Of a DNA stretch of 64,000 bases, positions 1 to 64,000 are shown one piece after another; positions within the stretch are counted from its first letter, which is position 1, and the number at the start of each line of letters is the position of its first letter. A program made the translations under genes and the position numbers. Source of the stretch: Ascidia mentula. Lineage: Eukaryota > Chordata > Ascidiacea > Phlebobranchia > Ascidiidae. The notes below the pieces were generated by a model. That model saw only the letters and a program-made list of their open reading frames with translations. It was not told the DNA's origin and did not search any database. Location: NCBI GenBank assembly GCA_947561715.1, contig OX387202.1:10119001-10183000 (forward strand). Reading direction: 5' to 3'.

Positions 1-280
1 TTGTCGTTACGTTAAATACAGCAAAACAGGATTGCTCAAAACAAACTCAGGTGAATGTAGGCCGGAATATAAAAAGCTAAGTGGAATTATGTCACTGTAG
101 TGATTTTTTTTACAATCAATCTGAAAGTGTAAGATGACAGTAAATATTCGGATTCTTCCAAATATTGACTGGAGGTTTTTGTATTGAGCCGATCTTAATC
201 CTTGTTGTTTTGTCACAACCCTAATTCACACCCACAAATCATCAGAACGACAAAGAATTTTGCTTATTTTCTTCTAACAG
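1..280 (+). other. Intron of CHTF18 (partial)
   Basis: Sequence upstream of the first readable CHTF18 exon. No open frame here resembles the preceding part of the protein, and the segment ends in the acceptor cttctaacag (271-280). I see nothing else in it. Confidence 0.7.
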
Positions 281-3200
281 GGTGTCAACCGGTCTTTGCT
301 GAAGTGGTTAAAACTTTGGGATCACGTCGTTTTTGGAAAACCTGTTCCTCCCAAAAAGAACAAGGACAAAGAAAATCAACCTCAGAAACCACAGCAGCAA
401 AAGTTCAAGGGGAAATTTGGAAAATTTAAACAAAATGAAATGGACGAGGTTGGTGACCTCGAAACTCGTGTTGTATTGTTAGTGGTTTTAATGATTTCGT
501 TAACGTGCAGGGAATGGAATTATGTACAATTGTTATGAATTGGTTTAATTCTTCATTATCATGATTGTTTTCCGAAATTGTTAAACCCCGTAGTTACCAA
601 TTTTCATTGCCCGGTGACACACTTAACCCTAACAATATGTTATAACGATGCGCTCCAAAAATATTGACCGTTAGGGGGAGATAGTTAACACTACGATTTT
701 GTTGTAGTTTTGACCTTTTTCGTCGAATTAGCTGAACGCTCACGTATTTGACGCCAAACGCTCACGCATTATGACGTGGGAATAACATTCTAAACCTGTG
801 TCTATAGGCTTGCGACGCCTCTACAACGTTGAAACGAATCACTAGTGCGTCCCAACTTCTCAAACCTCAGGCGTGCGTTAAATTGTAATAGAATATTTTT
901 TGTTTATATTATCAGCTCTTTTTGAGTTTGTTTACAGACCTATGCACTATAAAGTAAAAATGATACAATATATTCAGGAGTTGGATGAATTCAATCGCCC
1001 CCACTACAAAATATCATTACTCTGTGGAGCTCCCGGTTTAGGGAAAACTACCCTTGCTCATATTATCGCCAGACATGCTGGGTATCACGTGGTCGAAATG
1101 AACGCAAGGTAAAAATTAATTAATATTTTTTATTCTTTCTAAATAAACTGTATAAAACCATCCATTTTAAACCCAAAATGAGTTTACGACAACTAAACGT
1201 AAAAGTAATTTTTTGTAGTAATAGCAGTTCCAATGGTAATACCTTCACCACTTCCATAAATGTCTTCCATACTGGCAAGCTGCAGACAGGGTGTGTCGTT
1301 CTGTTGGGTACCCTATACTGAGTACCAAACAGATTGACGTTGACCGGACAGGTACCACAAAGTGCAGACTAGTGTGCCTGCTAGTGTAAAAGCTAGCACA
1401 GTGCCACTCACCAGCTGCACTGATGAGACCTCACAGGTCGAAACAGTGCGTGTACACACCCTGTCTGCAGCTTGCCAATATTATAATGGCTTTTTTGCAC
1501 ATGTCTTCCATTCTGTTTTGCAAGAAAAAAGTTTAGTGATAAATAAACGTTTTTTCATCTAGCGATGACCGAAGTGCCGAAGCTTTCAAGAAAAAGCTTG
1601 ATGAAACCACACAGATGAAGTCGGTGTTGGGAATCGATCGACGACCGAATTGCCTCATCATCGACGAAATTGACGGCGCTCCACAGGTTATTTTCTCGCA
1701 AAACTCAACTTTATCTACTGCTCACGTTGCGTCGAAAGCGCATAACTCGTTGTAATAAAACTTTGAAGACTTCAAAGTCTAGTTGTTATTCTTATATCCA
1801 CGGGTGTATGAAGTCACTGTAAGATCCATTTGTATAAAAACAAACCTCATAGTGGTACTTTTTTGCTTCTTTCGTCAACAAAAATCGTAATCGAGATTCG
1901 TGCCGACAAATGGTTGGAACTGCTGATTCGTGAGGCGGAAAAAATATTTTTTATTCTTTTTCCAAATTTTTTTTAAATGTTTCCAGGCTGCAATCAACGT
2001 TCTTCTGAAAGCACTCGGAGAAGGAGGAAAGAAACAGGAGATAAAGAAAAAAAAGAAGAAAGAAGTGCGGAGTATTTTGCAACGTCCGATAATCTGCATA
2101 TGCAATGACCTGTAAGTACAGTGTTGGTTTTTTTTTTAACATCCAACAAAAGGTTTACTAAATGTTAATGTAAGTCAACGCTCATGGCTTACTTTTTGTC
2201 ACTTATGTATCACAAACTGATATAACAAACGTCGCTTAACATCTTAGGTACGTTCCTTCGCTTCGCCAGTTACGGCAACAAAGCTATTTACTACATTTTC
2301 CACCGACCACCTCTGACAGATTGGCATCGAGGCTACGGCAGGTACTATATAAGACAGTGGTTCTCAAACTGTGGTACGCGTACCACTAGTGGTACGCGAG
2401 AGCTTTTCAAGTGGTACGCGATTTAGTCTACTCTGTACAATTTGCCGCACTTTGCAGAAGCCAAAACCGCTGCAAATACACGATGTCGGTTTTCTTGATT
2501 GTGCATCTGTGACGCAATAGTATCAACGTGAAATTGTTGCACTGTTGAAGTAATTCTGACATCGTGTATTCAACTGTGCAACAATTTCACGTTGCACAAT
2601 AAAGAAAACCAAGTAACTGGTGATATTGGCTAAATTGTTATTCATTGGTGGTATGTCATAACAGTTATGGTATAGTAATACGGTTGTACGCAGTGTATTA
2701 AAAAACAAATGAGCGGTACGTGATTGGAAAAAGTTTGAGAAACACTGATATAAGACATGGACAATTTTTCTTAAAAAGGTTTGCCGAAACCTGTAGGCTA
2801 CTGTATGCACTGACGATCCGTATAGCGTATAGGTACAACTGATCAAATAACGTAGCATTGCTAATGTTCGCAGTTATGTCGTCATCAGTCATTAGATTGT
2901 GACCTCACAAGTCTTTTGGCTTTATGTGAGAAATCGGGAAACGACATCAGAGCTTGTATCAACACTCTGCAGTTCGTAAGATCAAAAGGAACTAAGAAGT
3001 GAGGATTCGAACTGTATATTGTTTGCTGTAAACTTCAGCATTTTTTCGAAATAAATTTAGTATTAAAGAATTTACTGCATAAATTTTATGAACATATTTG
3101 GTTCGTCCCCCTAAATTCGATGTTTCGAGTTTAGCGTTTTTGTGTCATACGCTGGTTTAAAAGCACCAGCAAATTGTCTACATATGAAAGCATAATCCAA

Positions 3201-6200
3201 TACTGTGGTGGTAACCTCAATATAATGAATTGTTGGACTAAAGGATTTCGAATTTTCTATGTTGTCTAGAAACCATTAATTTTGTGTTCTAGAGTCAGCC
3301 TAGAGATTGTAAAGGATTTGTCCATTGGTCAGAAAGATCAACACAAATCTGTCTTCCACACGTGGAACGAAATCTTTCAACAACCCAAAAACAAAAGGTT
3401 TGCTGGTCTAATGTTGCTTGAACCATCCGTTCAAGGTTTTTAAGATTAGGAACACTTAACGGATTTGCTCATAATTCTGAGAATAAGGAGAGACTGGCTC
3501 ATACTGTTGTTAACATTGTTATATTTCATGCGAAAAAACGTTTTGGCAAGAACTTATGCCCTCATCAGTTTAAATAACGCGGTTGGTGTAGCTCCAGGAT
3601 TATATGGAGCTGACATGACTGACGTCACAGAAAAGGCTCGCGCAAGTGGTGACGTCATGTGGTTATCGGCATGACAATAGTTATGGACCAGTCTCTCCAT
3701 TCTAAGAATTGTGTAAGATTAATATTAATGTGAGCAACGCATATCTAGTGATTATAGTGAACTACAGACAAGGCAACTGTTTCGACCTTTAACGTCTCAT
3801 CAGTACAGCTTAGGTGTAACTTACAACGATCTTTTCAGCTTATTAGCCTATTTGGTCGAAACAGTGCCCTTGTCTGCAGCTCACTATGAAAAAAAAACAT
3901 TGTTGACTCTATTGCTTACACAATACAATCTTTTTTTGACTCTTTGTGTGATTTTTCCATGTACTTGTTATTAACCTTGCATTCTGATATCACATTTCCC
4001 TCTTCAGAAAAATGGATCGCGATTCTCAGGTCGTACAACAAAGCGTAATGTCTGGTCAGAAAGTTTCCAATTTCGCCGCGAGGTTTTACCACATTCTCGA
4101 TGTTGTGATTGCGAACGGCGAATACGAGAAAACACTGCAGGTAAAAAGTTGTGTAAAGTGGAGCCAATAATATGAATTGTGTAAGCTGCAGACAGATGGC
4201 CACTGTTTCGACCTAAAAGGTCTCATCAGTGCAGCTGGTGTGATTTTCAGACGACGTTTCTGACCAAAAAAATACCGTGTGTTGGGCCTGGAACGATCGC
4301 ATTGGCGATTTGAAATGTCCTTGCAAGTGCTGTTTCTATATTTACCACAAGCGCAATATTTGAAAATTGCTGTTTATGTGTGAGTAGTATTACCCACCCA
4401 TACCTATATCCAGTAGTGACATTGCGTCCTTATTTCTAGGATTTGTTCTTACTTTTGTTGTTTATCTGTAACAATGTTTTATGTAGGCATTTGCTAGGAT
4501 ACGTCCTTGTATTTGTGACTTATGCCTTATTTTGTGACTTATTTTGCCTTATCCCGGCTAAAAATGTCACACAAACCAATAGAATTATAATATTGTATTC
4601 ACTAATCACTACAACATTGCAGGAAAGTCGTATCCATTTGCCAGATCGCTGGCGCACATGCTGTCATTTTCACTTACTATAGCGACTCACTGGCACTTAA
4701 AAATTACAACTATTATAAGGCTTGAGCATCTTGGTATTACCTCTTGTTATATTACGTCACAGGGCGTTTTTGAAAACTTCCTGTTGATGAAATTCAAAGA
4801 CCTTGGTATGACGGCCGTGAACAGCGCGTACGAGTGGTTACTCTTATACGATCGAGTTAACCGCGAGGTGGCGTTGCACCAGGAGTGGGTTCTGATGCGT
4901 TATACACCATATATGTTCGTATTATTTCATCTTCTCTTCTCGTGTATTTCCCCTCCGAAGATACAGTTTCCACAAACCGCAAACGAGGTTCGGGATTTTG
5001 CGTGTTTTGTGTCGAATAATGTTAAACTTTTTGATCGTAACATGACCAACTGTGGCTGAATCAAATCTGTTTCGAAGTCCAACTTTCGCGGTGTATAGTC
5101 AGGACAGTTAGTATATTTTTTTTCTAATTAAATGGGTTTACGAATCCTGAAATTATTAAATATAAAAAGATTTTGAAATTTTTTAAATATGTCCCCTTGT
5201 GTTTTTTAAAACACTGGCTGTATCAAACTGATGATGACATAAGTTTTTGTCGAAACGTCTTATTTTAACATGACAGTGTTAATAACAATATGGGCCCGTC
5301 TCTTTATACTCAGAATTATGAGAAAACCCGTGAGTTATGTTCCTGGCTGTATTGTTTTGCGAAAGAAAAAAAATAAAGCCTCTGCATGATTAAACATTCC
5401 CTACATTAAGTTATAATTTTGTTTTTAATATTTTTTTGTTTTTAGAATCGTCAGAAGCAGCAAAAGAGTGAAAATATGTTGACTTGTCTTTATCAAGAAA
5501 TGTTCCCTTCATCAAAGTGTTTCACCTCGCCAACTGTCGCCATACAGGATCTCGTGCCCCACCTACTGGCGATCATGACTCCATCATTGCGGCCGGTAGT
5601 TGGCAACAATAATACTATGTTCATTTGTGAAATAGATATTGGATAAATAAAGTTTAAACCGGTGGTCGACAACCTACGGCCGTAGCAAAGTAATCCGACT
5701 GGCAGTTTCTTTGCAAGTTGCAGTAGTTATTTGGCCCTCCTAGTGCTATAATTTTTATTTTTCAAAATACGGACATAATCTGTACAAAAATAAGCAAGAT
5801 ATTTAGCTAATATCTATTTTATTCCGCTGATGATGGCATAATTTTTTGTTTAAACGTCTGATCTAAAATAAATAACACAAATCAATCTGCAATATGGGCC
5901 AGTCTCTTTGTCCTCAAAATTAAGAGTAAATCTGTTGTTATTGTTCTTTATCTAAAAACCAGTTTCGCAACATTAAACAGTGAAGGACGCGGAATTGTTA
6001 GTGGTAACATATGTTGTCCGTTGAGACCTGCAGGCACAGTTTGTCTTTTCCGTATTTAAACCAAAACCGGAAAATTCCAATTTAGGAGTTTTCAAATTTC
6101 TTGGTTGGAGTAATAGTGAATATTTGTTTCCAGGTAAACATGCAGTTGTACAGCAAGACGGAGAAGAAACAGCTTTCCGACCTCGTTCATTCAATGCTGT

Positions 6201-9200
6201 CTTACAATCTCACCTACAGACAGGAAAAGGATGCTGAAGGACAATATAACTATGTATTGGAGCCGTAAGTTTTTCGCAATTGTTACCACGTGGCTATCAG
6301 GCCGTAGTTGTATTATAAGACTTATTTTTTTTTTATTTAAAAAAAAATAATTAAACACTGTTATACGTGGAGACTCTGCAACTTTGGCCAGTTAATGATG
6401 TAATTTGAACGTTGCTTGTTTTGTTTTTGATGTAAAAATTAAGTATGTGTATGTTGAATCAACATTGTGGATCTAAACGACAACCTGGCAATCACTGCCT
6501 TTTCAGTAATAATAATACAAACAAGCACATGCTATAATTTTGATATTATAGTATTTATTTGTATAAGGCGCATACAAACACTGTGCACATAGTTGACTCT
6601 ATTCTAGTCGGTATATTCTCAGGGTGGCGAGTAAAACCCATGTTTTTTGTATCTAGCTCCGTCGTCAGGTAGCAATTGGCTATAACTATGTTGTGGAAAG
6701 ATTTGCAGCAACAAATATATTTAAGTTGGAAACTGGTATTTTTTCATTGTGTTCAGGGACATGGCTGAAGTTTGCGCATTCAATCACCCGTCGGGTGGCG
6801 CTAGAAAGCAACTTTCTTACGCCTTGAAGCAGATAATATCCAAGGAGGTGGAGAGTGAGCGGATGAGACGGAGTGAAAGTCTCATGACGGGACGTGTTCA
6901 GGTATATTATAGTATAGACTAGTTTGTTGTTGATGCTGCCAGGCATATTACTCAATAATTTCAGGCTCTTCTGGCAATAAAACTTGTTTGGACGACGTTT
7001 CGGTCGTTTTTCAACGGACCTTCATCAGGTCTTTTGCCAGAAGAGCCTTAAATTATTGAGTATCAAATCAAATCATGTTTATTTTGCGAAAAAAGCAACT
7101 ACGCAAAGAACAATATACAAGGAAATGAAATGGCATTGGCACCGATAAAACCATAAAGGTTATCGAGTCAGGCGCCCATGTAAAGGAGTAGTGTATACTA
7201 GATATATAAAAGTGGAACCTAAAACCTAATTCACACAAATTCACAAACAAGATGCTGTGCATTCCATCTGCCACTAAATTTCTGACCCCTAGGCATTTAT
7301 TGACGTAATTTGCAGGACTCATATGTGCAACCTACCCCACCAGCACAACAAGGTGGGAAAACAAAAGTCCCCAGTCATCTACAGCGACTGGAAATTTCAA
7401 TCAACGAAATAAGCATCCCTGCTGAAAAGGTCTGAAAACACGTGTTTTGTTTTTGGAATTGAAAGTTTTCATTCTTTTTAATTTTTCTGTTGCTTTTCAG
7501 CCGGTTGTGGATTTTTTCAGTCGTTTCACCAAAGTCAAAAGGATTGTGGACGGTCAGGAGAGAGGTGAGTGCATAGGCGTAGAGTTTTGCACATCAACGG
7601 GGGTGCGGCGAATAAAAAATACTAACGTCAGAAGGTCGTTTTGCACGCCATAATATAAAAGTTAAAGCGTCGTCTATGTAAGCACGTTCATCACCAACGT
7701 AATTTCGTTTGTTGCGTAATTGTTGTTCGCGAATACGAGACAAACGAAACGCGTGTTAAGCGCTTTGAGTGTTATCAGAAGGAAATGCGCCTTTATTTTT
7801 GCTGCGGTTTAATCCGGCGAACACCGAAAGGATGCGATTTGCGTTTAAATGCGATTGCGTTGTAAATTTAGAGAAGGTCGGGGTTGCGCGGCACCCCTGC
7901 ACCCCCGTACTCTACGCCAGTGGGTGAGTGGGTTGGTTTTCGCCGAAACATCGCCGAACCCATTGAATTTTCATTGCATTGAACTTAAATAACCGGTTAC
8001 GCCCAAATCGTGTAATCTCCAATATCAACACAAACATTACGAATTATTGATTTTTCGAACCAGTTTGAGGTTGATTACGAATATACGTCTGTAGGTCACG
8101 TGATTCATGTATTTGTGCGTCAGTTTTAAAACTCTTAAATTTGATTGACTTGTTTACGAATTGGTTACATTCCTTCAACATGTTATATCTCAATGTGTCA
8201 CTTCTAAGCCTTTGAAATCCGATACTAATGACCAAGCGATAATTGGCAGATCGAGATTTATCGTTCCAGCACCTGGAAGGATCTCCAATTTCGTATCGTA
8301 TCGCTTTACTTGATCACGATTTTTATCGTAACGCTAAAAATGATCACCAGCTGATGTTGCATTGTCGCAGATTCCACACCCAACAATCGACCATTGTTAC
8401 GTCACAAGTGCATGTTGTTAACGTCACAGTGCCTGCGAGCGGGCGGGGCTTTGATGTGCTGTCAAATTTGACATATGCTGTCAGTGGCAGCCCGGCGGTA
8501 TATAATCCCAGTTGTTAAATCACAATCGCCTTAACGCGCCCATCTTTAACACAGGTGCGACCAAATGGAGGCCTCAAGGCATTAAATTCTTCCACCATTT
8601 GCAAGCAGTTGTAATTTTTTACCTTCGCATGTTGTGTCGCCAAGGCTTGGTTTCCAGTGCAAGGGGCGTATATGTGTTTTTCGCGTAAGGTTTTATCGCC
8701 TAATACCTGCCACTACATGATGTGAATTAGATGAACCCGCAATGTCAAATTCCCCGCGGTATGTTCCTACGTACGAAGTGGTTGCTAAATTCTGGTAATC
8801 TTTGGGAAGGGAATGGCTTTCTGACGCTAATTTTCATAGGTGGCCTTTAGGTGATTTGTACAGCTTTAAATACCTCATTTCGGGGTGTTTTTACTGTGTT
8901 TTAGGTTGGCGCAAACTTGCTCGTGATCGAAATTTGTTAATTTTTTTGAGTTCTTTCGTTAATTAAAAAATCACAAAATTTTAATTTTCGAAAATTTAAA
9001 TTTACATATTTTGTTATTTAAGTTGCTTAAATTCCGTAAATTCCAAGAACTACAAAAGGCAATTAATTTTTAATTTTTTTTTAATTTTTCTAACGAGAAC
9101 TTAACATTTACCATAAATATAAAATTTCCAGCGCATTTTGAAAGCGAAAAAAATACCTCAATGCATTACCTCATCACGTGGGAGGTCAGGTGACCCGAAT

Positions 9201-11177
9201 TAATCCGACTAATCCCGACTTGAATCGTGATCTGTAAAGTTGATACGGGTATTTACACTTACAACTTTCGCAATCCTACCAAGTGGTACCTGGTCAGGTT
9301 CCAGGAAATTATGCTAAAAAAGCTGTTTTTTTGGTTTTTTATGATGCGCTTGTTTGCAGCAGAATGATGTTGGGTACAAATTTAACTTGTCAAAAGTGTG
9401 CTCTGATTAAACAACGTACTATAAAACGGTTTGTCACAGGTGACCGTTGCCAAAGAGGGGCGTGCGCAACATAAAAATTGTGGCCAGACGTTTAGTTTCT
9501 CAAATACGAATGAACAAATTAGCGGTATTTTGTTGTGTTGTTATTTCTGAATTCATTGAAAAATGTCATATCAACTTGTTGTCTCATGTTGCTCTTTCAC
9601 CTAGTAAGATTTCAAAACAACGGAGCTAGAACAACCACGTCATTTTATTGAACTCTTGTTTCCGAAACGTCTAAAATAGATAAGCTGTCTAAAATAGATG
9701 TTTTCTACACTATTGGTCATTAGCCCTTTTGTTTTCAAACCATATTTGTTAGCGACTCTGGTCACTTTTTGTAAAATAATTTCGAAAATTTTTAGAAGGT
9801 TAAAATATGGTGTTATGGTTCAGGAGGCAAATATGAAGTTTGAAGTAGAAACATCACCAGAGACAAAAAAAATTCGGTTATGTATACTATGGTAAGCACC
9901 GCATTGGGCCTGCTACATAGTTCTGTAGATGTTGATCTTTACCTGCGCGCCTGTTAAGTGGTTTTTGTGATACCTGACTTGCTAAACTTTTTTTTGGTTT
10001 TGCTAATATGCAAATAAAATCTTTGTGACTAATATTTGAACCAAAAATTTTTTTTTTGGTGTCGTACGTTGACGTTTCCTATGCAAGAAATTGATTTCGA
10101 AATGTAAAATCAGATTGCCACGATTACTTAGCAAAAACTCAAACGAATCGGGGTTTTTATCGTGTAACGAGAAAGGCGATCCTCCAATTTTAGCATCACA
10201 ATGGTAAACAGGATTATCACCTTAAATTAATCTGAACCGCCCTTTGATACAGATGCGTGTAACCAACATTCTCCCTACAATTGCACAAGACCTGTTCCTT
10301 CGCCGCATCAACGTGACTTGACTTGACCTGATCCCCCATAGGTGTTGCCACACAAAGGCCATTGTGACGTCACAAACGCTATTGCAATTATTTGAACTCG
10401 CTCATGTGAAAATTTGTCATGCGCAAAGTTGCGAAGTAAAAGTAATATCACCTTATTTTTTAATTTCCTTTTAATGGTCGTTGAGTTGTACTACTTCCAT
10501 TCGATGGAAGTCCCACATTTGACTGGAAAGAGAAGATAGGGTTTTTGGAATGTCGATGTCGCGGTTTGCAATTTGCACGATCTTCGTCTCTAGATCGTGT
10601 GTGTTTATTTTCAATCCAAACAGTGTGATTTGGAAATTGCCCTAAAGCTAAGAGTTTATCTCAGCAACGTTAGGAAAGTGGATTTGCATGAAATTTTATC
10701 AAAAACTCTGCTAGAACCAAATTACTTTCCTATGTCTCAAGAAAACGAAACAACTCATTTTTTGTCGAATTTCTTTCTGTTTAAAACTGCGTGATCCGTT
10801 TAATTTGCGATTCATGTCAAGCAGTCAGTATCTTTGCCATGTAACTAATTGTAACACAGCAACAAGCACTTAAAAAATGGTTGAAATTTCCTTTTACTGT
10901 AGGTGCCAGATATCTTGTTCAATTTTATTGTTAGTAAACATTGTAAGACTCAAATCCCTTACCAGAAAAACCTCGATACGTAACTTTCTTGTGACATATT
11001 TCCGAGCAAATTCTGCATGTGTCAAAAAGGTTTGAAACCAATATTTTTGTCACAGAAAAACCCAAGCCGGCGAAAATTCGTGACCCCGGCATCGGCAACA
11101 GCGACCTATGGTTTAAATACAATGAAGGATTCTCCAACGCGATAAGACGAACTGTCTACGTGAAAGATCTGCTATGA
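281..11177 (+). CDS. CHTF18: CHTF18 (Ctf18), alternative clamp-loader ATPase, 5' end outside window
   Basis: Large subunit of the Ctf18-RFC complex, which loads PCNA and supports sister-chromatid cohesion and replication-checkpoint signalling in the nucleus. Exons read from frame and splice sites: 281-(448 to 477), 938-1108, 1563-1686, 1987-2111, 2248-2341, 2874-2998, 3293-3397, 4008-4140, 4763-4987, 5446-5595, 6134-6264, 6757-6901, 7316-7429, 7501-7564, 11056-11177. All junction phases from 938 onward agree. Recognisable parts: the LLKWLKLWD segment before the ATPase, Walker A (GAPGLGKTT, about 1028-1054), Walker B (LIIDEID, about 1655-1675), a Lys-rich insert in exon 1987-2111, the RPIICICND motif, and the C-terminal WFKYNEGFSNAIRR...DLL motif that in the family contacts Ctf8/Dcc1. 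About 665 residues are visible against roughly 970 in vertebrates, so some 300 N-terminal residues lie upstream. The first donor (448 or 477) is unresolved. The last intron is 3.5 kb. Confidence 0.95.
1274..1476. repeat. MITE-like element with perfect 23 bp terminal inverted repeats, containing a hammerhead ribozyme
   Basis: Positions 1274-1296 and 1454-1476 are exact reverse complements (GGCAAGCTGC... / ...GCAGCTTGCC). The element is 203 bp and sits in the CHTF18 intron 1109-1562. No clear target-site duplication is seen. The right terminal repeat is the helix III and helix I 3' part of the hammerhead at 1413-1472. The left terminal repeat is an inverted copy of only that end, without a CTGATGA core, so the element looks like an inverted duplication of a ribozyme repeat that later lost half of one copy. 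Confidence 0.8.
1413..1472 (+). ncRNA. Hammerhead ribozyme, type I, complete core (sense strand, CHTF18 intron)
   Basis: Self-cleaving RNA motif. Helix I: AGCTGCA (1413-1419) pairs perfectly with TGCAGCT (1466-1472). Core CTGATGA is at 1420-1426. Helix II: GACCT (1427-1431) and AGGTC (1435-1439), loop CAC. GAAA is at 1440-1443. Helix III: ACAG (1443-1446) with CTGT (1461-1464). The cleavage nucleotide is C1465, giving a GTC site. Every nucleotide of the family's catalytic core is present, including the G10.1-C11.1 pair. Helix I is the open helix, which makes it type I. It is transcribed in the same direction as CHTF18, so the intron RNA could cut itself. Activity is inferred, not shown. Confidence 0.85.
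2347..2755. mobile_element. Non-autonomous hAT transposon (2355-2747) with 8 bp target-site duplication
   Basis: Element ends are CAGTGGTTCTCAA (from 2355) and TTGAGAAACACTG (to 2747), the terminal repeat type of the hAT superfamily. They are flanked by a perfect 8 bp duplication ATATAAGA (2347-2354 and 2748-2755). The element is 393 bp with no transposase. GTGGTACGCG-type repeats lie next to the left end. Inside is a second hairpin: 2524-2549 pairs with 2569-2594 with one mismatch. It is inserted in the CHTF18 intron 2342-2873. Confidence 0.9.
3470..3713. repeat. Family-2 hammerhead-like repeat, inverted pair, decayed core
   Basis: The left end (3470-3500) and right end (3685-3713) are imperfect inverted repeats sharing the GAGAGACTGG / CCAGTCTCTC block. 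The reverse complement of 3470-3570 aligns along its length with the repeat at 5210-5322, so this is the same family in opposite orientation. Its core on the - strand has CTGATGA but the GAAA is changed to AAAA, so cleavage is unlikely. Two TGACGTCA palindromes (3620-3627, 3650-3657) sit in a nested inner hairpin. It lies in the CHTF18 intron 3398-4007. Confidence 0.7.
3754..3887. repeat. Family-1 hammerhead repeat with 34 bp imperfect terminal inverted repeats
   Basis: Positions 3754-3787 and 3854-3887 are inverted repeats differing at only a few positions. They contain ACTGTTTCGACC and GGTCGAAACAGT. The left half, read on the - strand, is a near-complete hammerhead (3760-3810). The right half, read on the + strand, keeps GGTC-GAAA-CAG and the TGTC-TGCAGCT end, but the CTGATGA block has decayed (about 3831-3845). 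The 134 bp element is therefore two ribozymes in inverted orientation, one of them dead. Confidence 0.75.
3760..3810 (-). ncRNA. Hammerhead ribozyme, type I, near-complete (antisense to CHTF18)
   Basis: Read on the - strand: CTGATGA (complement of 3797-3803), helix II GAC/GTC (3794-3796 with 3784-3786; 3 bp and a 7 nt loop because an inner pair is lost), GAAA (3780-3783), helix III ACAG with TTGT (one G-U pair), cleavage base C at 3767. Helix I is seven pairs with three G-U wobbles (3760-3766 with 3804-3810). The core is intact and the helices are weaker than in the 4184-4236 copy. Confidence 0.6.
4184..4236 (-). ncRNA. Hammerhead ribozyme, type I, complete core (antisense to CHTF18)
   Basis: Read on the - strand: helix I AGCTGCA (4236-4230) with TGCAGCT (4190-4184), perfect; CTGATGA (4229-4223); helix II GACCT/AGGTC with loop TTT (4222-4210); GAAA (4209-4206); helix III ACAG with CTGT (4192-4195) around a TGGCCAT loop; cleavage base C (complement of 4191). 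It is the cleanest copy in the window and shares all three helices with the 1413-1472 copy. It lies in the CHTF18 intron 4141-4762, antisense to the gene, so it would act only in antisense transcripts. Confidence 0.87.
5210..5280 (+). ncRNA. Family-2 hammerhead-like ribozyme motif (sense, CHTF18 intron)
   Basis: CTGATGA at 5228-5234, one extra T, helix II GACA (5236-5239) with TGTC (5248-5251), GAAA at 5252-5255, then CGTC (5256-5259) with the predicted cut after C5259. Helix I: AA just before the core with TT just after the cut, an internal loop, then AACACTG (5210-5216) with CAGTGTT (5274-5280). Helix III is reduced to the self-complementary ACGT, which could pair only between two molecules. 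The extra base after CTGATGA departs from the strict consensus; an extra A at this place is known in one viroid hammerhead. The repeat continues to about 5322. Confidence 0.55.
5823..5926 (+). repeat. Decayed family-2 hammerhead-like repeat
   Basis: Aligns with 5225-5322 in the same orientation: CTGATGATGGCATAA at the left, a GGGCCAGTCTCTTTG block at the right. GAAA is changed to TAAA and helix II no longer pairs, so it is predicted inactive. It lies in the CHTF18 intron 5596-6133. Confidence 0.65.
6949..7062 (-). ncRNA. Hammerhead-like ribozyme repeat whose helix I is a 29 bp terminal inverted repeat
   Basis: 6949-6977 and 7034-7062 are inverted repeats with one mismatch, so the 114 bp unit looks like a MITE. 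Read on the - strand: GAC (7031-7029), CTGATGA (7028-7022), one extra A, helix II GGTC...GACC with an inner CGTT/AACG stem, GAAA (7001-6998), then CGTC (6997-6994) followed by GTC (6993-6991), which pairs with the GAC before the core. The terminal repeats extend helix I. Helix III is a self-complementary ACGT with no loop, so any cleavage would probably need a dimer. It lies just inside the CHTF18 intron 6902-7315, antisense. Confidence 0.6.
7565..11055 (+). other. Long last intron of CHTF18
   Basis: A 3.5 kb intron between donor GTGAGT (7565) and acceptor ttttgtcacag (ending 11055). The exon phases on either side join cleanly and the protein needs no extra exon here. It contains one TGACGTCA (10365-10372) and no recognisable transposon or RNA gene. 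Confidence 0.75.
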
Positions 11178-11220
11178 TGACGTCACACTGTTTGATTTAT
11201 AGAACATGCGTATTTAACAA

Positions 11221-11226
11221 AATAAA
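11221..11226 (+). terminator. AATAAA polyadenylation signal of CHTF18
   Basis: Canonical hexamer 44 bases after the CHTF18 stop codon (11175-11177). It implies a very short 3' UTR. Confidence 0.7.
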
Positions 11227-14200
11227 CAAAATTGAAAATACTTTGTCAGTGGTATACAACAACATATTGCATTAAGATAAGCGATTTGCCATTTTTGGAC
11301 CGCCTATTAGTAAGTTTAGTTTTGTGATGCTGGTTAGTCTGTACACATTTTTTTAAATCTGAATTGTCCTTCAATTCATCTTCATTCCTACATGCCAAAC
11401 CTTACTTTTGTTGAAATTTCGAGTTTCATATTCATCTGCCTCGATGAAAAATATGCAGGCTACCGTCATCACTATCACTTGCCGATATTCTTCATTCCCG
11501 CTTAAACATGATTTTAGTAGTGAGCGACATGGTAAGGTTTAACAAATTGATGACTGTCATCGGTCCATTTTAAAATGAGGCATCAAGGGATAATACTGCG
11601 TATTGCTAAAATAAGTGGGTTCAAATGCTGCATTTTACGTAGGTAATCCGTATAGGAATGTGTCGGAGTGATCCTGAACATTCAATGTATTTTTTACGGG
11701 ACTTGGAAGTCGTGTCGATTTATACTTACTTGAAATTTGGATTGTACGAAACAAACTGGCGATTTACCAGAAAAACAGGAAACTAAACTGAATTTATGTC
11801 GCAGCGAAAAAACAAACATTTATTGACCAATTGGTTTCATAACCAGTAATACTTTATGACGTCACATTGTATGTTCAAATTCAACCGAATAGTAGTTGAA
11901 GGAATTCGGATTTAGCCGATTTCGAATCTTTCACTTTTGTTTGTGTAGTAGTGCCATGGTTCAATTGGGTCGGAATATAAAAGTTTATGCTCAAGTTTGC
12001 TTTGTTTTGACTTACATGCCTACTTTATTTGCGATTTACAACTGCAATTATTAATTTTGTTTAGTTGAGTTAAAAACCTATTTCAAAGTCTGTGTTTTTT
12101 TAATCTTAGGCCGGGTCCACACTCTTTGCGCCGGCGGATTCTTTGTTTGTTTCAATGTCCCGAGCGCACGCCGGCATATAATGAAACAAACAAAGAATCC
12201 GCCGGTGCAAAGCGTGAGTGTGGACCCGGCCTTACACGCCACCACGTTCGTTGCTTAAAAAACTCCGGTGTTACAGCTATTATAGAAACGGCTAATGTCA
12301 CTCCCTTAATTCGTGGTCCCTGTGGCGAATGACGCGCTCTCACTGTCAACAAACAAAGCAGGGAAATTTGCCACCTTCGAAGGTCCCCACCTCTGGTACT
12401 AACAAGTGACGCAATCACAAAATTGTGTGTGTGGTCGTTTTGCGAATGACATAATAATGAAACCCCATTAGCAAATATTGGAAAAATGTCGTTACTTTTT
12501 TATGTGGGGGCGTTTGTTGTCTTGCCAATGGTCTGGTAAAATGAAGTAATAATTTCGTAATTTTTTTTCCTCTTTCATGTATACCTCATGGGTTTCATGA
12601 ATAAATGACATCATGTTTTCGAGATATAAGTGGATGTTTCATGCTATTGTGCAACAGCACTGATGTATTAGTTTTTTCAAATTCGACCCAAAAACGATGT
12701 CAAGTTCCAAAAAACACTTTTATTAGTTTTTTGACTTTTTTCACATTTTTATCTATATACCAAGATTACTATGTGGACTATTGCAACTGTTAAGTTTTTT
12801 AAGTGGCCAATTACAAATTCTCACTTTTAATTTTGACACTTTCGTCTCCAAACATGGAATGACGGTAGAAGATTTCATTGAGGTGACATTACTCGTTGCT
12901 TTTAATTCATTATGCTCAGCCAAGGGTGAAATTAAGTTTATACTGACTCAGCCACATTAAGTACATGTCTACGCCTCGATTGTTGATTTAAAAGTCGCTG
13001 ACTTTCCCTTGTTGCATCAACAAGTGAGCTATTGTTAGGTAAACAAACGCCCCATTGTTGGTTTAGAAGTGCGGTAATTCTATGGGTAGCGTCAACTAGG
13101 CGTTAAGTTTGGTTTTACCCGATGTCTCAGTAACTTACAGCACATGTAAGCTTTTTGTCACTCAAGCAGTTTAAATGGCGCATCGTAGAAAGGAACTAAC
13201 GATGACATATGAAGAGAAAAATTCGAACTGATATTGAAATGGTATCATCGTCAGTACATGTCTTTATATGGCTGCTTGGGCGGCAAGCATGTGGTAAGTG
13301 TGGTTGGTTTTTGGCTTGCAATACTCGTCCACTTATAAAGTTATGGCGCGACAAGTTCACCGAGTCTGGAAGTTACCTTTATATGATTCAGTACTTTTGT
13401 AGCATTGTTTTCAAAGACAAAACCAGCACCACCTAAATTATTACGTGCAAACAACCAAGCTTACACCCATATTTTAACATACTTTAAAGTGTGTGTCCTT
13501 CTGACTTCTTGACAACCCTTAATCTGTCACGAAATTCATGGCAAATTGATACTGTTTTCCTATGTTGAGGTAGGTTGCGGCTACCTATGGTTCGCACGCA
13601 TCGCAATATGATACAACACGTTCAACCCTTGGCTGTTTGGTTGCGACACGTCAGAGCGTACTGATTGCGTATCTGATTCAGCATAGCTCAAAAGAAACGA
13701 CTTTTCAACGTATATGGCATCGCCAAAGTCATTTTTCCTGGTATTGCTGAACAAATAGGTTCATAAACACCTAAAAAAGAATGTTTTAAATAGGTATTTT
13801 TTAGTTTTAGTGCGGTTTATTTAACCCTTTTAGGAAGAAATAACTAAGACAACCAGTTTTCACACTGTTTTAAATTGAGTTGGATTATTTATTGGCATTA
13901 AGCAACAATTTGTGATAACTTTTAAACACCAAATTTGTTTCAACTGGAATTTTAATCCTCATGCAAATGAAATATATACAGAAACAAAATTTTTGTGGTA
14001 AAACACGCACCTTGTTTTTCAGCACGTACCATCACTGGATTCCACTTGTTTTCCTGGGAACACCCCGTCATTATGAAACCAACGGAAAAAAACAACACAC
14101 GGTACTTGTACCTTCCTATTTAGGTAAAATTTCTCGGTCTTCTAGCGAGAAAGTATACGGACTGGGTATTGAGAATATATGAATGACGCGTTTGGGTCAA

Positions 14201-17200
14201 ACACCGACCCCCGTTCTGTTGGTGACGAATGATTTGGGGACAAAAAGCAAATTATCCTTTGGTTTGGTTAACACCAAGTTTCACATCACAAATGTTATTT
14301 TTAAAAGAATGTCTATTTTTTTGAATTTTGCATACGTATGTGCTTGCCAGGTCCGCATAATTTCAATATGACCTGTATGCTTCAAGTTTCATATTTGCAC
14401 CACTTAAGAAACTTGCTTCGAACTAAATTAATATTATTTGATTGTATGTTTGACCGCTTGGATCTCGCGCCAGCAATTTTTTCATTTGACCTGACTTTCT
14501 CCTCTAAACACGCGTTGCGGTAAGGGATTATGGGCATGACGTTTTCGCAACACACGTATGCAGGGTTTGACCTTTGTAGGCTGAGAATTTTTGACATTTC
14601 AGGTCTTGTTAGGGTTTTGCACTCTTCACTTGAACGTGTTTACTGTGCACGTAGGATTTGATTTATTAATGGCCCAAATCGAATTTTTCAAATATTTTGC
14701 GCGTTTTTGGCAAAATCGAAAATGATTGATCCACCGCGACAGCGTTTCACACTATTTTTTGGGAAAAAAAAGCTTTTTTTTGTACGCGATTTGTTGTTGC
14801 TTGAAAGATGTTGTGTAGAAATAACTTGTGTGGTTTGGCTTCGAACGTTTAAACAACGCACTTCGGTTGTCGAATTTCCCAAGCTTCGTTCCTGTTTTGT
14901 ACCGGATTTATCCAGAGGCTCCGCAGCTTTTATGACGTCACAAAGGGTGCCATATTCTTTTCAAGCATCACAAACGGGTGACATTTAATTTCGGTGAAAA
15001 ACTCCCCTTCATAAATTTTAACGGCTTTTTAACGAGAAAACCGCAAGCACCTGGAGTTGCGGGGGCACTTATGTGACGTAACCGCAATGTTTCGTTCCTC
15101 AACAAGTCTTTTACGGAACCACTAGACTCGTGTTAAAATGACTAACAGTCGGGGTATTAATAGCAGGTTTGTGGAAGTGATGTCGAAAAGTTCAAGAAGG
15201 GTTAGCAATATTTTTTTTCCTTGGTGATTTTATTGCGGTAGAAAATTCCTGGGATCATTAAATTTTATTTAATTTAGTTTTGGGTATAATCACTCAGCTG
15301 CATGAAAGTAATAACCTGATAATGTATGATGTATTGTACAGGTTCGGAGACACTGTGTTATAGGCCTTCGCCCTGGATTCACTCGCACGTTGCTTTTAGG
15401 CATTCACTGGGTCCGAAACTCGTTACCTTGTTTAATCACCCAGTAAACACAGAAAGATTGGCAGACGATCAGTGTCGGCGTGATCTTTTATTTCAAAAAA
15501 CAAAAATATTAATTTTGCCTTTGAAATGGCATCGTCAATTTTGACTTGAAAGAACAACTTTATTAGTTCAAATACTTTATCAGAATGAAACCTCACGGTT
15601 GGTGGTAACAAAAACTTGAAGAAAGAAAACAAATGACTTCTTGTCTCGTCCTGTGAATGTTGGTGCCTGTCATAAATCACACGTGTCGTGAGTCCATTTG
15701 AGGCTAAGAAAGCCGAGGAACTGACGGGTTTGTCAACAGTTTGAACAATATGAAATATGTGTCGTCCAAGGGAAAGCACGTACAATTCTGACGGATGATA
15801 GTAATTGTCATATTCACACATGACACATATTTTTTGCCCCTTTGTCGTGGTAGCAATGGGAAATGGGGTAGGAAACAGAATGTGTGCCAAGCAATTATTG
15901 GGTAATTTGTTTCGGTGCAACAATACATGCGGCTTCGTAGTTGCCCGCAACGTGGCTTGACGTATTTACCCACAGATGTGTGAGGAATATGTACAGTCTT
16001 TTAAGAGACATTTGCACAGAGGTTTCCTCCCAACCACAGGGCTAATGGTTTTGAACCACACACGTTTTATCATAAAAGATATATTTGTTTTTCATTGAAT
16101 CACATGACCTATGCTAGAAAACATTCACTGCGTTACGGTTTTTGACGTCACTTTATATCAAGGCAACGTATTTATGACCGAAATGATTAATTTTATGATC
16201 TAAACGCAACCTCTATGTGATGTTTGTACCAGCTGCTACTACATGTATGTTCGTTTTCATAAATAGATTTCCTTTATTGGTCTGCGAAGCCGAAGCAACC
16301 GAACGCATTCCTAAGCTAAATGGATTCTTTAACTGTCAATGACCGAGCGTGCTGCGGCACTTTCAAATCAAAAAATGATCAAAAGTTGGGAAACAGACGT
16401 GAGCCAATATGTTGTTTCATGTTCCGTGATAAAACACTGTCACTCGACGCGTGCGCCTCCCCCCAACGGGCAAATAATTGGATTTTCCTTGAAAACCCCC
16501 CGATCTGCACATGTTGCGTCTTGGAGGTCGCCACATGAGGTCGTGTGACTCATTCCTCCCTTCTTAAAAGTTCCAAAGTCCAACTTTTTCCCGAACTAAG
16601 ATACAGCTGAAGATGTTGAAAAGCACACGTTTGTGTATTTGGATAAACCTTCATTTGTGAGTCTTTTCTCGGCAAAATAGATGAGGGGATTGTTTAAGTT
16701 TCTAACTGAAAAACCATCCAACAACAACACACAATTTGACAAAAATTAGATCACTACTGCTGTAGGGTTCTGGTAACTAACTCGACATTTTTGGAAAAAG
16801 TGTAGTAAAAAAAATTTGTTGCAATCTTATTCAAAGGGTTATTTTTTGTTTCCATGGTTTCGAAGTGCAATAGAAACTATTGCTATAGAAAACCAGACTA
16901 CGACCTACTGCAAAAAGTGCATACAATAGAAAAAGTTTGGTGGAAAACTGGCTGTGAACTCTCCCGTTAGGGTCGAGTGTTCTGCTTTCCTGTCTTAAAC
17001 ACTATATTGACGTAAAACAGCTGAAAAAACATTTGTAGAGGCTGAAGAATGTTCGGGTATAACGTGGGAAGGAGATAAGATACCGAGGGAACACTGGAAG
17101 TAGATGACTCAACATTTTATTTTCCGTCGAGTTGTGAAAAGCAGAAGCGGCATGTCATTTGTCAATATCGTCGAAAAATCTTCATTACCTTTCAAAAGGA

Positions 17201-17570
17201 TTTTAAATACAACCATACGACATTATAACATGAACAACAAAGCCGTATGACTGAAGCTATGGATTTATTCTTTTCCAACGTTTCGGTTATTTCGCCAACC
17301 ATTCCTAATTCAACGAAAACACCGACGCCCAGAAAAAAAACGATAATAGTTTTAAGGGCATGGGAAAATTAACCACAAGGGCAGATGGCAAGGGCATCGT
17401 ACATAAATAAATCATTTCGCTTATTTCCATTAAGGTATGACTCACCGCCGATGCAAAATGCTCAAGTATTGAACGTGAACTCCACGGGGTTCTCCTAAAC
17501 CGTAGAAAATTCATGCCGATATTGGTCGAATACTTGACAGATTTTTGTGCTTTTTGTGTATATGTAATAA
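11227..17570. other. Intergenic sequence, no gene seen
   Basis: AT-rich sequence with only chance-length open frames on both strands. Apart from the palindromic MITE at 12109-12231 it holds scattered TGACGTCA palindromes (11857, 14933, 16143). One ORF at 13209-13436 happens to contain a donor-like GTAAGT but has no recognisable product. Confidence 0.6.
12106..12234. mobile_element. Palindromic PIF/Harbinger-like MITE (12109-12231)
   Basis: A 123 bp near-perfect palindrome with ends GGCCGGGTCCACAC and GTGTGGACCCGGCC, flanked by a TTA duplication (12106-12108 and 12232-12234). A 3 bp TTA/TWA target duplication with GG-rich ends is typical of PIF/Harbinger elements. The inner arms (GGATTCTTTGTTTGTTTCA and its complement) also pair. 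No coding capacity. Confidence 0.8.
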
Positions 17571-17670
17571 TTGCAAGAATTCAAGGTATGTAACATTTCA
17601 AGGAGGAAACACATACATTTGTCGCATTCCCGGTATTTTAAGTCCAGTAGTTCGTCTGTTCAAGATATAG

Positions 17671-17773
17671 CGAGAACTGCGCTGGACAACATACGTTAAA
17701 AGATTCCGTGAAAAGTTGAGTCAGCTTGCTGGCAATGCGGAAGACGAGATGATGCTTTCGGCTAGACAGACAG
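17671..17773 (+). other. Candidate orphan coding exon (103 bp)
   Basis: Open frame bounded by AG (17669-17670) and GT (17774), preceded in frame by a stop. The translation is charged and helix-like (starts RELRWTTYVKRF, ends EDEMMLSARQT), unlike the random-looking ORFs nearby. I do not recognise the family. A second frame, open from about 17600 to a TAA near 17697, overlaps it (..SSVQDIARTALDNIR), so this could also be a frameshifted gene remnant. No partner exon was found within several kb. Confidence 0.25.
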
Positions 17774-20700
17774 GTTTGCATAACATTTAATTGCTTCTGA
17801 CATTTTGTTGGGTTAACGCGGAGCAGTTACTGACCAGACACAGTGACGATGTATGAGATATCTTCATGTTCCCGTTTATGGTCATAAACTAAGCTGATGT
17901 ACGCACAATTATTTTATATTATGAATGGTTGAATATGATGATTTCTAATTTCAGTCACCGGCCAAGCTAAAGGCAGTTTGTATTTCATTGTTTATCTATT
18001 TTTATCCCTTAATTTAGCACTTAAATTGCAATCTACTTAATTACAACGTTTGAAATGGTTGCTTCCGATTATTCAATAGAGTTGAAAACAAAATAATTTT
18101 AGTTGTGTGAGGTTACGGGGTTTATTTCTTGCGTTTTTTTGTTTTTCTTTTATGCAAATCATTTGCCCCCTTTCGCAAAGCAACCCAAAATGTATATAAC
18201 GGCGAAAAATTATCAAACGATTTTGACATCGCTTGTCTTGATTTTAGAATCGTAAAATGATTTTCGGCTAATAAAATAATATATAACGTTAACAACACCG
18301 CCTGTAGGGTAAGAACGACCATATTTGGAAGATTCCCCTTTCCCACGTCTGTTTCGTTGTCGATTGGACGCTCTCTAGTGAACTAGACAATGCGAGTTTG
18401 TGACGTAACAATCGCCAATCGACATACCGGGTTTCTCCGAAATAGACCCATATCGTTTGTCTCTTGTCTCCCACTTCTCACTATATTTAAACACACCCTG
18501 GTATTAAAAAATGCAAAAACCGCATTGTGACGTAAACAAGCACTCCACAACGAGTAACGCGATTCCATGATCGCGGAAGTGTGGTTAAATCTGCACCATC
18601 CCTGGTCTGGGCATAGCAAAGGTTGCGTATTTAGACTGAAGTGGGAAAAGGCGTGCCTTGTACCACGTTTGTGACGTCACAATAGCAAAAACCGTTCAAG
18701 CGTGAAAATGTCCATCCGCTCAAACATTCGCACCAGGATTGACGCAAGTTGATCTAATCTTACAGGATGTTTGCCACAACGCAACTTGCGTTTGTTCACT
18801 GGTGGTAACACCCCGAGAAACTTTCAACAGCCTTTCTACGTTTATTATGACTCGCCGTGACGTCACATTGGGCCTGGAAGCGTAGTGATGCACGTTGTTA
18901 CCCAATGCCATCCATCAACCAGTGTAAGGAACCCTTATACAGTCTCAAATTGTTCGACACTTTGAACATATCTTTTGGCTTAATCCCCCTTGTTAATTTC
19001 ACCCGCCTCTGTGGTAAGTCAGATCACCTTTCTCCCTGTAAATAAATGGGGTAGGATTGTGTCTGGCGCAGGAATTTCGTTTCTCGCGATCAATGGTCGC
19101 TCGCTTTCGTCAAACTTTTGCAACTGCACTTTCGATTCGTTGTTTACTTGACCCCTATTGGGCCTGAAAGTAATCGAAACGTCGGAAACCAACAATACAT
19201 GGAGACCTTAACATCCATTGGTTCAATTCAGACCAATTTTAGGTCAATCGTGCAATACTTACAAATCATTTACTCTTCTAAGAATGACGAAACATACTAA
19301 TACCTAAACAGTTACCTTTTGCATTGCTTTAACACTATATTTTGACCTTGATCTTGAAATCCTAAAAAAACTCGAGTTGAAAACAGTTTATCCAGCAGTT
19401 CGTCTAATGTGGATTTTTACAAAACATTACTGTTTCAAGCTCGCAGCCTCAGGAAATGTACTTGCTACCAGTCAGTGTGGCAAATTTAGCGACATGCATA
19501 CAACATTATGATGTATTCAGTGCATATTTTATTACTTTATTGTGCCTTCAAATATATTTTGTTGCATCCAATATTTGGTTTTGCAAACGCAAAGACAGGG
19601 AGTTTGCTTGAGTTATGACTGTAGTTTTGAACAATTTTAAAGAAAATTTGTTGAAAACTCGCGTTACTGCTAAGACATTTTTGTGCAACAAAGTTTATTT
19701 TATTTTAAAAATCATGCATTCGATTCTTGATTTAAGCAATGTAAGTGCTTATCCTTCACATACGGCGGCCAATTTGTTTTTCGGAAAAATGGGAATTTTT
19801 CTGGTAAGAAGAATGAACGTGCGAGTGCTGGTTTATCATGAAACGTGGTGTGAATAATTTGTGTACCGCTTTTTGCGCGCAATTTACAATGAATGGAGAA
19901 ATTTTCCGCTGTCAGGTGAACATTTCCCAATATGTCAAAGAAATGTGTTTGTTATTTTCCGCTTTTCCTATGAAACCAAAGGAGAAAACTCTCATTTAAT
20001 CGAAACGAAATACTGATACCAATAATCACCGACAAGTAACGTTGTCTTCGCGCGTACCTTGTCTCAAAACTTCGGCATATTTCGCCATTTTGCGTAAAAA
20101 TAGGGCAATTTTGTGACGTAATACGACGTCATATTGGAGGCAGAAAGAGCGTCCAGAGAATTGCACACGTCACATTGAGCGTTTGTGGCGTCACTAACGA
20201 GCTTGTTTACCAGTCAACAACTGGAGGAGGTCAGGACTCTTTTATGAATTTTTATACAATTTTGGTTGTAATTGAGACAGCGCTTTTAGTCAGAGTGGCG
20301 TTAATCACTCGCAAAAGTATTTTTTCCGGTGGTCGTGGGTGGTTCTGATGGTCGAGGGTACAAAGAATTCCACGATTTTGTTCTTGGAAATTCGTGTCGT
20401 GATGTCGGCTTGTAACATTTTAACACTTGTCTGGTTTCCTGACTTCCATGATTTCCCGACGAAACAACGCCGAATGCTCTCTTTTTTGTATTTTACAATT
20501 AAACCTTCACGCTAAGACCAAAGCAAGTAGATGTGTGAATATTTTCCGCATCTGATCGTAAACATGACGTCACACAGAGGAAGAGGTGTATAAAGCAACC
20601 GTGATTGACGATGATGTTGTGTTCACAGAAACATCCTCGCGAAAAAGTTGTGTCACATAAATGGGAAAACCCCATGGGACATTCCCGTTTATGTCACTTG

Positions 20701-23700
20701 AAATTGTAAGTTATAGGGACATGTTTAGCGATGCTCCACAATTAATGCGGTTATATTGGTGTTACACTTATTGCATTATAATACTGGATTTTGATGCCCT
20801 GCGGGTGTAACGACGGACATCGCAAAGCTGGAATCTCCCATACACGAAGCGATTTTATTTGTAACGTCACGGTCGTTCTTTTGTGACGCAACGATGGGCA
20901 ATCCGACACCAATCTATGCGGTGATAATCAGTTGCTTTCCGCTAATGTTCCACTTTTAGCGACAAGCGCAAATGTCAATCATGTCGAGTTTGGGGTGACT
21001 AATTCCATCACCCAGAACTCCTGACTTGATTTTGGACTTTTTCGTGTTGTTAGGAAACATTGTGACGTGGTTAACAGAACAAAATTTAGACATCTGTGTG
21101 TTTTGAGACTTTAAATTTCTCCTACCTTAGATAGAAATAGTTAATTATCGAATGTTTATTGTACTTCTGTGGCTCCCTTATGGTGGAATGTCTACGTGGT
21201 TTCCATTTTGGACAATCTTTGTTCACTACTCACGATTCGAGGTCAATCAACTCGAAAAGCATCATTGTGGTTGTTTTTCAAAATAGTTACTTCTGTCGTT
21301 TTAGTTTCAAAGACATCATTATAATAAATATAGACATTACATAGAAAGCAAAACACAAGTGAATTTACGTGAATCTGTACTTTCTGGAAGTATGGTGATG
21401 TTTTTGGAGTAACGTACTCGTATCTATACTCTTTTCCTATGTTTACCATTTATTTTAAGCCAGTGTGTTACACATGTGGGCCACAGGTAAAAGGCCAAAA
21501 GCATACTGGTGTAAGTACTTTGTTTCAAAGTTGGTTTCCAAAAATAGCGAAACAGTCGCAAGATTTCCTAATATAATTTCGCTTTCAACGAAAGCAACTC
21601 TGACCTCCACATGACCTTTCCAACCTTGCGCAAGTTTTCTCGCAAGACCGGCCGGTCCCAACTTCCATATATGGAAGTGCTGAGCCCGGAAGCTCATCCA
21701 TATTCGTACCGAAGTTTATTCTGCTATTCCCGTATTTCCGCTCTTAATCATGATTCCTGCATCGGAAGTCGCTATCAGGTCGCCATTGGGCCGAAACGAC
21801 GCCCAGATAAACAGCCGTCACAGGCCTACAAGTCTGCCTGCTGCACGCTGGTTGAGATATTTGTGTGACTGCATCGCCCTGGTTTCCTCGCAGCAAACGT
21901 GTTGATGAGCTTGATGACTGGTGTCGCGTGCTGGCTATACTTGGTCGCGTGATTGTGAGGCAATCTGCCAACAGCCCGGCTCTCAAGATTATTCGTTTTT
22001 TGCCTCCAAAGAGCTGCCCAAAAACGTTTCTACAAGTAAATAAAAGCCTACGACCGTTAGATCGTAGTGTCGTTTTTTTTGTTACATATGAACGCCACCG
22101 TAAAGTGCCTGTATATTGTAATCAATCGAAGTTGCATTACAATCCAAATTACATATCACCAGCGTTACCACCACCCTACAGACCAAAAAATAAGCCGCTA
22201 CTTTTTGATAAAAATTTTCAATCACTTTGTCCGATTTTGGAGGCTAGTATTAATTATTACGTTTTATAGACGTGTGGGCGGATCTAAAATCTGTATAACT
22301 GGAACATACATCTGATTCTAAGATAAGACAGGATCGACCCACTGCGAAGGTCTTACCATATATCTCCGGTACCATATATCAATCATAATGCACAGTGACT
22401 TTAAACCTTACCCAGTAGCGTACTTTTAGGATAGAAAATATGGCTTCAATCAGGTCTGCGTTACTACTGCAGCGTATGTTGTTTAAACATTACGTAATGC
22501 ATTTGTGGTGTCACCCCCTGTTGTGAGTAACCGGCCTCTGTTGGCGCCAATATCGCCATACTGTGACTTATCAAGAAGTCGCCCTTGATTTTATTCGAAA
22601 GTATTCAGTTTTCAGTATTGTCACGCGCAAAACATGATGACGTAATGTTTGCGTATGTCGTGTGGAGTTATGCAGCCCAACAACATCCGACAAACATGTC
22701 GGTACTACATGGACGTGCGTAAAGCAGTTGGCTTCGGCGTTTGATATGGCAAAGCTGCATATCATGCAGCGACCAATTACAATTTTGATTTTCTTATCTT
22801 TATATTGCTGCTTTGCCAAGTCCGCCATACCTTGCAACTTGAAGGTGATTTGCACATACATGTCTGATTGTCAAAGCGGCATTATGGTGACAATTTGATC
22901 GAATGCAAAAAAATATGTTTCTGCTGGTGAAATTCCCACTTAATAAGCAATGTCGCTCTGGTATTAAACAAATGTAGACATGGGAATTTTGATTTAAAGA
23001 TGTGTTTTGTGTTTGATTTGTAACATAAACTGTTTGATCTTCACAACTCTCTCTAACCTTCGCAAGAAGTCGTAAGTTTCGCGGAATGCGTCAGACTTAT
23101 AATCTGCTTAAGAATAGTTTGTTTAACACCAAATTTAAGGAAGGAAAAGTATATATAGGCCAATATATTTTATGGAACACAAACAACGTAGGCCTATATA
23201 TAATAAGGAAAAAATATTTGACTGATAATTTAGGAACGAAAGTTGTGTGTTGTTTGTTTGTTGGACAGTCTTCTTCCACTTAGAATACATAATTATGTTA
23301 GTGTTTATAGTATATAGGTTGCAGTGGCTGCAAACCACCACGATCATGACATTGTATTAATATTCAACCAATTGAACATAGGTTTATCCACATTATTACT
23401 ATTTCAACGTCCACGTCCACTTCTGATATGTTCATCTGTGTGTAAACTTATAAAAGTCAGCCAACGCGCACTTGTGGTACCGAAGTTACCACTGTTTGTT
23501 GCGAAATATCTTTTAGGGCGTGAAAAGAGGTCGTTCCAACCGTACTTTCCAAAAGTTCAAATATCGAATTACCTCCAATTAAACACCTTACCTCCCACAT
23601 GTCAAAACATACATTAAGTTGAACACGCCCAGAGCATGTACCGGAGAAACGGTTGCGTGGGCGCAGTTATTCAGGTTTACGTGCGTGATTTACGTCGTCA

Positions 23701-26700
23701 CGCAAAGCATTTAACTACAAGCAAACTAAAAGCACGCGTGCCCGTCCTTGTAAATTGCCGCCTGTAAGTGGGAGATAAGGTCAACGCAAACCTGGTGTCA
23801 CCTCTTGAAATAGTTGAGATCAAGGCGTGCGTGAACGGTTAGGAGAAAGGGATTAAAGCATGGAAGTTGTGGCTTACAGATGTCAAAACTTAAACCAACG
23901 GCAATAAATCCACGGTTGTGGTTTTGGAAAGGTGGAGCGTTCTTGCATCATCGTACTTTAATATTGGCTTCTGAGTTTGTATTTTTTTATGCGACGCTTC
24001 AACAGAAATAACATAACCAAGACATTTACTTTGGAAGTGTATAGATAGGCATTATACGCCCCATAACTACAAAAGACAGCTAGTACTAAATTATTTCAGT
24101 TTACTTGGTTGCTTTAAAAATGTCGGAATGATTTTAAATTTTTTATTTTTGGAAAACTAGCTTCTGTAACAATATAAAACATACTGTATATCCTTACAGA
24201 AGCATAGCATACACGTGCTAAAATGCAAAACGACCACATTCAACGCAAAGTTGTGATAACCTTAAGGATTTTCGGGTCAATTGTCGTCAATTCACAAACG
24301 TTTCCCACTTCCATAATCGGAAGTTAAACTACAAATTCTTTTACCCAAAACGTCACCAGTAACCGCTCCTTTGACGTCACAACTTCTAAAGTGGTTGCGA
24401 TCAGCGGAAAGTCAAATAGTCCCATTCACAATTAATCACGACCCTCAAAATAAGTCGCCAGTGCGACAATTTGTTGCTTTAACCCCTACCGTACATCCAA
24501 GTGTGACAATTAGGCCTGAGTCACGAATCTTGTGCTACGTTAAAACAAAACCGTTTGCAAAACCGTTCATCAAAATCGCAGCCAACTCATAGCTTTATGC
24601 AAAACGAGGAATTGTGAGAAGGTAAAATTTCGCATGTATTCATTCTCCTATTAATAATATACGTGGGTTGATATCAGCAATACTCCGTAATAGTTCAAGT
24701 GGAAAGTGGCATACACCCCCTGATGAGATAGGTTTACTATTTTCATACGCATTTTAAGTATTGCATTACACTCATTAAAAAGGGTCTAGTATTATATCCC
24801 CCTTTACCACTCTTCCAATAAATATCACAGTGTCATTGGCAAGTCGACATGCGAAACGCAAGGTTAACCTTGTTTCACGTCTCTTGTCATAAAACTACTG
24901 AACCCATTTCGTACACCGACAGGACACGACCGAAAATTTCCACCCATTCCAATGCGACCATTTACCTGCGTCAAGCAATTGTTCCTGATGTTGCCACTTG
25001 TAACATAATTCCTCATTCGTGTCTGATTATGACTTTACAACTGTGTTTAGCAGCACGGGTTAGCAGGGCGTTGATGCCCATCACCGTTCAACCGAAACCG
25101 ACCTCATACGAGTTATGATGTGATTGTGACGTCATAGTGTAACGAATTTCACCGCGCTTAGGTTTGATTGTTTGATCGCGTGTAGTGGGACGACAGGGAG
25201 TTGGGTTGTGATGGATTGCTTTGGTGTTTAACATGTAGGTTTGTGTGGGAGAAGGGGTTGCCGCAGTGTACTTTTTAGGGAAAACTCGGGCCTAATTAGG
25301 CGAAGGAACATTTTTTTTTCGCAATGAACTTTCCTCAGAGCTTTAATGTCCTGTATTATCCTTGTAGCCGTCGATCAAATCCAGTATGATAAAGCTGTAT
25401 TTCGGAAAAATAAATAAGATGGAACAGTTGTGATGGTGTAGTGTTGTCGGCTTCGTATTGTCCCAAACACTTTCACTTCTCTCAGTTTTATTATTTTGTT
25501 TATTTGAAACCGAAGAATGCAAAAAAATTCTATTATATAGTTTTCGCAAATGTTCGCGTGCAAAACAAGTTCCTTCATATGACTGATTGCGCAAGTTCGC
25601 CCGAAAGAACTAATCCTTGACAAACACCGAGGGTCCGCATATCCATTGTCCCACCTCCATTAACATAATACCATCCCTTCATCGAAATCCCCACTATTCC
25701 GGACACACGCAAATCACGTGTGAGCAAACCTTCGCGACAGAACTTTCGCAGAACGTCGGGGGGGAAAGTAGTCAACATCGGCGAATTTGGTCCCATTATC
25801 CCGCCGCAATGGCTGCGTAGTGCACCGCAAATATTTTATCATCTTTTTTCCTATCTCGGCAGGGGTGGAGAGGAATGAGATATCTGCATTAGAAATCAAC
25901 CAACGCCACGAAAGTTAAATCTCTTTAAGTTCCATTATTGCCAGTCTCGAGAGCACGCCGTTGTCAATAATGAGTTTACGTACAATGCCATGGGAAACGT
26001 CCTCAAGGACCAGTTCTTCCACTTAAATCACCCTTCCGTGTCAGTAAACTGTTGTAATCCAGCTTTATTGAAACATGATTCGGGCTTGTGGAATTTCTGC
26101 GTTAAATTTAACCCCTAAAGTGGAATGGCATCTCTACGTGAATGAGTCAAGTTATCTAATATTTCCCGTCTTCGTTATCTTCGAAGGCGACATCATTGTG
26201 TAAGTATGGGTTTTTTAGAGACCATCATTGCGTAACTATGACCGTTTTAGAGTTGATCGCAATAACGTCAACAAAAGTGTCTGATGCAAAATATTTTTGT
26301 AAGTGCATTTTTTCTTGTTTTGTCGCTGCTTGTTGTTTCATACCAGTCCACAATTTTCAAATATCTTTACATTGATGTCGTTTGGCACATAAACATTCAG
26401 CAAAACCAATACAAAAAACCTCATTGGGTTTTATTTAGATCGCAGAATTTCAGGCCTTCCGTGTTGCGTCGGCGTTACGTACGCACGAGTTGATATTGAC
26501 GGGTGATGTTTTTAGGCCAAGGATTTTATATAGTAACGTTTTGGTACCATATGATTGACATTAAGTCACGTAGCAAATATAGCCTCATAATTGCTGAAGC
26601 GTTCCTCCGAACTGGAAAAACTTCTAAGTCACCTTTGACCCCAGCGGTGACTAACCAATTATATCTCTTCACGGTTGTGTTTAAAGGTAATAACAACAGG

Positions 26701-28401
26701 TAAGAAAATGTAAGGCTGAGATTGATTCTACGCGGTAGTTGCGTGCCACCAACTCGCCGACGGCGGGGTTAGTCATTGAGATTGATCATCACCGTGTTTT
26801 GTGGCTCCGAAAACGTCAACCACTGTTGGTTTTAACTTTTGCTCACAATTTTATTTTGTTGCCATTTTTACACAACTAAATAAAAAGACAATCATGTGTT
26901 TTGTGCAGGTTTCAAAAAAAATATTAACAGAACTTGTCAGGTTCTTTTACTTTTGCTACAAAAACAAGAAAACTGAGTTTCTAAAAAAATGCGTTTCTGG
27001 CTTTTCAGCACATAATTACAGTCTTAGGTAACATTATATTTACTTTTGTCAAAAAAAAACGCATGTGCGACAATAGCGTTTGCGTGAATGATGTACTTTA
27101 CCAAAAATGTCTTTGCCGGAAAACGTATCAGCGTCAGTGACTAAAACCAAATTTACGCATCGGATTTACGTTCCCTCTTCCTCGGTAGGGGAAAAACATT
27201 TGTTCAGGGTTAACACGACCCGCTGTGTCATGCTGGAGATGAAGTAGATTTCAAGCGATCGATCAACATTCCAAGCATTTTTGTCTCACGTTGCCTCTGA
27301 AACCACTGGCGCGGCCATACCGTCGAATACGCTTAAAAGGGGGCGTGGTACAGTGTCACAGATCATATCTATGTGAAGTTTAGTTTATGTATTCTGGCAG
27401 GCGAAAACTGTACAATTGTCCCCTTTCTGTTTGGCATGAAATCAAGTACAGCAATTTCTTGACTATTGTACTTTCGCCATACTGGTTTGTGTTAAATTAA
27501 CTTTTACGAGCCACACGTTGATCGAAATCAACAAGTCTGTGACTTGAACATTCTGTTTTGTTGACCGGCGCCAAATAACAGTTTCTCCTTCAAATGCTTG
27601 TTATTTATTCCCAGTCATGAGCCCGTTAAACAACTGCGGTGCCGTTTTTTTTTTGTAAAAGTCTGGTCTTAAAACACTTTCGCGTGCGATTTGTGGGAGG
27701 AGCTCGAACTACAAAGGGCGGTAGGACTTTGAATAAAAATCCATTTAGCTCCCGTGTGTTGTGTTCTTTTCAGTCGCTTGTAAGCTTCATAAAACGAATT
27801 GGGTTTTTACATGAATATCCCTGAAACATTTTCGTTTGTTTAGCAGGTTATTAAAGGTGATGTTGTTATGTTAAACTTGCTCACGAACCGAATATTCTTT
27901 TTGAGCTTTTCGCAATGGTGACAATGTTTCCTTTTCAAAGTTTTAGGTAACCATTAACGTGAACAGCGTTTATTGTATTTTTTACTCTCGTTACGAAGTA
28001 AAATGTGCCCAGAAATTTTGTCACGTCAGTAAGATTTCCATACGAAAGAAAGACTTTTCTCTTTACTTAAAAGCATGGTCACGTGGTTTCCTTATCAACA
28101 GTGACGCAAATGACGTCACATGTAAGAAATATCGATGTATGAACACTTACCTGAAAATCGACATTAAACTATTTGTGACGCAGCGGTTTTCCTAGGAACG
28201 TATTTTTACCCACATGTCATTCTTTGTGGCCTGCGTTTGTTTCAAAACTTACAGTTATACCTGTTATCTTGTTTGTACAATCCTCTCATTGTCACACTTA
28301 CTAGGCTATGAGTGAGCGTCTTTTACGCTTTAGTATACAGCGTGTTAAAAATAAATTATTTGATTTTGGAGTATGGTGGTTGCGTACGGTTTGTCAGTAT
28401 T
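17774..28401. other. Intergenic sequence, no gene seen
   Basis: No conserved coding segment or RNA gene recognised. TGACGTCA occurs at 18672, 18858, 20565, 24372, 25127 and 28111. A short inverted repeat built on TATATAGGCC / GGCCTATATA lies at about 23151-23200. Confidence 0.55.
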
Positions 28402-28755
28402 GATTACGCCACTGATTTTCAACCGGTGTTCCGCGGAACACCAGTGCTCCGTGAAAGATCATGAGGTGTTCCGCAAGAAATTTATTAGTTTAACTGATGT
28501 TTCGTGGAACACGGGTCGAAAATCACTCTTTTCATGAAAATAATCATCCACTATCACCTGTTTGAATGTTCTATTGTTGTGAAACAATAAGATTCGTTTT
28601 GTAACAATAAGAATATAATTGCGCGAGCCTGTTGCCGGTTAAGTACAATGCCGCAGTACTTCCAACAATTTGGTGTTCCGCACGATTATTTTGATAAAAA
28701 TAGTGGGTCAGAAAGGTTCCGTGGGTCAGAAAGGTTGAAAAATACTGGATTACGC
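28402..28755. mobile_element. Non-autonomous hAT transposon (28410-28747) with 8 bp target-site duplication
   Basis: Ends CACTGATTTTCAACC (from 28410) and GGTTGAAAAATACTG (to 28747) are imperfect inverted repeats of hAT type, flanked by a perfect 8 bp duplication GATTACGC (28402-28409, 28748-28755). Subterminal GTGTTCCGCGGAACAC-type palindromes (about 28427-28500) recur inside. 338 bp, no transposase. Confidence 0.85.
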
Positions 28756-30074
28756 AACAGTTGTCAAATATTCTTCAAAAGCACAATCTTCAATAGGGGA
28801 ACGAATGAGTTGGCTCTCTTTCTAAAATTAACCTCGGCAGAGTTGAAAAGTTTGCTGACACACCTTCATGCCCTCGGTTAACCATTTACCACAAAGTCAT
28901 CACTTTTAGGCCACATGACAAACCACACATATTGCAGCATTCGCGAAATATTATACTCCGAGACTGCAAAATAGCGTGCCAGAATAGGGTCGCGGCTTAT
29001 CAGTTGTTGTCGCCAACAAGTGGAAGTTCGTTGGCAATCTTATCTCAACCGTGAGAGTGAACTTTGGATTCCGGTTTAGCAGAAAACATCCTCTCGGTTG
29101 TTGTAAGCACTACAGGATGCAGGTATGTGGTGTAATTATGTACGCATGGTGGGTGAATGCACTGCAATACAGAAATATCCGTGCATAACGTGTATATATG
29201 TATGTGTGTGTGTGTTACGGATGTGCACTTGACAGGTAAACGTGCGTTAGAACTTGTGTGTGCTTTGGAATGACGATAAGCATTCTTTCCTGGTGAAGGC
29301 AAACAGAGAAGTGATGATGATGTAATTTTCTGGTGTTGCGCCACCCATTCACACCAGCTGGTGTTGCGCCAACAGGGTTTACGATATTTAATGTTTCATG
29401 AAATTTCTGTTTCCAACACCTGCACAATGAACCTCATTTTAAGATTTTGTGTACTGAGCTGCTGAAAATTTCGGTTTCTAGGCGATAAATGCAGTCTGTG
29501 CAACTCCGGACTTTCAATGTTGCGTCGTTTGGACGTTACTAAGATTCATATACAAGTGTGAAATAACGATTCAGTTTTTTGCTTTCAATGGGAGATTTCC
29601 ACATTTCTTTTGCTTGTAGATATCAGCACATTTAGAATCCATACCTTAGTCTTGTAAGTAGCACAGTATACCAAATCAATATGTGCAAGTTTTAACTTCT
29701 TGCAACGAGACAATTCCCACAGAAATGACTGAGCGAATTCTCACGTTTCGCGAAAGCAATTTTTCCGCTTCTGTACCTTATCTCACGTCTTATCTGAGCA
29801 AACGCATTACACTGAAAAACACTTGGGATGAATATAACTTTCAGACTTTGGCCCTGAGAGGGGTTCAAATCGAAAATTCGAATGATAAAAAAGTAATCAT
29901 AGGCCCTTGACGTTTATCGTACAAACGGCGAAAGTTGTGTTGTGATGGTTGGGTTGCAAACTGTGCATTGTGGGATACAGTCAATAATTAATTTGGAGAA
30001 AATGTATTTGTTTAAAGTGCACCTTTCTTGATCGTCTAGTACAACTGGTGCCCAGCAGGTAAACTTTGGAAATG

Positions 30075-30145
30075 ATATACGTCCATGGCTGTGTGACATA
30101 TCTCCCAAGAAACGTGCATATTCAATATACGTCCATGGCTGTGTG
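30075..30145. repeat. Direct repeat, 21 bp unit, two copies 50 bp apart
   Basis: The 21 bp block beginning ATATACGTCCATGG occurs identically at 30075-30095 and 30125-30145. Origin unknown. Confidence 0.9.
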
Positions 30146-33100
30146 TCACGTATTTGAGATTTACAATGTTTCGATGGAAGGTTAAGTGCTTCATATGTTG
30201 TTTTAAGGTCTTGATGCTCTGGGCGAGCCGCTTGCTTGGCAAACCGCCAATATACTTGACACAATGACCCATTATATGTCACTGAAAAAACATACCGGTA
30301 AAACTTATTTCTTTAATTTGGAAAGAGTTTTCGCTGGAGATGCTGGACAAGTTTGTTACAATAGCCTGCAACACAATGTGAGAAACGAGTTGTGGTTGCT
30401 GAAAAAGGCTAACATGTTTATATTTTTCGTAAGTGTGCGGTATAGGATCCATCAAACTTTATCCGAAACTTCAGTAAAAGACAAGAAAACAAAATACAAC
30501 ACAACAGGAGAACTTTGCAGCCATGGAGTGTATGTATGGAGTATACAGCATCAAGAGTGTGAACTGTGTGGATGTTGCAGAGCAGTACGCTTACACGCGG
30601 TGGCTTTTAAACACGCATATTCATGCATGTTTCCACCAATCGCTCTACATTGCAATAACACGACGTTCTGCAAAGTATTCCACATTCAAAATCGCACTTA
30701 CAAAGCAAAGTTCGGTATTAATGTACAGAAGTCGTATACTTTTGAACGATTCGTTGTGAATGGTTTACAGCTCTGTGCGGACTGATTCATGCTTTCGAAT
30801 GACGATCCGCCCCCTTTCGCTTCCAAACGATCATTAAACTGGCGTCTCGTCCGTGTCTGGCCACGTGGGCGGTCGCACTTCACGGGTTTGAGAGGTCGTA
30901 ATATTCACCCCTCTAATGCTGGTTGTGTATCGACTGGAAATTTAAAAAACAGATTTAGTCACGGCGCTTACATCTGTTTAAAGTGATTCGTCAGCGGCTG
31001 TGATGTTTTTTAGTTTTTAACGATGACAACTCATTCAGTGTTTTTTTCTGCAACGCACTTCTGTTTTCAGGCCAAATACCCCCAACAATGAAATTCGTTG
31101 TAATAACGAGCACTTGAAATGTCATCTTTTGCAATCTTGTTCAAAAATTATGTTGAAATTAGGGGTGTTGTTACTCGCAACCATGTTCCAGACGATTTCC
31201 GTTTTATGGCAAGGCAATTACTGTTAACATTTCACAGCTTAAGTAGCACGTGTCGACATTTACGTTAGAAATGCGTCTGTTCGTATACGTAATGCCAAAC
31301 AGTGAGTAACACACAGCCTATAGTCACACGCACAATGTGAGTTTACAATAACTCCGCTGTATAATTACGGCTTTGTCTTCGGAACAGCCTACCGACATTA
31401 CCGCAAATGGCAGAAGCGCGTCGCGTGTTTGTAAATTTCCAGCCCAAGACACAGAGCAAACTTGTAAACGTGATTTTTCGCCGATTCGGTTTATTCTCCA
31501 CGGTGGGGTGCAAAGTTTAAGTGGCGGTTCTTAATGATGCCCACGCGCCTTGTCTCGACACAGGTCCTTTTTTCTGCAGGTGCCTCAAAGTGTTCTTCGA
31601 ATCATGGCGGACGTCGTAAAATTTACAATGAGTCGTTTTTGGTGATTAGGTTTAACTGAGGATATTTAAACCACAACTAAGGGAGTTACACGCAGCTGTG
31701 TTGTTCTTACATTTCACGCCCGTATTCATTACAACTTGTTAAATACAACTTTGTATGTATTTGTAGCAATGATTGTCCACCGTATACATGTTACACTGGG
31801 CCTTTGTGCGTGTATTAAATTTCGTGCGGCATGATACTAGCACAATTAAAACAAAAAGTCAAGCCCTTACCCTGTATCGCGTTTCAGATCATTCGTTAAA
31901 GGGTTAACCGAAGCGCTATAACACGTGGAAATGGCTCACATGATGTTATGTACGCTGTAGTAATGACCATTGATCCTAAACCACTTGCTAAAATCCCTTA
32001 TCTAATCCGTGCCAATCGAGTTCGAGTAATCGGTTTGCATCCTGTTAAGATAAAGTGCTCATCCAATATTGGGCTATTTGATCGCAGTCAAAGGGGTAAC
32101 TTGTCGCCAATTGAATAGCAATTTAACTTCGGGACGAAATGAGAAAAGGAACATATAGCACCCTTAAGCACTTCCAGTCTCTTGAGTTACCGCCTAATGT
32201 ATGTGAACTTTTGTCTAAAACTTTGTTTGAGAGTTGGAAATGATGGCTACTTGTATATCGCCACGTTTTGCTTCGGTGTTTAGAGCAATGTGAAAACAAT
32301 ACGCATGGTTTGTAGAGTCAGTGAGATATATTTTGCGATGCGCTTAATAAATTCTTAATATCGTTGACTACGGCTGGACAAATGTGGGAGTTTTTGAGCA
32401 GAACAACGTTAATTATGAAGCGTTGCGTTTGGCAAATAGTTTGCAATTGCAGTACAAAGTATCAGTGGATTACACGAGTATCAAAGTTTCACTAAATCGT
32501 GTTAATTATTCGGTCATTATTTTTGGGGGAATTTTGTTTGAAGGCGATTTTGCGGATATTCTGCTTTTGTTTATAGCTTCTAAAAATCGCCTGGAATTCA
32601 CGCAAGGCACCATCGAGTCTCACTACACCAAAACTGATCGCATTCTTGTTCCGTTAGTGGATGAAAAATCGATTTTACTGTTGCGACTTGCTCGTAAAAC
32701 GTGACGATACAATAAAAACAGCCCAACCATCGCGTGCGAAGCAACTTTCTGAGTTTCATAATCTTTTCAATATTACTCCCAACTTTCAAACAGCAGCAAT
32801 TGTTTCTGGTGTTATTGCCACTGTAAAGTTCCCAGGCACGCAATTTAAGACCAACGCTGAGGTGGAAATCCGAACCGAGACTTCCTAGTAAGACATACGA
32901 TGTTTGTGTCGTTAAATGAAGCCACCCTGGTCCGCACGCGAACAACTTTTCCGCAAAACAACTAAGATCAGATCTATATTTCACGTTAAAATCAATGCTT
33001 GGGACAAGCGTTTGGTCAATAGTTAATGCTGAGTTTATACACTTATAATCAGAAAAATCTTTTTTTATTGTCGGGTATAAAGTTTTAAACACCTTGATAT

Positions 33101-36100
33101 TTAAAGTGTCAAGATTTGCCAAACCCATTGCCATTGTCCCGCGGGTAGGTACTGCAAATTTCACGCGGCATATTATCAGAGTTATATTGTTGTTGGACTA
33201 GGGTACACAGGGTTCACTTTTCAGTAGTTGGAATTTGGAGCTCGTGACAGCTGTTGCCAAAGCCTATACTTCGTCAATGACTTCCGCTGCGTGTTTGCGT
33301 TAGGCCTGTTTCACAAAGTTTGCCCTTGCTGAAGTTAACAGGGTGTTCATTGTCCAATGCATAATAAACATAATGCACTGGAATTTCTGCGACACAATGC
33401 CAAGTATTGTGGCCGAATGTGTAGCCACTTATCAACCGAAATCGGACTTTAACACACAGCTCGCTTGTGCTCTCTCAAACATGGCAATGCCTAATTCACT
33501 GCACAAATATGCAGCTCTTACGCCAGAATGATATCAGCTGTGTAACCATTCCATGTATTTCGGTTTGAGGCATTTAGAAGAATTCCTGCGGCCCGTAGGA
33601 ATTTTCGCCCACTTGTTTATATTCGAGACAGGCCGTCTGAGCACCGAGGATTGATTAGTTTTGCGTTGTATTTTTGCCTTGCAGGAAGTCACGCGCGAAT
33701 TTGGGCGGAAATTTTCCAACAAAGGATTTTCTCTTAATTAAGGTTGTCCCCATTTAATTTTGTGCAAATATTTCAATATTTGCGATCAGCTTAGTTGTAC
33801 AAATTGCACTTACGGCTCGATCCTAAACCAACATCTTCGCTTACCCGTTTGCTGACATTACTGACGTGTTAAGAGCCATTGGATGTCGGCCATCCATTGG
33901 TAGTGTACTCTGCTCCCACAGTGTATATTCAGCTGAAGGGTCTTGAAGGACGAAAGGCCTGTTTGTGAAGCATGAAGGCATTAATACTCACAAAAGTCGT
34001 CCTCTTGTACTACTGGGTTTGCGTGACTGATGGCTTGACGAATTGTTGACCATTCAATGACAATAAGTTTCGTTTTGCACTATAACATGTTCCACAAATT
34101 ATTTTTGTTTTTTTGTGTAAATTATGTGAGTAATTGCATGTAAAGCTGATTTGTCATGATCTTTTATGGGTGATTGATGCGATTGTTTCATTAAAAGTGA
34201 CGTTGGCCCCAATGCATAGATACTGAAAAGCCGCAGAAATTACGATACATTTCGCCGTAAGTTTGTTTTTAAATTCACAGCATCCTTTGTACATCTTGGC
34301 CTCAAGTAAACCTTCCTGGTGATTTTACCGCACATAGCTCAAACCACTCTACCGCATTCCAACCCATTTTGATCAGTTGCAACTTGGATTGCCGCTTGTC
34401 GCCGCGTGATGGTTTTGACGTCAAAAACCTGTTTAATTGGCCACTTGGAAACTCATTCAACCACAGATAGGACGAGAGGACAAGAGGTGGGATTTTCGAG
34501 TTCTAATTAATTGCCAAGTTCGAGGGCTCTCAAAGCTCAGAAAGGAGTTTGGAGGAGTGGGTGAAGTTACGATGAATGTGGATGAAGTTAAACAGGCGAT
34601 TTGTTTGAGCTGAGATAACATTTGTTTTGTCTCAATGTTGTTTTTTAAGCAGTGTCGGCCTTACTTAGTTGTAAATATCGGATGTCTTGCATTTTCAATG
34701 TGGTTTGCATTTATTCCTGCGACAATGCTGGGAGTCAAAGAATTTCGCAATCGCTGGAAGTCTGTTATCCCACGGCTTTCCAAACCGGGTGTCTGTGGGG
34801 GGCGACGAGCTATGTGAGTCACAAAGAGTCCATCAATGTAACACACAACACGTATTTAACTGAAAACTATTTCGCAAATACGCACCCAAACACGTGTATT
34901 TAGCCAGCAGTGCTGATTCAATGGTTATCGACATTAGTACATTACTACTAAGTTCTGCAAGTTTTTATTCGTTTCATTAAAATTATGATTTGTATTTCAA
35001 TAAAATATCCAACAATTACACATGGTCACTGAAAATTTTAATCAAACGAAAGGGTCGCGAGCGAACAGGTTTGGGGGAGACCAGTGATTTCCACACATTA
35101 ATTGCAATTGATATATTTGGCATTTTAGTCAAATGCACTGCAAGGAGAAATAAGCTCGATCGCGTAGCAGCCCCGACACGGACCAACAAATTCTGCGGTG
35201 CTTTTCAAGCACGGCTGCTAATCCCGCCGGATTGAGGTGAACAGAACCTTGCCAGCGCGCGATAGAAAAACGCGTGAAGAGCATTTCACGCTCGACTGCT
35301 TCTCTGAAAAAGAAAAAGGCAAAGGGAAATTTTGTTGAGGATTAAGAGAATAAGAAGTAGTCGTCGGTGTTCTGATATTGTGGAGACAGGTTAGCAAACG
35401 TATTGCTGCTGGGAGACGTTCTGGTTTGTTATTAGTTAATTGTGAAACTTGTTTGACTCTCCATGACGCCCCATGTGGTGGCTGTTGACGACAGAAGGTC
35501 CCTGGAATTTCATTTTTTCCTCTATTTTCTTACCATGATTGATTGACTTTTTGGAGAAAAATCCTCCCATTTTGGTATATAAAGCCAGCAACGACTGATT
35601 GTAACTTATATTGAGTTGAGCAGAGCCTCACGTATGTAGCATTGCTCCTAAAATACTAAGGGTAAAATTGAGCGATGCCACCGCGCACAAGTTTAGTCAA
35701 CCAGTTGGCGAAGTTAGTGTATTGTTCTGTGGGTTACCTTCGCTGCTGTATCTGCGTATTTACTTTGCGTTGAGGCGATGGATTTTGTGCATAATTCTTA
35801 CCATTGGCGCTAACACAGTGCTGGGAAAGCAGCCGTTTCAGTTTGTTTTGCGAATGCGATGTGTGTGGAAACCTGTACAACACCTGGTTACTGATAGTTG
35901 TATTCAGTTTCAGCTTATCTAACAAAGTACGTGGGCGTATAGTGCAAAACCAAGACACTTACTTTAACCAGACGCCGAATCTCGGTCAGACAGGAACTCA
36001 GGTAAATCAGTATGTCGCGCTGTTCGCTGCCGTGTCTCGTTTCGTGTTGACACTCGTTCTTAAAACCACTGTTCACTGTATTTGTGCTTTGAATAGGCTC

Positions 36101-36998
36101 AGCTCTCTCCCATAAGGGTTGTTTGTTGTGGTGAAATTCGTGGCGCAACTCTTATACAGAGTGGCAATACGACGTGCTAAGAGTTAAGCAAGTGGAAAGT
36201 ACAAGCGTTTGCTTGAAGTATTAAATAGTTTTGACTCAGTCGCAAATATTTTGCAAAAAACTTTTTTTTTACGTGCCGTCAAAAGTTACAATGTCTTATC
36301 TAGTATTAGCAAGGCGGCTCGTTTTGGATGCTCTTGTTGGTTTGCTGCAAAAGTAGGTGTGTGCTGGTTTGCAAAGCGGAGGAAATAACAGCTGCCGGTA
36401 ATAAATGTGATTGGTAACTCCCTGCTACTCGGACGTACAATCACTTCCCCCTTTCAGGCGGTAGTGAAGTCAAATTAAGTGCGCAAATATCCTGTTGTGG
36501 ACAAATAAGTTGCCAATACCGATGGCATAACTCCGTGCCTTGCTTTCATCCTTAAAAAACGACCTACTGATGGGGGGCGGTGGAATAAAATTTTCGTTTT
36601 CATGATCGGTGGAAAACGTTTCTAAGTCAGCTATTTGCATCATGCGTATCGTTAAACATGAAAAAGCTTCTTTGATGGTTTTAACTTCCTGCATAAAGTG
36701 TCATCGCTAAAACCGTCCACCGTCCAAAATACCATATTTCGTGTGTCAGCCTTGTGACCGGATAGCGCTGAGGGTCAGCCAGAATGCAATCCTTCCTGGT
36801 CTATTTACGCGTGAACTAGTTGCGACATAAGACGGAAGTGTCGCAAACTCACAGTTGCTGGCATCGAAAAAACGTGAGCAGCGCGGTTGCTAAGGAAAGT
36901 TATGATATGTATTCTGGTGCTCTGCAAAAATTACCGCTTACTATTATGAGGGTCCGAAACCACGCGCGAAACAAGCTGGTGTATAAAAAGAGAAGTGG

Positions 36999-37043
36999 GA
37001 AAAACTGTTGGCCCAAGTTAAGAAAAACTGTTGGCCCAAGTTA
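36999..37043. repeat. Tandem duplication, 22 bp unit
   Basis: The block GAAAAACTGTTGG...AAGTTA is repeated at 36999-37020 and 37022-37043 with one base between. Probably a replication slippage product. Confidence 0.9.
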
Positions 37044-38076
37044 ATATTTAACGAGGTTCGGTGTGCTATACAAAAACATTGCTCGCTCTTCTGCGCCCGT
37101 TAGGTCTTTTTAAGACTTCATACGAGCTTTATGGCCCACTGTGCGGTCTATGTAAATGGGTTTGGAAGCAAGAAGTTTTCATTTATGCTTGGATGCATTG
37201 GTGGTCGTATGCTTTGGGTCTAAGGTATCGTGTGCATAACGTAGAATGCAGCATGTAGGTTTAAAAGTAGTTCTTGTGTGTGGAAAAAAGAAACCCAGCG
37301 GTTTGACGCATTTCCCGCTGGATGGGATTGGGTTTTTCGATAAAACTACAACGCCATAAGGGCGCGTGCGTACTGGACTGTCAGCCCACGGCTATTCCAA
37401 GGCCGTAACAACGCCTCGAACTCTCTGAACCGGGTACCTACTGTGCGCGATGCGTCTGGTTGCCGTATAGTCAGTGGCTTTGTGCGCCCGTGGTGAATCA
37501 CTTTTTAGTCTCCCGCACCTTATAAGGGCTAAGCGAGCGACAAGTAAAAATAATCGTTTTTCACCGGTTGAAATATCGCCGCGTGCTTGGAATTTCTCGC
37601 CAGTCTGGTGAAGCAAGTGTCGAGAACACTTGAGCCCAATAAAAGTTTTCTGTGTCGGCGGGAATTTCGTTGTGATTACCCGGCAAAAGAAAATCAGATT
37701 TGCCGAATAATGATCTAGCAGACAGACAATTGATGGAAGTTGTAGGTAGTTATAAGTAGACTTAAAGCATTGGAGATATAGTCGAAGAGTTTGTATGTAT
37801 ATGGATTCCCGTTGAAAATCAATCTCAAGCAAATTCATTCAAGCAAGTTGCCGGTTTCAATTGAAATAGCGAATGAGGTTGACGCAGTTTACTCAACGCA
37901 GTTTGAATAGTTGACCCCAGACTGGAGGTAACGATATGGTGTATGTATAGGTCGTTTAAAACCAACTTTGTTTGGGGACACGAGTCCATCGTACCAATGC
38001 AGGGCAAAAGGTCATGACTTTGTATGATAAGGTTTTTTTGCATTTTGTAAACATTTTTCGATTAATTACTCAATTG

Positions 38077-38090
38077 TTTTCTTTCAACAG
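38077..38090 (+). promoter_or_regulatory. Strong 3' splice acceptor upstream of the LDLa gene start codon
   Basis: A pyrimidine-rich tract ending in ttctttcaacag (AG at 38089-38090) lies 118 bases before the ATG at 38209. It could end a 5' UTR intron or, in a tunicate, be a spliced-leader trans-splicing site. No matching upstream exon was found. Confidence 0.4.
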
Positions 38091-38208
38091 CGACCAAAAA
38101 ATACGCTTTTATACTAACGAACTACTGTGTTGTTGCTGCCCTTTTCTGAACTTAATTGTATTCACGGATATTCTTCACTACCCACTGTCAGCAACAAAAT
38201 CATCAAGC

Positions 38209-40655
38209 ATGAAAGCAACAGCAACCATAGCATACCTTCTTTACTACTACGCCCTTTGCTGCGTAGCATTGCCTATGAACGACGGTAAGTCCCGATACAG
38301 AACAATATTTCTACCTCCCACTGATGGAAATAGACTAATGTGTTCTTTGATCTATGCGCAAATCATTGGCAGAATGTCTATTGACCATTGATAGGATTTA
38401 TATTGACCAACGATAAGCTTTCCTTGGTATATAACTATTGCTCTGCCACCCTATTACGGCTTGAAATGCACTGTCCACCCCTTCCGTGACGTGAATGTCC
38501 AGTCTACCCACGTCAGTGTAGAGACGTGGTGACGTGATACAGCAACGGGCCTTGTGCATTGGAATAAAATACCCCGATCGTACTTTAATAGATTTTGCTT
38601 TCGCGCAGATTCGCTTTACGATAATTTGGAAGGCGATGACATGACCTTGTCACCAGATGGCGCTAGCGACGATGGATATTACGGATATGAAGGCTTTGTT
38701 CCTGAGCTGGAACCAAACAAGTATCTATGTGTGGGAACGTTGATTTCGATCGAATATAACAGACTATGCGATGGCGTAAAGGATTGTGATGATGGAGGAG
38801 ACGAAGAACCCGCTGTTTGTGACTGTAAGTCAAAGCATTGTTTGTTTTATGTTACAAACCTATATTTCTACAAATTGTTTTGCAACAGTCGTAACAAATC
38901 ATAAAATTACAACCAAATCGGGTTGACATATATGTATATAAATATATATATATAATGAAGACCTTGTTGTAATATAAACTCTACGAGGTTATAAAAAAAA
39001 ATTCAAAAACATTTACAGTCTCTGTTTTGCTGTTTAGTGTACGGGCAACTTTCGCGACCTACGAGCACAACCACCCAACCGAGTACAACCACAGTGGCAC
39101 CGACCACTGACGAGTTTGACACGTATATACCCGACTACTCGGATGTAGTATGCGCAGATGACGAGTTCCAGTGTTCGGCTGACCCTGGAATTTGTCTTCC
39201 CTTGAAGGCCGCTTGTGACGGTGAAAGTGATTGCTCTGACGCTGAGGACGAACTGTTCTGTGGTGAGTTGGATTAGAAAGTTTTTAAACTGTCCAATGCT
39301 CTCAAAATCTAAATTTGCAACTTTTTGTTTGCTTGATTGAATTCTGAAAGGATAATTTTAGTAAAAGCTCGTTGGAGAAAGTGTTGTTTGCATGCATTTG
39401 ATAGGCAGAATAGATACGCTTTATTGCAACGCTTGTGTTCAACCTATACGAACACATGGCTTGGCGTATTTGTATGACGAATTTTTGGCACGCCGTATGA
39501 GTTTTGCTTTGCATGCTGTCGTCACTCACGTGCCAGAAATTTCGAATAAACGCGCGCCGTGGCGGGATTTCATTTCGTTGGCTTACTTACGCGCGTTTGT
39601 GCTGTGCAAAATCAGTTTCGCGGAATGCTTTGTGATGTCACAGTCCAGACACAAGGTTGTGGGATGAGAGAAGAGCAGCCTTTGAAAAAGGTGAGACACT
39701 TAGCTGAGCATTGGCACGTCATAAAGAGATCGCGTTTATGACGTGTTATTAACGAATGCGCGCGCGGTTTAACGCGATCAAACCCCGTCACAGCGCGCAT
39801 GGTTAAAGTGAAGCACATTTGTTGATCATGTTTGTTTTGCATGTTGCTGTTTTTTGTTATGACACTTAGTGCTGAACAGTAGAGTAACCGTGATTCCTTT
39901 TCGTTCCAGCTCCTCTCTTGGTGCATCCTGACCTTCTTCCGACTCCAGAAAACCGTCCGGAGGCTCCTACATCTCGTGTTTCAATGAAAAACGCGTTGAA
40001 GTCACGTGGTGCGGCCAGCAGTCGCCTTGGCGACAGAAATGCCCATCCGGATTCTTCTTTCCGGATGCCGCAACCTACACTTTTCCAAGCTGTTACTTCT
40101 TCCCCTTCCATGACGCCCACAACTATCAGCACGACCCGCTCCACCACTACCACCACGTTTTCCAACCTCATTCCTCGTATCCGTCATAGGAGCACAGCGG
40201 CTCCTGCGATACAGATGCCGGAGATCCGTGAGGAGGAAAATAACGCCGGTTTCGAGGCAGTCCAGAGATACATTACAGTGCCTTCGAAAGAGGAGAGTTC
40301 CAAGAGAGTTTTCCTGGGCGAGTCAGGGGAAACAAATGCGCATGAACATTATCCCAACCTCCCGTCTCTTAGTGATCAGGAGGCGGAGGACATGATGAAC
40401 AATGCTCTTGAGCAGGAAATTCGCACCAGACCCGCGCCTTCCGCTTCGGAAAATGCTCTTCCTGCTAAATCGACGCTCCATAAAGCCAGAGTCCGAGGTC
40501 TTATGGGTCAGCTGATCAAACAGATGGGAAGACTCATAGCAACCGACCTTGGCAACAGGGATATTGATTTAAACCTGAAAATAAGCAGTGCCACTGATGA
40601 AAGAACTATAAAGGGGGAGCCACGTATGACTCTCAGTCTACAGATCGACGTTTGA
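38209..40655 (+). CDS. LDL-receptor class A protein, short isoform with alternative terminal exon
   Basis: Exons 38209-38284, 38609-38824 and 39038-39262 joined to a large exon 39910-40655 that enters in phase 1 (acceptor ttcgttccag) and runs to a TGA, giving 420 residues. The exon 4 part is low-complexity Thr/Pro rich, then acidic, then a basic helical segment (KARVRGLMGQLIKQMGRL) and a polar tail ending in LQIDV. It has no module I recognise. Exon 3 can splice equally in phase to 42891, so exon 4 behaves as an alternative last exon. Alternatively this is the whole gene and the exons from 42891 on belong to a second, separate gene whose first exon I missed. Confidence 0.7.
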
Positions 40656-43600
40656 ATTTACATCAAAAGAGTCGAGATTTTGAGTGAGCTAAATTTGCTC
40701 GTGAATTTGCGCTGCTGAGTTGAGGAGGCAGAAACGGTTGCTGTACCGACACGGACAAAAACGAAGCAAGACTCCCTGGCGTGCTGGATCTGTATTTATA
40801 TACCTCATTTACTTTATGTTATTTTTTATTTACCTCCTTCTTCAACTCCTGCGTTATGTTTTTATTTGTTTAAGCCAGAGTTGAACGTCAAACGTTCCTA
40901 TTATGTCTCTTTTTGTACCAGTTTCGACAGAGCAACAGTGGTTGTTGCTAACAGGGCATAAACGTATGTGGCGTTTTTTTAGCAAAATGTAGCTTTCAAC
41001 GAGCACTGTTTTTTCTATGTAGTGCACACTGTCCTGTAGTTTGAACAGATTTTTATACGTGTCTACCGTTAACCGCCACAAAGGTAACCCATCTAACCAG
41101 CAGACACCGAGGGTATACAATGCCCTACTCCCGCCTTGCTTGGCCTAACCTCAACTGAAGTTGTGCAAATATTAACACACAGGGTACAAACCCTACTGCT
41201 CAAAATAGATCAATACATCAAAATTTCCCGTTGTTCCATCGTTGCTGTGTGTGAAAAAACATAAGCACAGCATTTAGTTGGATAACTAGTTGCCAGTTTT
41301 ACTAATTTTACTGTGCTTGTTATTTTTGCTTTGAAACAAAGCTTGTATTGCAACCCCTTCTCATTCGTTCGTTACCGACCGACATAATTGCTTGTAATGC
41401 TGCTTCCACGTCGTCTTGCCCCATGTTACGTCACAACGAAACCCATGTTGCGTCACAATGACATTGGCAAAATCTTTCTAGTCCGAATGACGGTTGCTCA
41501 AAACCTGATTTTTCCAGAAAAACGTCTGTTTGTTTCCATTGAACTTTATTTTCTGTTGCCTTGTGTTATTGTTTTTTATTTATCCGACAATTAAAAAGAA
41601 ACATAAAAAAAACTTAACTTGTCCTTATTTGTGTTAGAAGACGCATTGAAAAAGTATCACCCATTGACGCACGGGTGTACAGCGTTTTACAAAATCCATT
41701 TTTGTGGGTTGTTTACGAACCGTTGCAAACGCCCTGTACAATTACCATGGCAACAGGCATTAGGACAAATCCATGTTTTCGCCAAAATAAGCGAGTTCTG
41801 GTGCGGATTACATTTGTTATTGTGGCACGGTGGTGCCCGAGATAGACGGATAACTCGTACCACACGACACCCCGTTCCCATGACAACCCGTACAACAAGT
41901 CTTTCCCACAATAAGCTCTGGTATGCCAAGCCCATCTGGCTCGGAGAAACGCAAATAGCGGAGATTTTGACTTTCACCCGAATGGGTTTTGACAATGTGT
42001 TTTGTTTTGTTCTGAATCTGGCGCCGATGACAAAGCTGCCATTATGCCCTGCTGTTTGTTTTTGGAATGTGACTTGATCAAAGTTATGTGGGCAAGCTCA
42101 AAGCATTGGAATGTCGATTCGAAAGCAATGGTGTGTTGCGTAATTTGGTCAATAGTTCGTTTGTTGAAACTTGGTTTAAATTTGAAGATTAAACAGACAT
42201 TTTTAATAATATAGCAAACGACTTCAGTTCAAGTACTAAGAAACACCACCACTAACTACGACGCTCAGTTGCCACACACCGCGTAAATCCACGCGTTACA
42301 ATAATACACTAACATGGCCACTATTGTGCAACTTTTTCAATCGCTGTTAGATTTTGCAGCAGCAGACTTGCGAAATACAGCACTTCTGTATTGTGTGTTC
42401 AATTCACACGCCCATGAATTCACAATAGTTTTGAGAGATGTGACGTAAACGATTCTTTTATTTCACGTCCATAGAGCGAGGAGCGTCCTGGGTGAATAGC
42501 ATTTTTATAGGCAAAAGACCACACAGTGAACCAATAAAATGCTGACTCCTTCTAACCGTTAAGTGTGGCGTTGAATATGACTTCGATAAGAATGATGAAA
42601 CGTGACAACCGTTGTTTGGTTTTATCACAAAATCATCACAAACCGATTTCTGATTTCAAAGTTTTTCATGAAAAAAGTATTCCTCGTGTTTCTACCAAAT
42701 GCGGGCAAAACTCTAAACGCTGTTTTTTCCGTGAAGACATTTTTGGATAATTATCTCCAAAAGATCCTTCTTATTGAGTTCGCAGCAAATGGGACATTGA
42801 AGTCATTTAAAACACACAGTTGTGAGTCTTTTGCGCATAAACTTGAAGCTCTAACTAATCAGCTACTAAAATTTTACTTTTAATCCACAGGTCCGACCAA
42901 GAAGGTGATCCGCCCCCCCATCGTTGTTCAGCACGTGACCCCTACAACTCGTGAGCATGTTGCCACGCAACAGAACGCCTCCACCACGTCGTCCAACTCG
43001 ACCGAAATAGGTAAGTCAATATGTTACGTCGTTACGTCCATCCGCGCCCACGCGAACAGTAAAAAATTGTTGGGCGTTTGGCGATTGTTTCGTCGTCAAT
43101 GCATTTATCGAATATATCCTTTGTCTGCTTGACCCAGTGCCGAAAGAAGGCCTTGTCACGTCTATTTACTGCTAAGGGGCGCGCCAACATCCCTATATTC
43201 GTATTGGTAATTGGGCGTTGATAAGCGTATGTCATGCTATGAATTGTTGTTGATACTACGCCTTGACGGCATGTTGTTGTGAGCGCTCAGTGGTTTGTGG
43301 GTTCATTCAACCGAGTTGTGTTTTTTGGTTATAACGTTTCCCTTTCATGCTTTTGCTCCATATGTTTACCCCGTTGTCGTGGCAACGCCATCCGTGCACG
43401 TTAGGTATGCCACTGGCCTTGAACCACTATTTAATGGCAGATATGTTTGCTGTTACTACAAATGCGGGCTAATTACGATATAGGTTTGCTTGTCGGTCGT
43501 TTCGATGGCGATGCTTGTGGGTAAATATTTTGTGACTTGAGATATTCCCCTTATCACATCGTCTGGAGTCGTGGCTACATGTTTTTCGCCACATTGGAAA

Positions 43601-46600
43601 CAGTGAAAAAAAGGTGTATGGCAAATAATGCACACGGCAACGTTGGTGATTGAGAATAATGTTTATTCGGTGAAACGCCTCACTTTCTTAAAATCAGTTT
43701 TACTCAAGAAAACTGGTTTATACTGACTTCGACTCAACGTATGGCTTGGACTTGAACTAAGTTTTTGAAAGGAGTGGTCATAACGAAGGGCAGTACTAAA
43801 AAAATGATTTACGGAAATGCTGCTTTTCAGTTTTAGTTGATTTTGTGCGTGGAAATTTACAACCCTTTTACTCCTTTGATGATTCACGCGTTTAAAATAA
43901 CATCAAAGGCCCAGCGGAGTTGACATACCGGCCTTCAAGCAACGTCGTACGTTACCAAATTCTTTCTTACGTTACCGCCCCATAACGGAAGAAGCCATAT
44001 CATCTGACATGACGTTCCGGCCTCCCTCGACGTTAACAACGGATATCTGTGACGTCACAATGTGCCATTGATCGAATGCTTGGTTTAAATATCTGTGGGT
44101 TATTTGTTAACTAGCAGTGCGCGTGGGAACGACTTTCGATGGAGAAAAGGTTGTTGGCTGATGTGTGGTCAGTTTCATGGTGAGAAACTAGCTTTCACTG
44201 GACTTTGGCCTACCAGCAATTGGAATTACACTTTTTTATTTAAAATTTAGTAATTTCTTTCAAGGGTTTTGTTCTGATGTATTGATTTGAGACAAACATG
44301 TTTAAACACAAAGTTTCAAAAAATGTTTTCCTAACACCCCAAAAGAAAGATGGCTGTAATTGATCGTAACTCTTGTTGGTATATCAATTACAACCAGAAA
44401 CGAAATCTTTGAGATACACAAATAGTGAGAGCGTTACCACAAAGGCTCTTCATTGGAAGAATTCCGTGTCGTTAATCAAACCGTGTGGTCTCTGCTTGTA
44501 ACACATTTTTGTTTTAATTCTACACGATTCTGATACCAGTAAAAGGTCAACATCCCAACGTACAATGGAACGTGTAACGACTACTGATATCCCGTATTCA
44601 AACAGCAAATATTTGCAACATATTAATTACCCCTTTGACTTGTTGTGTTGGGAGAAACGCCCTATGTGGCCCTGTAATACCACAACTAAGGCTACTGCCA
44701 CAAAAGCCAGGTGTATCGTGTTTCAAGGTTTGGGCCACCTCAAAAATTGCGTCACCCTTCTATGAACAGAACAAACGCAGGAGTTTGTTTAGCCAACATA
44801 GGCCAGATAGGATTTTTTGACTCACAAATGGGACGGCGATGTTTGTTTTGAAATTACTCAACCAGCTTCCTTCAACAAACCCTCCGATCGTGTGAAAGTT
44901 GAATTACGTCATTAAAGGAGGAAAAAATCTCAAAAAATTGTGGTGTTTCCACGTTTTCACCACATTACCTTGTGTCCCAATGAACTAAATGTCAATTCTG
45001 GTAAAAACCTATTTTTCATTTACAAGGGCGTTTCGTTTGAGATTGTTTGTAAGCAAATATAAAAAAGCACCCAAAAAACGGCTGCCCTACGTTATTTCCC
45101 CACAAGCCCTGGCTTTTTCGGATTTAAAACGCTCAATTATTCGATGGCCAGTTTCGCTTGTACCATGTGGGCTACGAAACCTTAACATCGTATCGTGGTA
45201 AAGCCGCGAACGTTGTTCTTTAATTCTCATGAGAGATGTCCTTTTACGAACTAAAAAGTTCAACGTGATATCGAAAAACTGATGTCGTTACATCTCCACG
45301 TCGATACACCACCTTAAAACCTCCACAAGTCAGCAAACACACGCTGATGCACACACCTAATTTCGCTCATAGGTAGGGCTGTATGTGTAACAGCAGGGTG
45401 CGGCAGACAACATGGTTTGTACAAGTGCTGACCGCCGCTATAGATTATCGTCAGGCCTTTTAGTTTTTGCCACCGACATCACCTCAAACTTCCTGCAAGC
45501 AATGCGTAAACGTGATAGGCGTTGCTTTTCGTGGTGTAGGATTAGGTAATTTTCGGTTTAAAATCGCTGTTTAGTGCATTTTGTAATTTAAGATAGTGTA
45601 CATAAACTTGTAACTGCAGTTTCCCGCCTTGTAAAGTTTGTTAAAATAGAAACGTTATTTCCAGGTTAAAACCTGTCAGCTTTATTACTTAAGACAATCG
45701 GATTTCGTGTTTAAAAGCAACCTCACTGACCTGTTTAAATAGAATCGTGGTATAAAGTGTAAGAGGTGAAAATCGACAATGGCAAAGAGAGTGTTTCCCA
45801 GAATCCATCATAAAGAATTTGTTAAAAGAACACAGTTTAATCATTCATGTGCTGACAAAATATCCAATTGAATTTATAAATACGTGACGTGATGTATATT
45901 ATTTTCTTTGCCGGAAATGCGGTTCACGTTTATTGTAATGGCTTTACTATTCTTTCCGACCTAACTTTTTATATAGTTTTTCTTTGTTTAAAATCACTTT
46001 CCGTGTCAGCTTGCGATCAATACCCAGTAAACCACATCCTGTTGTGAGTTAACACAGGCGACCAATAGTTTTTGAGTTTACAGAAATGTCACGTAAAGTT
46101 GTCAAAACAGGAGTTAAGTCTTTCCATCTGTTGAATGAGCTTTATTGCCTGGCGTTATGGAGAAAGTAGCAAAGTTTTTCACAAATTTACAAAAAAGTGT
46201 TGAAAATCCTGCCTCAAAATGCCTTTTAAAACACATCACCACACTTTACCCTTGAAATCGCAACTTTAGATGGGCCAAAAATAACTCTAACCGGAATCAT
46301 TGCAGTTACCCAATCACGCGTCGTCACGGGTTTTTTCACATCAATGCGGCGTGACGTAACACCCTCGATGAGGTCACAACGGTTTGAAAAGTGATTCGCA
46401 TCGCGTAGGTTCGAAACATTTGGATCGCGAGATCGGAATGCAATTTATTTTGCGTAAAACGATCGGAATTTTGAAATTTTCCTCTTTTTATTGTGATGAG
46501 GTGGACGCGCGTGCTAGTTGTGACTAATGATCAGCGCAGAGCCGGCAGTGGTAGATTATTTACTGATTCTTACTGAAAGCCGAAGTTTTTCATTGGAAAT

Positions 46601-49600
46601 CATCACGTTTTGACGCAAGGCAAATAGAAATAGACCGAATAGTTTTGCCTGGCAGAGGCCTGAGCCCATTTCTCAACTTCAAATTTCGATTGATTAACGA
46701 TCCCCAGCACCTAATTATAAGTCACTCCCTTCCAGTTTAAACTGCGGATTAGGGAACCGCAAACCTATATCCACACCCAGAAGCATTCCCCCCAACCCCA
46801 AGTGTGTGTGCATAATACACAAAAGATCGTGCTCAACCAGATCCTGGTATCAGGGTAAATACGTTGGAACTGTTCATGATTCTGTCCCACGGTATTGTAT
46901 GTCTGCAACCTTGTCCGATGCGCAACCTGTATCTTCTTGGCACCGCCAGCCTTCTTTCATGCCTGCGGCTCAAGGTGTATGGTTAGGTTTGACGGTTATG
47001 CGAGTTTGAAGGCATTTCTTGGTGTACTTTTCCCGCCGAATGATTAGATTTGCGGCAGGTTTTGCACGCCGGCCTGCGTGTACACTGTTATGAGTGATAC
47101 AACCTGACAACACGTACCTAGGTCGGATAGCTGTTGTGCGGCTATCTGAACCCAACACTTGCGTTACAAAAAATGCTTTCCCGTGCTTCAAACTGTGAAA
47201 ACTAAAATATCTTTCAGAACGGTGCGAAATGGATTAAAATGTCAAAATAACGACATAGTTTTAATGCAAAGCCCAGGGTTAGCATATGAACATATATAGT
47301 ATGCTTCGAAACACAGCTGCAAGGTCTAACTTTATTGTACGAGGGAGGCACTCTTTTGCATGTGTTTACTCTGAGCTAAACCTTTCAACGATATAATGTT
47401 TTGACACGATCGATCAGCACGCCCACGATATTCGCTTACGACGTGTAAAACCATAAAACAACTTCACGTGGTGCAATATACCGGCCACATAATTTGTGAT
47501 CCAATAATCTTGATACACAAGCTTGTGTTGTCAAGCAAAACGCTATTTTGCGAACCTAATGCCCTCGTCTCTGCATTTTTGTTCATTATGTGGCTCAGCG
47601 GGGGACTACTAGCACTGATGATCGACGCAGGTGTGTATTAAACGTTTGTTTATCGTGGTAATCAGCAGCATCTTAGTTTAGACATTTTAATTTAGGGCAC
47701 AACGCAACAAGTATTTTGTACCTAACTATATTAGGAGTCGGGAATTTGTCAATTGTCGAATCGCCGTTAGTTTTCCTGCTTTTAACTAAACCTATTAACG
47801 TTTTACATACAAATGAAGTATAATTTCACGGCCTCATTGGCACGCAGACAAAGGCAGCATCGGATAGAACGCTTCTTAGCAACAAAATACCACAGTGTGA
47901 TGTAAAACCCACGTAATTACTCCATGTGATACCCAAACGAGTCCAATTTTCTGTCTACGTCGGGGATGACACCGGGTTGGTCAGGTGTCAGTCACGGGGA
48001 AAAGGTGTTAATGGGACTGAAAACAGGCAATTATCTGCTGAGAGTTCGGGTTCCTGAATACATCAACCCCACGTATTTGCTAGAACTTATTTTTCTCGTT
48101 CCTTTTCCATATACTGGGAAGGTGCTTTTAAGTTGCTAAGTTTTCCAGGAATATACATGATCTATAGATCAGATTTGCCGTACTGACTAAGCAGGGCGTG
48201 GCGTGATATAAATGTTTTCAATATTGTTTCCTTGCTATTGAATCGCGTAGGCATAAAAATTAACAACTCGTCGCCCCTTTCACGCCAAGTACACCCTTCT
48301 TGCTGACGTCATAGTCATCACACAGTCAGTTTTTGACGTCAAAACGTCGTTTCACGGTTGAGTTATTCCACTTCTAGGTACGTCCATGTTGGTTTTGGCG
48401 GCCACTCCGGACTGTAGGGTGCTATAAAAAGCAACTTTCGCCGTCTGACTTCGTACGTTTCATGGGTTTTATGACAAGTGGGTGGGTGAAGGTGTATTTA
48501 AACACCTGTGCGAAGTTGCCAACCATTTATATGCGTGCTATATATAGTATATATGTCGCTTTTTTCTTAGTGTGTCGTGGAGAGCCCGCGCTTGCTCCTA
48601 AAGGAAGCCTTATTATTGTTTTTCAAGCGTCATCCATTTTCATTCAGTGCGCTAATGGTTCGCGTATCATACCGAGGTGTTTTTTTCTTGCGTCTATGGA
48701 ATATTTAAACGCGCCTATGAATAGAACAAATTGCCAACACTAAGTATGTTGATTGGTGTTGTAATGACCATCCTCTGACACTGTTGTCGTCAATTATTCG
48801 GCGTGGAAAACCACCATTACCTACTGCTGCTAATTTGGCTATGGGAGTTCTCGTATCGAAAGTGGGAAATTTTGGCTTTGTTATGACGCTTGTATTGTGT
48901 TTAGTTCATTGCACAAGCAAACGTTTTTCAGGTCATTGTTTCGGTTTAATTGTGACCGATTTCAATGTGAAAAGTTCATCATGAAATCGGCAGTGTTTAT
49001 AATGAACATAATTGCTCTTTATACAAAAATATGGGTGCAGTTTCGCTACAATAAACGCAAAGCGCGAAAAATTACCTAGGGGATAAATGCCAGCTAAAAA
49101 AACGGTTTTGCTGATCTGCGTTTTCCCGTTTCAGCCACGAGTCACCTCAGTTCAAATGAAGCGCAACAAACCGTGACGAGCCCTGCTACGATTTCGCCAG
49201 ACGTGGGAGTAGACCACCAACCTCAAGTTCCAACATGTCGATTTCCAATGGAGTTCCAATGTCGGTCACACTTCGGTGATTGTGTACCACGTCAACTGTT
49301 GTGTGACGGTTATAACGATTGTTGGGACGGATCAGACGAACTTGGCTGTGGTAAGTTGCTGCAAAATGTGTACTGTATGTGTTGGGTTGGGTATATGCCA
49401 GCACTTTTTTGCTGGAACAATTTACGTTGTTTATTTTGTTTGGGCATCAGTGCTTCTTCGATTAGAAGTTTCCTATCTTTCTTTGATAGAACTCTCATTA
49501 TAAACAACACTATATGATTACAAATATTCAAGTAACAACACTGCCCTTGGAATGTCCGATTTTCTAGGACGCAATCACTATCGCACATAAATTAGGTTTT

Positions 49601-50839
49601 GTATTATGCTCAACAGTACGTACTATAACGGCACTTCCAACGCAAATGAAAACTACTCAGTCGAGTCAAGGCACAAAATGGGTGGGCGGACGCACAACAC
49701 CGTAATTTGATTACTTGGGCGGAGTTCTCAGGTTATTGGCATTATGAGACTCTACCGTGACATTTTGCCCCCTGTGTCTAAGGCGGTGTTAGACGTAAGT
49801 TAGTAGTGAACGGACAATGCATTGGTGCTACGAGTGGATACGTGTCAATATATTGTTCGGCCTTATTCTTGCCATATATATAACTACCATACTTCATGCA
49901 TCATAGAATATCAGAACACAACCCATTATATTTTCATGAAGGTTGTGGAAAAGACCAGTACGAGTGCATTAACGGACAGTGCGTTAGCGACACCTACCGG
50001 TGCGATGGATACAACGATTGCGGAGATTTTAGTGATGAAATTATCGGGTGCGTGTTCATTCCTGAAAACATTCACGACAAAAGACCAACTTTACCCACAT
50101 CAACGTCATCAACCACGTCATCAACAACGTCATCAACAATGTCATCACCAACGTCATCAACAACACCATCAACCATGTCATCAACAACAACAATGTCAAC
50201 AGTGTCAGCAACAACATCTACAACGACAGTAGCAACAACGAACGTTAAATTGCCAACTGGTCTTTCTTCCGATATTTACTTGGAGGAAAGCAGTGTAATT
50301 CTGCCTACTGTCGTCACCACAACGTATCCAGATTCAGAAAATGACACGGACTCTTCGGAGATTTCTACCCACCAAGACACGTTTGTGGCTTTACGGACTT
50401 GCCCCGAAGAAGAGATTTGCATAAACGGTGGAAAGTGTGTTGTTGAGGATGAAAGAGCGCGCTGCAAATGCCCACTCGGGTTTATTGGTAGGTTCATTTA
50501 CTCATACATAAAATGTAATTACCTATTATTTGCCACTTGTCTTATTTACCCAAAGTAGGCTATAGCAATTGGTTAAATATTTCTCTCATAAGTTATAAGC
50601 ACTTGGTCACGTAAAACGGAGTTTGGAGTTTTACACTTGGGTTTTCTACAGCGGCAGCACAAACTGTATTTAGCGACGACTTGAATTGTAATTGGATTTT
50701 CTTTTACTCAGGTTCAATTTGTGAGATCGACGATTGTACAATTGGGAACGTTTGTGGATCAGCAGCATATTTTTTGCCCTGTATTCCCACCCTGGTCGTA
50801 AGTTTATGCGCAATATCGTTTCTGCATTGGTTCCAGTAG
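38209..50839 (+). CDS. LDL-receptor class A / EGF mosaic protein, long isoform
   Basis: Predicted 508-residue secreted or surface protein. Exons 38209-38284, 38609-38824, 39038-39262, 42891-43010, 49135-49350, 49942-50487, 50712-50839; every junction is phase 1 and total length divides by 3. Order: signal peptide (MKATATIAYLLYYYALCC), acidic stretch, an LDLa module lacking its first two cysteines, Thr-rich linker, three complete six-cysteine LDLa modules (exons 3, 5', 6' in the order above) with the acidic CDG..DC.D..DE calcium-binding signature, a long Thr/Ser linker of mucin type, and one EGF module split across the last two exons. The end is a hydrophobic segment of about 20 residues (YFLPCIPTLVV..) that may be a GPI-anchor signal or a membrane segment. 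I do not recognise the specific gene. The last donor-like GTAAGT (50798) leaves the 3' end uncertain. Confidence 0.75.
38925..38955. repeat. AT microsatellite
   Basis: Interrupted TATA/ATAT run in the intron 38825-39037 of the LDLa gene. Confidence 0.8.
41590..41595 (+). terminator. Possible ATTAAA polyadenylation signal of the short LDLa isoform
   Basis: Variant hexamer about 935 bases after the stop at 40655, followed by an A-rich run. The sequence between (40656-41589) has no coding signal and would be 3' UTR. Weak evidence. Confidence 0.3.
41596..42890 (+). other. Intron sequence of the LDLa gene, nothing recognised
   Basis: Non-coding stretch up to the acceptor ttttaatccacag (ending 42890). 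It carries a small imperfect direct repeat around 41419-41460 (CCCATGTTACGTCACAA / CCCATGTTGCGTCACAA, about 25 bp apart), each copy with a TACGTCA/TGCGTCA site. Confidence 0.5.
43011..49134 (+). other. 6.1 kb intron of the LDLa gene
   Basis: Between donor GTAAGT (43011) and acceptor cccgtttcag (ending 49134). Searched by eye for further LDLa-type exons (CDG..DC patterns): none. TGACGTCA occurs at 44050, 48304 and 48334. No transposon recognised. Confidence 0.6.
50098..50235 (+). repeat. Coding minisatellite in the mucin-like linker
   Basis: Triplet-rich array built on TCATCAACAACG-type units encoding Thr/Ser runs (TSSTTSSTTSS). All purine/CA-rich, it stays open in another frame as a His/Gln repeat, a by-product of the composition. 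Such arrays usually vary in copy number between alleles. Confidence 0.85.
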
Positions 50840-51024
50840 CAACAATTCGTCCTTTTCAGGTTTTACATAACGGTGCCTGTTCATTTATTTATCTGTTTGC
50901 TATGCACTCAAAAAATTCACGCCTTATTCTTGCTTTTCTTACTGCTACTTCCAACAAGTTGCTTCTTATACAAAGCCCTTCCATTTTTCGTTTTAAAATT
51001 GTTTTTTTGTTGTCTTTTCGTCAA

Positions 51025-51060
51025 ATCTTTCCTTAGTTACACATCTTTCCTTAGTTACAC
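51025..51060. repeat. Perfect tandem duplication, 18 bp unit
   Basis: ATCTTTCCTTAGTTACAC occurs twice without a gap (51025-51042, 51043-51060), downstream of the LDLa gene stop. Confidence 0.95.
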
Positions 51061-51430
51061 ATTGGCCAAGAAAATGCAACATGAAAGGCAATTGTTAATT
51101 AAATTAGCTGTTCTTGTTTGCCAGTTTATTGTATTGCAAGTCATAGCATTTTGACTTTTGTGGTGACGTCAATAGCAATTGTGGTTTACTTTTTTTCCGA
51201 TCTTCGCTTCATGTCACAAGCACTTAGATAGTTCCGGTACCATTTACTGAATAACTTCTCATTATAAATTGGTACAAAATCAACCACAAAATAGTACAAT
51301 TTATGCATTTACTTTATTCATATCATATATATAACTGTGCTGTTCACAGAAATTTTCATGTTTTCAAGCTGCTGGCAGCATTTTATGTTACTCACATGTT
51401 CGCTGCTTTATTTGTGCGCTACTGTTCCTA

Positions 51431-51436
51431 AATAAA
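51431..51436 (+). terminator. AATAAA polyadenylation signal, candidate for the long LDLa isoform
   Basis: Canonical hexamer about 590 bases after the stop at 50839 and 815 bases before the dynein start codon. The interval 50840-52162 holds no gene. Confidence 0.45.
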
Positions 51437-52146
51437 CTATACACTGTGGAGTGCGGTTAATTTCCGTTTTCATAATTTGAAGTACTACATTGACAGGGAT
51501 TTTGCAAAAATGCTCCTAAAGTGACAGCTATTTGATTGAATTTGATTAAAGGTGCAACTTTTTTTTTACAAATTATTATCCAAACGGTTTAGAACTATTT
51601 TCAGAAATCAACACCTCCATAAATTTCACATTTTCATTTTTTTCTTCACTCGAAACTTTCGTGCCCTTTTAATCTACAAAATTATAACAATTGCCGAGGG
51701 TTCTTAACTGAGAACATGTACTTCAGTTTTGAAGTGCCGGTAGCAAAAGTTTGCCATCGATTTTCAGAGCGGCTACCGATCCAGTTAGGACGTCCATGCA
51801 CTCACTTTCCCGATGGATTCTAGACCACTTGAGCTGTCCAAGAGCTCTTTGCTTAGAAATTGGAGACAGATGTTTCATTGAGTTTCTTTCGCTTGTAATC
51901 CGGTAACCAAACTCGCAAAAGTTTGATTTTCAAGGGCAGAAGAGATGCCATTGCATTTGATTTAGCAGGCGCATGTAAAATTTCCTGCTTTCTAAACGCA
52001 AAAACCATTACAGGATGTAAAGAAATATTAGTCTCAGTGCAGTTTTATTTGTTTGACCATGACGTTTGTTACGCAATAAAACAACAATGGATTCGATTCA
52101 TAGAATGCAGACAACAAACTTGAATGTGTTTTGAGTTTTTTCGCTT

Positions 52147-52162
52147 TGTTTTTGTTGCTCAG
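52147..52162 (+). promoter_or_regulatory. 3' splice acceptor upstream of the dynein start codon
   Basis: Pyrimidine tract tttgtttttgttgctcag-like sequence ending in AG at 52161-52162, 83 bases before the ATG at 52246. Either a 5' UTR intron or a spliced-leader acceptor. Confidence 0.35.
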
Positions 52163-52245
52163 CTGCCCTAAAAAGAGGTACAGAAGCGGCTAAAGGCCGT
52201 TCAACTTGGTACAAGCCAGTGTTGTTCAATTCTGAACAAGAAACA

Positions 52246-55200
52246 TGGCCGAAGTATCAGATCCAAGGTAATCTTAGGTAGTAGTATAAATTATATTGCC
52301 AAAAAAACGCATAGCATAGTTTTTTTCTGTTGCATTATTATTGTCTGCACAGATTATGATAGCGAATGTCTGAGTATTCCTTACGTTTCTTAGTGCTAGA
52401 TAATGGTCGCATGCTGGTATCAGGGTCATTGGGAAATTAGCATAGCTTTAAATTCCCCCCCCAAAAAAACGCCAATCTGGCAACAAATATAGTGAGATTT
52501 TAAGCAAGGTTAAATTTGTTTTGCGAAAAATAACCAGTTTGGGAATTCGTAAACTCATGTTAAGCCAGTGTTGCCATGTACATTGCCACTATGTAAATGG
52601 CATTTAGCCTACCTTAAACTCAATACCTTTCACAAAATACTGCAATGCAAAGAAAATCATTGTGAATACACAAAACCACTTTTGGTGCAGATGGGACTTC
52701 CTGCAGAGCAAAACGTTGAAGACCCTCAATCTAAAAATAGACAAATGGAACAAAATGATCCAACAAGAAGAGTTGAAAATCCTTATTCAGGAATTTCTAG
52801 ACAAATCTGACGTCATTGGAATGGTGATATATGCGTCACCTAGTGGTCAATTAACCCCTAGCTACGAATTTCCGAATACGATCAAACAAAAAGGCATGTA
52901 CACATATGCTCTTTACTGTAGTGAAACATATACCATTTAAAGCTGTAGACTTTGGGGTAATTTTTGTGCTGAGTCAAAAGTAGTGTTTAAATGAGAAACA
53001 AAAGTATTGTGAAAACAAGTCACTGGTTTTCAAACGATCACTTCATGCGATATTTTGCTGTAGGCACGTATTTCGTGAAGAGGGAAAAGGTAGCGGTAAC
53101 AAAAGATACCATAAGAACGAAAGTAGTCGTTGGAGACGTCTCACAAATTCCTCTCCAACATCTCTCTCCCATGATTGACGAGGTAAAACTGCAATTTCCT
53201 TTGCGGAGTGGTGAACAGCCAAAGCAATAATGCCTTGCTATAATATGCCCCTTTTACCTTTGTTTTTTTGCCAATATTTTCCAAAAAAAGTGTTGAGTGT
53301 CTTCTAATATGAAAACTAACCTTTGTTACAAGGTATAAACCTGCAAAATTATGTAACTTGTTTCTGTACACGTATTTTTGTTTTGTCTGGGCACCGACCA
53401 CGATTGTCAGCGTCAAGTTAAACTTCACATTTTTAAATCATGTGACATTCGTTTCATTGATCGAAGAAATTCGCATTCGTTTACGACGTGATGCTTAAAA
53501 TTACCTGATTATCATTACAGATGCTTTCACATCTTCTTTCTAATGACGACAATCACCAACGTTGGCCACTTGTCGTATCTGATGACGTAATACGTCATGT
53601 CCACAAACTCAAGAGCAACGTGTACGTGGTGGCCGGTCACGTGAAGGGAAAAACCCTATTACCTTTGCCGGTTGGCTCGGAGAAATTGGAAAGCGAGAAA
53701 TCTAACGAACAAAGGTAGCTGAAACCTGTAATGATAGGACTTTCGCTGCTTGTTTGTCGCGAAAAGGTACACAACTACACAAAAAAGCAAAGGTTTTTTG
53801 CTTTTCTAAATAAATATAAAATGTTTGAAACCAAGTGTTTCTGATTACCATCAGTCGGTTTATTTTTAAAATACGATAAATCGATTTCGCCTACAAAACA
53901 TCATCAGTTTCTACAAATAAAATGCAATAAAGTACTCGAAGCTACCTGTACACAAAATACGCAAGCAAACACAGAAATAAATATAAAATCATTTCTTATT
54001 CGGGCCTCTGCGTATCATTTAGGGCTTTTATGGCGAATTGTTTTCAAATTCAAGCAAAACTAAATAAGCAAAACAGTATCAAAGCAATCCGCTTGAGGCG
54101 ACAATGAGCCGAAACTCCAATCAATACCGGTTTTTTCCCTATTTACCTAACCTCTGTCCTCTGCAGAGCTGTGTTGCACGCAATCGAGACAGTGGTTATA
54201 GAATGGAGTCACCAAGTTCGCGATGTGCTGAAGCAAGATTCGGCGCAGGCGTTACTTGAAGGTCACAATCCCGGGCCAATAGTGGAAATCGCTTTCTGGA
54301 ATGCGAAGTGTAACAACTTGGAATGCATTTACACGCAGGTGCGTAGCAAGTAGAATAAGTCGTTGATCGTAAAGTAAGTTGGCGAATTAAAAATCTTACC
54401 AGTTCTACCTGCTACAGCTACAAAAAAAAATTTTTGATTAAATTTTGGGTGATATCTTTCATGACAAATAACACATGTGAAAAAGGTGGCAGTTTTTGTT
54501 GCTAAAAAAAAACACATGTGGTTTTATTGTGAACAATCATATCTGCCGAAAATTGTTTAAATACAGCAATAAAATCCGAGAGTATTTGTAAACAATACAT
54601 TATTGTATACAATCTTGATCTTCGTCTGTACATTTGATAGGCAAGGTCGTCTAGAGTCAAGCTGCACTGATCAGATCTAATGTGTCGTAACGGGGGCCCT
54701 GTCTGTAACTCATTTAAAATATTTATTCTTTTCTTTGTGTAGCTTCAAAGACCGAAGGTTAAAAAGATGGCCAAAATTTTGGAATTGTCCCACAGCAGTT
54801 ATTACCCTGCACTGCGAGACATCTTTAACAACACCAAAGCAGGTATATACTATGTGATGTGATATCCAGGTTTATCATCTTGTGTTACTGAGCTTTATTT
54901 CAAAATAGCACTACGTGAAGCAAGAGACATCCAGGTCCATTTGAAGCCTTTGCAGTCATTTCTAGATGATCTTGAACAAGTTGATTTTTCAGAGGTAAGA
55001 CTGTATTTAAGAAATATTTGCTTCTAGAACAAATGGTATAATTCCTAATTGAATAGAATATACTGTATATACTGAGTTTGTTATTTAGTTCAGGGTTGTG
55101 TTTGATTACTGTTTTGAGTACCTCGTCAAAACACGTTGGTATTTATTATTTTTGGTGACCGTATAGCTAATTGCACAAACCATATTTATTGCTCTTTTCG

Positions 55201-58200
55201 TTGCCACGAATAAGAGAATCTGTGCTTTCAGTATGAACAACAAACCCATACTAAACATAAATTCAGTCTTATCAAATGTTTTGGTTCTATTCCCAATGCT
55301 ATTGGTATGAATTTATTTTTATTCATATGGGGTTTATTTCTTTACGATGAGACCTCATAGGTCGAAATAGTGGCCATCTGTATGAAGCTTACACAATTTA
55401 TGATTTATGTTGAATACTAAAAAGCAACTTTGTCCCTAAGAACCTGCGCTGATATAAATACTTATGGTTAATTCTTTTCAGGCCATCCCAAAACTCAACC
55501 CATTGATGCACATTATATGCCTGATTTGGTCTCTATCCAAGCATTACAACACACCTATAAGAATCATAGTCCTTCTCAGAGAGATGTGCAACTTCCTTAT
55601 TGAAGTAGTAAGTATTAGTTTTTAACTATTCAGGATAACTTTCTCTTTGATAAACATGTAGGTCTACTATTAAAGTAGGATCATCAATTTAAGTATTTGA
55701 ATTTATTTTTTTACTGAGTTTGGATATGTGACCAACTGTTACAATACATTTGTATTATTCTGTGTTACATACCGGGGTGGACTAGGTTCATAACCATTTG
55801 GGTTGCAAATATAAAGTTAAGCTACTGCATTAACTTAAACAACTGCCAATAATGGGAATCTGGCAAACCAACAAATATGCTTCTAACCAATGAAAAAAAT
55901 TATGCAGAAACCTTGAAATCTATTTGAAAAATGATGATTTGTGAATATTTTAATGTGACATTCGGCCCGCAAGCCAGCATTTGGCCATATACTTTCAAAA
56001 TACTTGTTTTTTATCACTAGCCCATTCTTTACTGTTGTTGTTTTTCAGACGTTTTTTAAAATCATTTTATTGTGTTTACTGTAACGAACTGAAGATGCCC
56101 ATGGGGCGAAATATATATTCCTGATAAAAAGCCAGGCTGATCCTGTAGTAAAAAGCTACTGCTTTTTTAGAGTTAAAAATACTTATTTATTATTTAGTCA
56201 TGCAACTATCTCTCTCCTGAAGATCTACTGAAGGGTGAATTGGATGAAGTCATAGAGAGGGTGCAAAATGCCATTAAAGTCCTTCATGCCTTCAAAGACA
56301 GCTTTCACTACCACAAGTCAAAGATCTCCACCTACTTTGAGGCAATTTACCCTCAAAAAACTGAATATAAAATGTTAAACTAGTGAGAATTTTTTTTTAT
56401 CAGGACAAATCCAAAGTGAAGCATTGGAGTTTTGCTCCAGACATGATATTTTCAAGACTTGATTCTTTTATTGATCGCCTCAACATTGTCATGGTAAGCA
56501 TGTTTCAATACATGAACGACATTTTTATACTATATATTCTAATATTTTCTGGCAGTATTTTTCACAACTGTTGGTGATTTAAGTCAGGGGTTCCCAATCT
56601 GTTTTGACCACAACATTTTTTAACTGGTTATATTCTGTGACCCCATTAGGTTTGAAAGTAATATTTGGTGCAATACTTAGTTGTAATGAAACAATTGAAA
56701 ATCCATCAGGAGGGTCATACTTTGTAAAACAGGACTCTACATGTTATACTTTACGTAACTCCTTACAATCCATAAAAATCAACAGGCGACCCTATGTACG
56801 TCCATGACACTACGTTTGGCAAGCCAAGTACTTTTTTTATAAAATTGACCTAAATTGCCACAGGTCAGTTACAAAATCAGTAGATATCCATTAAAAAACG
56901 ATTTCTTATAAATCAAGCACATTGGTTTGCTCTTTTTTTGTTCAATTTCCATATCAGGAATTTTTCCTGCGGAGTCAAGAGTTTATGAAGTTGGAAAAGA
57001 TTGAGTTTGGTGGAGTGAAGGGCAGAGTGCTTAGCCAACTTGTTCTCAACATATTCGAGGCATTCCAGGAAATTTACAAGGTGTTTGGTGAAAGAACATA
57101 CAACCCTCTTGACCCTGAAGATGATGTAAGTACGGCGTAACCCTTACAACACGTATTGTCGGATCCCTAAACAGCGTTTCTTAAAGTGGGTACTTTGAGC
57201 AATTACGGCGCACTGCTTTTGATATTTTTTACTTTAAACTACATGGAGCAAAGTAACGTAACGTTTCGTAGTTGCGACACCCGATAAAAAGGGTTATCGC
57301 CGAGTCGTGACGCCCTTAAAAATGTTTCAAAATTTGGGACTTAAAATCTGTCAAGGTGACTGATTGTCTGCTATTGTGCTTTGACGGATATAGTAACTGT
57401 TGTGTAATTGTATCATTATGTGTCCCAAAGTTGACCTTACAAAACGGCGCTTAAGACTCGCCGTGCAATCAGCGTGTCTGGCAATGCGACTCACGCCTGT
57501 GGATGTACTGCGCACCTCAGTGGCTAATAATTGCGTTCCTGGCGTTATTTGCGTGTTGGCTTTGCCTATAAAACCTGCGCACCGTTTTGTATCAATACAC
57601 TTGAATTATTTGTGACTGAAGAATACAGACGATCGACTGGCCAAGGTATTTTTGACGAATCAATCTTCAACGGTGCACAAGATGCTTTTCAATTTGGCTG
57701 CACAGGAATCGCCACCAAGAGACATCAATGAGCTCACGTTAGAAGAAATCGTCCAACATATGAAGTTTCAGTTTGACCCCAAACGTTTCATAGTCCGCGA
57801 AAGGTTCAAGTTTTGGACCGACATGAAGCGCAAGCCGGCAGAAACAATTCAAGAGCTCGCTGTTCGCATTCGACAAAGCGCAGCAACTTGCGACTTTGCA
57901 TCCATCATAGATCCATTGGATGAAGCTTTACGCACTCGTTTTATCTGTTCAATTGAAAACGAGGCGGTTTTAAAAGCTCTGTTTAGGACAAAGGATGACG
58001 AATTGAGTTTTGCTCGTGCGATTGACATTGCGGTTGAAACCGAAGATGCTGCCAAAGTGGCTAAAGAAACTGTTTACGGGATGCAGCCATCGACTTCGGT
58101 GTTCAAGGTACGTGCTACAGCTAAGCCGTGGGAGAAACGTAAAGTGGATTCGAGGACGGTGCAATTACCTGAAGGGAGGAAATGTTATCGATGTGGCAAG

Positions 58201-61200
58201 ACTTCGCATCAGGCTTCCGAATGTCGTTTCAAGAATGCAACCTGTCATTTTTGTCACCTAACTGGACACTTGGAATCCGTTTGCCGCAAAAAGATTCGAC
58301 AGCGCTCGTCCCATGGCGTTAAAAGAATTGAGAAACTGAATTGCGTTTCCAGTATTGAAGCAGCCACGCCCAAGTTGGAAGTTCCAATTTGCATCAACGA
58401 TCGTTCGCTGAACATAGAACTTGATACAGCTACCGGCGGAAATTTTCTGTCAAAAGAAACATGGAAGAAGATTGGTTCTCCACAGCTGCACAAAGCAACG
58501 TCGCAGTATCAGTCTGCAAGCAGGCACAACTTGCCGGTAATGGGCACATTTACGTCTGCTACCAGTTATGCAGATTCCGGAAAAGTAGCTTACCTTCATT
58601 TCAACGTCTGCGACATTCCACGTTTGAATTTGGTGGGGCGGAACGGAATACAGAAAATGGGTATTTCGTTGGACAAAGTTCTGTACGGCAAGTCAAGCTT
58701 ACAAGCTGCAGAGGTATTACAAGCCGTAACCGCTCAAGAACCGCAAGACATATCATTACATGAAGAGTGTGTCAAGTTGTGCAGTGAATTCGCAGAACTG
58801 TTTAAGCCCAATTTAGGCTGTCTTCAAGATTATGAACTGGAGGTACAATTTAAGGACGACGCAAAACCAGTTTTCTGCAAACCGCGTTCAGTTCCGTTCG
58901 CTATGCAGAGTGATTTGTCCCAGGTTTTAGATTCCGGGATAAGCAAAGGAATTTGGACTCCAGTGAAGTTCAACGACTGGGGTACGCCAATAGTTCCGGT
59001 CCGCAAATCAATCACTTCTTCGCAAAAGCCTGCTTTAAGAATTTGTGGTGATTATTCCGTGACTGTCAATTCACAATTGGAAGTTCATCGTCACCCATTG
59101 CCATTTCCAGAAGATTTAATGCGGAAGTTAGGTGGTGGTTATGGCTTCACGAAGATCGATTTGGCGGATGCGTACAATCAAATCAAGTTGGGACCAGAAA
59201 GTCGGAAGAAGCTTGCTCTGAGCACACATCGCGGAGTTTTATTACAGAACGTATTGCCTTTTGGTATCAGTTCTACGCCAGCTTATTTTCAAGAAATTAT
59301 GGATGATATCACTAAAGACCTACCGGGTGTAGCAGTATATCTAGATGATATATTGGTCAGTGGTTCGTCTGCCAAGGACCACCTTCACAATCTCAAACGT
59401 TTGTTGCAACGGCTCCAAGACAAAGGCTTACGTTGCAGGAAGCAAAAATGCAAATTTGCTCAACAGCAGGTTGAGTACCTTGGCCATGTTCTCTCCAACA
59501 AGGGCATCACGAAGGGTTCCAAAGTCGACGACGTACAACGTATGCCTGCTCCGCACGTTGTACCGACGCTGCGGTCTTTCCTTGGATCTGTACAATTTTA
59601 TGCAAAATTTTTGCCTGCAGAATTTTCAACTGTAGCAGAACCACTCTACCGTCTCACAAAGAAAGGCATTCCTTGGAAATGGAGTCAAAAAGAAGAACGT
59701 TCTTTCAATCAGCTGAAGGACTTACTATCCAGAGACCAAGTGTTGGTTCATTTCAATCCATCCATTCCTGTTGGTATTGCCTGTGACGCATCAAGTGTTG
59801 GAATTGGTGCTACGTTGTTTCACCGTTTTCCCGACGGCAGTGGGCGACCAATTGCCAATGTTTCTAAAACTTTGACACAAAGCCAGAGGAATTACAGTCA
59901 AATTCAAAAGGAGGCTTTGTCAATCGTTTACGCTCTAAAGAAGTTCTTTCAATATTTGTTTGGAAGAAGATTCATCCTGATAACGGATCATAAACCACTG
60001 ATGTCTTTATTTGGTCCGCAAAAGCCTACACCAGCTTTGGCAGCCAACAGGTTGGCTCGATGGGCACTTTTCTTGAACCAATTTCAGTACACCATCGAGT
60101 ATAGAAAAACCAACGAACACAATAATGCTGATGTTTTAAGCCGACTTCCACAAGGCGATGATACAACTTTCGACGGAGAGGAAAGTGCTGATGACGTAGA
60201 CATCGTTTGTGCCATCGAAACAGTCGGAATGCAAGTGCAAATAGACTCCTCAGCACTACGAAAAGAATCTTCAAAAGACCCAATATTGAACAAGGTGATT
60301 CAATACACGCACGAAGGTTGGCCAAGACAATCTTCCGATGGAAGAATTCCGGAAAGTGAGTAATTTTCTCACTACGTCATATGGAGTTCTTATGTATGGC
60401 TCCAGAATCGTCATTCCAGCAAAACTACGTGACAAAGTTTTGCAGCTACTGCATTTGGGCCATTTCGGCATGCAGCGCATGAAGCAACTGGCCAGGACAG
60501 TGGTGTACTGGCCAAACATAGATCGAGACATTGTGGACATGTGTCGAAAGTGTGGCACATGTGATGAGCACAGAAACGTAATGCCGAAGGCTCCCGTACA
60601 TCCATGGATACTACCCGAGAAGCCATGGAGTCGAATTCATGTCGACCATGCCATAAATTTTATGGGTTACAACTGGTTGGTTGTAATTGATGCTTATACG
60701 AAGTATCCATGCATTCACCGTACTCAAGCAATCACCGCTAAAGCAACAATGGATCTTCTCGACCAAGATTTCGCGCATTTCGGATATCCACACTCAATAG
60801 TGTCCGACAATGCACCATCGTTTACATCGGAGGAGTTCCGAAACTACTGCAAAGAAAGGGGGATTGTTCACCTTACAGGCGCACCTTATCATCCTGCGAC
60901 CAATGGGGCAGCGGAGCGCTTGGTGCAAACTTTCAAGAAGGCATTACGAAAGTCTTCTGAGCCGCCCATGAACGCATTGAGAACTTTTCTCATGCAATAC
61001 CGCCGTATACCAAACAGTAGCGGATACTCCCCAAGTGAACTTTCAAACGGAAGGCAAATACGAACAAAGATTGACACCATGATGCCTTCTCCAGTACATG
61101 ATGTCCAGAAAAAGCAGTTGCAAGGAGTTAAACACGGTGTTTCCACTACACGCGTTAACAGGACATACAACGTCGGTGATCCTTGCTATGCACTGTATTA

Positions 61201-64000
61201 CGGACCACGGCATGACAAAGACCCACGATGGGTTCCCGCACTGGTCATCAAACGTTGCGGAAGTCGAAGTGTTCGGGTTAAAGTTATTCCCCGAGGTCTG
61301 ATATGGAGACGACATATTGACCAACTTCGACCCAGATATGCATCATCACAAGATGACGAGCCAGGAGATGAACCAGCAGATCACCCAACATCACGCGATG
61401 CATCCGATGATGAAGAGTCCGGTCGTGCCGATACGCGCGACACGGTCACCCCTGAGACTATCGTTAGTCCTGACAATACTCATTCACCTGCGGCGCAGGA
61501 GTTGTCACACGGGGAGAGTTTACCCCGGCGCTCGAAACGGCGTCCGAAGCCTCCCAAATTTTATGGTTATTAGTGTCATTTTGCGTTGTTCCATAACCCA
61601 ATATTGGCGGGGAGGTGTTGTGTAATTGTATCATTATGTGTCCCAAAGTTGACCTTACAAAACGGCGCTTAAGACTCGCCGTGCAATCAGCGTGTCTGGC
61701 AATGCGACTCACGCCTGTGGATGTACTGCGCACCTCAGTGGCTAATAATTGCGTTCCTGGCGTTATTTGCGTGTTGGCTTTGCCTATAAAACCTGCGCAC
61801 CGTTTTGTATCAATACACTTGAATTATTTGTGACTGAAGAATACAACAGTAACCTTTTCTTAGTGCATTAATGGAAAAGAACCTTAATTGTTAACAGAAT
61901 AGTTAATGTGTTGTAAATTATTGCATTTAAAATATCGTTGCAAACAACTTTATTGGTTTACCACCCTCTTTTCCGCAACTATGTGGTAAGTTTATTAAGC
62001 GGAAAATCAGCTATTGCTTTATGTTACTAATGCTGGTGCGTTTAAAGAAGTTTCCCCACACAAACTACATGGGAAATCGAATCAAGTCGAAAGTACTTGA
62101 TAACCATTTGTTTTATTTGAAAAGTTTTTCTAAGACAAAACCAATGCCGTTTAAAAATTTTATACGACTTTTTGGCTCTGCTATTACAAAGTTAATATAT
62201 TATCACCCAGGCGTTCGAGAAAGACTTCGACAGTTTTTCGGAAAAGCTGTTTGATCTTGAAAGACAACTTGCCAATATTATTTGCCAGGGATTCGACGAT
62301 TGTTCAGGAATGGCTTCCATATTCAAGGTAAGCAACAGAAACTATGTCATATTATGCGGCAGAGGACTTTTTAATATTAAACTACCCGAAACCTGCACAC
62401 TACTCTATATTTCCGGGCATTTTATAGAGCTCTGCTGTTCTATACAAACATACTTCGGATTTTTTTTCACCACATGCTCTTCAAGTTTTTTTTTTGCCAG
62501 ATTAAGCTTTTGAGTTAATATAAAACTTATGTCTGGCTAACAGCGTCAGGAGCAAACTGAATGCTCTTAATTTTTAATAAGATTACGTATGTTTAGGATT
62601 GTAATTGTTAATATTGGTAGATGCTGAGCATATTTGGCAGCCTGCTGGAAAGACCGATCATAAAAGCGGATTTTGACCACAAGTATCCACATTTGCTGGA
62701 GAAATTCAACCAAAGTCTTGACCAATCTAAACGAATATTTGACGACCACGTTGCCGAGTCGGCGAATCAGGTCTGACCTCTAAATATTTTTTCTGCTTAT
62801 GACGTAACTGCAAACATCATACGGGTTAAGTTAGTTGTTGCTTTCATTGGTGAATTTACCTCGTCCACATCTGCCAAAACTTGTTTTTTGGACATTTGTT
62901 TAAACTTAAAACGAACAAATCTTATGTAAACAAGTCCAATTGCCGTTTTTTTTAAAAATTTAACAGCCAACCTTTTGCTTTTTAAACTATTAATGTAAGT
63001 GATCGTGAATGCGTTGTCCTGACGTTTAGCATGAGTTCTATATCGGCTTAGATGTCAATGAATCCATGAAATATTTCCAGAGTTGTAACGATATGCCGAA
63101 CCCACTACGACCCTGCGTCCACAAGAATCAACCTCCTGTAGCCGGCCAACTTAAATGGGCTCAGGAGCTGAGGGACCGAATAACTTGGCCCATGGAATGG
63201 TTTAAAAACGTCAAGCACCCGTACGTACAGTTCTATTTGATGTATTTGTGCCTGCTTAATCGTATTAACTGTGTACGGTTCATATTACATCTGTTTTAGT
63301 ACGTACTGAAATATGTGTGACAAAAATATACCCCATATATGCAAAAATGTCTGTTGAATTGTATTTAGACTTAACATGGGTGTATCCTATACATTATCTT
63401 AATGTTTTATACTTTTAATATCGTTACAGTTGCATGAAATCTGACGAAAGCGCTCTGGTGTTTGCCAAACAAGAACAAATGATCAAACTCATCAAGGAGT
63501 AAGTTGGGTTTCAACTTATTTGTTCAAGGGTATAATGCACGCACAACGAAGTGGGTCGAAAACCTTGTTCACCTTATAGTTGTTAATCGGGCCAACTTTT
63601 TAGGCCCAAACTGGATTTTAAGTGAAAATATGACGTAAGTGCGACAGTGTGTACATTAAACTTTTTTATTAAAAAAATAGTTCTGATGTAAGATGGCTCT
63701 GGCTATTTATAAGTGGTAACGTTATTGGCATCACAACTTGCATATTCGTCTAAAACAGTGTAATTACGACGCAAATATGTTAGTCTGAATTTGGGCCCGA
63801 ATTCGTCCCATTTTTTTCTCAAAGTCGAGCCCGAAGCCGTCCCGAAAAATGGGGCCCGATTTGCAACTTTGGTTCAAAATATTTACCTGCAGCATACCTT
63901 GAACTTACCAACGTTATAATGCAAGTTCGAACAATAATAACAAGTAACACAACTATTTGAATACGAACAGGTATGAGGCGAGGATCTACGAGCAGTGGAC
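52246..64000 (+). CDS. Outer-arm axonemal dynein beta heavy chain (DNAH9/11/17 group), 5' part
   Basis: Motor heavy chain of the ciliary outer dynein arm; only about 643 residues of the N-terminal tail (DHC_N1 region, which assembles with intermediate chains) are in the window. Exons: 52246-52268, 52691-52893, 53064-53182, 53521-53714, 54167-54338, 54743-54842, 54909-54994, 55482-55607, 56198-56341, 56404-56493, 56958-57125, 62211-62327, 62621-62770, 63081-63220, 63430-63498, 63971 onward. All phases fit. Family landmarks: [14 protein letters not shown] (exon 4), [14 protein letters not shown] and the [10 protein letters not shown] block (exon 5), [12 protein letters not shown] (exon 9), [16 protein letters not shown] (exon 12), [13 protein letters not shown] (exon 14). 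The match is closest to DNAH9-type chains. Introns 2 and 9 start with GC. Intron 11 hosts an LTR retrotransposon in sense orientation. The motor domain lies beyond the window. Confidence 0.93.
54660..54709 (+). repeat. Decayed family-1 hammerhead copy in a dynein intron
   Basis: AGCTGCA (54660-54666), then CTGATCA in place of CTGATGA, a broken helix II, GTAA in place of GAAA, and the GTC-TGTAACT end (54701-54709). Same order and spacing as the intact copies at 1413 and 4184, but with two core changes. Predicted inactive. Confidence 0.6.
55345..55394 (+). repeat. Decayed family-1 hammerhead copy in a dynein intron
   Basis: Keeps helix II GACCT-CAT-AGGTC, GAAA, and the helix III block TAG-TGGCCAT-CTG found in the 4184-4236 copy, followed by TGAAGCTTACAC. 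The first two core bases are changed (ACGATGA) and the 5' strand of helix I is lost. Opposite orientation to 4184-4236 and about 51 kb away. Confidence 0.7.
56089..56125 (+). repeat. Decayed hammerhead-like motif in a dynein intron
   Basis: CTGAAGA (56089-56095; consensus CTGATGA), one extra T, helix II GCCC/GGGC around ATG, then GAAA and ATATATATTC. The plan of family 2 with one core substitution. Confidence 0.45.
56585..56820 (+). mobile_element. Partial non-autonomous hAT-type element
   Basis: Begins CAGGGGTTCCCAATCTG with a TTTTGACCAC stretch and later GTGACCCC, the pattern of hAT MITE left ends. A matching right end and target duplication were not found, so the right border is approximate. 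In the dynein intron 56494-56957. Confidence 0.45.
57398..57627 (+). repeat. 5' LTR (230 bp)
   Basis: Starts TGTTGTGTAATTG, ends GAATACA. Identical by eye to 61616-61845. Contains TATAAAA at 57567-57573, a plausible promoter for the element. Confidence 0.93.
57682..60363 (+). CDS. Retrotransposon Gag-Pol (gag, protease, reverse transcriptase, RNase H)
   Basis: About 893 residues from the first ATG (57682); the frame is open from 57652. Order: capsid-like Gag; two CCHC zinc knuckles (C-x2-C-x4-H-x4-C at 58183-58224 and 58243-58284); aspartic protease with the variant active site LDTATGG (GAT at 58423) instead of D-S/T-G; reverse transcriptase with the YLDD box at 59338-59349; RNase H with DASSVGIGA and TDHKPL. 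Gag and Pol are one frame, so no gag-pol shift is needed. It ends at a stop 26 bases inside the integrase ORF. Intact over its length. Confidence 0.93.
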   Translation: MLFNLAAQESPPRDINELTLEEIVQHMKFQFDPKRFIVRERFKFWTDMKRKPAETIQELAVRIRQSAATCDFASIIDPLDEALRTRFICSIENEAVLKALFRTKDDELSFARAIDIAVETEDAAKVAKETVYGMQPSTSVFKVRATAKPWEKRKVDSRTVQLPEGRKCYRCGKTSHQASECRFKNATCHFCHLTGHLESVCRKKIRQRSSHGVKRIEKLNCVSSIEAATPKLEVPICINDRSLNIELDTATGGNFLSKETWKKIGSPQLHKATSQYQSASRHNLPVMGTFTSATSYADSGKVAYLHFNVCDIPRLNLVGRNGIQKMGISLDKVLYGKSSLQAAEVLQAVTAQEPQDISLHEECVKLCSEFAELFKPNLGCLQDYELEVQFKDDAKPVFCKPRSVPFAMQSDLSQVLDSGISKGIWTPVKFNDWGTPIVPVRKSITSSQKPALRICGDYSVTVNSQLEVHRHPLPFPEDLMRKLGGGYGFTKIDLADAYNQIKLGPESRKKLALSTHRGVLLQNVLPFGISSTPAYFQEIMDDITKDLPGVAVYLDDILVSGSSAKDHLHNLKRLLQRLQDKGLRCRKQKCKFAQQQVEYLGHVLSNKGITKGSKVDDVQRMPAPHVVPTLRSFLGSVQFYAKFLPAEFSTVAEPLYRLTKKGIPWKWSQKEERSFNQLKDLLSRDQVLVHFNPSIPVGIACDASSVGIGATLFHRFPDGSGRPIANVSKTLTQSQRNYSQIQKEALSIVYALKKFFQYLFGRRFILITDHKPLMSLFGPQKPTPALAANRLARWALFLNQFQYTIEYRKTNEHNNADVLSRLPQGDDTTFDGEESADDVDIVCAIETVGMQVQIDSSALRKESSKDPILNKVIQYTHEGWPRQSSDGRIPESE
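60338..61573 (+). CDS. Retrotransposon integrase ORF
   Basis: 411 residues, in a different frame from Gag-Pol and overlapping its end by 26 bases. HHCC zinc-binding domain (H-x3-H near 60452, C-x2-C near 60541-60562). Catalytic triad D (60644), D (60806), E (60914), spacing DD(35)E. A C-terminal basic tail rich in Pro/Arg/Lys ends just before the purine tract. The shift lies between the RNase H and integrase domains, where Gypsy elements are normally one frame, so this is either a programmed frameshift or a small mutation in this copy. Confidence 0.92.
   Translation: MEEFRKVSNFLTTSYGVLMYGSRIVIPAKLRDKVLQLLHLGHFGMQRMKQLARTVVYWPNIDRDIVDMCRKCGTCDEHRNVMPKAPVHPWILPEKPWSRIHVDHAINFMGYNWLVVIDAYTKYPCIHRTQAITAKATMDLLDQDFAHFGYPHSIVSDNAPSFTSEEFRNYCKERGIVHLTGAPYHPATNGAAERLVQTFKKALRKSSEPPMNALRTFLMQYRRIPNSSGYSPSELSNGRQIRTKIDTMMPSPVHDVQKKQLQGVKHGVSTTRVNRTYNVGDPCYALYYGPRHDKDPRWVPALVIKRCGSRSVRVKVIPRGLIWRRHIDQLRPRYASSQDDEPGDEPADHPTSRDASDDEESGRADTRDTVTPETIVSPDNTHSPAAQELSHGESLPRRSKRRPKPPKFYGY
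61616..61845 (+). repeat. 3' LTR (230 bp)
   Basis: Same 230 bases as the 5' LTR, offset 4218. TATAAAA at 61785-61791. Three extra bases (ACA, 61846-61848) separate it from the GTAAC duplication. Confidence 0.93.
61854..62210 (+). other. Remainder of dynein intron 11
   Basis: 357 bases between the retrotransposon and the acceptor attatcacccag (ending 62210). Nothing recognised. Confidence 0.7.

Follow-up and report, generated by a model that had tools for sequence, protein, structure and literature searches.

The window, i.e., the whole 64-kb stretch of DNA that was analyzed, contains the gene CHTF18 (best chain: CTF18 homolog, E=2e-57), and the ribozyme copies at 1-7.1 kb are situated between its exons, as judged from exon frames with boundaries set by eye. 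Host gene and intronic location are as originally predicted. The following features were mapped:

1260-1270, no strand: left target-site duplication ATGTCTTCCAT (11 bp) of the family A insertion, identical to 1501-1511
1271-1500, plus: family A retrozyme insertion, 230 bp, head-to-head (blocks matching the A unit: 1269-1296 and 1295-1331, minus; 1323-1521, plus)
1413-1472, plus: type I hammerhead of family A (pattern match, RAGATH-1 alignment, minimum-energy fold)
1501-1511, no strand: right target-site duplication ATGTCTTCCAT, identical to the left copy
3441-3448, no strand: TAAGATTA (8 bp), left copy; probably the target-site duplication of a Penelope-like element (PLE) 3'-end insertion
3449-3713, minus: family C PLE 3' end, 5'-truncated, tailed at 3449 (78.5% to the C 3' end, 3670-3445)
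3714-3721, no strand: right copy of TAAGATTA, matching 3441-3448
3754-3887, minus: family B-like retrozyme, head-to-head arms 3754-3787/3854-3887 (inverted arms, unit comparison)
3760-3810, minus: canonical hammerhead, core intact, helix I weak with three G-U pairs (patterns; helices read from the sequence)
4155-4268, minus: family B retrozyme, 5'-truncated, 3' end tailed (91.5% to the B unit)
4184-4236, minus: canonical hammerhead of the family B copy (patterns, sub-threshold Rfam alignment)
5214-5223, no strand: left target-site duplication CTGGCTGTAT (10 bp) of a PLE 3'-end insertion
5224-5342, plus: tailed solo 3' end of a family C PLE (5223-5344 matches the C 3' end at 95%)
5343-5352, no strand: right target-site duplication CTGGCTGTAT, matching 5214-5223
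5827-5935, plus: family C PLE 3' end, decayed (76%)
6949-7062, minus: family D head-to-head arms (inverted arms, motif)
54633-54713, plus: family B fragment, decayed (72%)
55346-55395, plus: family B fragment, decayed (88%)

Three canonical type I hammerheads are present in the CHTF18 introns, at 1413-1472 on the plus strand and at 3810-3760 and 4236-4184 on the minus strand. In all three, helices I, II, and III surround the core and a GTC occupies the type I cleavage position, as read from the sequence and, for the 1413 copy, from the RAGATH-1 alignment. In the latter copy helix I is formed by 1413-1419 and 1466-1472, CTGATGA is located at 1420-1426, helix II at 1427-1439, and GAAA at 1440-1443. 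Cleavage is predicted between 1465 and 1466, and in the other two copies between 3767 and 3766 and between 4191 and 4190, respectively. The pattern CTGATGA-N4-30-GAAA has eight matches on both strands of the 64-kb window, two of which overlap at 6998-7028, compared to 1.32 expected. A family-specific 28-mer with up to three mismatches occurs three times, compared to 0.00 expected, at 1420 (+), 3803 (-), and 4229 (-), which bears out that both strands are used. The original prediction had counted five intact cores in two families. Three of them are the canonical hammerheads, while those at 5228 and 6998 are minimal motifs of the PLE type, with GAAACGTC and a helix III that is not closed. The number of families in the window is at least four, namely A (1413), B (3780 and 4206), C (3449-3713, 5224-5342, and 5827), and D (6949-7062).

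At the gathering threshold, Rfam yields no match in the window; the top sub-threshold scores are 24.3, 22.3, and 21.2 bits for Hammerhead_3 (cut-off 48.5) and 23.8 bits for RAGATH-1 (cut-off 56.3). Covariance scores below threshold for the 1413 and 4184 copies had been named in advance as refuting the original prediction, and, taken literally, this is the result. RF00163 has no match in the whole genome, but it also has none in any of the 14 control genomes. The fold energies are unremarkable (z -1.08, -0.11, and -1.45; the second stretch ended short of helix I), and the minimum-energy fold is the three-helix hammerhead for the 1413 copy and a competing hairpin for the 4206 copy of family B (4184-4236). 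For 18 ribozymes chosen from 54 distinct ones, 97.2% of the helix cells are paired, compared to 22-35% when slid, but no pair is changed on both sides and shuffles score equally. Despite the sub-threshold scores the ribozyme family is, on the sequence evidence, real, because the genome contains 1587 exact canonical cores, compared to 0 for the reversed pattern.

The retrozyme units have a length of about 280-290 nt and occur as tandem, solo, or head-to-head copies. The family A unit is found as a contiguous 280 nt at one locus (L006), with the next core 291 nt away, and at another locus (L094) six same-strand family B cores are separated by units of 285, 286, 285, 285, and 285 nt, so that the reported lack of a tandem array does not hold for these families elsewhere in the genome. 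Some of the loci are segmental duplicates (L092/L093, L096/L097, and L026/L027). With units of 280-286 nt, families A and B are too short for an open reading frame with a reverse transcriptase (RT) and a GIY-YIG endonuclease, by which a PLE would be recognized; therefore, they are not PLEs themselves. As far as their sequences tell, they are animal (non-LTR) retrozymes (Cervera and de la Pena, 2020, PMC7229834; cited, like the other papers here, from excerpts). They share with these the type I hammerhead, a unit of 170-400 nt, tandem copies, a GC content below 50% (48% in A and 47% in B), target duplications of more than 4 bp, many copies, and co-resident PLEs, and differ by one-tailed head-to-head insertions and a duplication of about 12 bp, which the excerpts of that paper do not describe. 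Plant LTR retrozymes are also non-coding, ribozyme-flanked units moved in trans, but they have LTRs, a primer binding site, a polypurine tract, 4-bp duplications, and type III hammerheads (PMC7761336, PMC7229834). The original description as a non-autonomous ribozyme-bearing repeat with single or inverted units in introns is upheld.

Family C is of a different kind. Its 3' end carries the minimal hammerhead CTGATGA...GAAACGTC, which is located at 5228-5255 in the 5224-5342 copy; genome-wide, the minimal motif occurs 940 times compared to 3 for the reversed pattern, all families together. Pfam identified RVT_1 (E=5e-13) and GIY-YIG (E=5e-4, below the curated cut-off) in two open pieces of locus L082, which were read separately with nothing mended. 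The C-terminal part of this PLE has 150 scored matches, with open frames of up to 806 aa. Judged from these domains, family C in the window represents 3' ends of a PLE whose RT and endonuclease are encoded at other loci of the genome. The claim that no RT is nearby is correct insofar as a tblastn search of the 64-kb window with PLE RT or endonuclease pieces gave no match, but the same introns harbor the 3' end of an RT-encoding PLE. Family D, with its minimal motif CTGATGA...GAAACGTC at 7028-6998, resembles the terminus of a further PLE, judged by eye from its similarity to locus L102. Its neighborhood at C52 was rejected as a PLE array, as the open reading frames of a 5.8-kb stretch (L091) include no RT-like frame by eye. 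At locus L069, Pfam gave nothing relevant for two PLE pieces, and a PDB search with one piece gave nothing credible.

The 1413 copy is a clean insertion, in which the element at 1271-1500 is framed by the 11-bp duplications. Its left arm is inverted and tail-less, with the outer end CTTGCCAGT on the minus strand, and its right arm carries a tail at about 1479-1500. In the family C copy at 3449-3713, a short inverted arm ends at 3713 (inverted arms 3487-3503/3682-3698), and the TAAGATTA repeat, the longest match between two 76-base stretches, might be a chance match. A target-site duplication was not found in the searched flanks of 3754-3887 and 4155-4268.

Among the loci fetched from the genome, 24 head-to-head insertions were scored, 19 of retrozymes and 5 of PLEs, with the 3' region of the element at both outer ends. 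Exactly one tailed and one tail-less end is present in 23 of the 24, the tail having about 30 nt, and a flanking repeat of at least 10 bp is present in 21 of the 24, in contrast to 2 of 552 mismatched flank pairs. The mode of the repeat length is 12 bp, a value found exactly in 12 insertions. One tail and a repeat of at least 10 bp were observed in 18 and 16 of the 19 retrozyme pairs, respectively, and in 5 and 5 of the 5 pairs of PLE family C. An end was counted as tailed at a tail score of at least 0.70; among the ends counted as tail-less, the score reached at most 0.52 (L096). Sixteen of the 24 insertions stem from loci fetched with queries reaching into the tail, which favors at least one tailed end in those 16; for pairs picked by the ribozyme core alone, with duplicates removed, one tail was found in 8 of 8 and a repeat of at least 10 bp in 7 of 8. 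In a cruder first pass with 29 pairs, duplicates included, 20 had a repeat of at least 9 bp (mismatched: 14 of 812). The exception, L020, has tails at both ends and a repeat of just 6 bp; its right end also occurs in L026/L027, so that L020 has possibly been rearranged and is not an entirely independent case from L026. Repeats below 10 bp were also found in L016 (7 bp) and L095 (9 bp). Left out of the 24 were near-identical or same-place loci (L023, L027, L028, L093, and L097), copies judged not to be one insertion (L012 and L048), the window locus (L001, L031, L061, and the window itself, where the coreless left arm of the 1413 copy was treated by hand), L014 with differing family labels, and L084 and L085, in which one core was missed by the search expression. 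Head-to-head insertions with a recognized core in one arm alone (e.g., L007, L009, and L085) were, if counted, counted as solo copies. For solo copies, a repeat of at least 10 bp was found in 25 of 52, compared to 61 of 2652 mismatched pairs, and 27 of the 52 have no flanking repeat of 10 bp.

The units had been described as shaped like MITEs, and inverted ends together with target duplications are indeed present, e.g., the 28-nt arms 1269-1296/1454-1481 of the family A insertion. That they are remnants of a DNA transposon, the terminal inverted repeats of which hold half a hammerhead by accident, is nevertheless highly improbable, since the length of the 24 scored insertions is not fixed (196-1825 bp), the same 3' ends recur in solo and in tandem copies of these families, and the outer ends are unequal by the tail in 23 of 24. 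The shape is actually that of a head-to-head insertion with its outer ends at two start sites, as in PLEs. With 1587 exact cores in the genome and some loci being segmental duplicates, two neighboring copies could also have met by chance, through separate insertions or segmental inversions. This is hardly credible, because one repeat frames the whole pair in 21 of 24 cases versus 2 of 552 controls, and opposed canonical core pairs within 1.5 kb are divergent in 10 of 10 cases among the places listed (C1, 0.3-10.4 Mb). Opposed pairs of the minimal PLE-type motif are divergent in 7 of 7 cases among the places listed.

LINE insertions can likewise be 5'-truncated and flanked by target duplications of about 12 bp, and the retrozymes might have been mobilized by LINEs, with the inversion stemming from L1-type twin priming. 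However, in twin priming the outer end of the inverted segment lies at an arbitrary internal position, while here both outer ends are at the 3' start sites of the element. LINEs have been named as candidates for animal retrozymes (PMC7229834), but poly(A) is not consistent at the ends listed (by eye), and family C, a PLE of the same genome, has the same footprint in 5 of 5 cases, so that an origin from LINE activity is very unlikely.

In PLEs, inverted pLTRs have been described, with the head-to-head arrangement being the commonest, target-site duplications of 8-10 bp in the examples, and a 31-bp tail that is optional on one of the inverted pLTRs (PMC3846280). The PLE protein cleaves and extends both strands, and two internal start sites define the tail (PMC11167929). 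PLEs with a GIY-YIG endonuclease share with families A and B the head-to-head or tandem arrangement, one optional tail, a short target duplication, and a hammerhead near the start sites (PMC3846280, PMC11167929). The two families differ from PLEs in being far too short for an RT and in having a hammerhead with helix III closed, whereas that of PLEs is minimal. Their distance from ribozyme to start is shorter than in family C, and a PLE with a tail like that of A or B was not found among the few PLE 3' ends read (beyond C, L102 and L103). As published PLEs show the same footprint (PMC11167929, PMC3846280), the mobilization, initially regarded as unclear, can probably be ascribed to the PLE machinery, and it is likely from the sequences that families A and B are mobilized in trans by PLEs of the same genome.

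The following pathway is proposed. The retrozyme RNA, either circular or as a multimer that has not been cut, would be bound by the PLE protein, which would cut the target in a staggered fashion (about 12 bp). Reverse transcription would be primed by both DNA 3' ends, from two start sites that closely follow the ribozyme and are spaced by about 30 nt; one end would use the far (tail) site and the other the near site, and the two cDNAs would be joined head to head at a variable position. Extension of one end alone over a long distance would yield a solo, 5'-truncated copy, and repeated travel round the template would yield tandem units. Multimeric transcripts would be cut to unit-length RNA by the ribozyme. 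Whether a single PLE complex handles both target ends, with one start site for each and thus exactly one tail per two-sided insertion, is a tentative model, to which we give slightly less than an even chance. In predicted circular folds of one unit each of A and B, made without a control, the two start sites are found close to the two feet of a single hairpin; according to the same model, this hairpin might therefore serve as a loading signal, allowing circular ribozyme RNAs to hijack the PLE machinery. For the Anolis PLE, top and bottom strand were not seen to differ in start site, and therefore the one-of-each rule is not explained by the excerpts of PMC11167929.

The hammerhead could also be a fossil without a catalytic role in mobility, the 3' start region alone being of importance. 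In agreement, a purified PLE inserted ribozyme mutants like the original RNA (PMC11167929), the fold energies in the window are unremarkable, and the best fold of the B copy is the competing hairpin. However, there are 1587 intact cores, and families A and B match each other best in the core region (35 nt at 91%). This region is also slightly more conserved within the families than the rest (0.985 versus 0.952 in A and 0.961 versus 0.928 in B), figures that are biased because the loci were chosen by similarity. A purely fossil ribozyme is thus unlikely.

Mobilization of animal retrozymes by PLEs has been proposed earlier, on the grounds that the two co-occur and have hammerheads and tandem arrangement in common (PMC7229834, PMC7761336). 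The insertion footprint matching that of PLEs suggests an addition, at the sequence level, to this co-occurrence argument; the literature searched, which was partial, contained no earlier report of the footprint in retrozymes, and a prior description is possible. The head-to-head, one-tailed footprint explains the MITE-like look of such repeats. The mobility of animal retrozymes has been an open question since their first description, and a shared, quantifiable footprint makes the PLE proposal testable in any genome. The 1587 exact cores represent a large natural set of insertion products for PLE priming and joining.

The region 1-9000 of the window contains exon frames of CHTF18, and a 169-aa stretch assembled from these exons matched the PDB chain of a CTF18 homolog (E=2e-57) and a second CTF18 (1.2e-26). 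Hammerhead-like motifs are situated between the exons. A general core pattern had eight matches in 64 kb (two of them overlapping) versus a chance expectation of 1.32, and a family-specific 28-mer with at most three mismatches had three matches in the window versus 0.00 expected. Within a further CHTF18 intron, positions 2355-2747 consist of inverted ends CAGTGGTTCTCAAACT/AGTTTGAGAAACACTG enclosing GTGGTACGCG repeats, which we take to resemble a hAT-type MITE. The three specific copies have a canonical type I layout:

1420, plus strand, specific hammerhead copy
3803, minus strand, specific hammerhead copy
4229, minus strand, specific hammerhead copy

They share helix II (GACC/GGTC), GAAA, a closed helix III and GTC at the predicted cleavage position; helix I is AGCTGCA/TGCAGCT, or AGCTGTA/TGTAGTT in the second copy. 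Unlike these, the motifs at 5228 and 6998 carry GAAACGTC and therefore lack a closed helix III, a minimal form that has been linked to Penelope-like elements (PLEs) (PMC7761336). Thus, of the five intact hammerheads in the original prediction, three are canonical, while 5228 and 6998 represent only the minimal form.

The strongest argument for ribozymes is the number of exact genome copies of core, helix II and the start of helix III, namely 1587 in 195.8 Mb versus none in the reversed control. The proposed Rfam search did not identify them: no family reached its gathering score in the window, the best scores being 21-24 bits for Hammerhead_3 and 23.8 bits for RAGATH-1, and RF00163 had no match genome-wide, but also none in all 14 control genomes. 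The predicted minimum-energy fold of the 1413 copy is a hammerhead, and that of the 4206 copy is a competing hairpin; for the 3803 copy, helix I was not fully contained in the folded stretch. Fold-energy z-scores of the window ribozymes were unremarkable. In 18 copies picked from 54 distinct ones, 97.2% of the helix positions were paired versus 22-35% with slid partners, and the same 18 copies gave no covariation support, with no double-changed pair and shuffles scoring equally.

A search with the 1413 copy (family A) had 107 matches, with 40 of 1645 candidates scored, and several of them are arranged in tandem. At one locus (L006) a contiguous unit measures 280 nt between successive cleavage sites, and the neighbouring core is 291 nt off. 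Family B units at another locus, L094, are 285, 286, 285, 285 and 285 nt long. This array (G000:C1:3332240-3334450) comprises six tandem cores plus an inverted copy, all enclosed by the same 12-bp target duplication, compatible with a reverse transcriptase passing repeatedly round a circle. Families A and B look like distant relatives, because they have the ribozyme (35 nt, 91%) and a 44-column stretch (77%) in common and the remainder can be aligned with gaps. They agree with the published animal non-LTR retrozymes (PMC7229834) in size, GC content, tandem copies and target duplications.

Copies tend to stop downstream of the ribozyme at one of two places about 30 nt apart, a near end just past helix I (CTTACCAA in A, CTTATACACAA in B) and a far end behind a tail. 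Opposed core pairs within 1.5 kb were divergent in ten of ten cases among the places listed. Of the head-to-head insertions, 24 were scored, 19 of retrozymes and 5 of PLE family C. Exactly one end was tailed in 23 of these, and a flanking repeat of at least 10 bp was present in 21, exactly 12 bp long in 12 of them; mismatched flanks reached 10 bp in 2/552 controls. Queries extending into the tail had fetched 16 of the 24, so that a fair count rests on the eight pairs taken from the core list with tails ignored, which had one tail in 8/8 and a repeat of at least 10 bp in 7/8. A cruder first pass over 29 pairs, including duplicates, had found repeats of at least 9 bp in 20/29 versus 14/812 controls. 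The sole exception to the one-tail rule, the two-tailed insertion L020, may be a rearranged locus. It belongs to a group of segmental copies (with L026 and L027; G000:C1:25.43-25.51 Mb) that have the same retrozyme right end and different left sides. Solo copies had a repeat of at least 10 bp in 25/52 cases versus 61/2652 controls. A clean example is the 1413 copy, with ATGTCTTCCAT at both 1260-1270 and 1501-1511, a tail-less left end and a tailed right end; no clear target duplication was found for the copies at 3754 and 4155.

The footprint was also present in 5/5 insertions of family C, three copies of which adjoin retrozymes in CHTF18 introns:

3449-3713, family C copy, 8-bp flanking repeat, possibly chance
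5224-5342, family C copy, 10-bp duplication
5827-5935, family C copy

Judged by sequence, family C represents a PLE 3' end; in locus L082, pieces match RVT_1 (E=5e-13) and GIY-YIG (E=5e-4, under its cut-off). Several PLE families live in the genome, since the C-terminal part of locus L069 had 150 scored matches (34-100% identical), the longest open frame reaching 806 aa. Another PLE family (G000:C71:16137390-16137900) is 49% identical to C in the matched C-terminal part, and downstream of it CTGATGATG...TCGAAACGTTTAC forms one more minimal hammerhead-like motif. A by-eye comparison with locus L102 suggests that family D (6949-7062) is the end of a different PLE. At G000:C52:19024501-19110100 the D insertion recurs every ~5-12 kb in a single orientation, apparently carried within a tandemly duplicated stretch (L091) rather than as a PLE array. 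Genome-wide there are 940 minimal motifs versus 3 in the reversed control, and opposed pairs within 1.5 kb were divergent in 7/7 among the places listed.

The purified protein of an Anolis PLE cuts both strands of the target and extends them, and reverse transcription begins at two internal sites, the intervening sequence being the tail (PMC11167929). In bdelloid PLEs one of the inverted repeats may carry the tail, and among inverted arrangements head-to-head occurs most often (PMC3846280). The Ascidia mentula retrozymes display this PLE insertion footprint, and the simplest account would therefore be that retrozyme RNA serves in trans as a template for a PLE protein, by enzymatic steps that are hypothetical. 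It is thus quite probable that A and B are animal retrozymes mobilised in trans by PLEs of the same genome. Our confidence is slightly lowered by the half of the solo copies without a repeat, and because no strand difference in the start sites of the Anolis enzyme was observed in vitro (PMC11167929). As the start sites are downstream of the cleavage site and copies continue past that site into the ribozyme, the RNA template must have been ligated (circular) or uncut; copies were detected via the ribozyme, and the crossing is thus a property of the sampled copies. In the predicted circular folds of A and B (one unit each, no control) the two start sites are located close to either foot of a single hairpin, a lead for RNA recognition.

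Animal retrozymes have already been described (PMC7229834), and their mobilisation by PLEs has been proposed on the grounds that the two occur together and have hammerheads and a tandem structure in common (PMC7229834, PMC7761336, PMC11722881). A search of the accessible part of the literature turned up no earlier description of retrozymes with the PLE footprint. The retrozymes themselves being known, the value of the finding rests in the mechanism.
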